Shown in pieces: positions 1 through 64,000 of a stretch of 64,000 nucleotides of DNA. The translations under genes were made by a program, and so were the position numbers. Under the pieces are notes generated by a model that saw only the letters and a list, made by a program, of their open reading frames with translations, had not been told where the DNA came from and made no database searches. Source of the DNA: Parapristionchus giblindavisi (lineage: Eukaryota; Nematoda; Chromadorea; Rhabditida; Diplogasteridae); the NCBI GenBank assembly GCA_943737045.1, contig CALSFV010000018.1:992001-1056000 (forward strand). The letters run 5' to 3'. Position 1 is the first letter of the stretch. Each line of letters starts with the position of its first letter.

Positions 1-185
1 ATGATGCATGAATTACATGGCACAAAGATAAGTACAAGACATGTTCAAATATTAACAACAAAAAACAAACGTTGAGTTCTTTTTGTAGAGAAGGATCGGC
101 TGATGAGAACTTAGATGTTCGCATGACATTAGTCCATTGTGTAGAAGAAATGAGGAAAGATATCTTAAATGATAATACAAGTTAG
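1..185 (+). CDS. Last exon of an unidentified + strand gene (5' part outside window)
   Basis: An acceptor-like TTTTTGTAG ends at about 87 and is followed by an open stretch reading GSADENLDVRMTLVHCVEEM and so on to a TAG at 183-185. Composition is protein-like (acidic and amphipathic, possibly helical) and no stop interrupts it. Bases 1-87 look like the end of an intron. The product is not recognised. A homologue search with the 31 or so residues, or a transcript ending near 200-450, would settle it. The gene points toward Nup35, which starts 800 bp downstream on the same strand. Confidence 0.45.
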
Positions 186-570
186 ATAACATATCTTATG
201 CAAGATCGCTAAATTACTATGCAGACGTTTAAATCCTTTCTCGATCACGGATAATTTGCGCAATTAATGACGTGATCAAACATGGAATATACAAGAATCA
301 TATATGAATTATCCCTGATAATGCATGGCTTCTGGGATTTCATGCAAGATTTAAGAAATAAACAATGCCTTTTTCAATAATATGCTCTTACAATTAGAAC
401 AATGCTGTAAGCTTTCTCCGTTAAACGTTTACGATTTGTCAGAATGTAGTACGCGTAAGAAGCAATGCTACATTAATAAGCGATGTGGGATTAGAACTAT
501 CCCGCAAAGTAAGATGCGCCCACTTAGAGCTTAGTCGCGCTCTACTATACCATTCTTTAGAGTAAAATAC

Positions 571-654
571 CTCTTTGAGAACAGCCATACACTCTTCCTC
601 CTTGGCCATCTGAGCCTCATGGATCAAACGGGATAGTTTTGTGAGAGTCTCCAT
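571..654 (-). CDS. Isolated 28-codon exon-like block
   Basis: On the minus strand CTTCAG is followed immediately by ATG, then 28 uninterrupted codons (METLTKLSRLIHEAQMAKEE and so on, ending VLKE) and a GTATTT donor-like site. It is 84 bases, phase 0 at both ends, with a helical charged composition. The ATG directly after a CAG acceptor would suit a trans-spliced first exon. I cannot find a convincing next exon between 1 and 570, and the + strand gene ending at 185 lies in its path, so this is either the start of a gene nested there or a chance open stretch. Function unknown. Confidence 0.35.
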
Positions 655-979
655 CTGAAGTACAGAAATATGGCAGTCTGGAAAGCAAACAGTAAAGATT
701 TTACAAAGACTGAAGTAGAAGAGCAAAATATGGGAGTTAATTAGGAAATTAATAAAGCACAGAAAATAACCTGAAAGAAAGAGCGCTTGAAATTCAAAAA
801 TTGAGAAAACAATGAAAAGCTATATTTTCCCGCAAAATAGGCGGAGTCACCGAATGCGCGCGCGACACCCACATTTAATGTATGCGGCACGCGGTTAATA
901 TTTTCAAATTTTCGCATCGTTTATAGCGTCCCATTTTACTTGTTTGTTATCGTTTGAAGTGGTTATTTGCAGTGTGGAG
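655..979. promoter_or_regulatory. Putative promoter/5' region of Nup35
   Basis: About 325 bp without a gene separates the minus-strand exon-like block from the Nup35 start codon. It is AT-rich except for a GC-rich island near 830-895 with GGCGGAGTC and GCGCGCGCG. TTTGCAG ends 9 bases before the Nup35 ATG, a possible trans-splice acceptor. No TATA box can be assigned with confidence. Confidence 0.3.
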
Positions 980-3900
980 ATGTTTAACAACTCCTCTTAT
1001 GCCTCACCCACTTCTCCATCTCAGGAGAATCACACCAGCGCCCCACCAAGCTTCCTGTTCGGAAATCAAAACAAACGCCGCTCTGTAGCTCTCTCGAGCG
1101 CAAATCCTTGTGAGTTTTCTTCATCGTATAGGATCGGCTACCAGAAAGGCCTCAGTCATTTTGGTTGTCGATCATGTAGCTTATTGAACGGACAACCAAA
1201 AAGGCCGCGCACAGCGTTCTCATGACTTTCAAAGCAAGAACGACCGCTCAACATACAAACTCTCTCGAATACAATGGTCTCTCCTTTGTCTTGCTTTGGA
1301 AGAAAAATGGCTTGGACCAGAATACTGTGCGCGGCAGTATTATTAAAAATTGTATGGAATATCATATTTGTTCTTTTATTTCCACCATTCTAGCTACATG
1401 CATTTTCATACCCTCACTATAGGAGGATTGACTCACTAAATGCGGCTAATTTTCAGGATAGATCCTCTATATAAGGCTCTTTTTTTATGCGAAAGATTAC
1501 AATTTAAGCGAAAAAAAATAATGAGTTTCTTAAATCGACCCATCATGTTTCGAAAATCCACTCACAAAATAGAGACATCCTTTGAGGGACTGTATGTCTA
1601 GCTATACTCTTTCACATATAAAGTGTTTTATGTTATACATTGTGAATTTATTAATTTTTACATTTGCAGACCTGAACTCCTCTCTTACCTACTCTGGCGC
1701 GCCCTCCACAGACATTTTCGCCTCACCGTCCCCCATTCCTTCACATGTCAAAGGTTTCGTGTCTGTCTTGTACAGACCGCTTAATATTGCATATTCCAGA
1801 ATCTTCCGGTGGTAGTGGTTCAAAGACAGTTCACTGGTCACCTACAGTGGAAGATGGTACAGCGACACGACCAATATCTCGACTGGGCTCTTCCACTAAG
1901 GGACCACCTCTGCGATCGATGAGAGATGATGTAAGATTACTTATGATTTAGTATTGAGGTCGGTTTATTGTTAAGACTCGTTGGTCTTTCCTCTCGGTGT
2001 AGATCAAGTTTCTCTCCTGTTGTGAAAATTACGTTTGCATGCAACCCCATGCATTTGTTCATTGCCCTATCTTACAGCAGACATGGGCGGGGTACTTGGA
2101 GCTCGATTCAACAGGGGGCATCCGAACGAAAAATGGTTAATTTTACAGGGGGCCTTAACTTTTTTATCAAATATTTCACATAAACGTCATTTTTTACATG
2201 GGGCATTCCATAATTTTACGAAAAACCTTAATTTTACAGGGGGAGGCACCCCCATGTCGGCGCCCATGTATGCCTTACAGTACGGATTATCATTTGTTTC
2301 TTACAGATCGATTCACCAGCTCCCAAGCAGCCTCGTGCACCCACTGTACAATCTACGCCATCACAAATGTCTTCCGTGGAGAGTACACCTACTGCCGCTG
2401 ATCACTGGGTATATAGTCCATAGATGAGTTAGATTATCAATTGCCCTTCCTAGGTTACTGTATTCGGATTCCCTCCCAACTACTCGGACAAGGTCTTCAA
2501 GTTAATGAGCAGACACGGGGAAATCGTGTCGCAGCAGGTAGATATGGTTCTTTTTTTATACAATCATTGTTATTGTTGTGTTTGGGACGATAATCGTCTT
2601 CATACGTGGGCACCACTGCCGCTAGCTGCAATACATCCCCGATTTTTGGCACCCGACCCCCGATTTTCCAAAAAAATCCCTCAAAATGACGTATAAATGC
2701 TCCATTTTTTTGCTTCCGACCCCCCGATTTTCATTTCCAGCGACAATGCCCGCCCACGTATGATCGTCTTATACAAAAAAATAATTTACTATTCTTTATA
2801 CGAATTAAGTAATGAATTCCTGAACCGGAAATGAATCGTTCGCTATGTCATCTTTTCAAACTTTCTTTCCGAGTGTCCTCTTCATAAAGCCAAAAATGTA
2901 TTTTGTTTGTTTTTCCAATACATGCTTACATTGATGCTATATAATATTATAATGCTTGAATACAAATACAAATTCATCCATGTGAAAACTTCGTAGTACG
3001 AATAGTGGCACAAACGTACTACGAAATTTGTCCTCCCCCACTCCTAACTCTATCTTGTTCTAGGTACCTGCTCGAGGCAACTGGGTTAATATTCGCTATT
3101 CATGTGCTCTACATGCACAACAAGCACTCGCTCGTAACGCCGCTCTTATCGATGGTGTTGTACGCATCGGAGTCGTACCCTGCACAGATCATGTACGGTA
3201 TCGTTTATTGATTGATCTATTTATTGTCATACTGTCATGAAAGGACGATTGAGTGCGTTATCAGTTGATAAAATAGTATCATTATCCAAACTAGGCTCGA
3301 TGATATTCTGTTGGTGCAACGATTCACAATTGTTAGATTTTTAATGCATGCTCTCTATGAATATGCAAACATTACTAATAGTCTTTCATAACAGGAAGTA
3401 ATGGAGAATGCTAATCGATCATCGCTCAATCTATCGTATGTTAAACAACCAAAGGAGGATGAAAATAGGTTAAAGATTTTCTTATTGAAAATGTATGCCA
3501 GTCGGTTGATGTTGCTTTCTATCTCTCAATTGTATTACCGTCATCTATTCCATGCATCACACTTCAAAAGTTTCACATAGTTCTTAACTACTATTTTAAG
3601 AATTATCATACAACACCATGAGCAACTAATTATAAAGAACTAAATTTGTAATGTGTTGCTCCTGATTTCTTTATAGATTAGATTAGTTGTGATCAAATAC
3701 ATGACATATTATAGACAAGAACTTCCACCTCCGATGGCACCCACAGCTGAGACTTCCTTCAATGCATCACTTCTGAATGCATCTTCATCGGTTCGTGCAG
3801 AGACATCCACCATCTCCAGAACAGGCAGCTTAAGGTTTCTCACACTTCTTATTCATTTTAGTTGTATTATATCGGATATTTGTTACTTCCATAATTTTGA

Positions 3901-4570
3901 CATCTTATACTATAATATGACTTTCATTATGCTGTCGTATATTCGATGGGCTCGAATTAGGCTGCTTTATCATTTGAATCATTGGTTGTTAACTTTTTTT
4001 CAGATCAGCATCACGAGCTGGTATGAGAAGTCTGGCAGCCTCCACGCCTAGAACCAATGTATGGTATCTTCTAACTTCTATAAGCATAATTCTTTTCAAA
4101 TACTAGTGCGATACAAGCATTACAAATCGTTAAACAAAAGTGCAATCTCCTCGCGCAACTGTGTTTTTCTTTTATTGTGTACTATATATTAGTCTCTTTT
4201 GAACACTATACAGTGATAATTTAGCTACAGTACTTCTGGCAAGATATTTTGAATCTGTGGATAATTGATATGGGTAAATGTGTCTTCTGGAGGGGTCCCA
4301 CCATTTGTCCAAAGGCCCCGAATTTGTCGAATTTCAAAAAGGTATTTGTCCCCGAAAAAATGCCTTTACTATCTTTTGGTAAAAGAAACGTTTTCCTACA
4401 TTGCTATTTAAAGGTCCCACAAAATCGGTGCGAATGAGTTTTTGAAACAACCTTTTATGAATTGTTCTGTATTGATTTCTATATCCCTTTTATTATTGCA
4501 GGACTTATTCAAAGGAGAATCAACCGAGCAGGAAGGACTCATGGGACGTATATGGTCACTACTTGGATAA
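980..4570 (+). CDS. NUP35: Nucleoporin Nup35/Nup53 (MPPN RRM-like domain)
   Basis: Structural nucleoporin of the inner pore ring; the family links Nup155 and Nup93 to the pore membrane. Ten exons join in frame to 945 bases (314 residues): 980-1109, 1670-1753, 1800-1930, 2307-2408, 2454-2537, 3064-3192, 3395-3435, 3715-3834, 4004-4058, 4502-4570, all with GT/AG borders. The N-terminal third is Ser/Pro-rich and holds VHWSP, a family hallmark. The MPPN/RRM fold begins at VTVFGFPPNYSDKVFKLM and continues through GNWVNIRYSCALHAQQAL to the conserved IGVVPCTD. The C-terminus ends LMGRIWSLLG and stop, matching the short amphipathic membrane-binding helix that ends Nup53 proteins. Length fits animal homologues. 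Start chosen as the first ATG after an acceptor-like CAG. Introns 3 and 5 carry MITEs. Confidence 0.93.
1396..1545. mobile_element. Degenerate copy of the CATACATTTTC MITE family
   Basis: Lies in Nup35 intron 1. It shares long similarity with the intact copy at 46757-46938: CATTTTCATACCCTCAC, then CGGCTAATTTTCAGG, then GAAAGATTACAATTTAAGCG. The right terminal repeat is missing or decayed, so the border is approximate. No target duplication is visible. Confidence 0.6.
2078..2272. mobile_element. MITE with CATGGGCG termini, Nup35 intron 3
   Basis: About 195 bp with inverted ends (CAGACATGGGCG and CGCCCATGTATG). The flanks TCTTACAG (2070-2077) and CCTTACAG (2273-2280) match at 7 of 8 bases, consistent with an 8-bp target duplication (hAT-like). 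The interior has three short repeats around TTTTACAGGGGG. It leaves the host intron's 3' splice site intact. Confidence 0.6.
2601..2762. mobile_element. hAT-like MITE, CATACGTGGGC family, copy 1
   Basis: 162-bp element in Nup35 intron 5. The ends are CATACGTGGGCACC and its inverse GCCCGCCCACGTATG. A perfect 8-bp duplication ATCGTCTT flanks it (2593-2600 and 2763-2770). The interior contains repeated CCCCCGATTTT. A copy of the same length lies at 55532-55693 and a longer one at 37267-37469. Confidence 0.9.
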
Positions 4571-5365
4571 ACTAACCTCATGCCCCTTATTCTCCCAAAT
4601 ACCGTCCACTTTTCATTAGTCTCAGTGAATCTCGTCGGTACACTCATAGTAGATAACATTTATATTTATCATTAATTTTAACCGGATCAACAATTGGATA
4701 CAATACAACGGTGTTATCTTTTCATTTTTATTTATCAGTGGGTTCAACAAAGTATTTTGAGTGAAATATGAGCAAAAAATCTCCTTGAGTCGTCCCGTCG
4801 TTTTTTCGTTTCGTCGAAAATATGTCTTATTTGCTAATGGATGGGTTGTCCACGACTTGTATTAGATATAAAAGTATATAAGTGAAAGATTACGGTATTT
4901 TGATTTTCGTGTTCCGCTGGACAACCCTTTGTTTACTACGTATCGATTAATTGACTGCTGATTATTGATTATTAGGTTATGAATGATATTATTAATCAAT
5001 ATATATTGATTGATTCAATGTATTCCATTCTCTCGACCGTCTAACTTGCTCTCCATATGAGTGACCATCATTGTTGTATCCTCGTCTTCTGAAATTATAT
5101 ATTTATTTATTGTTCCCACACTATCTTTCACATTGTTCCGTGATTTGTAGAAATGAAGTATTTATGAGTATTTATTTGGTCACACTTGTGAAGGGTATGA
5201 TAATAATAGGTAACGGGATAGGAGGATATGCCTTGTGAATAAACTTATTTGGGTTCGGAAATATGTTGTTTAATGTTTCCAAACTACTATATATACTATA
5301 CGGCAAACTACTATGGTAGTTTGCCGTATAGAATATACAATATGTACAAACGACGATAGATGATG
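4571..5365. other. Convergent intergenic region between Nup35 and myosin 3' ends
   Basis: About 800 bp, AT-rich, with no convincing gene. It should hold both 3' UTRs: TTTATT at about 5106 and 5166 would be AATAAA signals for the minus-strand myosin. A near-perfect 36-base hairpin at about 5297-5332 (arms CTATACGGCAAACTAC) lies in the presumed myosin 3' UTR. Confidence 0.5.
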
Positions 5366-8300
5366 TTAAACATGTAACTCACGAGTCAATAATTGTATCT
5401 GTCGATGTAATCGTTGAATCTTTCCCTTTAGTATACCATTATCATCTCTCACTGATTGAAGTTCACTCTCAGCTTCATATGCACGAGACTGCCAGTTCTC
5501 ACCGACCACAACCTCAACATTTATCATACTAGTCTAGACATCATATATGTACTGTATCTACTATTCATACTGTATCTACTATTGTATACCTGTGAATCTG
5601 TGACCTTCCCAGCCTGTGCCAATTTCTCCTTGAACTTTTCCAGCTGAGTGGTCACTCGTTCAACGTCCTTCGTCAATTCCTCGTTTGTTCGTTCAGCCAT
5701 GCCACATTTCTGTAAGATATTTAATCAATAGTTCATCAATATTAATCAATACTTACATGTTCGGCTTTTCGCTTCTCATCTTCGAGGGTATCGATACGCG
5801 CCATTAACTTCTTCCTGGAACAGTTCCGAGTTTACGAATTAAGACACTAGGGCCAACTCGGCGTTAACTTCATTAAATATCTCTTAATCTACGACCTCAG
5901 TGCAGTCATCTCTCCCGAATTCTCATTCGCACCGTCTTCCCAACGTCTACGCCACTCCTCCACGTCTGTTTGGGCCTTCTTCAAACGCACTTCGAGACTC
6001 ATTGACTGCAAAGTTGATTTTTGATCTATAGTCTTAGATATTTGATCTTTATTCATTGATCTTGATGCCTACCTTTCCCTCCTCCACCTCCAATCTCCTA
6101 TCTGCCTCTTCCGCCCTTTGGAGCGTTGTCTTGTATTGCTTCAACGCTGACGTCTTCTCACCTTCTAACGTTGATATAGTAATCTTGTATACTTCAATCT
6201 CTCGTCTAGCTAAAGCCAGATCCGTGGAAAGGTTTTGATTCATTCGTTCTTGATCGTTGATCCTCCTCTCTGTATCTATCAACATCATTGAAGGCGATCT
6301 CACGATAGAAGTGGATGGAGTCTGAGCCTCAATGATCTAATACAACGGGGTTAACAGAAGTTCTCAGGTCGTACGCATTCTCACTGATCTAGTTTAGCCA
6401 TTATTGTGGTGGTTATCGTGCAAAACTGAACCGTGCAGACTATAGCAACTTAGTGTGGGTTACGGTAGCTACCTTGTACGGTGCGGTAACTTAGAGTTAT
6501 TGTCATGGTACAAGTAACGGTTACGGTACCCGAGAGCTATGGTACCTTGGGCCGGATTACGATACCTCGGGCATGGGTTCGGTCATTCGTCGGGACAGGG
6601 TTCGTAACGAGGACATCGATGATACTGACATCATTGAAGAGAATGAGGTCTGACGAGAGAGCATACGAGAGGAACTTCGACCTGTGAAAAGATCAAAGAT
6701 CATTGCGAATAGTGTGCATGACTATTATCTATACGAAATCAGTGTTTTGATGTAAGAAATGAGAGAATAAATACATATTCTCTACTTGACAGATAAAATA
6801 CGAATGATGACATGAATGAGTAAAACTAACGTAGACCAGAAGTGAATCCAGATGAAGCTCCATAATCAGAATCAATTGATGATTCACGTTCAAATATTGA
6901 ATCAGTCATACTCCGAGAGGCCTTCTCACTCTCAAGTCTGCAAAGTTTAGGTTACCCATACCCTTTATGATTTTATCATTTATGATTTATAACTGTGATT
7001 AATAAATAACTGTGCGTATCTCGATTTCCGAATCTATCAAGATCTGTTCAATGATTGAGATACAAAATGCGGTCGTTATTCATCCAATGATCTATCATTT
7101 CATGTACACTCTATTTCTGTTATCATTTCATTCAGTAATAATTCCTATCTTCAATGGAAAAAAATATACTTGCTGTTCTTCCGCTTTAGATCATCCACAA
7201 TCTCATTGAGTTCCGTCATCTGAATATCGATTTATAGATTGATTGATTTATAATTGGTGAGTGATGATCGAGTTGTGTACCGGTTATTGATTATTTTTCC
7301 ACTGATTATCGATTGATTCTTTCAAACCTTCTGTTTATGGGAGTGTTTGAGCTGTTCTAGACATTCTTTCATCACTGCTTCTTTCTCATCCAATTTCTTC
7401 TCGAGCATTCGAACCGTGCGGGCACCCTCGCGGCCTTGCTCCTTCTGCAATTATCGATTCATTATTGCGCAATATTCTTATAAGATTCGGGGGCGATCGT
7501 TTTGCCAACGATCGTTTGCACAACGGATCATAAATCGGTTGGGATTTGGTGTATGGCAACCAAAGTAGCACCATTGTTATCAGTGGGAGTGTGCGGTATT
7601 GGGCTACCGTAACCGCCAGGAATCGCGAACTGATTTTTTCAGTTGATCCATGACCCGGGGTTCATGGTTGAAAATGGCGAAAGTCGAAAAATTCATGATG
7701 ATCCCAGACCAAATACTATTTGCCATTATATCAATAGTGAGCCAACTTTTCTCTTTCTGGATACCGTAACCCGAACTACCGTAATCTAGCTACCGTACCC
7801 TACAATATTATAGCGAAATTCACGGAAATCCCTGTTCGATTACGGTAGTACGGGTTATGGTATCCCGAAAGATAAAAAGTGGCTCACTATTGATGTAATG
7901 GCAACTAGTATTTGGTCTCGAAGTATCATGAATTTTTCGACTTCGGCCATTTTCAACCATGAACCAGGGTCATGGGTCAACTGAAAAAAATCAGTTCGCG
8001 ATTCCTGGCGGTTATGGTAGAGCAATACCGTACACTCCCACCGATAACAATGGTGCAACTTTGGTTGCCATACGCCAAATCCCAACCGATTTATGATCCG
8101 TTGTGCAAACGATCGTTGGCAAAACGATCGCCCCCCTAAGATTCGTTATTTGATAGGACCAACCAAATAGACTATTGACAGTGATATATTACTTTCATTT
8201 TTCATTGATAAACTAATATATATATATATTAGTTTATCAATGAAAAATGGATTGATAAATTGAAAAGTCTTACCATCTTATCACACTTCTCCTTCATCTT

Positions 8301-11300
8301 ATTTATCTTTGATTCTTTATCATTCAGAATCTCTTTTAGATCATCAATTTGTCCTTCAACCTTCCTTCGTTTCTTCTTCTCCTCATTAACCAAACCATCA
8401 GCACGAGCGACGCGACTCTGAATTAGTGATCATTGATCTTTGAACTCACTTAACATTGAACCATGATCTTTGACCTTAGAACTCACTTATCATTGAACCT
8501 TGGTCTTTGATCTTTGAACTCACTTATCATTGAACCTTGTTCTTTGATCTTTGAACTCACTTATCATTGAACCATGATCTTTGACCTTTGAACTCACTTA
8601 TCATTGAACCTTGATCTTTGATCTTTGAACTCACTTAACATTGAACCTTGATCTTTGATCTTTAACTTACCGACATATCAGCAATTGTCCTTTGTAATTC
8701 GTTATTTGTATCAGATATCCTCTTCACTTTCTCCATAAGTTCCTCTCGATCAACTTGGGATCTGGAATGTTTTTGGTTTCATTTTTAGTAATAAAATTCC
8801 GAGATCATGGAATCGAAAAAAATAAAACATATATTAGATGTGACAAATATGTAGCAAAAAGGTGTATGTAATTTTGATGAATGAAAGCGACATACTTGGT
8901 GAGATCCAACTGCATATTATTCCTCTGTTCATTCAATCGATCATGAACTGCTTCCATCTCATCAAATCTACCAAGTAATTCTTCATATTCTCTCTCAATA
9001 TTCTCCTTATCACTACGTTCACGTTCAAGAAGTGCAGTTAACTGAAATGGATCGATAATCTTCTCTCTGGCCACACTCACGCTTTATCTGACTGATAAAG
9101 TGTGTGTCCAGAGCGGAGAGTTTCAGCCTAAATTGTTGGTCTCTAAGGTTTCGGCAATTATGAGACTAATAATAATCAAGTACGTGGCTATTGAAAACAA
9201 AGTTTCATAACATCAAAAAGAGTTGAGTTGTTTTAAATCGTTCTGTGAATCATCAGGCGTAGTTACTAATAGAAAAATAACTTAACTTTCAAGATTATAT
9301 TGATATATTGTTATTGTTTTTGTTTTCAATAATCATACCCTTTTGATCTCCTTTTCCATTTCCTCTTTCTCCAATTGTAATCGATCGCTTGTACGTTCAT
9401 ACTCTCGCAGATGCTCACTCATTTTCTGTAAATTAACCAATCATTATTGTTTTAGATAATCGATAATCAGGAAACATTAATAAAGCAATATTTACCAAAA
9501 CTTTGGCGTGTTGTTCGGCGAATTTCTTCTCGAGTAACGCCATCATGTCTTCGCCTCGCTTCATCTGAGATAAAGATATGATAAGATTGTGAAAGGTTTT
9601 GATGATAAGAGATATTGATCTATCAATCGTATGAATCTATCATGAATTGTTCACTGATAGAAAGAAAATAGTGGATCTCTTCGCGGTCCAAACACTATAC
9701 CCACACTCTCTTAAAATCTGTTCAAGTCTTAAGATCTTCAAAACATTAATGAACGAATTTGCTCGGTTTTGCGACTTCTATTATATAATCTCTGATCATC
9801 AACGCATAATATCAATAATTTTTACCTCGTCGGCCATATCCAACTTTTCACGTCTCAAATTTGCCATCGCATCTTTGGCCATTCTACTGGCATTTTCTTC
9901 ATTGGATCGAGACTCGGTTAGTTCGTCACGAAGTTTATCCATTGCCTGAACAATTCAATTATCAGTTCACAGTTCGTATTTTTTTTTAATTGAGCTAAAT
10001 TTTATGCAAACAGTGAAGAGTGAAGTTGCATGTTTTCTCAGATTTTAGTTTTTTTTTGTCAAAAGGGAATATTTTCGAAAATCTTTTTCAACTACAAGAT
10101 CGACCTCACGCGGAGTTTCAAATATGCAAGCGAATGATTATATTTTACTCTCACTTCCTTCAATAAAGACTAACCTCCAACAATCGTTGATAATCGTAAT
10201 CTTTCTCTTTTATCTCTTCAGTCAATTCGACTATCCTTCTCTCCGCTTCTTCCAATTGTTCTTTCGTCCTCTCGATATTGATTAGAGGACAAACTCGTGA
10301 CCACAAATCGAACCACTCCCAACTGAAATCACACAATAAATATATTGATTATTGATTATCTTTATCACAAGTTTAGTATTTCTTTGTCCTACGTGACTAG
10401 GGCTAATTGTTGAAGTGTCAGACAAATTATTTAAGAAAACAAATAATAAGGGATTATTTTAACATCGCATCTCACTTGCAGAGATGAGCAAACTTTCGGA
10501 CGTTGTATTGGACAGTAACGAGAGCTTCTCTGAAATTTCAATCTTCATCTACATTATTGTGTTTTAAAATACCTTTCGTTCTCAAGTTTGCACAACCGTT
10601 TCTGTTCGAGGTGCCACCTTGTGTAAGCTTGTAGACCAATCAGTAGATGAGACAATCGAGCTGTACGCCTGTTTTCCAACTGAAAAATTAGAGACTATTA
10701 ACATATTATATCATATGCCACCATACAATGTGATCATGGGCAATTTGGTCAAAATAGATGAATAAAAGCCAGCCTGAGACGAAGTAACCACCATGAAACT
10801 ATAGTATAAGATTAATGGCATACACTATTCTCTCGAATCACGCCTCCTTCACATAATCTTAGCCTATTCATCGGTTTATAGACCAGATGTGCTTCATGAG
10901 AATTTAAATCTACCGAAAGGCATTTCAGACTATCACATCTGACTATGTATTTAGAGAAAATGAATCCCCTCTACTGATATATCATGTCATTCATGAGGAA
11001 TTTTAAACGTAGGCAAGCGTATGTAGAGCCGTCTCCACCCCTTTCGCTATATCACTTTAAAATAAATTTATTATTATTGAATTAAATTTATTGATATCAA
11101 TTTTCAATAAAAGTATGCTCTCCGGTATGGTTCCGGAACTATGGAAAAAAGCGTTAGTTAAACCAATCCCGAAAGCATCTGGTAATAATTCGATCACAAA
11201 CTTCAGGCCTATTTCTTTAACATGCTCTATTACGAAAATTTTTGAGAAAATTCTAATTGATAAAATTGTAGAACATATGAACGCATTTGACCTATTTGAT

Positions 11301-14300
11301 GCTTGTCAGGCTGGATTCAGAAGTAAAAGATCTACAGCAACTCAACTAGTTGAAACATGTTCATACTATCTCTCACTCCATTCTAAGAAAAAATCTTTCG
11401 ACACTGTATTCTTTGATTATAAATAAGCTTTCGACTCCATAGATCATCGATTATTACTTTACAAACTTTCACTCTTAGGTGGTAAAGGATTTGGGCATAT
11501 TAATGTCGCCTAATTTAAGTTTCAAGTCCCATATTAATAAAGCTGTTCGTAAAGCCAGATCAAAAATTAATATTCTATTTAGAACTTTCCGTAGTCGCGA
11601 AATTGAGGTCTACAAAACCGCTTATACGTCTTTCATATTGCCTATTATTAGCTATGGTTCAGTTGTTTGGAATTCTAAAAGATCTGGATTGACAAAAGAA
11701 ATTGAATCTGTTCAGAGAGATTTTACTCGAAGACTATTCAGTCGTTGTTCGATTCCTTATGATACTTATCTCAATCGTGTTCACTTCCTAGATTTAATTA
11801 CGCTCGAACATAGACACGCGATAACAGATTTGCTTTTCCTACATAATTCAATCCATCAAAATTATGAGTACAATTCCTCTTTCCTCTTTAAAGTTGTTCC
11901 CGCTTTGCATCTGAGGAACGGCAATTCGTTGAGAATTATTCTACCTTTCAAAATATCAACCACTTCCCATTCAACATTACCCTCACGAATTATTGATATT
12001 TGGAATAATCTCCCTGATGCTATTGTGCAGGCTTCACCAACAGTCTTTCGTAATCATGTTAAAAATATCCCATATAATGTGATTGTCCCTGAGGTACATA
12101 TTCACTCATGAAATGTTCTGAATTGGTAACATTCCTGCTGCCTCTTCCTCCACCCCCACATCTCACCGATTCGCCTTGGCGACGGACATCCTTCACAAGA
12201 CTATCTAACAGATATTCCCGATCCCCATCCCCGATGCGTTCATTTGAAGGAATAAAATATTATTATTATTATTATTATACAGTAAGTTTCATACCTTAGC
12301 TACAACTCCAACTCTCAATAACACTTTAGTCCTTCCAACTCTATATGACTCCTCTTCATTATTCAGAATTTCCTCACACAGACATAGTGCAGCTTCCCGA
12401 CCTGTCCAGTTCAATCTGCAATATTCATTCATTTATTCATTGCCATCGTCTAGCAAAAAGTGACTCCCAAAGACAAAAGCCCAGAAACAATTGTCCGAAC
12501 TAATAATCTACTCTCGACCACAGCAGTACCGATGAGAGGGAATGTAGTAGTCTTATGTATCATGAAGTGTGAAAGAGGGAAATGAGAAAAATAGAAGCAA
12601 AGGAAGATAGAATTATATTGTGGCCGATGCCACAGCATGTCATAGCCGTCACCTCTCTCGCCTTAGCCTAAGCCGAGAGGGCAGAGGAAGGAGTGATCTT
12701 TTTTACAAGGGACGCAAATTTCGAAACAGAATTAAGCATCGTATTAAATAATTCTTTTCACACGAAATGATTCCCCTGTTAATGTCTTACTCTTCTTCAC
12801 ATCGGGATAAGAAAAATGTAGGCACTAAATAGTTACCTCATGCTATTCGTTGAAATCGCTCGGTATCTTTTGATGAACTGTTCGAACGGCATACGAGTGG
12901 GAAAGCCTTTGCGGCAAATGCGAATTCCCTCTAGTACACCATTACATCTGAAAAAAAAGAAAGATCAGTCTTCTCGTGAGAAACATATTCCGTGCCCGGT
13001 TAGCTCAGTCGGTAGAGCACCAGACTCTTAATCTGGCTGTCGCGGGTTCGAGCCCCGCATCGGGCTGTAAAATTTTTGCAATTTTTCCACCCCACTCTCA
13101 ACTTATAATTCGCCCTCTTGAACAATAATAAGTTAATCTCTTCTATTTATTTGATCTTCTCGTTTAATTTTATATATTAGTAGTATGATGTAACCTCAAT
13201 TGATGGAGTACCAATGGACGATTGGTCACAAGAGGCTGACTCTCTCGATTAGGCAGAATACATCTCACGAAATGGGATTGTGAATTCTCAAGGAGTGAGA
13301 TGAGGGAGGAAAGTTGCTGCTGAAAAATTAAAATTTCATTAGTTTATACTTCGCCGAAATGAATAAAGAAATGAAAGTAGATTGAACTCTCGTCTATTTT
13401 CACATTATCTCCTTTTCCTATAAAACAATGAAGAAAATAGATTAGATGCTGCAGATTGACCGTACTCGATATGTGAAGGATACAGTACTGCATGAAGGAG
13501 GTCGGATCGATAGTCGTCTACGGTTATTATCCATACTACTCGGGGGAGGAAGATCTTCTATAAGATATTGTTAATTGATTCGAAATATCGATTTATTGTT
13601 CCAATTCTGGAGTACCTTTCGGGAACAACTCCATAACGAGTTTATGGGTAGATGATGAAATCATCTCGAAAATGCCACGATCTACAGTGTCCTGAAATAT
13701 ATATTTATCTACTGTAAGGATTGGAGGATACGGTAGCTATTACGTGAATTGAATATTTCTAACCTTATTCTTCTCTAGCCATCTATTCACATTGTAATCA
13801 ACTTGACCAGCATAATGAACAATGGAGAAGTGTTTGATTATCGACGATCTTAATTATTTTTGTCGAATACATTTTAAAGAAATAGAGATCTCTGATATAT
13901 GAAAGGTCGTGTACTGATAAAGCGTACTCTATCGCGAAACCTTCAAATCTCCAGGAAATGTATAGTATGGCCTACTTCTGTGAGTGTTTTGGTCTCATTA
14001 ATGATGGATGCCCCTTGTGTTTATCGAGTATTTTATCCAATAAACGATTCTCTTGTCCATTTGGTACAACACATTCTTCTTCAAGAAGTGAGAAGATTCC
14101 AAGATTCTTAAAATATATTATGAAATTTAATTAAATAAGACTTCATGCGTAGTCTGATCAACTCTGGCCACATTTCAATAGTGGAAAGTCTCAAATGTGT
14201 TTGCAATCTTTCAAAGTAGAGAGAAAAAATAAAGAAAAATACCTGATCACATAGTGATATAGTGGGGTGCAAGTCAATCGCATAATTTTCACACGACCAC

Positions 14301-17300
14301 TCTATTCCCTCATCCTCATACTCTTTTCGCTCCTAAAATATTTTTTAAATGATTTAATTATGATTTTCGTTATTTAATTATTTAATATTCGATTCGGTTA
14401 CCTTGACGAACATGTAATGATTGAACAACTGTTGTAGACGTTCATTCGTGTAGTTGATACAGAGTTGTTCAAATGAATTGATCTAAAAGAGTGATAACGA
14501 ATGTTCTGAGAACATCAAGAGAATGTTTGGCTCGATCAATTTTCATCAATTGCTAATTCAAAACTCTTCAGCTCTTTGAAATAAACTCTTAGAAGTCAAA
14601 CCGCCATCATCTCGAATCCAGCCATGTCCAACACTCCAATGTATTGTCCCTCATTGTCCCCTTCACATGACGAATTGATCGCTTCGTTACATCTAAAGTA
14701 CGGTATATATGAGCAATCATCGATCAATGAAATACCGTTCATTGGCATCAAAGAAATAATAAAAGTAAGAGATCGTTCCGCTTTCTTTTACTAACTAATT
14801 AACCTTTTAAGAATCCATTTGAACAATCGTTCGTAGAGGAGTTTGGCGAGAGCTGCCGCGGATGCTAAGGTCTACAATATAACAATTGGAACACCTCAAA
14901 ATTCAGTGGAGGCTCATCTTCCAAAAACATAAAAAAGGAAATCTCGTATCATAAAACAATGAATAATATGATCATACAAACCTTGACTAGATTCTGATTT
15001 TTCTTCACTGTTCTTCCATTCACTTCCATTTCTGGATTAGTGAGCGCAGCTTCAAGTGAATCAACTTTCAGTCCAAGTAAATCAGCTGCCCAGCACAATT
15101 CTGCAATTTTAATTATATTATAGTTATCTGATGGAAGAACCGTTGGAGGACTATCGGTTCCAAAATAAAACATCACCGAAAAAAAGCACTGTACATCTTC
15201 ATAAAAAGAACTTTCATATATTATTTGTATTATATCGTAATTTTAAACATAACCTCCTCGACTCTTAACGAAACTGATATCCATTCCAGATCGTTCAGTA
15301 AAATCAATCTCTCCAATCAGCAAACACGCAGCCACAATCTTAATATTTTTACCAAAATTAAAAGACTTATTTTATACTTAATTTAATTATACTAAATTTA
15401 TACTTAATTTTTAATTATCTCCAATTGATTTGAATGATTCAGATGTTTGACCATGTTCTCCATTACGATTTTTTATCTTTGATTGCATTTGATCATAACA
15501 CAATTATGGATGGATTTACAAATTTTCTTCAATGTGTTTTGTGTTATGAAGAAGTAAGTACATTTTTTGATTTCCAAAATGTGATCAGAAACGGGGAAAA
15601 CGAATACTATCGTTTTCTTTGGGATTGGCATTGAAATAATACTGAAGGAGATGTAAGATACCTCATAGACTCTCATTCGGGCTGTTTCATCCACACCCAA
15701 GTTGAGTAGATGTCTCTGAAATGTCTCTCTCATGTCTATCATAATATTGATCGGATTATATACGCTCATGGAAAGATTGAATATTTTGTAGAAGTGGATG
15801 AGATAAGATGAATGAAACGGTTTTGTGTAAATTTCACTTACATTTGTTTGATGCATTTCTCTCGCATCGTCAATTGTCTTCGATGGATTCTCATTCAAAT
15901 ATTTGTATCGAGGAGCAACGAGGTGAAGGTGTTGTCTGAAATTTGATTTAGATATAGAACCTTGAATTTACTACACTAATGAAAATTGTTGCGTTTCCCG
16001 GCAAAGAGAAATGTAGTACTTTTTCAACAGTTTTACAGTGAAATTTGACAGATTTTCATAAACCTATTTATATTTGTCTCTAATTGTCTGCATTTCTATC
16101 ACAATGAATCGAAAACTCACTTCATTTGGGCTGGCATAGCAGATGAAAGTAGTTGATAGAAGACATGAAAGCCTCTTTCTCCTCGGTCTTGTGCCACTAC
16201 TCGACTCTTCTCCAGAAGATCTGTTAATCAACATTAAATTATAAAATAAATTTCAAAAATTCATTGTAATTCTATGATTTTAGTTGAGTGTAATGAATGT
16301 TGGCGACGCAGCGATAAAAAAACATTTAAAAAATGTAACTTACAACACTCGACTTGTGCACATTTCAACTTCCCTTCTCGCGTTAAAAACAATCGGATGA
16401 ACTTTCCCTGTTATGTAAAATGATTTAAAGAGATAATTAATTAAATAGTAATTTTTGAGATGAAATCTTACAAATCGTGAAGAGTTTTCATTGTGCACAG
16501 TCATAGCATTTCCGAATGATTCCAGTAACTGTGTGAATTCTAACACGCGAGAGTCCGATTTTAGTACCCTTTCTGAAAATGTTTATTGACCGTATTAAAT
16601 ACACTTGTTTATTTGGTACGAGAGTAGCCATCCAGAGCCACAATGAATTTCTATGTTTAGAGAGAGAATCCAAGCGAGATAGTACGTAGATCAGAGAGAG
16701 CGTGAGAAGGGAAGTGAGGGAAAGGGGGGTTGATCGATAGTATATTTTTGCGTTTAGCAGCAGAAAAAAAGAGCAAGGGACAATAACATTATATACGGAC
16801 TATATGTACTATTTTGCAGATTTTTCATGGTATTAACCAAATATGGTAAAATATTTTTGTTTGTTTGATTAGCATTACTATTTATAAAATGAACTTACTA
16901 TCATCATTCCTCTGTACGATAAACTCGATGATTCTCTTCGTGTTTTCTGTCTTGCCTGATCCACTCTCTCCACTTAAATAATATTCACTTTTTTTTTAAA
17001 TAAAATCCGAAAATACAATAATATGCTTAATATTATTACAGTTTGGACATCATATGAGGCCGTTTGCGTAAGAGTCGACTAAAATATGTGAAATCTGGCA
17101 CAGTGAAAAAATTAAATTTTGGGGATCGGGGTTCTCAAGGGTGCTGATAACGATGGTCATGTTCATTTTTCACCTAAAGCCACCGTTGAGGCCGTTGAGG
17201 TCGCGTTGAAATCGCGTTTTCAGTCATTTCTGTTCAACCGGTAGTACTAAAATTTGCAGACTTTGCACCCAGGGGCAGAATTTGATGACGATCACGCCTG

Positions 17301-20300
17301 TCTAATTCATTTTTCATGAAAAAGTTTCCGAAATTATCAAAATTCGAATTACTCTCAATGGCCATAGTATGCGAGTGAGATACATAGATCGGACCGTAAT
17401 GACTTCAGGATCTCATAAAAAAATTTCAGCCAATTTGGAGAAGGTACTTTTGAGATAATCAACTTTAAGTGCAGTCAGATTGACGTTGAAAGAGAGGCAA
17501 TACCGTCATTTGATCTACCTCCTTGACTCTCTTCCCCCGATCGATAGGCACCCACGATCGATAAGACAGGCGGTCTCTTTCCTCTACTACATACTCTATC
17601 GTCTCACAGATGAATTGAGGGACTCCTGTTATGAGCATTGTGTGGGTAGAAGTTAAAATAGCATTAACAATTTATCGTTGTTGTAGAGTTAAGAAAGAAC
17701 AGTCATAAAACAACTATTCAGATCAGAATGATAACAAAAAAGCATGAAAGCCTCGACAAAACTACTACTCCTCTTCACTATAAATCTCTTCAAAAATCTT
17801 TTTACGCGATTTCAGGAGGGAAAGTCCACCGGACGATGAAGACGAACGTGTACTCTTCCCATCACTCCAATTGTTGATGAACCAGCTGAGAATACAATTG
17901 ATGCGAAAGAGGTATGAATAAACATTGTGAGTGATCATCTTCTCCGCCTTTACAGAAGTCAAAGTCATCAAGAGTACTTCGTACTCAGAAGAAAGGGAAT
18001 GGAGAAGACCTACTATGAGATTAGTTCAGATGAAGAAGTCGACGAGTTCACATCGATGATGAACACCGTCAACGATCTTTATGAAGAGATTTATAGTGAA
18101 GAGGAGTAGTAGTTTTGTCGAGGCTTTCATGCTTTTTTTGTTATCATTCTGATCTGAATAGTTGTTTTATGACTGTTCTTTCTTAACTCTACAACAACGA
18201 TAAATTGTTAATGCTATTTTAACTTCTACCCACACAATGCTCATAACAGGAGTCCCTCAATTCATCTGTGAGACGATAGAGTATGTAGTATAGGGTGGCG
18301 AGAATGACTCTTCACTCACCAGTTCCCCTGGCAGTCTTGTGCAAGTACTCGCGAGACTCTGGTTTTTTTCTCCCAGTGGGGCCCCAGCAAAAGTGGGCGT
18401 GGTTTTGCTCCCCCAGTGGTTTCCCAGGACAAGAGAGTGCTCTAAAGATGGCAAATCATGCAGATTTCTTCTCACTGGTCCCCCAGTAAATCTCCCACTG
18501 GTCCCCCAGACAAAACCATGCGACCACGAGTATGAAACTGCGCGCTCGTCATACATTTGACAAAGTGTTCTATTCATTGGACGCGCTGCGGCTCTTAGCG
18601 TGAGCGTTGCGTTCGGCGTCTTTTAATTTTTTTCTTATTTATATGTTTTGTTTTACCAATCCTATGGAATAAGTATAATTTCATTTAAGTTCAATAGGGT
18701 AATATGCCGACGCGTAGTCGAGATCAACGGATGATGAATCGGAGAAAGGTATATTATTCTATTTAACTATTCTTCAAGTCAATTGTATTTCTTGATAAAA
18801 ATATGGAAAACTTGAAAAGAACAGTCTTCATACATCCCCTTTCATGTCAACTTATTACCCTCTTTCAGACGTTTGTGGCTACGAGTCTGAATATTTGAAG
18901 ATTTTGGGTATTTCTAGAGTTGGAACAACACTTGGAGGACTGAATTTTCAAATATATTGCGTCAATGGGTTTGCGTTTTCACTTATTTACTAAATTGTTT
19001 TATAGAAATATTAACTACTTTGTAATTTTCCAAAGTTCTGCGTATTCTGCTCTTAAAATACAATGCTACTAATTAATTCTAATTTCAGCAAGTCTAGCGT
19101 TCACTTTTTCGCTTCATGGGCCATAGTGCAGCCAACTGAATACTGTGAGTTCTTCCACATGTTCATTTACGATCCTAGTTATTTTGCTACCGATTAAATT
19201 GCATGCTAAGAAAAATAAAATTACTCATGAGCATTCGTTTCCTTGACCTGTAACGAATGGTAGGCCACTCATAGATCCATTCATACTAGAGCGGCGAGAA
19301 TTGCTCTCGAATGAGCCTGTTTTGTAGTCTCTATCGAGTCGAGGTCAAATGGAGAGGATATTCGTTCCCCTTGGCAGTCTCTATCTCTCTCCCTCGGATA
19401 ATCGTTTTTAGGTCGAATCGAAGTCGAGTCGAGCGTTTTTCAAGGCCGTGTTTGAACAAAACTAGACAAATTATGCATATTTGAAATCAGCATAACGAGA
19501 TCTTTAAAATGATAGACAATTCGCATCAAATAATTCAAATTCAAATTTCTCTTTTTCTTTGATGAGTACCGTATCCCAATACAGTAAATGGGATATGAGT
19601 GAGATTGAAGAGTTTGAATCTGATGACGAATTGGAACTTTAATAATAGTTTTGCCATAATGATTGTTATCAAATTAATATTATTATTGTATCATAAACCA
19701 ACAAATTATTAACAAAACATTTTTTGAAAAAAATTGTTAAATTTGGCTTCGTTTTATAGCACTTAATGAGCTCATGTCAGAAGTTTAAAAAGTTTTGAAT
19801 TTGGTCAATGCAGCGCTGAGAAAAACCTTTCCATTCGATTTCGACTCGACTGTTTTTTGACTATTCGAGACAATGACCCCCTCTCCCGGCTCATTCGATG
19901 AGAGAGAGATCGTAAATGCCTCTCTCCCCGATAACTCGGCCAAGACTGCCAGTGGGAACGAATACTCTTGCGCCATTCTTGCCACCCTAATTCATACCCT
20001 CTGGCAGCTCTACTCCGATTGAGTGGTCTTGCAACCAGTGAAAAAAGAATACGCGTTTTTCTAAGCCATGCATGGACGAAAATCGATAACTGATGTATCG
20101 TTGAAATTAGAATAAGGAAGTGTTTGAAATCACAATGCACAATTTCTATGGGATTATTAATAGTGGATGACTAATTGGGAGATTGTTATTAAAAATTCAA
20201 TACTTTTCAGTTGGTATGGAAAGAGCAAGATGTGAGGAAATCGTCAAGTTTGACTGAGAAGAATGTTCAGCATAATTCATTGAACGGGTCAATGAATCAG

Positions 20301-23300
20301 AAGGATATTAAGAAGATGGCCAGCTAAGAGGATTAAGTGATCTTTGATCGCTAGTTTCTGTCCTTTGATTTCTTTCTGTGTTATAACAGTACCTTTTCAT
20401 GTCATGTAATCATTATCGAATGTTATATGCCCCTCCTCTAATCTTTCAATATATTCAGACCGGCAAAACGACCAAACTTTTGGTCCCCTAGAACCTTTGA
20501 GATTTGGCATTTACAAGCTCTAGAATAGTTACTTTGTTGAGTTTGTTATGCTATTTTATTTATTGTATATTATTCTGAATGTATTCGTATCGTCCATACT
20601 TGGATAAACAGTCATTTCACTATAACTCTCTTCTCTACAATATCACAGTACAAGACCACGCCCACTCCCCACTGGGACACTAAATTTTCTCCCACTGGTC
20701 CCCCAGTGCCTATCTCCTCCCCAGTGGTCCCCCAGTAAATCTCCCACTGGTCCCCTAGCTCCATCCCCACTGGGAAATCTACTGGGGGACCAGTGGGAAA
20801 TAAAAACCAGAGGAGAGGTCATTTACGACCTCTCTCTCGTCAAGTACTTGCAATGAGATCAGAAAAACACTGGTGAGCAGAAAAAAGCAATTCTTTTTTC
20901 GATTCACTTGGGTTTTCTCTGGTCAAAGTGGTCAAAATGTGCACATCTGAATATTTTTGGAATCTACACACCAATAGCTATTCAATAAGCATAAAATCGA
21001 CTGTTAAGTACACTTTTAAATTTCGTTGATTTGTCATGTTATGCATGCCATAAATTCGGATCAGACTATGATAATATCATATATTTTTATTATGTTAGTA
21101 CAGTAAACTCGAATTACAATTAAAACTCTTCTTCATCGTCTTCTGAGAGACTCTAATTGATAGTATTCATTACATGAGAAATCAACGAAATTTAAAAGTG
21201 TACTTTGACAATCGATTTTATGCTTGTTGAATAGCCACTGACATGTAGATTCCAAAAATATTCACATTTGCACATTTCGACCACTCAGAGCAGAGAAAAC
21301 CCAAGTGAATCGAAAAAGAACTGTTTTTTCGACTCACTTGTGACCTCAGCGAACGGCTGCCAGGGGGAACGAGTGAGCAGTTAGAGAGACTGCTCACCAG
21401 TTGGAGGGAGGCAAAACAGGTGAGTGAAGAGTCATTCTCGCCACCCTAATGTAGTAGAGGAAAGAGACCGCCTGTGTTATCGATCGTGGGTGCCTATCGA
21501 TCGGGGGAAGAGAGTCAAGGAGGTAGATCAAATGACGGTATTGCCTCTCTTTCAACGTCAATCTGACTGCACTTAAAGTTGATTATCTCAAAAGTACCTT
21601 CTCCAAATTGGCTGAAATTTTTTTATGAGATCCTGAAGTCATTACGGTCCGATCTATGTATCTCACTCGCATACTATGGCCATTGAGAGTAATTCGAATT
21701 TTGATAATTTCGGAAACTTTTTCATGAAAAATGAATTAGACAGGCGTGATCGTCATCAAATTCTGCCCCTGGGTGCAAAGTCTGCAAATTTTAGTACTAC
21801 CGGTTGAACAGAAATGACTGAAAACGCGATTTCAACGCGACCTCAACGGCCTCAACGGTGGCTTTAGGTGAAAAATGAACATGACCATCGTTATCAGCAC
21901 CCTTGAGAACCCCGATCCCCAAAATTTAATTTTTTCACTGTGCCGGCACTTGGTCGGTTCTTACACAAGCGGCCTCATATGTTTGTTCTTGTGGGTTTCA
22001 GGATTTCTACAAATTTGTTATTAGATAAAATTCCGATGAATGAATTCGTAATCATCTTGTGACTTGATTGTTGTTTACTTCATTCACTAAGCTTCTCTAC
22101 TCTTCACTCACATTCAGCTTTGTTCTTCTTCTTCTTTTACTCATTCGCATTACGCTGAACCACAAATCACTCCCGTTTCGATGTACGGCACCTGTCTTTC
22201 TCTCACTCTCTCACTCTCTCACTCTCTCACTCTCTCACTCTCTCACTCTCTCACTCTCTCACTCTCTCACTCTCTCACTCTCTCACTCTCTCACTCTCTC
22301 ACTCTCTCACTCTTTCATTCCATCTTCCACTTTCTCTCCCTATTCACTTTTTCTCTATCTATCCGAGCTAGATGCTCATGAAACTACGCGCAGGGATGAA
22401 CATGAAAAACAACTGCGGATTCGTTTTCAGGGCAAATGATCAAAGGTTATACTATCTGTACTGCTGAAGTGCAGAAAGAATGTCTTCTGAGTGACAAAGA
22501 TCTTAGATCAACTTACGTGATCAGTATCGATTGACTTTTCTGTCCTGCAAAGCAAAGATAATAAGAACCATTTAGTACAATCATAGCTTTCATTGAGTAA
22601 TCTCTCTATCGTTTGATCCATCTACCTATATCTATCTATCTCAGTCCTCTATCTCTTCAACATCTCTATCTCACTAAGTATCTCATCAATCATATAATAT
22701 AAGTCAGGAGGACAAATCGCTCATGATTCTTGCATTATATCAATCATCCAGTAACTAGAATTCGGGAAATCTATTTTTAGAGTAAAGTATGACGAAGCGA
22801 ATTCTTACAATCATATGGCTCTTTCGAGTTATAAAACAACATATGCAAAGAAAATTGCTGATCTAGCGCGAAACTACCCCACAACTTTCTACAAATAAAG
22901 CTTATAATCTTTCAGAATAAAATACACTTATTAAAAAATATTTGGAATAGAAAGTATCGGACTGACCACACGCGATTCCATTGAGTGCTGATTGAGCTAT
23001 ATTGAATACGTGTGGAGGAAGATTACCAGAGAGACCTAATCGATATAATGATCGAATAGAATTGGAATAGATGTCCAAGTTCTTCCAAGGATTCACAACA
23101 ATACAGAATAGACCACAATTGGTCTGAAAAAGGATTTCATTATATGCGAATTTTTTATATCATTATTTGTAACGCGTTAAAAATATGAATCACACTTTAG
23201 TAATTCATATCGAAAACGGTTAATTCGCAATTCTTCAGCTGTGTTTCAATATTCTGTCACGATTCTATTTACCAGACAGACGAGAAAGTATTACAAATGT

Positions 23301-25868
23301 TTAGAGGTCATTCTGGCAATTAAAGTAATGGGGAATAATGTGATGCTAACGCCGATGAAGCTCCAAACAATTGGTAGTTTGGTGTAAACAGTCAAAGTAA
23401 GAGTTTTGTTGCGATACTATGATTTATATCATGATCATTCGTCTACTCTTACACTCATTCTTCTCATTTAACGAGGCCGCTGCAAAACATGTTTACGCAT
23501 CAGCTGAGTACGCTTCTGTCTCAGAAAAAGAATATACTTTATTTTTACACCGATTTTCTGGGTACATTTAGAACGCCAGAGTTCTTTATATTTTTGAATG
23601 AATAACTTACATGAATCAATGAATGGGAGAATCTCTTAGATAGTGTATGAAGTATGGTAGCAACATTTGGTTCGGATAGATCACATAGATCATCACTCAA
23701 TGTCTCATTTGAGATGGGAAGAAATGATAATTTGGGTAGACGACGCTGAAAATTATTTCATTTATCTTAAAATTTATTAAAATAATTTTTATTATTTTTT
23801 CAACAGCTATAAGAAATGCTGCGAAATTATCAGAGCAGAGAAATTAACCAATAGTGTGTTGCGACAACTACCGATATCCCTCTACCTAATCCAAAACTTG
23901 GTTCTCTTCTTTCATGATTCAAGTGGAAGGACGTTAAGATTTCTTATGAGTTTGATCTTTATTTCCAATCATTCCCTCTGCCCCCGCTTTTATGAGTGCG
24001 TGTAGTGTAGTAATGATGCTCATTATATTTATTGCATGGACTCGAAATATCATCATTGGAGAAAAAAGGTTACGTCAACTCGAAATCGCATGAAATATGC
24101 TTGTGTTTTCTTCAATCGAGCAAATATTTTGTCAAGAAGGAATAATCTCAACATTTGAATATATGCTGAGAGATTCTCCCAGTATTTAAACTGAACTTCT
24201 AACATTTGGGAAGAAGAATGGGGTGTGGGTAACTCAAATACCTCTTCTTTCTATCTATACTAATGAATGGGGAGGAAAGAAGCAGTTGTTGCTCTCTGCC
24301 AACACTCACTTTTTTCGTTTCTATCTATATCAATTCCCTTCCCTAGCAGTCTTTTTCTGCGTCACTGGATCGAGTGATTAAACACCTTCTACTATTGAGT
24401 TTGAGTGGAGATATAAAATGAACTCCTCTGAACTAGGAACGACTATTCACTACGGTCATTCAATCCACTTTACTCACAGAACTTTTTAATTCCACTCCAT
24501 GAATTCTACATCGAGCTATGAGTGGAGTTTAGTATAGTGGCTTTCTACAGTTGCTGTTGCTACTCATCATGAGCCCCAATTTACATGGTGATTTTGTCTT
24601 TGATGACTTCTCAAAGTATAGGAAGCGCGGTCGTTAAGTCGTTAGGAGTCTACTTCTACTAGAAAACCCGGCAAAGTTTATTACCATAGGGGACTAGGGC
24701 TAATATCCTGACAATGAGGGGTCGTCAGAAGTGCATATTGAGTGTGGGAGGGTGCAATCATAGTGAAATACGAAACATATGTGAAGATAGCGCTAACGGG
24801 GTGATTGAGTCAATTGAGAAAAGAAGAAATGAGCTGAATAGAGTTAGAGAAGGTTTAGTCATCATGATTAGAACACAAATAACCAGTGTCCAAGACAATT
24901 TTTTGATAGAACACGAAAAAATTAATATGAGATAGTTTTCGCTTTTTCCATCATTCATGACTCGAAAAATGTTCCAACACTATAGTAATTTTTTCTGCAC
25001 TTTGGACGGGGAATACTTGAAGGGAGTCCGAATATTGGATACTCTAGAAATTTTTCCCCGCGGGGCACCCTGTCATTCGCCCCGCGGGGCACCCTGCCGG
25101 GCACCCTGCGGGGCAGCTTGTTGAATCTCTGAAATGACAGGGTGCCCCGCGGGGTGAGCAACAGGGTACCCGGCGGGGAAACTAAAGGCAGGGTGCCCCG
25201 CGGGGTAGAGGGCTTAGACAGGGTGCCCCGCGGGGAGAAATTTCCAGAGTATAGATGGACAAATATAGAATAATGATGATTAGATAATATATTCCACTGA
25301 CTCTTTCATAGATTCCCTTTTGATTATGAAAAGCAATGACGATATCATCTGCAACGTTCTCAAGATGATCGACTAATCTGAACCCCTCCATGTCATCCTT
25401 AATATTTATCATTATTATTATTATTATCATTCGCTATGATATACATAAAACATGAGAAAAATTCAGTGGAACGAAAAAATAAGATTACTGAAAATTAGAA
25501 ATAAATCAAATTAAATTACCTTCATCCAGATCTGTTTCTTGTATGCGATGACCTTGCGTTCACGTTCCAGTTCATGATCAGGAACTCGAAGAAGTCTGGA
25601 AGGAAAGATCAAATTATAATAGAAATAGATCATACTTAAACATGCAAATGTACTTAGATATTTGTGAATCAAAAGTGGTTATTAGTAGAGCCGAGATTCA
25701 CTGTTTCGGTTAAAGACCAATTGTCATCCATCAAACTGTTATAGGCAAATATCAAAGATCAAATTTAGAAAGATCAAAGATCAATCTTCTTACTTGAGTG
25801 ATTGATTGATATCATCAGCTGAGGTGGAGGGGCCTCCATTACATGATGAGGCCCTCCAAGACATATCT
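5366..25868 (-). CDS. Myosin heavy chain, divergent class II/XVIII-like, many exons
   Basis: Actin-based ATPase motor with a coiled-coil tail. Recognisable minus-strand exons in order: 23749-23608, 23124-22990, 22547-22521 (QKSQSILIT), 16969-16905 with P-loop [13 protein letters not shown], 16572-16470 (LESFGNA..NENSSRF, switch I area), 16409-16344, 16219-16122, 15937-15842, 15720-15656, about 15340-15250, 15110-14991, 14871-14800, about 14695-14575 with relay DMAGFE, 14481-14402 ([16 protein letters not shown]), 14335-14245, 14105-13985, 13845-13760, 13690-13610, 13552-13462 (loop 2), 13315-13194 ([10 protein letters not shown]), 12947-12840 ([19 protein letters not shown]1-like), 12415-12298, 10679-10570 (IQ), 10541-10482, 10323-10174, then about 15 coiled-coil exons to TAA at 5366-5368. 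The tail is about 630 residues, shorter than the roughly 1100 of conventional myosin II. One donor near 7172 appears to be GC. The extreme N-terminus (ATG near 25866, behind TTCAG) is tentative. Confidence 0.88.
6400..6570. repeat. Cluster of TACGGTA/TACCGTA oligomers in a myosin intron
   Basis: Within about 170 bases ACGGTAGC, TACGGTGCGG, GGTTACGGTACC and GTACCTTGGG follow one another, giving many overlapping short palindromes. Similar oligomers are scattered through the whole window. No coding potential and no clear unit length. Confidence 0.5.
7489..8136. mobile_element. 648-bp fold-back element with 8-bp target duplication
   Basis: Lies in an intron of the myosin tail region. The two halves are inverted copies for roughly 280 bases each, from GGGGGCGATCGTTTTGCC at the left to its inverse at the right. 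TAAGATTC flanks both sides (7481-7488 and 8137-8144). The centre (about 7770-7830) is rich in ACCGTA oligomers. Reading frames here are mirror copies of each other and are not taken as genes. Confidence 0.85.
8192..8254. repeat. Perfect AT-rich palindrome
   Basis: About 60 bases read the same on both strands: TTTTTCATTGATAAACTAAT, then a TA run, then the inverse. It would form a strong hairpin in the myosin pre-mRNA intron. It may be the remnant of a fold-back element; no target duplication was seen. Confidence 0.7.
8428..8668. repeat. Minisatellite, unit about 38-40 bp, about six copies
   Basis: The unit contains ATTGAACCTTGATCTTTGA followed by ACTCACTTATC with minor changes between copies. 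It sits in a myosin intron between tail exons. The same GATCTTTGATCTTTGA word appears near 62880-63170 in the terminal palindrome, so it is dispersed in this genome. Confidence 0.8.
11056..12290 (+). pseudogene. Broken non-LTR retrotransposon (reverse transcriptase remnant)
   Basis: In a myosin intron, opposite strand. The first block (11091-11423) matches LINE-type reverse transcriptase fingers and palm: [46 protein letters not shown]. The motif A region FFDYK is followed by a stop and then [11 protein letters not shown], so the catalytic region carries a nonsense codon. Sequence then jumps at about 11478 into a C-terminal block ([34 protein letters not shown]), so motifs B and C (the YADD region) are deleted. 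The C-terminal block runs open to TGA near 12110. The 3' end has an ATT-repeat tail (about 12258-12282), typical of several LINE clades. No endonuclease domain remains. Dead copy. Confidence 0.9.
12994..13066 (+). tRNA. tRNA-Lys (CTT anticodon)
   Basis: Full cloverleaf of 73 bases. Acceptor arms GCCCGGT and ATCGGGC pair over seven bases, D stem GCTC/GAGC, anticodon stem CCAGA/TCTGG with loop CTCTTAA (anticodon CTT), T stem GCGGG/CCCGC with loop TTCGAGC. The internal A box TAGCTCAGTCGG and B box GGTTCGAGCCC are intact. A short T run follows (TAAAATTTTTG). It lies on the opposite strand inside a myosin intron, just upstream (in gene sense) of the SH1-like exon. The base at discriminator position 73 reads T where G or A would be usual for lysine tRNA. 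No intron. Confidence 0.95.
17927..18109 (+). CDS. Small acidic-tailed ORF in the loop of element A
   Basis: Sixty codons from ATG to TAG, reading [15 protein letters not shown], then [12 protein letters not shown] at the end. Because the tail lies in the inverted arm, the opposite-strand frame (17765-17971) ends with the same [16 protein letters not shown] near 17956 could make the second half an exon rather than a stand-alone ORF. No known domain. The tail resembles those in the other palindromic units at 19562, 21120 and 50086 in composition, not in sequence identity. Whether it is translated is unknown. Confidence 0.35.
   Translation: MSDHLLRLYRSQSHQEYFVLRRKGMEKTYYEISSDEEVDEFTSMMNTVNDLYEEIYSEEE
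18703..20261 (+). CDS. Exon-like blocks of an unrecognised gene carried inside element B
   Basis: Blocks with splice-like borders: 18703-18747 ([15 protein letters not shown], donor GTATAT); about 18869-18968 ([17 protein letters not shown], then [14 protein letters not shown]); about 19089-19141 ([18 protein letters not shown], donor GTGAGT); about 20211-20261 ([14 protein letters not shown] and stop). The last three join in one frame; the first does not phase with the second, so the start is uncertain or the copy is decayed. Element C sits in the last intron. The composition looks like ordinary protein and I do not recognise the family. It could be a gene fragment captured by the transposon or part of B's own coding region. 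An alternative frame of the last block is also open ([18 protein letters not shown] and onward). Confidence 0.4.
19287..19989. mobile_element. Element C: related hAT-like element nested in element B
   Basis: Begins TAGAGCGGCGAGAATTG and ends with the inverse of TAGGGTGGCAAGAATGG, clearly the same terminal family as B. A perfect 8-bp duplication ATTCATAC flanks it (19279-19286 and 19990-19997). It is 703 bp and non-autonomous. It contains a 27-codon frame (19562-19642) reading [15 protein letters not shown] at its end, followed by AT-rich sequence. Confidence 0.9.
19562..19642 (+). CDS. Tiny acidic-tailed frame in element C
   Basis: ATG to TAA, 26 residues, ending [15 protein letters not shown]. 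Too short to call a gene on its own; listed because a comparable Glu/Asp-rich terminal frame occurs in each palindromic unit in the window. It could be a last exon, as TTTGATGAG precedes it. Confidence 0.2.
   Translation: MSTVSQYSKWDMSEIEEFESDDELEL
20880..21335. repeat. Hairpin unit inside element B with acidic last-exon-like frame
   Basis: Left arm (about 20888-21040) and right arm (about 21175-21335) are inverted copies sharing TTCGATTCACTTGGGTTTTC, ATTTTTGGAATCTACA and AAGTGTACTT. In the loop the minus strand reads an acceptor-like AATTAG followed by [10 protein letters not shown] and stop at 21120-21122. This may be a further nested fold-back; no target duplication was identified. Confidence 0.6.
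22193..22315. repeat. 8-bp microsatellite (CTCTCTCA)n
   Basis: About fifteen near-perfect copies of an eight-base unit in the intron before the myosin P-loop. It gives long artificial Ser/Leu/His frames, which are rejected as genes. Confidence 0.95.
24714..24935 (+). CDS. 73-codon ORF of possible coding origin in a myosin intron
   Basis: Reads [19 protein letters not shown], then [17 protein letters not shown]: a Cys pair followed by a coiled-coil-like helix with a heptad feel. It has an ATG, a TGA/TAG-free course and ordinary amino-acid balance, unlike most frames here. It could be a fragment of a larger gene or transposon protein. No family assigned and no flanking splice sites required. 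Confidence 0.25.
   Translation: MRGRQKCILSVGGCNHSEIRNICEDSANGVIESIEKRRNELNRVREGLVIMIRTQITSVQDNFLIEHEKINMR
25042..25249. mobile_element. TA-flanked MITE packed with CCCCGCGGGG palindromes
   Basis: 208 bp, ends CTCTAGAAATTT and its near-inverse AAATTTCCAGAG, flanked by TA on both sides (25040-25041, 25250-25251), as for Tc1/mariner-type elements. The interior consists of about eight copies of CCCCGCGGGGCACCCTG, pointing one way in the left half and the opposite way in the right half. This is by far the most GC-rich stretch of the window. It lies in a 5' myosin intron. The element at 60454-60661 has the same length and CTCTGG-type ends but a different core. Confidence 0.8.
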
Positions 25869-26075
25869 GAATTTGTTACTACAATACATTATGTAATGTA
25901 GAACAATCACGAAAAGAAAAGTAAATGAAAAGGGAGCGGGCTCTCATTTCTCTTAGTTTTACTTTCGATACCTTTGAAAAGTGCATAAGCGTACTCTACA
26001 AGAAATGACGAGAAATGAAAAAAAGTGAGAAAATGTGCACGGCGATAACTGCTGAGTCTGAGAGAGACAATAATT

Positions 26076-26132
<57 letters not shown>

Positions 26133-26450
26133 CCATTACACAATCTAGCGAAGTAGCGTGAAGCTGAAGTGATGAGAGAGTATTGTGATAGTAGAGAGTA
26201 CAGACTTGCAGAGTAGATCCAGGCTTCTTCTATATCTTGCTCCTCTCTCTACCTCTACTATTCCCTCTGCCTCTCCCTCTTTCTTCATTTTCTCCTCTGC
26301 CTCCCTCTCCCTCTCCAACCTTTCTCTCACAACCTTGTTCTTACCCTCAGATCCATCTTCATCCTTTTGACTCTCGAAGAAATCTGAGATGATATCGTGA
26401 CAAAAACACAAGTGCACCTTCACCTTCACCCTCATCTAATCTTTCACTTT
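25869..26450 (-). promoter_or_regulatory. Presumed 5' region of the myosin gene
   Basis: Sequence upstream of the first candidate myosin exon. It contains the GA run, a CT-rich stretch and a possible upstream exon on the minus strand near 26350-26378 (SRVKRMKMDLR, donor GGTAAG). AAATTCAG two bases before the ATG at about 25866 could be a trans-splice acceptor, in which case promoter position cannot be read from the start codon. Confidence 0.3.
26075..26131. repeat. (GA)n microsatellite
   Basis: About 28 uninterrupted GA dinucleotides near the 5' end of the myosin gene. It could serve as a GAGA-type promoter element or be a simple slip repeat. Confidence 0.9.
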
Positions 26451-29400
26451 TAAACTAAAGACTATTATTACAAGCTGTTGTCAGGTACTATAAATGACAG
26501 GAATTGTTCTCTTTTCATGAATGACTCGGTGCAAAATCTCTTTTTTTTCTTTTTTGACATTACATTTTAACTGCTACTAACTACTACTAAATGTAATGAA
26601 AATTTAAAGAATATCTCACTTTTCGAAAATTAATTTCCAATTTTTCCAAAAGTTTGAAAATTTATTTCAAAATTTTTCCAATTCGGAAAGTTCCCAAATG
26701 GAGTGTCTATTAGTAGTTGGTGCAACTACAATTCTCTGACAATGTTACATAAAATTCAGTCTGCTCCACCACATTCCCCTCGTCTTCTTTCACAATACCA
26801 TAATCATTAAAGGATGAAGGAGTACTGTATTCTTAACCGAATTTTTGACTTACATCACTGGTTTTCTTGAAACAGAAGTAAATTATGATAGTAGTTTCTG
26901 ACTACGGTGTTGAATACTCTCTACTTAGCACACAATATAAATTACTTTATCAACGTGCATATGCACCAAACGAAACTCATAAATATGTGAAAGTAAAATC
27001 TATTTGGTGAAAAAAGTAAGTAAAAAATCATCTAATAAGGGAAGGGTACTTAGTTGTGTGAACCCTTTTTAAAAGGTGGCGCGAAACTGTATTCATGGCT
27101 ATTCTTTGAGGTTGGGTAAATTTGATCAAAGACCAAAGTCCAAAGATCAGAGATCACTATATAATACTATAATCAATGGTATAACACTCATAATCTCATA
27201 CACTCTATTAACCTTCATTGTCATGTATTATCAGTTTCATGTATTATTAATATCTGTTCTTATATTTTACTATCATGGCGTCGATAAATATATTATACTG
27301 CATTGCGTCAAAAAAAATTCTTCTCAGCAACCACATTTATCAAAATATCGATTGATTGTTTACAAGAGAGACAGAAATGGGATGGTTGCCCGACAAGTGA
27401 AGCATACGGTAGAGACATTTACAAAAATGAATACAATACATGATACGGTAGGTGCAGCGTCACTTATCGATTTTTGAAGGGAATAACAAATGATTGAATG
27501 AAAGTGAATAGAGTTTGTAGTCATATTATGGAACGGGAATTGGGATTAAGGAAGATAAAAGAGATGTTGATGATGATAATCAAAGGGAGGACAAGGAATT
27601 GTAATTGGCATCTATCAAGGGTATACGGTAGGGATTACGGTAGACAATGGAGCAGGGCCGGGGTCAAGTACTGCGTTTTTATCGATTGTGTTTGAAAGAC
27701 AGAAAAAAAGAAACAAAGAGAGAGAACTGAGAGTCCCAGATCATTGAGAGAGAAAAGAATGAGGGGTCATTTAGAAGCAGGGGTGATGTTGTAGCAGATT
27801 ATGATAAGATTAATGGATATTCAAGGGGATGGGGGATAGAACTCGAAACGGTTATTGTAGATTAAGTGAATGATTTAGAAGAATAGATAATTATAGAGTA
27901 TGTATCAGTCAGATAATGAGCTATACAAAGGAGGGTACATGTTACGCGAACTCATCTTATATAATACGAGAAAAATGATAGGTCTGGAAGAGTAGTTAGC
28001 AAGGTCACTTTTAGAGAGATAGCGGAATAATGGAATAGGAGCAAAGTAGAGAGATGATGATAGGTCGATGGTGAACGAGATGGATACGGTAGGGACAATT
28101 ATTGATTGGTTGGGGCTTAGGAAAAGGGGCGGGGCCTAGGAGGATGCGACTAGAGCATGAATGCCTCAATATGCACTTGTGTTTGTGTTGAGAGTACGAG
28201 ATTAACAGCGGTATTTCGTTTGAATGAGAGGATACGGAGATGATCAATCAAAGGTTTATAGGCAAATACAGTATTCTGAGAAAGGGATGGAACAAAAGGG
28301 GGCGGGGCTAAGTTCAATCGTGTTCAGTGGTTTTGTCACAAAGTAGTAGAGGAATATGTGGAATCAAGAGATAACGAGAGTATGATGAATAGTGTAACTC
28401 GTATCGATATATTAATTGAGGGAACGGATCAATACTATGGGAAAAGGGGCTACAGGAAATAATCAATCAATCGATAAGTCCATCAATATCTACAGTACAG
28501 TATACATCTACTCAGTCGAAATACGGTATAGTGCATGACAGTACATGCTACAGTAGTAGCAGAGATGCCTATCACGCAGACAAATATTATAACAACTAAG
28601 TGTGTCAACGAATCAATCGATAGTGGGCGTGGCTACGACTACAGTATACAGGCAGCAGATTCGCTCTAATAAATGATTGATCTTTTGCTGATAGCTTAGA
28701 TGGATTGGTTGATATAGAAACTGTGAGATGGAAGAGGACTACAAAGGGTTGAATGGATAAAGGGAGTGAATGTACACAATAACAGACCTAACCATGAGTA
28801 ATGATATTCACTCGGAAAGATAATGAAAAGGATTAGAGAGTGACAATGGATACGGTTCACGACAAGATTGATTGGGAATCGATCGACACAGTATACGTGG
28901 GTACGGTAGTTTTTGGCACTTGAGAAGACAATTATTGATTAGGCATGAGGATTACGGTATTTGCGAGGTCTCGAGGCGAACGAAGGGATGAATCAATGCA
29001 CTGGGGTACTGTAATTGAGTGAATGAATGAACGAACCAAGTATGTTTGTGAATAAATGTGAGTGTATGGAAATAGAGATACTGACTAGGGGAGTAAGTCT
29101 AAGCTGATAAGGAAAAGGGATCAAAAGAGATGATTAGGGATACGGTATGGGCGTGGTTTAATACAAAATAAGTTGTGGTTTGTCTGTGTGGTATGGAACC
29201 CGTGATTAAGAGAGCGATTACCTCTATCCAAATATATTGGGGTATATGATATCACAATGTGGATGTAATGAGTGAGAACGAAGAGATAGAGCAATCAAAT
29301 CAATCGATAAGTGGGCGTGGCAATGATGAAATATGTGGATGGGAGGGATCAGAAATAGGGCGGGGCCAAACAGGATTAGCAGTCAAGTGCACACGAATAT

Positions 29401-32400
29401 AACGGAGAAGTAAATGGGAAGAATGGAAGGGTTGAACACGCGGAAAGTATATATCATATAACGGAAAAGTTGTAAAGTGAAGGGAGATTTTTATGGGTTT
29501 TCTGGATTTTTTTCAATTTTATGTAAGCGAAGGACAGATAAGTGGGATAGGAGATAGATGATCTATAATGAACAAAATGAGTATTGCAATAGAATGAGGA
29601 AGTGTATGGGCTGTGATACGGGATAGTGTAATTCTACGGTGATGGGTGGATTTGGCACACTTTTGGCAAAGCAATCATAACTGACTGTTTCAATGGAGTG
29701 GATACAAGATTGTATGATATAGCAGATATAGAGAATTGATTAACAATATAACCACAAATATAAGAATAGCTCCCTGATTCAAGATGCTAGTCACTTGTTG
29801 CACGACAATCAGTGTTTGTGTATGAGAGAGATAGAGAAGGAATCGACTTTGGAAGGGTACGGTAAGAAGGGGCGGGGCTTAAGGATACGGTAGGTGACCA
29901 GATAAGCGAGAGACATAGAAAAAGGAGCACATGTTAACATTTAGCAAGGCAGGAAGGAACAACAGATTTGTTTGTAATGGACGGCAATCGGAACAAAAAG
30001 TCATTAAAACATTATTATGTACAGTAGTAAGGGTGAAGGCAGGAAGGAATATAATTATAATAACAAGAAAGATCCATTGATTTTCATCAATAGGGTATAC
30101 GATATAATGAATGGAATATTTTGCGCATTTTCAGTATTTTTATGTAATCTCGTAGGTGATTTAATAGTGCTAGCGTACTTTGTGATTAGATAGACATACA
30201 TAGAGATGGTTGGTTCAATATTGCCAGTAAGAAGCTGAGAACTGAGAGTAGGTCAGAGGCATGGAATCAATCAATAATATCAATCAATATTTTGAGAATC
30301 AATCAAACTTCTGAGCTTTTTTATGTGCACACTTCCCTTTTGTGCAAGCACAACACATGGTGTGTAACGAAGACATTTGAGAATAGTCAGACTACCGTAA
30401 TCCGGAGACTGCTTCTACACAACCTCTCGAGGATCATACAACACAACAATAGACACGGAGTGGTGCAATAGTTGTTTACTTGTGCGTGAGACAAACGAAG
30501 GAAGTGCAAGGACACAACTGATGATGAGCACAAAATACAAGCATAAAAAAGAATGAATATGATTGAAAGGGGCGGAGTCAGACATAGAGTGAACTGATGT
30601 TATTCATTATTGATTGATACAAAGGGGGAAGAAGAGACTAGAAAGGCTTAGATGGAATCGTTATTGATTGAATACTACAATATGAGGGACAATGTGGGTG
30701 GGAAATGAAGAGAGAACTGTAGATCAAATAGAACAAAAGTGTGGGGCTTACAATTGTGATACTTCTTATGCAGATTATGTAAACAGTTAAAGGTATGATG
30801 GGATAGATAAATGATCAGATAGCTTTCGATGGTTCATAACATTCATAGGGGTACTGTAGCAAGAATGAGTATACTGTATGCATGGGAAAATATTGATTTT
30901 GATGGGTTTGGTAATGATGAGAGCATGGATATATAAGCTCATATAGTATGTCAGTGATGAGTGGGGGGAAGGGGGAGGGGTGATGATAAATAGTAGAAAT
31001 ATGAGTATACTGTAGCACACAATGAAAAGCACAGGATATATATTGATTAGAATAAATGTATCACGGTCATAATGAGGGATGGACATCAATGGGAAGAGTT
31101 AGAGAGATGATAGTTATGAATGAATGAATGAATGAGTTGGTTCAATTCGAATGAGAGATAGAGAACGAAAGAGCCGAAATGAATGGAGATAAGAGAGAAT
31201 GAATAGCGGGTACCTCGCATGGATAGGCGTATGAATATAGTTAGATTCAGAGTAAACTGTAGTTTGGGAATCGAAAAGGGGCGGGGTCAAATGATTATAT
31301 GGACAACAAAGACTGTATGTGTTTGCAATGATTATAATTACCAGTAGAGAGTGTGAAGTGTGTGGGCGCGTTTTGAGTGTGCAGAAATGAACCGGTAAAG
31401 ATGAAGAGAAAATAGATGAGGAAGCATAAGGGGGATCTCACAGAGAAATGGATAAAATCAGGGATAAAGGGGGTGTGGCTTGTATCAAGCTGATTTCACA
31501 CCGAAGTGGATAGTAGTACACAGATTGGATAGAGTCGGGGGGTTCATGACAAGATTGTTCTTGGTCGGATCAAGGCTATTCTAATGAAAAAAATCATCCT
31601 TTTGAATCCAACTGGTGAGTTAATCTAAGTGATGAGAGATGTATGCAACGTTATATTATTGATATTACCTAGGGATGGAAATATGATAGAATATAGAAGA
31701 TAAAGGCTTCTTGTCTGGCAAAATGAAGTGATGAAGAGAATACAAAGTAGTTGATGTAGTTATGATGAATAGATAGAAATAGGATTGAGCGCCTAAATAC
31801 ATATCTGGGGAGCTAGCTGGGCGAATATTGGGGATTCAACACGCGGGATTGTTGAGAAATTGGGACGGGTACGATAGTGTCAGAGGGATACGATAGGTTG
31901 TAAGAGGATAGGTCAGGATAATATGTGTCTGAGATGATCAGAATTAGATACATCTGACATCTTTGAAATCGGAACTGATCACAACATATAGAACTTCTGA
32001 ACATAATTGACTTTTCAAGGGTGTGTAACTGGTAGTGGCCATAAGTACATATAATATAGGATCTAGATGGACATATACATGTGTGATAGTATGTATCTGG
32101 GTATTGTAATATGGATGAGGAACTATGGCTGATTGGATATATAATGATGATTGATTGATTGGATATAGAGACAGAAATGAACAAGGAGAGCAGGGGATTG
32201 ACTAGAGTTGAGCAAAGAATGTTGAAAGGTGGACGGAGCATGGGTTACTGTAGAAAAGAAGGGGCGGGGTTGAGATAGAATGACAATCTTCGTGTAGATT
32301 AACAAATAGACGGAAAATGAGATAGCGAGATAGGAACGGTATGACAAGCTATGTAGTGAGAAGAGGAAGAACAGAGAGAAGACGAGTGAGATAATGATGA

Positions 32401-32447
32401 TATAATCAATAAAGGGGGCGGGGCTTAACATGAAAAGTTAGCATAGA
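26451..32447. other. Six-kilobase apparently gene-free purine-rich region
   Basis: No exon series with splice borders and no recognisable protein was found on either strand. From about 27,480 onward the + strand is strongly enriched in A and G. Scattered through it are TACGGTA oligomers and nine same-orientation boxes like AAGGGGCGGGGCTTA (near 28122, 28295, 29356, 29867, 30565, 31273, 31466, 32256, 32411). The frame at 27076-27477 is open but low in coding character. It may include the 3' UTR of the minus-strand gene that ends at 32448, or long unannotated introns. Confidence 0.6.
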
Positions 32448-35400
32448 TTAATGATGAAGATTAAGTGAAGATAATGCTCCAGTAGTACCATTGAGATCAA
32501 ATCCAAATGGGTCATAGTAACGTGCAGTCATCTGTTCCACTGATCCAAGAATTGACTGCAAATTCATTAAGTATTCATTGATTATCGATCAATTATTTAA
32601 TAATAAAACATGATTACATCTTTGGTATAATTGTAAAATCAAACATTTTGCAATCGAATAGTCAATTAACAAAAAATGATGAGCGATCCCTTGCAATACA
32701 TATTCACAACGACAATAGTCTGCTAATTAGTAAAAGTAACATACGTCAATATTACGAGAATGAACGGGTGAATTATTGAGATGAGGAGAATGAGAAGCTG
32801 ATTGAGCTGATGGAGGTGATGATGATCCACCTATCAATCAATATATTATTATCAAATAGTTACATGTTATTGTTAGTACCCATTCCATTTCATAAATTGT
32901 CCCGTACTTTCATTCAATTCATCAATCAGCACACACTGTTCTTTCCAACCAAATCAATCAATATTCACTACAGTATCTCTCAATCAATCAATCAATAATC
33001 ACTTACGAGAAACGAGACGTGCTGCCTCCTTAGCTCCACAGTTACACATGCATACACAACCGGGTGCACTTCCAAGTCCCTCACTAATCTCAGTTTGAGT
33101 TGATGATGTCGACATTGACTGCAACAATATATTCATTTAGAAATTATTGAACTTATACGACAGATTAAGAATACCCATAACCAAATGAGATGACTTAATG
33201 GAATGGATTTATCAAGGTAGAAACTTCATACAAAGTTATTAATCTACATAAACTCTCGACTACAGTACCTTGGGCAACATTCCATTGGGAGTACCTCCAG
33301 TTCCTCCGAGTGCCATCAGTGAAGGTGGACGCCATGTGGATGACTCAAAGCCCCATCCGGAACCTGTAAGACCGGCAAATAGAATATAATACAGAATACA
33401 CATAGAACAGTGAATAAGTCATGAAAAGGATTTGAACTCATGTTTTAAGTACTTTTAAATAGTACTATAGGAGGCTCATCGATAAGGAAAAAAGAACAAA
33501 AATTTGCAGCAACATTAGATGATGTATTTGATATTAGAGTGAAATAATAAATAGATGAATACCTGGTTGTTGTACTCCTCCTCCTCCAACTGTTCCTCCT
33601 GTACCTACACTACCTGTTGTTGATCCACTATCATTCTCACCCCATAGAGACATTGGACGACTGCAAATATAACATTATTATTCATAGTTATATATTTATT
33701 CATAGTTTTTTTTGTGGTGTAAAAGTCTTCCTATGCAACGACTTTAGAAAATCAAAGAAACGGTTAGAAAACAGAAAAGAAAACTTTTGCGCTAGCGAGA
33801 TTCATGTTTCACGTGTTTATGAAATGAACAATTTTTGATTGATTCGCAATTTCAATTTCATTAATAATACACTATTATAATATGTTCTGTTCTTTCTATC
33901 CAAATTTTCATTATGACTATGAACACAACGAGTATAGATTTCAATCGATATTATCAATATCGTCGTATACACAATTCAATGATTAACAATAAGATATGCA
34001 TACCCATTAGGTGTTCCAGCTCCTACACTTTGATGTCGAGATGCACCTGGAATAAGTGGTTGTGGTCCACCATTGGTGGTAGTAGATCCGTGTGTGGACA
34101 TGGTACGAGATAGACCACCAGCACCTCCTTGACGACCACCCGCCCCTGATCCTCCATATGAGGGTGGAAGAGTACCACGGGGAAAGGCTGGACGGAACAG
34201 CTCACACTCGGCAAAGTACTGCAATCAATCGATCAATAAGCAGACTAATCAATCAATAAACTACACAATAATTAAATAATCGATACTTACCGTACGTACA
34301 AACTCGGGATAGTCGTAGTGAGGAAGATTACGACGAACAGAGACATAAGTACGATTAGGAAATAGTGAGAATATCCATTGATGAGAAGTCATTAGTTCGA
34401 TGAAACGAGCACGAGCTGAATATATAATAATTCATTCAACATTATTTAGTTATCGTTTTATCTATTTTAAAACAAATGTCAAATGAATATATGCAGTTCT
34501 TTGCCTCCGTTTCTTTCTTTTCTTGGCGAATACGTTTCGAACAGTATATACCCAGAAGAAATAAATGGTATCAGCACCCAAAAAGACCAAGCATCCAATA
34601 AGTAAAATGAAAATATGACTGACATTCTCCGATGACTTGTCTTATATCAGAAGGCATATTGGATGATAGATAGAATTCATAGAGACTTTCAATAGCAGTT
34701 ACTCCACCACGACGAAGTAGATGAGATGCAAGACGAAGTACACACGAATATACAGATGGTTGCTGTAATCATAGGTCGAATAGCTAGGTTATCGGTTTTC
34801 AAAATGCGGTCAGGTTTTTCGATTTTTGGCAAATTTGGCTCAAAATGCGGTCAGGTTTTTCGATTTTTGGGAAATTTTGGCTCAAAATGCGGTCAGGCTT
34901 GGTACTTTGTAACATACTTTTCGACCTATGGCTGTAATATAACAATTCGCTTGATTATCAAGTTGCTTGTAAATGGACCCTTAACTACGCGATTTAATCA
35001 TATGTTCTGTCCGAAACACGAATCTACTATGTCTGATTGGTACATTTAACATATAGAAGGAGTTGAAATACATAGTACATGAATAAAGTACCTGTAGAGT
35101 AATAGTATCATCACTAGATAGTGTGAATAGATGTGTACGCCTCTCAATGAATTGTCTACGTTTGAGACTAGATGATCCAACATAACGGAATAGTTCATCA
35201 TCCGATCCAGATACTGATGACATTTGAGAGTGGAGACTGAAAATGCTTATTTAATAATAACAAATATATTTGTAGTCTAAAACCACAATGGATAGGGAAG
35301 GGAATATATTTTAAAATCAATAAATGTTTCTGAACAGATCAGCATAATACGTTTAACCGTTGAAAAGCACATAAAAAGTGATATTGCAGTACCTGCTCAG

Positions 35401-38400
35401 CTGAATCTGTGGTGTGGCATGACGTTGGAAGATAGCAAGAAGAGTGGGAATGGCACGTTCCTCTACTCGAAGACAGTAAGCATCCTATAATAGAAGAAGG
35501 GTAAGGATCGATAAGACGAACTACAACAAAAGAAGAAGCATTCATGAGTTATCACTCAACTTTAATCATTTGTTATTCATGTGAAAAGCAAAGGTATACA
35601 CTATTCTATATCATATGATATGATTGTAGAGTAAAACGTGCATGCATATTACTTAACTTTATGAAAAGGCATATAATGAATTTTCTACCACCCACATAGT
35701 TTATAGGTTGGCTTGTAAAAAAACGGGTCACTTTTGCAGATTTCAGCGATAAAGAGAAAGCTAAGCAATTTTAGCGAAATAATGTCAGTTTGTAACAATT
35801 ACGGGTCAGTTTAATTGTTTTGAAAATGTGAGTTGAACAAAAACGAAATAGGGACCTTGTTGTTGCCAGTCTGCTGTGGCATCGACTCCTCGAGATTAGC
35901 CTCAGGGCAGTTGGCGAACACTTTCTCAGATTCCTCAAATGAAAATAAATATAATTAATATTATCATTGATGTATTATTTATCTTTCATTTCGAATAAAC
36001 ATAACACATAACCTTCCGTAAAAATAAATGGGAGAAGATCATTACGTATTTTAATACAGTCTATATTAAAAATCAATAAGGAAAAGCAAATAAACGTTAT
36101 CTAATCGATAAAGTATTCGATCATAATCAATCAATATTTACTACCGTACCTGTCCATAAAGTGGACTGACGAGGGTGGCGATATACTCGTTGCTCTCAGA
36201 CATGGCGGCCTTTAAAAGAATTGATTAATCAATAATATCATTAGACAAGAATTTGGAACTAATCAATCAACAAGTATTGAAATAGGGCAGATCTCGACTA
36301 GAAAATAAACAAATCGATCACGGTACCTGGAAGGACAGTGTGAAGCCAACGCGGAGAACCGATGTGAGATCAGTGAGCTGCTGAAAAAAAATCGATAACA
36401 ATTGCCAGTCATATTCCAGTTTCATCACTAGCATATACAATAAAACCACTAGTTTTTTTTAGGTTAGAATGGAACTCTTCATTTTATCACAATATCAATA
36501 CCGTTTACACTCGTAAACAAATAGCCAAGTACAATGACTAGTAAATGAGTATAGCTTACATTATCACAGAAATCCTTAATTTGGAATGAGATAGTCTTTC
36601 CATTGGCACATGTGATGAGACCAGCCTTCGACGATAGCCATGTTAACTTTCCGAATCCATTGATGATCTGTTGTGACATCTGACAATAAGTCGAGGGTGC
36701 TATATAGTTACCCCCTTCACTTCATTTATACTTTTTTTTCTTTTTTCTAACAAATTATACAGAGATTGACAAAAATACCAACAAAAACTCATATTTCGTC
36801 ATCTGTGTTTTGGTGTACATCAATACAGCGAAATAGACGCAAGCGAGATAAAATCATTTAACCCAACACGGTTTCAGCTCACTACTCAACATCAAGATTA
36901 CAGCCAATTATTGTTCAATTATCACTTTTTTCTTTCAGTAATAACGAAAGGAATAAAAGTACACAGTCTTCCGATAGAATAGTACACAATCTTTTCATTC
37001 ATACCTCAGGTTTGGGTGGAGGGGCGGTTGTAAGAGATTCGAGTACAGATGGAGGTGCACCATAGAGAGTAGCACCTAGTCCTCCTCCATTAAGTGATCC
37101 ATTCAATCCACCATTCAGAGAACCTGGTCCGAGTGACAAACCAGGAACTGCAAGATTATTTATTATAATTAATATAATATTATTGATACACTTAGTACAG
37201 TAATATTATTATTTAGAAAAGATCATCACGTCAAATCAAACCAAGCTGAACAAGAATGTCCCAGGTCATACGTGGACGGCATTGTCGCTAGCGGCAAGAC
37301 CCACCCGGTTTTGGCACCCCAATCACCCGATTTAGTCAAAATTCACCCAACAATGAAAACCATTTTGCAAAAATTCAATTTAAAATGAAAATTTCCTGTC
37401 TAACCCATCCGATTTTTGCATCCTGCCCACCCGAGTTTAATTTCCAGCGGCAATGGTTGCCCACGTATGTCCCAGGTTATAAAATAAAGAGTACCAAAAA
37501 TCAAACGTGCTCAAAAATTAGAACGTATCCCCACTACTCAACCAGTCATCATTACAACCTCATCAACATAGGCGAACATGGTGTAGGAATGGCTGTGCGC
37601 AAAAAATCTTTTATTTCTTTGTTTTCACGCCCCTACCTCATAGTGATTAATAATAATAATAATGTGAATACAAAAATGAATAAGAATACCTAATCTGGAT
37701 GCACCATATCCTACTCCTCCAAGTTGTGAAGCAAGTGATGGAGGTCCACCACCAACAAGTGAAGGTGCAGTTGAGACAGAAGGTGACCATAGACTAGCCA
37801 GAGACTGGGGAGCACCAGGGGCACCACCACCAACTGGAAAGAGGGGAGTTGCCCCAAGATCATAGGCCATCTTCATTTTAGATGATGTCTGTGTTGTTAG
37901 AAAGTGAGATGATGGATGACTCTGCACTCTGCAATAAAATAAGAGATCAAAAAATGAAAGAATATCAGAGATCGAAGTTCAAAGTTTAAGAATCAAAAGA
38001 CCAAACCTGCTTGGCAGTAGTTAGCAATACGAAGATGAAGAAGAGTTGAGAGGGTAATGGGGTCGATATCAACCGTGTACTGCAAAGAAGAAACGAATAA
38101 AATTCGTAAACTCGTTTAGGTCTCGCAACGACAGATTAACCAGGGTGTATCGACTACGGTATAAATCAATGGTCAGACAATCGATAAACCATAAATCGTT
38201 TCACAGCCACTCCATCTCTCACAGACGTACGCTTCACTTAATAACCGGTACATAATTCCAATTCTTACTTTTACTCTTGTAATTTCTCTCTCTCTCTCTC
38301 TCTTATATCATTCCACTCTATCATACTGATTCAACCAGCCACAAACAGCACAGAATATTTCGTAATCGATGAGAAACGCGGCGAAATCATCATATCACCA

Positions 38401-38701
38401 CAAAGATTTCAACTTGCGCAACTCGCGTGATTCGCAAAAAAAGACTTACCAGTAGCGTTACCCGTACGCTGTGTCAATTGATGATGATCCTGGGAAGGTG
38501 TGGAGGAAAGTGATGAAGAAGAAGAAGGAAAGAGGACGGTGGATGGGGAAGGGGATGAAGGGACGGGACTGGCTACAGTATACCAAGTGTCGTGATAGGA
38601 CACTTCAACTCTCTCTCTTATACAATAATGATGTCTGTTGAGGACCGAAAGATGGAATTGTGGACCGAGAAGACGGGGTCCTCTATCGAAATGATAGACC
38701 T
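32448..38701 (-). CDS. Large Ser/Gly/Pro-rich protein of unknown function (5' end unresolved)
   Basis: At least eighteen exons with good GT/AG borders, roughly 38701-38451, 38080-38007, 37929-37690, 37148-37011, 36680-36560, 36380-36328, 36210-36152, 35935-35858, 35485-35394, 35235-35092, 34757-34627, 34417-34291, 34220-34006, 33659-33566, 33362-33269, 33118-33006, 32832-32748, 32557-32448. The first readable block is FDRGPRLLGPQFHLSVLN with SYHDTWYTVASP. A globular middle reads GKLTWLSSKAGLITCANGKT and QLTDLTSVLRVGFTLSF, a little like a small beta-barrel. A helical part follows (VEERAIPTLLAIFQRH, LRLASHLLRRGGVTAIESL). The tail is low complexity with a Cys cluster GCVCMCNCGAKEAARL. The stop is TAA at 32448-32450. 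I compared it mentally with Nup155 and virilizer and found no secure match. The preceding exon lies right of 38701. Confidence 0.7.
34770..34930. mobile_element. hAT-like MITE, CATAGGTCGAA family, copy 1
   Basis: 161 bp with ends CATAGGTCGAA and TTCGACCTATG, flanked by a perfect 8-bp duplication GCTGTAAT (34762-34769, 34931-34938). The interior is three repeats of AAAATGCGGTCAGG with TTTTTCGATTTTTGG spacers. It sits in an intron of the unknown gene. Confidence 0.93.
37267..37469. mobile_element. hAT-like MITE, CATACGTGGGC family, copy 3 (longer)
   Basis: 203 bp, ends CATACGTGGAC and CCCACGTATG, perfect 8-bp duplication TCCCAGGT (37259-37266, 37470-37477). The interior is more diverged than in the 162-bp copies but keeps CCGATTTT-like repeats. 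In an intron of the unknown gene. Confidence 0.88.
37567..37645. mobile_element. Short relative of the GGCTGTGCGCA MITE
   Basis: Begins CATAGGCG, contains TGGCTGTGCGCAAAAA and GTTTTCACGCCCC, which also occur in the 54479-54671 element. Borders are approximate and no target duplication was established. Confidence 0.45.
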
Positions 38702-40374
38702 GTAATGAGAAATGACTGAATATAAGAAGAACATATGGAGGACGGGAACAATGTCAACGTATACAATCAATCAATCGATAAATCAGTAGTGAACATCGGA
38801 AGAGGAAATGAGAAAGAGTGAGAGAGCACATCAAAGTGAGAGACTAGAGATGGAATGACAATGACACAACAAAATGACATGAAAAGTTTGAGAAACGAGA
38901 GATCAATTTAAGCGTTACAAAACAAGAAAGAGAATAAACTATTGTAGGAGATGTGACCTATTATGCATGACGCATACTCATACAATATACATATAATAAC
39001 AAACACAATAAAGGGTTCATGCAACAATAGGGGAGGGGGAGGGGGAGGGAGGGGAGGAGGAGGGGGAGGAGGGAGAGAGGGGGAAACACATAGTGGTGAA
39101 ATGAGGAAATAGGTGGTGCACACTTTCACTTTCAAAATATTCATACTCCAAAAAATTTCATGCAGAAAAACAGAAGGATTGAATTGGAAAGAAGAAGAGG
39201 ATGAGAAAATGGTATAGAGACGATAGATATAATGGAAGAGAAAGCAATCAACAGTGGATGGAACCATATAGAATGAGAAGATGAAGAGAAGAAGAGACAA
39301 TACAGATGAGAGACTATGATAATATGAGAGAATTAGAGATGATAGACTGTGTGAGAGAGATAGAGGAGAAAAGTGGGCGGAGTCAGTCAATAGAGAGGAG
39401 AGATATTGATCGATTGTATGAAGAGAATGTATAGAGAGGAGACGATGGATGGAAGGGCTAGCATGATGATTTACTCACTATTCTCCCTGGAAGGAGGGAA
39501 GACCAAGAGGTAGGAAGAGGCAGAGGGAGAGATGACGTAAACAGGGCTAAGAAAGATGAGGAGGGGGGAGTAAAGAAGGAGCAATAAGCCCCAATCAAGG
39601 AGTGACAAGGGAAGGAGGAGATGAGAGAGTGAATGGGAGAGAGAGAAGAAGAAGGAGAGATGAAATAGATAGAAAGAGTAGCTGAGTGAAAGGATGACAT
39701 GAATGACTAGAGAAGAGAAGATGAATTAAGAGTTCGGGATGGAAAGAGGAGAGAGGAAGAGGGAGAGATGACAAGGATGATGATGAAGTAGATGGACAAG
39801 TAAACAGTATATGATACTTGGTATAATAACATGCATGGATAATATTCTCAAGAATTTGTATGGCAGGCTGCAAATCTGCAAATATAGTTGGCAGCAGAAT
39901 CGAGGATAAACAGCGCATTCTTAGAAATTATTAATAAAATAGTCATTTTTGAATATTTTGAAGAGATGGAGAGGTAAAAAAAAGGTCAGTTTATGGTATG
40001 AAGATACTAAAATAGATAATTAAAATATAATAACTATCTATCCCTCCCTTCTTCTCTTCAGTCACTCATATGTACAGTCTTCAATAGGACATATCGTCCA
40101 TGACAACGTATCCACGTACAATTCAAAAAATAAAGAGAGATAAACGTATGAAGAGAGAAATAGAGAAACAAAGAGAGAAATACACATCCACTATTGGAGG
40201 AGGTTAATCACTCCTACCTTTTCCTTTTCTCATTTCAAGAAGAAATTCTAAATATTATTAGTATATTATGACTCCATACACAGATTGGTCATGAATGGAG
40301 AGACAGTATGAGATAAGAGATTACAAGAGTGACAGTCTTTAACAGCAGTTCGAGAGCGATCATGATGTGATAGA

Positions 40375-40536
40375 CATAGGTCGAAAAGTACGTTACAAAG
40401 TACCAAGCCTGACCGCATTTTGAGCCTAAATTTCCCAAAAAATCGAAAAACCTGACCGCATTTGAGCCAAAATTTCCCAAAAATCGAAAAACCTGACCGC
40501 ATTTTAAAATTCGATAACCTAGCTATTCGACCTATG
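40375..40536. mobile_element. hAT-like MITE, CATAGGTCGAA family, copy 2 (inverted)
   Basis: 162 bp in the opposite orientation to copy 1, with perfect 8-bp duplication GTGATAGA (40367-40374, 40537-40544). Same internal ACCTGACCGCATTT repeats. Confidence 0.93.
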
Positions 40537-40653
40537 GTGATAGAGAATTAAAGTAGAACGAAAAACAGAGGGAGTACACAGAAGTGAGAGAGCACAGGCG
40601 GCTAAAGTACACCATGGTGTACCATACCATATTTCGAGCAAGTGCTCAATGAC

Positions 40654-41121
40654 GGTGATAAGACGTTTCAGAAATTTCACTTCGGAAAAGGACACTTCAG
40701 AACCTAATTTTCAGAAAAGGACGTTTCAGAAATTTTGCTTCAGAAAATGCCATTTCGGAAAATCTTTTCCAGAAAAGGACGTTTCAGAAATTCCAACTCT
40801 GAAAAGGACGTTTCAGAAATTTTTTTTCAGAAATATCAACTCAGAAAAGGACGTTTCAAAAATTTTTCCCGTTGTAATTGATTTTAGTAGCATTCAATTA
40901 CAACGGGAAAATTTTCTGAAACGTCCTTTTCTGAGTTGACATTTCTGAAAAAAAATTTCTGAAACGTCCTTTTCTGAGTTGGAATTTCTGAAAAAAAATT
41001 TCTGAAACGTCCTTTTCTGGAAAATCATATCTGAAGTGGAAATTTCTGAAACGTCCTTTTCTGAAGAGGATTTTCTCAAATAGCACTTTCTGAAGTGAAA
41101 TTTCTGAAACGTCTTATCACC
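40654..41121. mobile_element. 468-bp fold-back element built of 20-bp repeats, 9-bp target duplication
   Basis: Starts GGTGATAAGACGTTTCAG and ends with its inverse. A perfect 9-bp duplication CTCAATGAC flanks it (40645-40653, 41122-41130), the size expected for Mutator-like elements. Each arm is about 230 bp and is itself made of tandem copies of AAAAGGACGTTTCAGAAATT. No transposase. Frames on the two strands are mirror images and not genes. Confidence 0.92.
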
Positions 41122-44100
41122 CTCAATGACCGCTCTTCCTGTGTTGAAAAAAAACGCTGCGTATGACTATGCCAACATATTGTCATGTCTAGATAATGAA
41201 TAGAGTAGACAACATCTTCAATTAATCTAATACTCCTCGATATGACTATCTCTATGTATTGGTCAAATGAGAGATAGATGAGAGAGTCAGAACAGCGCTA
41301 ACGAGGACACTCTCTTTCTCATTCGAAAAAAGACGAGAGATGTAAAAGGGGGAGAGGGCCACTTTGATACTCCCCCCCCTCCTCCTCCTACTCCTCCTAC
41401 GACACATCTGCTACAATAAAGGAACAGATAGCAATGAAGAGTATGAGAGAGTTGCAGTAGCGTATACCTATCTCTCTCTCTCTACTCTCAACTATAATCC
41501 ACCATGTGCAATGTTCCTCCTTCCATTGATTACAATCATCAGTTCTGTATTGTGATAGAGTTGAATGAAGAGTATAGACGAGAGATGAGATGTAAAGAGA
41601 GGATAAGGAGAGGTAGAGAATGAAAAAGTGAGATTGATGAGAGATATACCAGTGAGAGAAAAGAGGACGAAAAAGGAAGACTGGAAAATAAAAGAATCAA
41701 AATAGTGGGCGGAGAGGTGATTGTTAAATGATAATACTTTCCAACGTAGGAAGTATCTCTCTACGTTTCCCCAAGGGTCAATAGAAGGCTTGGGAAAATA
41801 GATATCGACAAAATAACAGAAGAGGAAGAGACTGTCCATGAAATTGACTACACAGACAAGCAGACAGACAGACAGACAGACAGAGAGTCAGATCGGACAG
41901 GGAGAGTGGTCGTATGTGTGGATGCTGATGAAAATGAGGATGATAGAGACGCAGAGGAAGTAACAAAACGAGAAATGAGGGGATATGAAGTAGAAGAAAG
42001 AGAGGAGTGAATGAATGACTGCGAGATCTGATTTAACCATTATGGAGAAGAGAGAAATAAAAGAGATGACAAAGAGAAGAGATATATTGGATCAATACAA
42101 ATAAATTTATAATTGAATTATTAAACCAAAGAAGCCATTCATTAGAAATTGAACGGATGTGATCCAAGTTGGAAGAATTCAATCATCGAGATCAAAGATC
42201 ATATGATTCAAACGAAAAGTTGTTCAAATAAGAAGAAGAATAAAGAACGTAAACGTGACTGTGCATGCCATCATAAACAATAGATAGACAGAATTGAAGA
42301 GACAAAGCTGATTCATCCCCCTCCAACCTTTCTGGATGGAGAAGCGAGAGCGGGTGAAATCATAGGTAAAAATAAATTACGTATACAAGATCATAGCAAT
42401 AGGGAAATGTAAGATATTTAGTGATAGGGAAGAGACATTGATAAAGAGTGAGAGATAGAATACGAAAGTATAAAAGGAATAGTCCCAAACAAGAAATGGG
42501 GAGGATGAGAAGAGGGAGGCTATTTCATCACACTACTTTAGCCACACTGAATAGAGAAATCAATCAATCAATATATTCAATTTGCCTGAGTATTATGCTA
42601 TTCCCATTCTTTCTTTCGTTTCTTCATGACATGTAACACAAGCCGATTGTTTTATGCAAATCGTCCTACTACTCTTTATAAAATTATAAGAAGCAGAAAA
42701 TGCACAAGCCACTTTTGCATGGTCAATAAATTCCCTCTCCATGTCTGTCACTCTCTCACTTCCCCATCCCCTCTCCTATATACACACTATTACTCCGATA
42801 TATAGCTCGACACATGATTTAGTCATTATGATCAATCAATTACTCAGTGTATTTCAACGCACTCAATTACCCACATTATGTAGATGATATGAGAGGGACG
42901 GCTAGCTCACATGAGACTTCCCAACCCCTTTGCCCCATCCATCATCGTAATCTTTATCTACCGTTTCTTGAGAGTATATTGATTAATTATTACTTCACAA
43001 TTTTTCGACTGTATCGTTCATGCGTGAGCATGTGATAAATAATAATAATATATGATAATCTACAGCATACCTCCATTATTACAGAGCACTATCAAAGCAA
43101 TATTCGATCATATTCGACATATGACGTAACGAACTGTGTCTTAGAGGAAAATCTTCCGACTACCAAACATGTGTGAGGAATCATGTTTGACATCTGCAGT
43201 ATGCATACAACCACGAACAACTATAACGAGCATGATATCAACATATATCATTATGTATATTAACATTATCGATTGATTGAACCAAATCTCCTCTCAAGAC
43301 GACCACAAAAAAGAGCATGGCTTACAGAATGAGATGGAGAAGATAAAGAAGTGTGAGGAGGACACTTATGAGTGTCAATGTATCCAGAATGAGAGATATA
43401 AAGAGAGAGCTTCAATTGTCTCCTCTTCTTCTATCACAGTACACAATCCTCTCCCATTCGTTCTATTTACTTCACTCGCATATCACAACCTTCCATAGTC
43501 TATACCATATACGATAGGTACAAAACACAGAGGAAGAAAGGAAGAGTTCGAAAAACCAACTACATATTTTAATCGAATAAACTGCATTCATAGTCAGAGA
43601 TAGATTCTATCGATTAAAAGATCAACATCATCTCTCTCCCTCTGTTTACAAAGCATATATGACCATATATAGATCATTGCTACATAGATCGATAGATCCA
43701 ATTGACAACATGTATCTGAATTCCAATACACTATCACTTCCCTTAATGACTCGAGTATTGACATGAATCACATCATGATCCATCAATACATAATCTCCCC
43801 TCATACCATGACAGGACGAGTTATAGGAGGGAAGGGATGGTAGTAATCATCAACACCAATAGAGGAAAGGCGTAATCAAATCCAAAACATGATCTCTCTC
43901 CTATTGACGGAATGATCCGACAAAGAGATCCTCTCTCTCACTCCCTTTCACTGATCCAGAATGGTAGCAAGAACGAGAATAAGTGAGAGAGGAAGGAGAG
44001 AGATCTACAAAAGAGAAGAGGAGCACGAATCATCAGAGATCAATCATGAAGAGTAATAATAGCATAAAAGGAGATATTGATTCGAGAAAAGAATAAAATA

Positions 44101-46175
44101 AGTATTAATAAAGAGATGAAGATATACTCCAGTTGTAGCAGTATTGAGTCTCATGACATGATACTCAGTGAATAGGGTGAGATGACATGAATAGACTCAA
44201 TGAAACCAAAGCAACCTCAAAAGAAAGATGACGATATAAATGACAAAGGTGAAACTCAAAATCATCTAGTGTAGGGATTGAGTGAAAGAAAGAGGGAGGG
44301 GGAGAGTCAAGCATCAAGAGCGCAAAATTGTGAAAGTGAGAGAGGGAGGAAATAAGGTCGAAATGTACAGGGATTGTTGGTTAAGGATATAGATGAGGAG
44401 GAAACAGAGGAAGAAATAATAGTGAAAGTGGGAAGAAGAAGAAAAAGACTATGGATAGTGAGTGAGAAGAAAGAGATTATTAGTGGATATTAGATATACA
44501 TACCCTTAGAGATAGAAGGAGATAGATAGATGATGAAGAGATATGGAGAAGAAAAGAAATGGTTTGAAAGAGACAAGGGACACAGATATCTAACTCTACA
44601 AAAAGCCTTAATAACCGACAAACTTTTTTTTTCCGCAGTAATACAAGGGCCCTAAATTTCAGTAAAAACAATCAATAATCGAGCTAATATCGAATACTTG
44701 TGACCACTTACGAGAACGCGAACAGATATATAGATAGATAGATAGAGATAAAGAGAGAGAGAGAATGATGACTTATGGCTTCTCCTTCCGAATCATAATA
44801 CAACGTGGATAGCCACTTTTAACGTCCTCGTGTGTAGTGCACACAATCATTCGAGAGAAGAGGAAAAGAAAAAGGGAAAGAAATAGTCAGCTATCAACGA
44901 TATGAAAACTGCAAGTTCAAACACATTATCGATTGATTTGATTTAGTAGCCTAACATCATCAATAAAATCAAGAAAGGAATATATATGAAATAGGTCCCC
45001 TACGAATATATTAAATCACATGCTGCAAACCTTGCAAACTAAAAAGCGAAAGAGTGCTGTTTGAACTCGATTAATTAAATAATTAGAGATACCAAGAATA
45101 CGAAAAAAGTGTTAAAATAGCCAAGGAAGGGATTATGAAGAGTGAAAAAGTGTGTGGTTGAGGGGGACCAGATGATATAGGGAAGGAACGAAGAGAGTAT
45201 GGACAATGAAGGGATAGGGGTAGAGGGAGAGACTCAACTCGTGATCAGATAGAAGAGACTGGAGGTGAGAGTGCATGAGGACGGTGGAGGGTACAGACGC
45301 CGAGATGAACGACCGCAGCGCGTCCGCGTCGCCCGAGCCATTCCAAGCGAGTTAAGAGAATAGGGAGAGGGAGAGATGGAGGGGCGGAGTATGAGAGGGA
45401 GCAGCGTGTGTACATCGCGGTCCAAGTGAGCGATTGGAGCAAGAGAATAGGGGAGTTGGAGGGGGGGGGGGGTGAAAAAGAGAAGGAGAGGGGTTAGATG
45501 GAGGGATGGATAGAAGGTGTAGTAAGGGTATGGGGAGAGTGGGGGTTGAAGGATAAGATTGAGAGGATTGTAGTGGGGGTACAAGAAGAAGAAGAAGAGA
45601 ATGGAAAAGATTCATTCGAATATACTCAATGAGAATTAAGAGAGGGGAAGGGGAATGATGGAGGAAGAGAGAAGGAGAGGTAGAGAGGGAGAGAGAAAGG
45701 AGATGGAGAAGCAGTATCAGTGGTTCATTCCCTAGACAGTTGAGTTAGAGTAAAAGGTATACCAATAGAGATAGCTGACAACTACTATTACTCATCATTC
45801 GATTCAATCAATCAATCAATAACAACCAAACTCTTTATTCCATTTATAATTCTATTCAATCAATAACAGTAACAAGTGCGCATCAAAATCAACAACAATT
45901 ACAAAACAAGCCAGAGGGGGGAGATAGTGAAAAGAGTGGGGGTTAATAACAATGGAATGAAAATGGGGACAAAATGTTCAGAACCAAGAAACAAAGATTG
46001 GACATAAGCAGGATAAACATTTTTTTCAATTAACGTAGAGCAACGAAAAATGCTCTGAGGATTACTACGAAATTCAAGAGAAAATAATCAATAAATTCAG
46101 GAGTATAGTAGCCAATCAATGACTGGTAGGATACAGTACCGATGGGTCAATGGACCTAGGACAACCAATCAATAT

Positions 46176-49100
46176 TCAGGGATATTCCGCTTTAACTTGT
46201 TCATATTTTGACAGATCGATGATTCGCGTGAGATCTTCAGAGTCTCCGCCTACTACCAGAATGAATGGAGAGTTGGGTGAGAATGCGAGGGAATGAATGG
46301 AACCGAGTGAGAGAGGAGTACGATGCAGTAGTTTGATAGAATCGGCGGTTACGGACCAGAGGGCAAGTGTCTGAAATAAGCAAGGATCATTATTGATTGA
46401 TTGGGAAATATAAAGATCAACACAATCACTACAGTATCCCATCTTCCATAAGCCACAGTAGTATTCTAGTTTCTACAGTATCCCAGTCTAACAGTAGCTC
46501 ATTAGCTACCGTAATCGTTATCCACAGTAACCCCTCTCTCTGTCGTATACTACAGTACTTACTCCATCAGCTCCTCCAGTAGCCACTAATCCAATCTTCG
46601 CACAACTCATCCCAATTGCTTCAACTCCTCCCTCATGTGCCAGAGTCTCATGCACAAACTCACCGGGTTTACGCATATCCAGATATCGGAGCTTACCTAG
46701 AATGAAAGAGAGATCAAAGATCAATATTATTTTAACTATCGTAATATAATGTAGTCCATACATTTTCATACCCTCACAGTGTGAGAATTGACCCACTATA
46801 TTCGGCTAATTTTCAGGGTCGACCCAGTATATAAAGCTCGTTTTTATGTGAAAGATTACAATTTAAGCGAAAAAGAACAATTTTTCTAAATCGACCCACT
46901 ATATAAAAATAATTAGGTGAGGGCACCGAAAATGTATGATGTAGTCTGTCAAGATAAATATCCCCACAAAAAATAATTAAAATTATTATTATACATTGCG
47001 ATTACTAACCATCATCAGTGGCAACAAGTGCATGGAAGGGTGAGAAATGATCCCACATAACCTTCTCTACTTGAATATCCGATCCGAGGTTCCATCTACA
47101 AATTAATCATTATCGATTAGTTTACTTTTTTTTGAGATGACAAACCTATTTCTCTATTACTCTCCAATTTAGCTGATAAGTAACCACCATCGAGAGCCCT
47201 CTGTCTAACAGGTCTCACACAGTTCACTGCTTTCATTATTCCAATTTAGCTGATAAGTAACCACCACCGAGAGCCCTCTGTCTAACAGGTCTCACACAGT
47301 TCACTGCTTTCATTATTCCAAAAACAATCACATCTCATCGACTGAGTATTGCAAGGTAGAAAATAAAATAAAATACGTTTTTCAGAAAGAAGAAACAATG
47401 TGACCAAGCAACCTCCTCATGCTCCCTCCCTCTAGTAGGCCAAAGTAATGACAAATGAGGCTTAGAGCAAACGACTAAAAAGGAGAGGGAGAGAAGGAAA
47501 TAGGAGGATGGAGAGGTAGAGAGACTAAGAGGGAGGAAATGGACCATAAACATCATGTAATGTATGTCATGGTAGCTCTACTAGTACAACAACTAGTATC
47601 ATGTATATATTACTTCCTTTTCTTTAGTCAAAACTATCCATTAGTGTCTTACACCAACCTCATAGAGATACTAATAATGACTGATAATGAGTACTCTTGA
47701 GTCATTGCAATTGGGATAAAAAGGTAAGATTATTTCAAAGAACAAGAAGAATCCAATACACCAGTTTCATATATGTTTCACGATTATATTATTACATTCT
47801 AACTATATGTAGTTACGGTGATATTAGTGCAAATGATATACAAATAACGTTATAGAGCAGTCGGTTTTCGGTTTCAAGAACTATATTAATACAACTTACT
47901 CTGCGGCAATCTTGTCCTCTCTGCAGTCACGAGCAGCCACGACTCCACCCATGGAGCCAGTGAGAAGGATGGATGCCTCTGCTGGATGCCATTGCATTGA
48001 TTGAATCTGAAGATTAAATTTAAAAGGACTGATTATTAATAAATAACCATTCGATATTTCAGGAAGAAACATTAAACGAATCAGTTGACGTTTCCTTCAT
48101 TTAACCAATCAATCGATAATATCATCACAAATCGTTAAGTACCGTACCCCTCCTTGTTCCTGGGCATTGATTACGGTAGCCGGCTTAGCCTCGTCAATGT
48201 CCCAGAGGACTAGAATGCCGGAGGCGTCGCCTGATGCAAGCACGTGCGGCATCTGATGATTCCATCTGAGAGATCAAAGATCAAACCATAAATTTAAAGA
48301 TTAACACTGCGGCAAAACATAATTGAGGAGAGAGGGAATGTTTGACTACAAATTTACCGAGACAAGCACAGCAGAATAATTAAGAGAAATGAAGTTAGAA
48401 ATCTGAGGCAAGAAAACTATAAAACAGATCAGAATATAGAATATTCATCGAATTAAATCATATATTCTATTGTTATCGTATTCCACATTATTTATATGAA
48501 GTACCCATATCATAGGTCGAAAAGTATGTTACAAAGTAACAAGCCTGACCGGATTTTAAGCCAAAATGTCACAAAAATCGAAAAATCTGACCGGATTTTG
48601 AGCCAAATTGACAAAAATCGAAAAACCTGACCGGATTTTGAAAACCAATAACGTAGCTATTCGACCTATAACCCATATTTGTATATGATCAATACGAATG
48701 GTCAGTTAATTAATATTCATGAAATACTGGATAACACAATTCATCTTATGTGTGGGTCATACATTTTAGGTACCCTCGCCGTTTATTTTTTTATATATAG
48801 TGGGCCAATTCTCGAAATAGGGTGGGTTTCACAAAATCCGTTATTTTCGCTTTAAAAAAGTCATTTTTGGCTTCCTTTTTTATCAACTGGCTTAAAATGG
48901 GCATTATATCAATCCTCGCACTGCGAGGGTATGGCAATGTATGGCGTAGGTCAGAAAATCAATAAATCAATGAAATGAAGAATAACCTAGTAGAGAAATG
49001 AATAAACCAAAAAAGGTGATGTACCTGCAACATAAGACAGCATCAACATGTCCCTGAGCACTTCCGTCTCTCTTCTTTCTCTTGTTCTTTTTCTTCTTTT

Positions 49101-52100
49101 TCTCTTCATCTTAAATACAAAACTGTTCAATCTACTCAATATCAGAGAAGAACGATCACATATTTATAGACATAAAATGTAATTAATTAGCAAAATTGTT
49201 TAAAGCATATCACGCGTGTCACGCAAGAATCGAGACGAAATCAAGCGGTGACCGGACAAAATATAACCCCTATCATACTGACTATTTTTGGATAGCCCTG
49301 ACAGTGCCGGAGAAGATAGCGTTTCGATTTTTTGTCTAAGATCAATTTTGACGAAGATAGACGCCGTTGACTGTCGGAATTTGTGGAAAAGTCTTGACTT
49401 TGACCCGCAATAGCTCGCTTTGGAATGGGAATAGCGAAAATATCATAAAGACATAAATTGTAGAAAATTCTCAGGAGAATCGAAATAAAACAAGCAAAAA
49501 TTACAAAGTCGATTTTTCATCAATTTCTGTGGCGGGAAGCTGACGTTTGCACCACAAATCGATTGTACACTTTTTTATTGGTTCAGATGTAAGATATTGT
49601 GAAGACGCATCGATTGATATATACTTTATGGGGTCGAATCGTGCCCGCGATATGAGTTTTTTCCCAAAAAACGAGTCTGAAATCTCGGACTTAGCCGATT
49701 TCTGGCTCGAGAGGAGGAAGGGTCATATTGATCTACCCACTCGTCTCTCAATGATCACTGAAATTTCTTGGTATTTCTGTGCATTGAACTCGAAAACGCG
49801 TAGAAATAAATGATAATCATAATTACAATCTAATTCAAAGAATGAATTAGTATTTAAACAATGGAAATAAGCTAACAATCTATCTATCAAAGATGGAGTC
49901 TATTCCGGCCGTGATAGTCTCTCGAAGGAAACCATCCTCATCCTGGTTATCAGTAATTATTTCATCAAAGTCGTCTTCATCCTCTTCCTCATTCTCCACC
50001 TCAAAAACGTCATCTTCCATCTCCGATTCCTCCTCCGACTCCTTTCTTCTCCTCTTACGTATGTTTTTAGTGGAAGAAGTGCTCAATCGAAGAATGAGGT
50101 GACCAGTGATTCAACAATATATTCATGAAACACGGAAACCCGTTCAAAACATTTAAAAGCACGTAAAACAAACAAAAAAGTTGGTAAATCATTGATCAGC
50201 GAGAGATAAGTGGGTAGATCAAAATGATCCTTCTATCTCTCTAGCGAGAAATCGGCTAAGTCCGAGATTTCAGACTCGTTTTTTGGGAAAAACTCAAATC
50301 GCGGGCACGATTCGACCCCATAAAGTATATATCAATCGATGCGTCTTCACAATATCTTACATCTGAACCAATAAAAAAGTGTACAATCGATTTGTGGTGC
50401 AAACGTCAGCTTCCCGCCACAGAAATTGATGAAAAATCGACTTTGTAATTTTTGCTTGTGTTATTTCGATTCTCCTGAGAATTTTCTACAATTTATGTCT
50501 TTATGATATTTTCGCTATTCCCATTCCAAAGCGAGCTATTGCGGGTCAAAGTCAAGACTTTTCCACAAATTCCGACAGTCAACGGCGTCTATCTTCGTCA
50601 AAATTGATCTTAGACAAAAAATCGAAACGCTATCTTCTCCGGCACTGTCAGGGCTATCCAAAAATGATTTAAACCAAATTTTCATTTTTTCATTGTCCGT
50701 TGGTTGTATTGATCCTTACGCGACACGCGTGATATGTTATATTAACGCAAAATGAATGATTGACAACCCATTAGATTTCCGTTTCGATCATCCCATAAGT
50801 TCCTATTAGACTGTGAGCTAATTACAACTTGAAAGTTTCGTACAATGTATAATATTTAGAATATTCTCACCATCATCTCCTCCTAGAATAATGACTGGTT
50901 CCACAGAGTTCACAATATCTAGGTCCCAAACCTCGATCGATCCACTCATGGTGCCCACTGCGAGTAGATTACCCTAAACATAATTTTATTTATTTTTTAT
51001 TCCCGAGATTTAAATAAACAGAACCGGAAGGTTTTCATTATGCTCAAAAGACACGAGAGAATGGAGAAGAGAGTTAAATTTAAAATGATCATAAATCCAA
51101 CCTGTTTACCCTCAACTCCAGGATCATAATGGAATGGTTCAAGACAAAGGGGCGGAGCTTCGAGAAGATAATCATGATGGACATAGAAGTCATTGCCTTC
51201 CTCATTGTAGATGCGTACTTCAAGAGAATATTCACCCTGATAAAGAGATCAACTTTATCACTCATTAGATTAGCTCATAGATCAACAATGATTATCGATC
51301 ATTATTTAATTTGTATTATTAACAATATGTTAATTATCGAATAAATTATATTATAACTGATTCATATCACTATGATTGAAATTTATTGTTGAAATACCAT
51401 ATTCAGAAAAAAAAACTATTAGTGGAGAAGAAACAGGTTTCAACGATGAATAATAAAAAAAAACGTACCCTGTCAACCTTAGCCGCAACGACGAGATTGT
51501 CATCAGGACGTACGAGGAAATCATCCTATAAAGATCAATATGGATTAATATATCATTTATCGATTCATATGCATAGGTCGAATAGCTATGTTATCGGTTT
51601 TCAAAATGCGGTCAGGTTTTTCGATTTTTGGCAAATTTGGCTCAAAATGCGGTCAGGTTTTACGATTTTTTGGGAAATTTTGGCTCAAAATGCGGTCAGG
51701 CTTGGTGCTTTGTAACATACTTTTCGATCTATGTTCATATGTATTGTCAGCGTGTTCGGATTGATTCAGTCAATCAATAATGAATCGATATACAGTTAAA
51801 CAATATTCAATACTACCTTCTCTTCTTCATCATCACTATCTTCATGTTTGGTCATGTACGGATCATCAGCAGGGTTGGCATACATCGCGATTCCTCTCAT
51901 ACCGGCACTGCAATCAATAATATTAATATAAGAGCATAATATTTTATTCTTTTCAATCAATAATTCATGTTTGGTCACAGTGAACAATCTCTACAAGATT
52001 AGTAATCTTTTTTAACGGAAATAAATATCTCAATAACCAATTAATAATGAACTAACCTTATCATATCTTCCCCATCATCGTCTTTCTCATATTCTTTGAG

Positions 52101-53681
52101 ATACTCTTTCAATGCAGCCTCTTCGTCCTGTGAATCAATACAAATTCATCATTTCAATATCAATCAGGACTAAACTTACAATAAGATAGAGAATAACAAC
52201 AGCTTTTCCAGATAGTGTTAGCAACTTTCAAACAGTAAAGGGTAAAACAAAACAATATTAAATAGGCAAAGATCTCACAAGGAGTCTCTCTCAGCTTAAG
52301 GTGGCGATCAGAGACGAGTCATAGCGTATCTGAAAGCCCTTTTTCTGTAGATTAAGAATATCTGTTTAAAAAATGCTAAAGAGGTCTGTACACGGACTGA
52401 CAGCCTACCGAAACTAGTGCAACTCCCACCCGCAATGATGCGCAAATGATGTGCGCACTGGTGGGCTAGTTCTCCGCGTTATTTCTGCGAGCTAGTGGTG
52501 GTACAGCTAGTTAGTGGTCCTCGTTCTCCCTTTCCCATGGTGAATTTCCAATAGTTAGGCCGTCGAGGTGCATTTGCACCGGCGTAGAAACCTTTCCATT
52601 TTTGCAGTAGTTTTACACTGTTGTTTAACATCTTTCGCCCATCTAACCTAATCCAAGTTCGTTAGATATATCATAACAACTCATCTTTACCTCTGTAGCA
52701 ATACTAGCTCGCAGAGATAACTCGGAGAACTAACCCATCATTGCGCGCCTCATTGCGGGGAGGGATTTTTTCTAAATTTGGCAGGCTTTAAGTCCGTGCA
52801 CAGACCTCTTTAGCATTTTTTAAGCAGGTATTATTAATCTACAGAAAAAGGGCTTACAGATGAGCTATGACTGATCTCTGATCGCCACCTTAAGCTGAGA
52901 GACTCCTTGTCAGATCGATATTCTAGCTGAAGAAATAATATCCGCCCCCCCCATATCTCTCGGAAACACTTAGCTACTTATCAACTGTGACTTGCATAAT
53001 GAATTATGGTAAATATTAAAATAAGATAAGATCATAATTTCCCTCACATTCATATCTGCATTGTCTTCAACGTCCGAGTTTGCTGCCGATCCACGCAGAC
53101 CTTTCTTCTAAACCAAAAATATACAAATAAAGAAAATATCAATCGATCCGGCAAGTAATCATAAACATCATCAGAAATGGTCCATACAAATGGACAATAG
53201 AACAATCGATCAAGTGATTTTTTTAAAAATTAAAAGTCCTTTCACCTCAGGAATCTTCTCATCTCCTGCATCCTTTTTCTCTTCCATCTCATCCTCTTCG
53301 TCCTCACTTGTCTCTGCCTTCCCTCCTGATATATAATACATAATTTTTTTTTATTTTTCAACATTAAACTTGTTTTCAATTATATTATCTTATATATTAC
53401 ATCAGACACGAAACGTATGGATAATTTTTTTAATGTTTCAGAAGTTTTTGTCGGATCCAATGAATTTCAAGGAAATAACTGCGTAACCATCCTAAAAAAC
53501 AATAACTTATAGTAAAGCTAATTGGATAGGAAAGAACCACTGGACGTTTTAATTAGATGAGATACAAACCTTGAATGAGTTCTTTCAATTGTTCAGGATC
53601 GATATCAATCTTATCGGGTGTGGCCTTTGCCACTCCTCTTTTGATGAAAACGACGTCGGAGATGAGTATCACGTTCTCCAT
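46176..53681 (-). CDS. PWP1: PWP1 periodic tryptophan protein 1 homologue (WD40)
   Basis: Nucleolar WD40 protein required for rRNA gene expression and large-subunit ribosome biogenesis in yeast and animals. Fourteen exons from ATG at 53681: 53681-53570, 53325-53246, 53107-53048, 52127-52057, 51907-51817, 51527-51471, 51237-51112, 50973-50878, 49111-49024, 48267-48149, 48007-47900, 47096-47010, 46695-46561, 46371-46176. The N-terminus [14 protein letters not shown] and an acidic stretch match the family. DPYMTKHED and [17 protein letters not shown] follow, then [18 protein letters not shown] repeats include [20 protein letters not shown] (the best signature), [38 protein letters not shown] and a final [18 protein letters not shown] Lys-rich loop [12 protein letters not shown] sits where PWP1 has its basic insert. 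The long intron at 49112-50877 is due to element D. Confidence 0.96.
46757..46938. mobile_element. hAT-like MITE, CATACATTTTC family, intact copy
   Basis: 182 bp in a PWP1 intron, ends CATACATTTTCATACCCTC and GAGGGCACCGAAAATGTATG. Perfect 8-bp duplication ATGTAGTC (46749-46756, 46939-46946). Confidence 0.92.
47164..47320. repeat. Two-copy tandem duplication, 77-bp unit
   Basis: CCAATTTAGCTGATAAGTAA through TTTCATTATT occurs twice in direct succession with a single C/T difference. In a PWP1 intron; a recent duplication. Confidence 0.95.
48511..48670. mobile_element. hAT-like MITE, CATAGGTCGAA family, copy 3 (inverted)
   Basis: 160 bp with perfect 8-bp duplication ACCCATAT (48503-48510, 48671-48678). 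The internal repeat here reads CCTGACCGGATTTT, a one-base variant of the other copies. Confidence 0.92.
48758..48943. mobile_element. hAT-like MITE, CATACATTTTC family, diverged copy
   Basis: 186 bp, ends CATACATTTTAGGTACCCTC and GAGGGTATGGCAATGTATG. The flanks GTGTGGGT and GCGTAGGT match at 6 of 8 bases, an older target duplication. Confidence 0.82.
49206..50736. mobile_element. Element D: 1.5-kb long-TIR palindromic element in a PWP1 intron
   Basis: Ends CATATCACGCGTGTC and its inverse GACACGCGTGATATG. Arms of about 530 bp (49206-49738 and about 50215-50736) are nearly identical inverted copies; the loop is about 475 bp. No clear target duplication. Its CATAT start, long arms and acidic loop frame parallel element A, although the arms are not similar in sequence. 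The insertion enlarges the intron between PWP1 exons 8 and 9 to 1.77 kb. Confidence 0.9.
49880..50086 (-). CDS. Acidic ORF in the loop of element D
   Basis: 68 residues starting [20 protein letters not shown], a basic patch followed by a run of Glu/Asp ([20 protein letters not shown]) and ending [10 protein letters not shown] basic patch plus acidic tract can suit a nuclear protein, but such composition is common in low-complexity exons. No family is recognised. It is the longest and most protein-like of the acidic frames found in the palindromic elements. Expression unknown. Confidence 0.4.
   Translation of the reverse strand: MSTSSTKNIRKRRRKESEEESEMEDDVFEVENEEEDEDDFDEIITDNQDEDGFLRETITAGIDSIFDR
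51572..51733. mobile_element. hAT-like MITE, CATAGGTCGAA family, copy 4
   Basis: 162 bp, same orientation as copy 1, perfect 8-bp duplication TTCATATG (51564-51571, 51734-51741). In the PWP1 intron between exons 5 and 6. Confidence 0.93.
52277..52910. mobile_element. 634-bp TIR element in a PWP1 intron
   Basis: Ends ACAAGGAGTCTCTCTCAGC and its near-inverse; the terminal repeats extend at least 120 bases each side, including AAGGTGGCGATCAGAG and AAAGAGGTCTGTACACGGAC. The interior is unique, with ACTAGTGCAACTCC and GCGAGCTAGTGG. No coding capacity, no clear target duplication. Confidence 0.85.
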
Positions 53682-54018
53682 CTTTAATAGTAATAATAAT
53701 ACGATGATTACGTTAATCACAGAATACATTTGCAGTGTGATGCAAATGCGTCACATTCAACACGCTCATTCTTGTAAATGTTGTCCACGACTTTAAGTAC
53801 GGTAGATCGATGTAAACGATCAACATAAATCAATATACCATTCGGGAATGCACGGGAGAATGTTTATAGCAACAACTCGTTTGACGAGAATTATGAGATC
53901 ACTGCAGGAATGAAATATGCTCGTTTACAATAAAATACAATTACAAAATAACAAAAAAATATTTTTTTAACTGTAATATAGGCGGACATTAAGAAAGTAA
54001 TCAAATAATAATCAATAA
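53682..54018. promoter_or_regulatory. Spacer between SAC3-like gene and PWP1
   Basis: 337 bp between two genes on the same strand, AT-rich. It holds the SAC3-like 3' end and whatever drives PWP1. TACGGTAG and a few short A runs are present; no clear promoter. The small distance would allow an operon, but I cannot see a diagnostic SL2 signal. Confidence 0.35.
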
Positions 54019-56257
54019 TCAATCGATATTCATCCATCTAGGATCATTTCTATCTATACGTTCCACCTTGACAAGATCAATCTTTACTGGATACACGACA
54101 CCATCAGTAGTCTCTGTCACTTCCTCAATGCAATCGATAATAGCATCAGAGCTACCGTACCCCATCCACTTTCGGAGGGTCTCGAGTGGAATATTGACAG
54201 GTGGGGACTTATATGCTCTGGATATCGTGGTCAGAGCGTTTACTCGTAGAATAGGAATAGAGTGAATGAGTGATAGAGGTAGTAGAGACGATGAAGGGAG
54301 CGATCGAAGTAAACGGAAAAAGCGAGTGTAGTTCCCTCAATAAATACCGTATTAACAAAGTTATCGGAAAAAAACGTTAAATTAAAAAATGCAGAATAAG
54401 TACTCTAATTGTAAAATCAATAGGAACCATGAAACAGCAAATCACTAAGTCTGCGCGAACACAAAATTAACTTTCATCCATAGGTGGGCACGGTGGGGGA
54501 AAGGCTGTGCGCAAACCGGGGAAGGGTGAGGCAAGGCTGTGCGCATGGCTATTTTTTGACGAATTCGACTGGTAATTGTCCGATTTTTGCGAGGCAAGGC
54601 TATGCGCAAGGAACCGCAAGGGAAGGCAAGGCTGTGCGCAAAAAGAATTCGTTTTCACGCGCCCATCTATGTTTTCATCCAACCATGAACAATGTTATTA
54701 TATTCTACCAATGTGTAGATGACCAACCTTCCCTCGCAGACAATATCAGTCCAAACGTCATCTTCCACATCTCATCTCCCATTATATGTCGTAGTTGGAT
54801 GGATGTGACAAGAGTAGTGACGTCATCATAAACCTTCCTCAGACAATATGCAGCGGTCACTTCACGATGTAGACTACTACTATCATTGTTGAGAGATGAT
54901 GACATTACGAGGTCGTGCCATCTAAACAATCAAGTAATGATTAAAGGAATACGAACATCTAGCCACACTCTGTTTTTTAATTAATTATTATTTTTGAATA
55001 TTTAAAATATTTATTTATTGATCATTCTTGTGATATACCACTCCATGTCGATGAATCTATGCCCAATTCATAATCTATATAACTGTAACTATATCTCTTA
55101 CAAAATGATTAACAATTGCATAATGACTAATAGATAATGAAATACCGTTGGAAGCACTCCTCGAGTGCTGTAGCGTGCAACTTCGGTTCGATCGCCTTAC
55201 TCCTCTCTTGACGGGCCCTCAATCCATCATATTTTTTCTGCGCGTATTTTGGCCAGATTTTTGTTACTTTGAAGCAGGTGGGTGCATTAAGTGAAAATGT
55301 CGTATACTTCTTATAGCCACTGTAATCGATATAAACACACCTGTACTCACTTCGAAGAAGGAATGATATTTGTCTCTCGAGTAAAGACACTGCTATTGGT
55401 CCACAAAGACGTGTGATTGTTGCATCCTGACTGATATTATGCTCATTACTATCGCAATTTATCTCATCTTTAACACTTAATCCTATTGTCTCCCCAGTTG
55501 TCACGTAAACCGCCTAACAGGTCTGCCCACTCATACGTGGGCACCACTGCCGCTAGCGTCAATACACCCCCGATTTTTGGCACCCGACCCCCCGAATTTC
55601 CAAGAAAATCACTCAAAATGACGTATAAATGCTCCATTTTTTGCTTCCGACCCCCCGATTTTCATTTCCAGCGGCAATGCCCGCCCACGTATGTGCCCAC
55701 TCACGGCAATATCTATCGTTTTAACAAAAATCAGTGATATCTAAAATTGTAAGGCTGCATAATTATCTTGGAATTCCTAAGAATGTAATAATGAAATGAA
55801 ATGATCAACTAACCGTACTGCTCTTAGTCGATCCTCTACGAATGTGAATCTCAATCCAAATGGAAGATCTTCACGTTCATACAACTCTAACAGATAGTCA
55901 ACGGTGGATGAGAGTGCCTCGCCCGTACGGAGAAGATCCGGATTGCTATGATCACATCCGGCTGCTGGCCTTAATATAATAAAAAAAATGCAATATAAAT
56001 AATAGCTGATGGTAGGTTTGTCAGCAATGGGGTAGGTTTATACTAGTTAGAAGGAGAAAAGTCATGCAAAATGCGAATTCAGGAATGAATCATTTCGTAT
56101 TTAAAATTAGAAACGATATTGCAAGATACCTCGTGTACTCCTTGACCATCTCAACACCGTAGTTCTTCTCCAATGGATGTAACAGATCATTATCGATCCG
56201 GAATGAGATCTCATAAGATGGACAGAGAGTAGTGCATCTCGCCGATCGGTTAATCAT
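54019..56257 (-). CDS. SAC3/GANP-domain protein, SAC3D1-like
   Basis: SAC3-domain proteins scaffold mRNA export (TREX-2) or, for SAC3D1, are linked to centrosomes. Five exons: 56257-56131, 55972-55815, about 55450-55139, about 54905-54731, 54339-54019. Signature residues: TTLCPSYEISFRID, EKNYGVEMVKEYTRPAAG, FTFVEDRLRAVRQD, AVSLLERQISFLLRSEYR, LEECFQRWHDLV, SAREGNYTRFFRLLRSLP, RVNALTTISRAY and IPLETLRKWMGY, in the order of the SAC3/PCI-like fold. The stop is TGA at 54019-54021. The C-terminus is short, as in SAC3D1 and unlike GANP. The stretch YSGYKKYTTFSLNAPTCF in exon 3 has no counterpart I know and could be an unspliced in-frame intron (GTGTGT at about 55344 to an AG near 55204). Upstream of PWP1 on the same strand. 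Confidence 0.88.
54479..54671. mobile_element. MITE with GGCTGTGCGCA repeats in the last SAC3-like intron
   Basis: 193 bp, ends CATAGGTGGGC and GCGCCCATCTATG. The flanks CTTTCATC and TTTTCATC match 7 of 8. AAGGCTGTGCGCA occurs four times inside. It lies between the donor after SAREG and the acceptor before NYTRFF. Confidence 0.75.
55532..55693. mobile_element. hAT-like MITE, CATACGTGGGC family, copy 2
   Basis: 162 bp, nearly identical to the copy at 2601-2762; perfect 8-bp duplication TGCCCACT (55524-55531, 55694-55701). In SAC3-like intron 2. Confidence 0.93.
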
Positions 56258-57497
56258 TATCCTCAAACCGACATTGTGATTTCACAAACAATACGAGAAC
56301 AAATTAGGCCGATAAAATCCTTTTAGATCCTAGTTCATCACATTAAATCATATTGACTACGATTGATGGACTTGAGATAGTGAAAAACTAATTAGTAACA
56401 ATGTGCGAGAGCAAATTATTCAAATAAACAGGAAGTGAAAACACAAATATTATCAAAAACTAAGTAATTTAAAAAGTTGTTGCAAACTAAAAACTAAAGA
56501 TTACGGTAACCTATTTGTATAAACACACACAACATCGGGTGACCCTAAATGACGGCCACGGCCACGGCCCGACGGCCCATCTTTTATAAACTTTAGTTGA
56601 ACTTTAGATTTATTTTTTTCTATACATATACGTTATCATTTTAGATTGATTAGCACCTTTCTCTCTTTTTGCTTGTCTCTTATTTGCATGTATCCTCAAA
56701 TATAGCCGCGACTGAAAACGAAGAGAGTGAGAGTGATAGAGATGGAGTGGTAGATCAGTCATATCGTCTCTCATACATCGATCGATGAATCGTCTTATGT
56801 CTCTTTCTCTGGCTGACTGTTCCCTGTCTTCTCTATCTGATTTTCCCGCCATTTTTAGTTATCATCACGTTTCACTATGCTTTTTGATGTTACTTTCGTA
56901 GTTAATTCGCCCTCTCCTACTTCTTTAAGTACACAACTCTGTCTTTCCCTGCGTTCCAATCTCCCTCCATTACTCTACTTTTATCTGTTATCGAATGAAT
57001 ATATCTATAGCCTCGTCACCAATCAATTTTGGATTTGTCTTTGTTTATTTGCATATCTTATCATTGTTGTTGTCTAGACCTTCTATTGTATTCTATTTGC
57101 ATATTATCCAAAATAATATTCATACTACGTGTCCTCACTTTGTTTCCTTCATTTGCAGTTTTCGGTCATCCTTTCAATCTCTCCTTTTCAAAGCACATCT
57201 ATGTATGAATCTTCTGGCGTTCGTTTATCATCAGTCATTCTACATTTCCATCTCTTCCTCTTTCTCCTCTATCTCTCTTTCATCCATTATCATGCCAATC
57301 GATCACTAGGGAAGAGAGTAGATCATCAATCGATAATATCTATGAGAGAGATGAAAGGAAGGGAAGTGAGCCAACCATCTTTTGTGCGTCTATATTTTGA
57401 TATATTTGATATATCTCTCTGTTTATCTTGCATTTCACTCTCTTCTAACCGTCTCTAAACTTTATTCATATTCTTCTGCTCCGCATTTAATTATAAT
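56258..57497. other. Intergenic region upstream of the SAC3-like gene
   Basis: About 1.2 kb with no convincing exon. A minus-strand frame at 56610-56852 (MAGKSDREDREQSARERDIR and on) is Arg/Asp/Glu-rich and could be an upstream exon, but no splice site links it to the SAC3-like start. 56551-56577 repeats GGCCACGGCC. The plus strand of 56880-57480 is pyrimidine-rich, with CTCTCTC tracts. Confidence 0.4.
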
Positions 57498-58625
57498 TTG
57501 GAGGCCGTATCCATGAAGCGTTACAAACAATTTCTCGATAAACGTGACGTCTCGATCGTAGACGTAGACGTTATGCCAACTTTTACGCCTTACTACATGG
57601 ATATGGTCTCAGACGATGTGCGCAATGTGTCCTTTCTATCCTTAATTCTATTTACTACACTCTGGCCACCACTGTCCTTTGGCTCACGAGACAATGTGTG
57701 GAGAATGTTCTCAATTTGTTTACATAGTCATTTAAATCATTTCAAATCCATTTCAGAGGTCGACACGACACCTATCGCAACCGCTAAGTAATCGACTAAG
57801 ATGACGTTAATCTTGTTCTGATCCGTACAAGGTATGTTGCTTGACTTGGTTCTCTTCTCTGAAACATGACCTTTGACGGGAAGATCAAACCTTTCAATTT
57901 CTCATTTTACAGGCCGAATCGTCGTTCCTCATCGTGCAAGGTCGTCTAGAAGCCCATCGTCACTGCGTAGATGACATCAGATGCTGGACTGAGGGTCCTG
58001 AAGCTTCTTTGAAGGTACGAGCCTTCCTTGGATTATCTTTACTGTTATGTTATTTTCAAGTTGTGAAAAGACGAAAAGTTTGTGGAGATTTTGCCTATCT
58101 TTTTTTCATGGCTTTTGAACAGAACTTCTGTTAGAATATACTTCACCTTCGTTACTTCATTGTCTTTACCTTTGCTAGCGTCCCCACAGCGTTTCTTTAC
58201 CACAGTGAGAGCGCGCATTGAAATTTTGGCAAAATGCCAAAAAATTACGGTATGACTACACCGTGGTGTGGTTCTCGTCGTCTGCGTCTCTCACTTTTGC
58301 GTGCTCTCTCTCTTTTTCGCTCTACCTTTTTCTCTGTTACACCATGAGCGCTCTCGAAACGCTGTGCGTCCCCTTCACTGCTCACTGATCTGTCTCGTTG
58401 ACAGAAACCAAAGTTTTATACAAAGTGATCGTTCAGAAAGCTCAACTCGTTTAATCTCGTAATTTGCTGTTTTGCAGGGCGAACCGTCACTGTCGACAAA
58501 CATCTTCGCAATCTCGTCATCTTCGTCGATGATGATCTGCTCGATGTGCTCTTCAGAAGTGGGACGCCGCCAAGCTCCGATGTCCGACTTCTGCCGGCGT
58601 ATTCCAGCACTGGCTGGAACTCGTT
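57498..58625 (+). CDS. Poorly resolved spliced gene, function unknown
   Basis: Coding-like blocks on the plus strand: about 57513-57624 (MKRYKQFLDKRDVSIVDVDV, then MPTFTPYYMDMVSDDVRN, donor GTGTCC); about 57758-57788 after TTTCAG; 57913-58014 after TTTTACAG (AESSFLIVQGRLEAHRHC, then VDDIRCWTEGPEASLK, donor GTACGA); 58477-58640 after TTTTGCAG. The last block is open in two frames, one in phase with the previous exon (FCRRIPALAGTRFPKK and stop) and one reading VTVDKHLRNLVIFVDDDLL. I could not phase the second block, so the model is incomplete. No family recognised. Confidence 0.45.
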
Positions 58626-58809
58626 TTCCGAAAAAATAAAGAATTTGGGGTTGTTAATGTTTGAAATCAGTGTCTAAGCCCGCGAAGTTAAATGGGCGGG
58701 GTCAGCATCGCTATATACATAAGGTTCACAAAAAATGGGCGGAGTCACGCATCGCTTAATAAGTACGGGAGGGGATGAGTATATGTATTTCGTTTGATAT
58801 GTATTCTAA

Positions 58810-58886
58810 TAGGGACCCATGGTCTAGTGGATAGTAGATCGAACTGTCAATCCGATGGGTTGGTCGACAGGGAAGTTCGTTCCCCC
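58810..58886 (+). pseudogene. tRNA-Asp-like sequence, probably a tRNA pseudogene
   Basis: GGGACCCATGGTCTAGTGGA resembles the 5' half of tRNA-Asp/Glu/Gly with an A box. A loop CTGTCAA would give anticodon GTC (Asp), but its stem has a mismatch. A T-arm-like GGGAAGTTCGTTCCC follows. The 3' acceptor strand that should pair with GGGACCC is absent, so it is not a normal functional tRNA. A tRNA-derived SINE head is an alternative. Confidence 0.4.
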
Positions 58887-59810
58887 GACGAGGATTAGCA
58901 AAAGAAGACATCGCCCAACAGAACCCATTTCCTTTTGCCATTTTTTCTTGATGCATTTACACTCTCTCTATGCTAACGTGGAGTGTATGTCAGATGTCCC
59001 ACAGAATGATCATGAATCGCAAACTAACTTTTTTTCCCTAAAATTGTAAAAATATTCTAAAATACTATTTATGTATTTGTATTGAATGCACTATCAATGA
59101 CTTTCAATGTTTATTGATGCAGAAACAGAAAGAGTGTATGCAAAATCAATAACGGACGATTACGGTAACATGTCAAAGCTGAAAAAAATAAGCGTATAGC
59201 TCTTAAAATATGACTATAGTATGTTAGAGATGTTCACAAAGTTGTTACTCTATTGCTGAAGTTTGATCTTTGTCCACAATATTTCGATCAATGGGCGAAG
59301 GTAATGGTTTTCGACAGTTTTCTTAGTTGTTGAATTTCGATTGTCATTTTCTGTTAAAAGAATATAGAATAAAAAACTTGAAATGTGACGATAGTATTGA
59401 TTACAACATGACTATACATAGTATTGATTACAAGATAGGAAGTCGTTTCGTTTCAGTGCTAGATCAGTGATAGAGTGGCCAGATGAACAGACGAGATCGA
59501 TGGGCAGAGACGCAGAGAGTCATCGCGCGCGGACTGAACTTGATTTACCACCACTGTTGAGAAGGGTGGCGGGCGGGAATAACTTCACTACTAAAAAAAC
59601 ATTAAAATTTTAAAATATTTATTTTGACAAAATAAAGACTTTAAATTACACTAATAATTTGATTGGCTCAGATTTCGTATAGAAAAGTCAAAATATCTTC
59701 GAATGAAAAAAAAAACTGATAATTATAATATCCTGCTAAATTACTTCAATAAATCACTTAACGAGGGCAACGCCAGCAACAGTAGAAAAATCAGGATAAT
59801 AATATTAAAT
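58887..59810. other. AT-rich intergenic stretch
   Basis: No gene, RNA or clear repeat seen. It contains a GC-richer patch at about 59500-59580 and otherwise A/T-rich unique sequence. Confidence 0.5.
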
Positions 59811-59812
59811 AA

Positions 59813-59925
59813 AGGGAGGGTTACCTCACTCAATGGTCTCTTCATTGCGCACACTATTTCTCTGTTCTCTAACAACGAGAGAGCATTGCGCGTCGAAGAG
59901 ACCATTGAGTGAGGTTACGCTCCCT
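59813..59925. mobile_element. 113-bp hairpin MITE with 8-bp duplication
   Basis: Arms AGGGAGGGTTACCTCACTC and its inverse. Perfect 8-bp duplication TTAAATAA (59805-59812, 59926-59933). The loop is about 30 bases. The smallest mobile element in the window. Confidence 0.9.
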
Positions 59926-60188
59926 TTAAATAATAATAGATTTATGCGTTAGAAGGAGGATTAGATATAGTGAACAATTGATGTAGTGATCAATAACATA
60001 AAATACGATGTCACAACTTAGGTAGCAAAAAATAACAATTATAAATCTTACAAGTTAGTATTTGCAGTCAAAATGGAATAAAGTTAATAGTCTGAAAATA
60101 ATACGCATTGAAAAATTAAGCCTAATATTAGTCTTTCAGAAAACGTATCGTACATCGAAAATTCATTGGATCATGAGGCAGTTAATTT

Positions 60189-60250
60189 TTCGCACCCCGC
60201 ACCCCGCACCCCGCACCCCGTCGGTGTGCGTTATTCCGCACCCCGAGGTG
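60189..60250. repeat. GCACCCC short tandem repeat
   Basis: Four direct copies of GCACCCC (60193-60220), then an interrupted one, in an AT-rich context. Confidence 0.85.
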
Positions 60251-60453
60251 CAATATATCGCACACAAATATAAGTAAATTTATTTTAGCTAATTCTTTAT
60301 TTTCTGGAGTTGGTGATTACTCTATTCGCGTTGATAGAAGGTTAAATTCCAATAGCATCATAATCAAACCACAGCCAATCTTTTTATTCACATGTTACAC
60401 TCTATGCATCAAATTTGGCCTCAAACTCTAGATCGTTATTCTTTTCTCACTTA

Positions 60454-60661
60454 CTCTGGTATTTTGCCACTTAAAGTCTACTTAAACTTTCCCACTTTAA
60501 GTAGACTTTAAGTAAACTTAAAGTGAGACGTAAGTCTACTTAAAGTGGTGTGGTATACTGTAATGCATTTCGTCGAATGTTCTTTCACTTAAAGTTTACT
60601 TAAAGTCTACTTAAAGTCTGTGACGTAGTTTAAGTAGACTTTAAGTGGCAAAATACCAGAG
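60454..60661. mobile_element. TA-flanked MITE with AAGTCTACTTAAA core
   Basis: 208 bp, ends CTCTGGTATTTTGCCAC and its perfect inverse, flanked by TA (60452-60453, 60662-60663). The core is a series of CTTAAAGTCTACTTAAA words in both orientations, so the whole element can fold into multiple hairpins. It shares length and terminal CTCTGG with 25042-25249. Confidence 0.88.
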
Positions 60662-60861
60662 TAGCTGTGTAATTTTTCCAACGCAAACTGAAATGGAAAG
60701 TTTAAAAAGTTACTACAATATTCTCATAACAACAGAAATGACATAACAAAAAAAAGAACCAATAACAAACAAGTCTGTTTAGGAACGTCAATTCACTTAG
60801 ATGGTATATAATGTACCAGCCGTGGGCTCCGCCAAGTCGGAGCTGATTGTGAGAGAGAGGG

Positions 60862-60867
60862 GAGATA

Positions 60868-60919
<52 letters not shown>

Positions 60920-60927
60920 TGAGAGAG
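60862..60927. repeat. (GA)n microsatellite
   Basis: About 66 bases of nearly pure GA, next to a GCCCCGCCCAC box at about 60946. It creates long Ser/Leu frames on the minus strand, rejected as genes. Confidence 0.9.
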
Positions 60928-61101
60928 AGAGTTGGAAACCGAAAAGCCCCGCCCACCGCTGATGAGTTCCATCGCGCACCAAACCCGTCTGGTGTACGCC
61001 GAGCACTACATTGAAAGAGAGAGAGAAAGGTGGGCGTGGTCTGAACAAACGCCATCACTATTGTGCTTTATTTATAGTTTATTGATGTCCCTCCACATCA
61101 G

Positions 61102-61569
61102 TTATTGAAACGTCCACGCTTCGAATATTACAATAATAAGATTAGAGGCAACGACGATTATTGGGATAAATGAGACTGCAAGCATTAATATTAGCCGATA
61201 TAGGAAGTTAATCATTGTCACGAAATAGCTAACTCCCCACCTCCCTTTCAAGATTCCGACCTCTCCACCTATATTACATTTATTCTTTATTTCCATCATA
61301 ACAAATGAGAGAGATGAATAGTATAGGGTGATGGAGGTCAGTCCCATTTTCGTTATCAGATGATGGTAAAAAATAACCATAGGACGATTAGCCTAGAGTT
61401 AAACTCCATTACGACCAGAAGTGAAAGGAGCATTGAGATGACTCTGGAAATATATACCGTTGACTCGCAAACCAATAATGACTATTCGACTTCATACAAT
61501 AATCACTTACTAATCAATAATGACCACTCGATATTCTATCATAATCACTTACAAATCAATAATCAATAA
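61102..61569. other. Low-coding stretch left of the terminal palindrome
   Basis: Two weak frames (minus 61102-61380 and plus 61360-61569) have ordinary length for chance in AT-rich DNA. The minus frame is hydrophobic near its end (LILMLAVSFIPIIVVASNLI), like a transmembrane segment, but nothing else supports a gene. Confidence 0.3.
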
Positions 61570-61624
61570 CGTATAATGCATATGGTAACGGCCTCGATCG
61601 TCTACAATTCAATGGTAAGATTTA

Positions 61625-62091
61625 TCGTACATGTAAAAATAGTTGTATCATGAACGGTGTGAATGGATCTGAACGGATCAGGCCGATCAAACGGGATTGT
61701 GAGCGAGAAGGCCATTTTCGTTATTTTTCTTTCTTTTCATTGTTTTTTCTTTCCTTCGAATCTACTGCATTGAAAGAAATCACGCCAAAATATTGCCATT
61801 TAGCAAAAATCATTGCTTTACAAATGAATAAATTGTTCCGATTATACGCTGAATAAATGGGTCAATTTTGGTTCATTGCAGCAATTTATTCCTCGCGAAA
61901 ATGATGATTTTTGTTAAATGGCAATATTTTGGCCTAATGTATTTCAATATAGTAGATTCGATGAAAAGAAAAACAATGAAATGAAAGAAAAATAACGAAA
62001 ATGGCCGGCTCGCTCACAATCCCGTCTGATCGGCCTGATCCGTTCAGATCCATTCACACCGTTCATGATACAACTATTTTTACATGTACGA
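61625..62091. mobile_element. 467-bp TA-inserted fold-back element with a preserved empty site
   Basis: Ends TCGTACATGTAAAAATAG and its inverse; TA at 61623-61624 and 62092-62093. Arms include ATCATGAACGGTGTGAATGG and GATCAGGCCGATCA and extend over nearly the whole element. The same locus without the element is present in inverted orientation at the right window edge (GATATAAATCTT), which reads straight through with a single TA. This proves insertion at TA, as for Tc1/mariner relatives. Confidence 0.93.
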
Positions 62092-62093
62092 TA

Positions 62094-64000
62094 TATCGGA
62101 GTAGTTCGTTCAGTGGGAGACAGTTGTAGATATCGCCTGGAATCGAGTACCGTAATCCTCCCGTCAGGCTACAGTATTCCTTTAGTCATGATCATGAGAA
62201 AATAATTATGCATCAAAAACAATATTACCATCTAGCAATATTTTCGTTAGCACATGAAATAACAATCGATCAAATAGAAAACGTTGATTAATTTATGGTG
62301 TATTTTTCAAAAGTAAATGGGTTTTCTACATACTATTTGCTGTCTATGTGGTAAATATTTAATATGATGTGAAATTTAAAGAACGTCGACAATACTTATT
62401 TACATTATGAAAATAAATTAATCATAAAGGAAGAATATACTTAAAGTGCTAGAATTGTATGCCATTACTGATTACTACAAGTAGTACAGTCAATATTTTT
62501 TGCCCAGAATTTAGTTGCATCTAAAGCGGTAGGATACGGTAAATGTATGTGGAGTACGGCAGGATACGGTAGACGTATATGGAGTACGGATGGATAAGGT
62601 AGAAGTATGTAGAGTACCACAGGATACGGTAGATAATTTCCCTCCCAATAATATCGTTAAAGTTTCTCTAATCCGTACCTGAAAACCTTCCCATTGAAAA
62701 CTGCCACCGTGCCAAAACCGAAATCGCCTTGTGCGACGGAAATCCATCTATCCCTTTTCCCTTAGTTCACCCTATTATTATATATATTTGATGGTATAAA
62801 GAATAATAATAATAATATGTGGAGTACGGTAGGGAGTAAGAGTACGGTATAATCGAGCAACTCCTGATAGGGATCAACGATCGGTGAGCAAAGTTCAAAG
62901 ATCAAAGACCAACACACTCACCAATCTTATCCGTGATCAATCATTTTCATATATTTTGCAAACACATAGCTCTCATTGTAATTGACTAAAGAATCTTTGA
63001 TCTTTGATCTCTTATCATTGCTTTTGTCGACCATATACGATGACCACTATAGTTGCATACAAAGACGGTAGGCTTATGTATTAGTGCAAGCGGAAAATCA
63101 AGCACATGGCGGTTATAATCAAGGAGAGCACTTGGTGAGTGTGTTGGTCTTTGATCTTTGAACTTTGCTCACCGATCGTTGATCCCTATCAGGAGTTGCT
63201 CGATTATACCGTACTCTTACTCCCTACCGTACTCCACATATTATTATTATTATTCTTTATACCATCAAATATATATAATAATAGGGTGAACTAAGGGAAA
63301 AGGGATAGATGGATTTCCGTCGCACAAGGCGATTTCGGTTTTGGCACGGTGGCAGTTTTCAATGGGAAGGTTTTCAGGTACGGATTAGAGAAACTTTAAC
63401 GATATTATTGGGAGGGAAATTATCTACCGTATCCATCCGAAGTTCACATTCATCTACCGTATCCTGTGGTACTCTACATACTTCTACCGTATCCATCCGT
63501 ACTCCATATACGTCTACCGTATCCTGCCGTACTCCACATACATTTACCGTATCCTACCGCTTTAGATGCAACTAAATTCTGGGCAAAAAATATTGACTGT
63601 ACTACTTGTAGTAATCAGTAATGGCATACAATTCTAGCACTTTAAGTATATTCTTCCTTTATGATTAATTTATTTTCATAATGTAAATAAGTATTGTCGA
63701 CGTTCTTTAAATTTCACATCATATTAAATATTTACCACATAGACAGCAAATAGTATGTAGAAAACCCATTTACTTTTGAAAAATACACCATAAATTAATC
63801 AACGTTTTCTATTTGATCGATTGTTATTTCATGTGCTAACGAAAATATTGCTAGATGGTAATATTGTTTTTGATGCATAATTATTTTCTCATGATCATGA
63901 CTAAAGGAATACTGTAGCCTGACGGGAGGATTACGGTGCTCGATTCCAGGCGATATCTACAAATGTCTCCCACTGAACGAACTACTCCGATATAAATCTT
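62094..64000. repeat. Giant inverted duplication running off the window end
   Basis: The left arm 62094-62928 is matched in inverse by 63133 to about 63997. The spacer 62929-63132 is unique. Both arms hold GTTCGTTCAGTGGGAGACA (in inverse on the right), the frame MDFRRTRRFRFWHGGSFQWE, and a minisatellite of about 30-bp units containing CTACCGTATCC. The right arm has one more minisatellite unit than the left and several point differences, so the arms have diverged. The left arm continues past the inserted element at 61625 toward at least TGGTAAGATTTA, so the duplication is larger than seen here. Confidence 0.93.

Follow-up and report, generated by a model that had tools for sequence, protein, structure and literature searches.

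A nest of four DNA transposons within a myosin intron of a roundworm

The window, a stretch of 64,000 nucleotides from the nematode Parapristionchus giblindavisi (contig CALSFV010000018.1, positions 992,001 to 1,056,000 of the forward strand), carries a myosin gene on its minus strand. Among the matches listed for the COX1 of this genome, read from locus L113, a Litoditis entry is 94% and a Caenorhabditis briggsae entry 92% identical, which places the host among the rhabditid nematodes. One exon of the myosin gene ends at 22517 and the next begins at 16972; together they read in frame as GQKSQSILITGESGSGKTENTKRIIEFIVQRNDD, and the intron between them has the donor GTAAGT and the acceptor TTTAAG. 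Three exons, joined and translated together with one stray residue at the start, matched 150 distinct sequences of solved structures, and the best among the matches listed were myosin-10, myosin-9 and heavy chains of the scallop striated-muscle type, which belong to class II. Moreover, the ORF at 22902-23159 alone gave a Myosin_head match of 44.6 bits. The host was confirmed as the P-loop intron of a myosin-II-like gene. The preliminary description of this DNA had correctly seen that the intron splits QSILIT from GESGSGKT, the P-loop, and had ended it at 16969, while its actual limits are 16973-22516. It is reasonable to expect that mis-splicing would hit the ATP site, which holds for any intron at that place.

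A tandem array of the 8-bp unit CTCTCACT occupies about 22197-22311 of the same intron. On the plus strand, pieces of a LINE-like reverse transcriptase lie at 11061-12111 beside the minus-strand myosin gene (RVT_1, 29.5 bits against a cut-off of 29.6). The minus-strand stretch 24955-25305 has a repetitive PRGTL-like translation and no Pfam match; it is perhaps another short repeat.

The intron contains a four-level stack of elements, in the order A, B', E and C from the outside to the inside. A nest of transposons had been recognized before, and the nesting is real; only three levels had been counted, however, since E, which sits between the outer element then called B and element C, was missed. 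The features are given below, with the strand for those of the host gene.

16897-16972, minus strand: stretch read as the P-loop exon (GESGSGKTENTK...) from the in-frame join; its 3' limit is not fixed
16973-22516, minus strand: myosin intron between QSILIT and GESGSGKT, from the in-frame exon join
17053-17054: TA target duplication of A, left, read from the flanks of A copies
17055-21977: element A, a palindromic foldback that measures 1,757 bp once its insertions are removed and has the termini TGAGGCC...GGCCTCA; end-to-end alignment of four uninterrupted copies gave 96.4-98.4% identity
18283-18290: ATGTAGTA, duplication of B', left
18291-18356: left piece of B' (hAT MITE, 702 bp in total)
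18357-19286: left piece of E (1,745 bp in total)
19279-19286: ATTCATAC, duplication of C, left copy; the final 8 bases of the left E piece
19287-19989: element C, hAT MITE of 703 bp, from genome copies and exact 8-bp duplications
19990-19997: ATTCATAC, duplication of C, right copy
19998-20812: right piece of E
20813-21448: right piece of B', starting with the second GA made by E
21449-21456: ATGTAGTA, duplication of B', right
21978-21979: TA target duplication of A, right, read from the flanks of A copies
22517-22546, minus strand: stretch read as the end of the upstream exon (GQKSQSILIT), from the in-frame join

The lengths add up without remainder: 1757+8+702+1745+8+703 = 4923 bp, exactly the span 17055-21977, where the 702 bp of B' include the additional GA that E made. 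We searched for copies of each piece in the same 251-Mb genome and scored only the best 40 candidates, so that the copy numbers below are lower bounds. Every piece is multicopy in this genome, and the stack is therefore not a product of chance.

Element A had been described as a long palindrome, which was confirmed, with limits at 17051..21981 that we correct to 17055-21977 plus a TA duplication. The TA stands directly at the TIR, at both ends, in all 17 other A copies read (7 + 10), among which L073/L074 and L081/L082 look like one duplicated insertion; the duplication of A is therefore TA within CATATG, a target palindrome around the TA. A 6-bp duplication of CATATG was rejected, because other copies, such as L014, L015, L017 and L020, show different hexamers at their two ends. 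In duplicating TA, A agrees with Tc1/mariner-like elements. A transposase for A was not recognized in the ORF lists, inspected by eye, of the longer copies L114 and L115 or of the tail-ORF copies L121 and L122, and a profile search with PF03184 returned no match, and none in its controls either.

Among foldback elements, Tm1 and Tc4 resemble A in that long inverted arms make up most of a short element, which is mostly without a transposase. Tc4 of C. elegans is a foldback element that duplicates TNA. Nematode Tm1 is described as having composite TIRs, a Mutator/Phantom-like transposase and a 9-bp duplication (PMC3169594), whereas A duplicates TA, not the 9 bp of the Mutator/Foldback type, and yielded no transposase in the searches above. 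One copy of the A family (L114, at G000:C231:303670-305450) contains LINE-type reverse-transcriptase ORFs, judged by eye, and on either side of it stands the reverse complement of the sequences that flank a shorter A copy at C231:190943-192581; the two may be the filled and the empty version of one duplicated insertion.

The right part of B' (20813-21448) occurs at at least 40 scored places with 97-100% identity, the window's included, and at two more with 70%, and the other B' copies measured are 701-704 bp long and uninterrupted. C likewise occurs at at least 40 scored places, at full or nearly full length and with 96-100% identity, the window's included, besides one 88-bp partial match. The two 8-bp duplications reported earlier for the window were confirmed in the sequence. 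Among the other copies examined, an exact 8-bp duplication flanks 14 of 14 of B' (L044 and L045, on one contig, share theirs and may be one event, which leaves perhaps 13) and 7 of 7 of C. At two places (G000:C257:122227-123571 and G000:C22:903626-905067) a B' copy of 98% identity adjoins, on the same strand, a more distant relative of 70%; these are possibly neighbouring landings, or one duplicated pair.

A profile search for the hAT dimerisation domain PF05699 (Dimer_Tnp_hAT) gave 21 matches, and none in 14 control genomes. Twelve of the hAT-domain loci were fetched; the B'/C terminal motif stands on both sides in five of them, on one side in three and on neither in four, and each of the five has an 8-bp duplication. 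Elements with the hAT domain and the termini of B' and C are thus present in this genome. Two of them, which we do not claim to be intact, are L063 (1822 bp between the TIRs, the B' terminus, an ORF ending in SFSDDDEEEF) and L072 (1422 bp, the C terminus, an ORF ending in EIEEFESDDELEL). Both ends of B' match L063 (85% and 95%) and both ends of C match L072 (96% and 95%), with the middle missing in each case, and a remnant of the tail is left in each MITE, SLSEDDEEEF in B' and SEIEEFESDDELEL in C. The matching blocks overlap in the query by 6 bases in B' and 5 in C, perhaps a sign of microhomology where the deletions occurred.

Membership of B' and C in the hAT superfamily follows from their 8-bp duplications and from the termini that they have in common with hAT-domain elements. 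Like hAT MITEs in general, they have such duplications, ends (TAGGG/TAGAG) of the TAGNG-like form, which is a terminal motif of hAT elements, and relatives with Dimer_Tnp_hAT and the same termini. They differ from the hAT superfamily in being only about 700 bp long and without a transposase, of which only codons of the acidic C-terminal tail are recognizable (SEDDEEEF in B', ESDDELEL in C). By their shortness (702 and 703 bp), lack of a transposase, many copies and derivation by internal deletion, both can be classed as MITEs. An alignment of B' with C covers only 96 columns at one end, with 77% identity; this and the matches to different hAT elements indicate two MITE lineages of one hAT group. 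Transposases of the L063-type and L072-type lineages would have moved B' and C in trans, and A and E, too, would have been mobilized in trans.

Element E has the termini CTCTGG...CCAGAG and is flanked in the window by the 2-bp duplication GA. Among 17 copies counted as having both ends read, the duplication is an exact 2 bp in 14 and CAT/CAT in two others, while the left end of the remaining one could not be placed; L031 and L053 had been set aside beforehand, since the usual right end is missing where it would be expected. The length of the duplication agrees with superfamilies that duplicate 2-3 bp, CACTA or another. The ends of E are not of the CACTA type, and E stays an unclassified inverted-repeat element, unrelated to B'.

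The order of insertion can be read from empty sites in uninterrupted copies. Four of four such A copies (L010-L013) run on unbroken through the site of B'. The site of E is likewise unbroken in 14 of 14 B' copies (L034-L047), each with a shorter GA run than the filled site has; this run has two bases in 13 copies and three in L039. Eight of eight E copies (L029, L032, L049, L050, L051, L053, L054 and L057) read straight through the site of C and have ATTCATAC there only once; they were drawn from 22 fetched E loci, a set in which several entries repeat the same place, and the others among these loci are interrupted or end early. As a result, A came before B', B' before E, and E before C. The relative order A, B, C given earlier is upheld by these sites and only lacked the step of E; the arm of A is indeed restored once 18291-21448 and a single duplication are removed. 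The empty site of A itself would be that read from the ends of other A copies; an allelic copy of the host flank was sought in the assembly, and the flank tried, which is single copy, matched only itself. Against the best relative aligned, A is 98.4% identical, B' 99.3%, E 99.06% and C 99.7%, so that B' and E stand slightly out of nesting order; nearest-relative identities, however, make weak clocks.

The preliminary description had taken 18291-21448 as one 3.2-kb transposon, B, into which C, a member of the same family, had inserted, which makes three elements in all. Its outer limits stand, with ATGTAGTA at both sides, and the case for a single element lies in the 34-bp inverted repeat and the 8-bp duplication at these outer ends and in the terminal motif common to B and C. 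The left part of this supposed element (18291-19286) was searched in the genome, and the best 40 of 324 candidates were scored, the window's included; the 39 other places match only from base 63-67, so that 18357 is an element boundary, and none of them joins B' to E. All 14 outer-element copies examined run straight across 18356/20813 without 18357-20812, and E is found alone elsewhere with its own termini and mostly with 2-bp duplications. B is therefore a composite of B' interrupted by E (18357-20812), and a single 3.2-kb element with C inside it is ruled out by uninterrupted B' copies and stand-alone E, which leaves the three-element reading next to no probability. C does extend over 19287-19989 with ATTCATAC at both sides, but its host is E. 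The claim that one family inserted into itself accordingly fails: C went into E, and the hAT-bearing elements matched by B' and by C are two different ones. It is just as hard to believe that the nest is an assembly artefact, in which copies of unrelated repeats were wrongly joined within the intron. The pieces all belong to high-copy repeats, a kind prone to misassembly, yet none of the elements falls short of the full length of its family, the region lies within a 1.44-Mb contig, and every insertion has the duplication expected of its family, which wrong joining is not expected to produce.

Almost certainly, four non-autonomous DNA transposons entered one intron by cut and paste, one after another, and so built the stack. 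In this reading the foldback element A would have inserted at the central TA of CATATG in the intron of the class-II-like myosin gene, the hAT MITE B' would then have landed in the right arm of A, the unrelated inverted-repeat element E would have entered B' with a 2-bp duplication, and the second hAT MITE, C, would have gone into E. The whole stack, a clean case of an everyday process, would be spliced out together with the intron.

The two arms of A in the window (17097-17592 and 21449-21944, 496 nt) are 100% identical only by rounding. We compared the arms of eight A copies, namely those of the window and of C42, C5, C205, C81, C31, C218 and C9. The window copy has 2 left-right substitutions over 685 aligned arm bases, plus small indels, and a difference between its two ends persists over about the last 46 bp. 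Left-right substitutions number 13 in C42, 11 in C5, 17 in C205 and 12 in C81, each in 685 bases, as well as 3 in 637 in C31, 20 in 636 in C218 and 15 in 650 in C9; six of the seven other copies thus have 11-20 differences, and C31 has 3.

These arms might be alike simply because A is young, not through copying from arm to arm, and the arms of the four close copies are also fairly alike (11-17 substitutions in 685). However, the left arm of the window copy agrees with the right arms at all six sites that are fixed between the arms in C42, C5, C205 and C81. With the six arms of C31, C218 and C9 as outgroup, the left-type base is found in 6/6 at columns 139 and 242 and in 5/6 at column 54; the right-arm base, absent from the outgroup at the first two columns and present in one of six arms at the third, looks derived, and these three sites point to a right arm copied onto the left. 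The other three do not support copying, since the outgroup has the right-type base in 6/6 at column 20 and in 5/6 at column 175, where this usual outgroup base is uninformative, and neither base at column 149. In an unrooted FastTree tree, the window arms and the right arms are split from the left and outgroup arms with a support of 0.958. The arms of one copy pair in four of the eight copies (window 0.863, C31 0.757, C9 0.932 and C218 0.982) and not in the other four; the split and the pairing of the window arms both speak against mere youth, which we regard as unlikely.

The best reading of these sites is that the right arm was copied onto the left in the window copy, with gap repair or hairpin-templated copying as the putative route. 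We lean, with some reserve, towards a broader view, in which the arms of A evolve in concert, one being repeatedly overwritten by the other within a copy, and arm identity records conversion, not age. With the insertion of B', and later of E and C, the palindrome came to be interrupted by 3.2 kb, which may have halted arm copying in this copy.

Nested DNA transposons are already well known, and the present stack is a complete, readable four-level case that introduces no new principle. In a study of maize and rice, nested insertions were found in 36% and 41%, respectively, of the candidate coding MULEs (PMC3903597). As in the nested transposons treated there, later elements interrupt earlier ones and the nesting gives the order; our case differs in having four levels, all of them non-autonomous, in an animal intron, and in its unusually complete record. 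A literature search found no title on this locus, which is not proof of absence. All four insertions at the locus are fully resolved, and each of the inner ones has its empty site, which makes the case usable as a worked example and helps to order element families in this nematode. The corrected reading stops two hAT MITE lineages and an unrelated element from being merged into one family. Moreover, the arms of A suggest that near-perfect foldback arms can stem from arm-to-arm copying and are unfit as an estimate of age.
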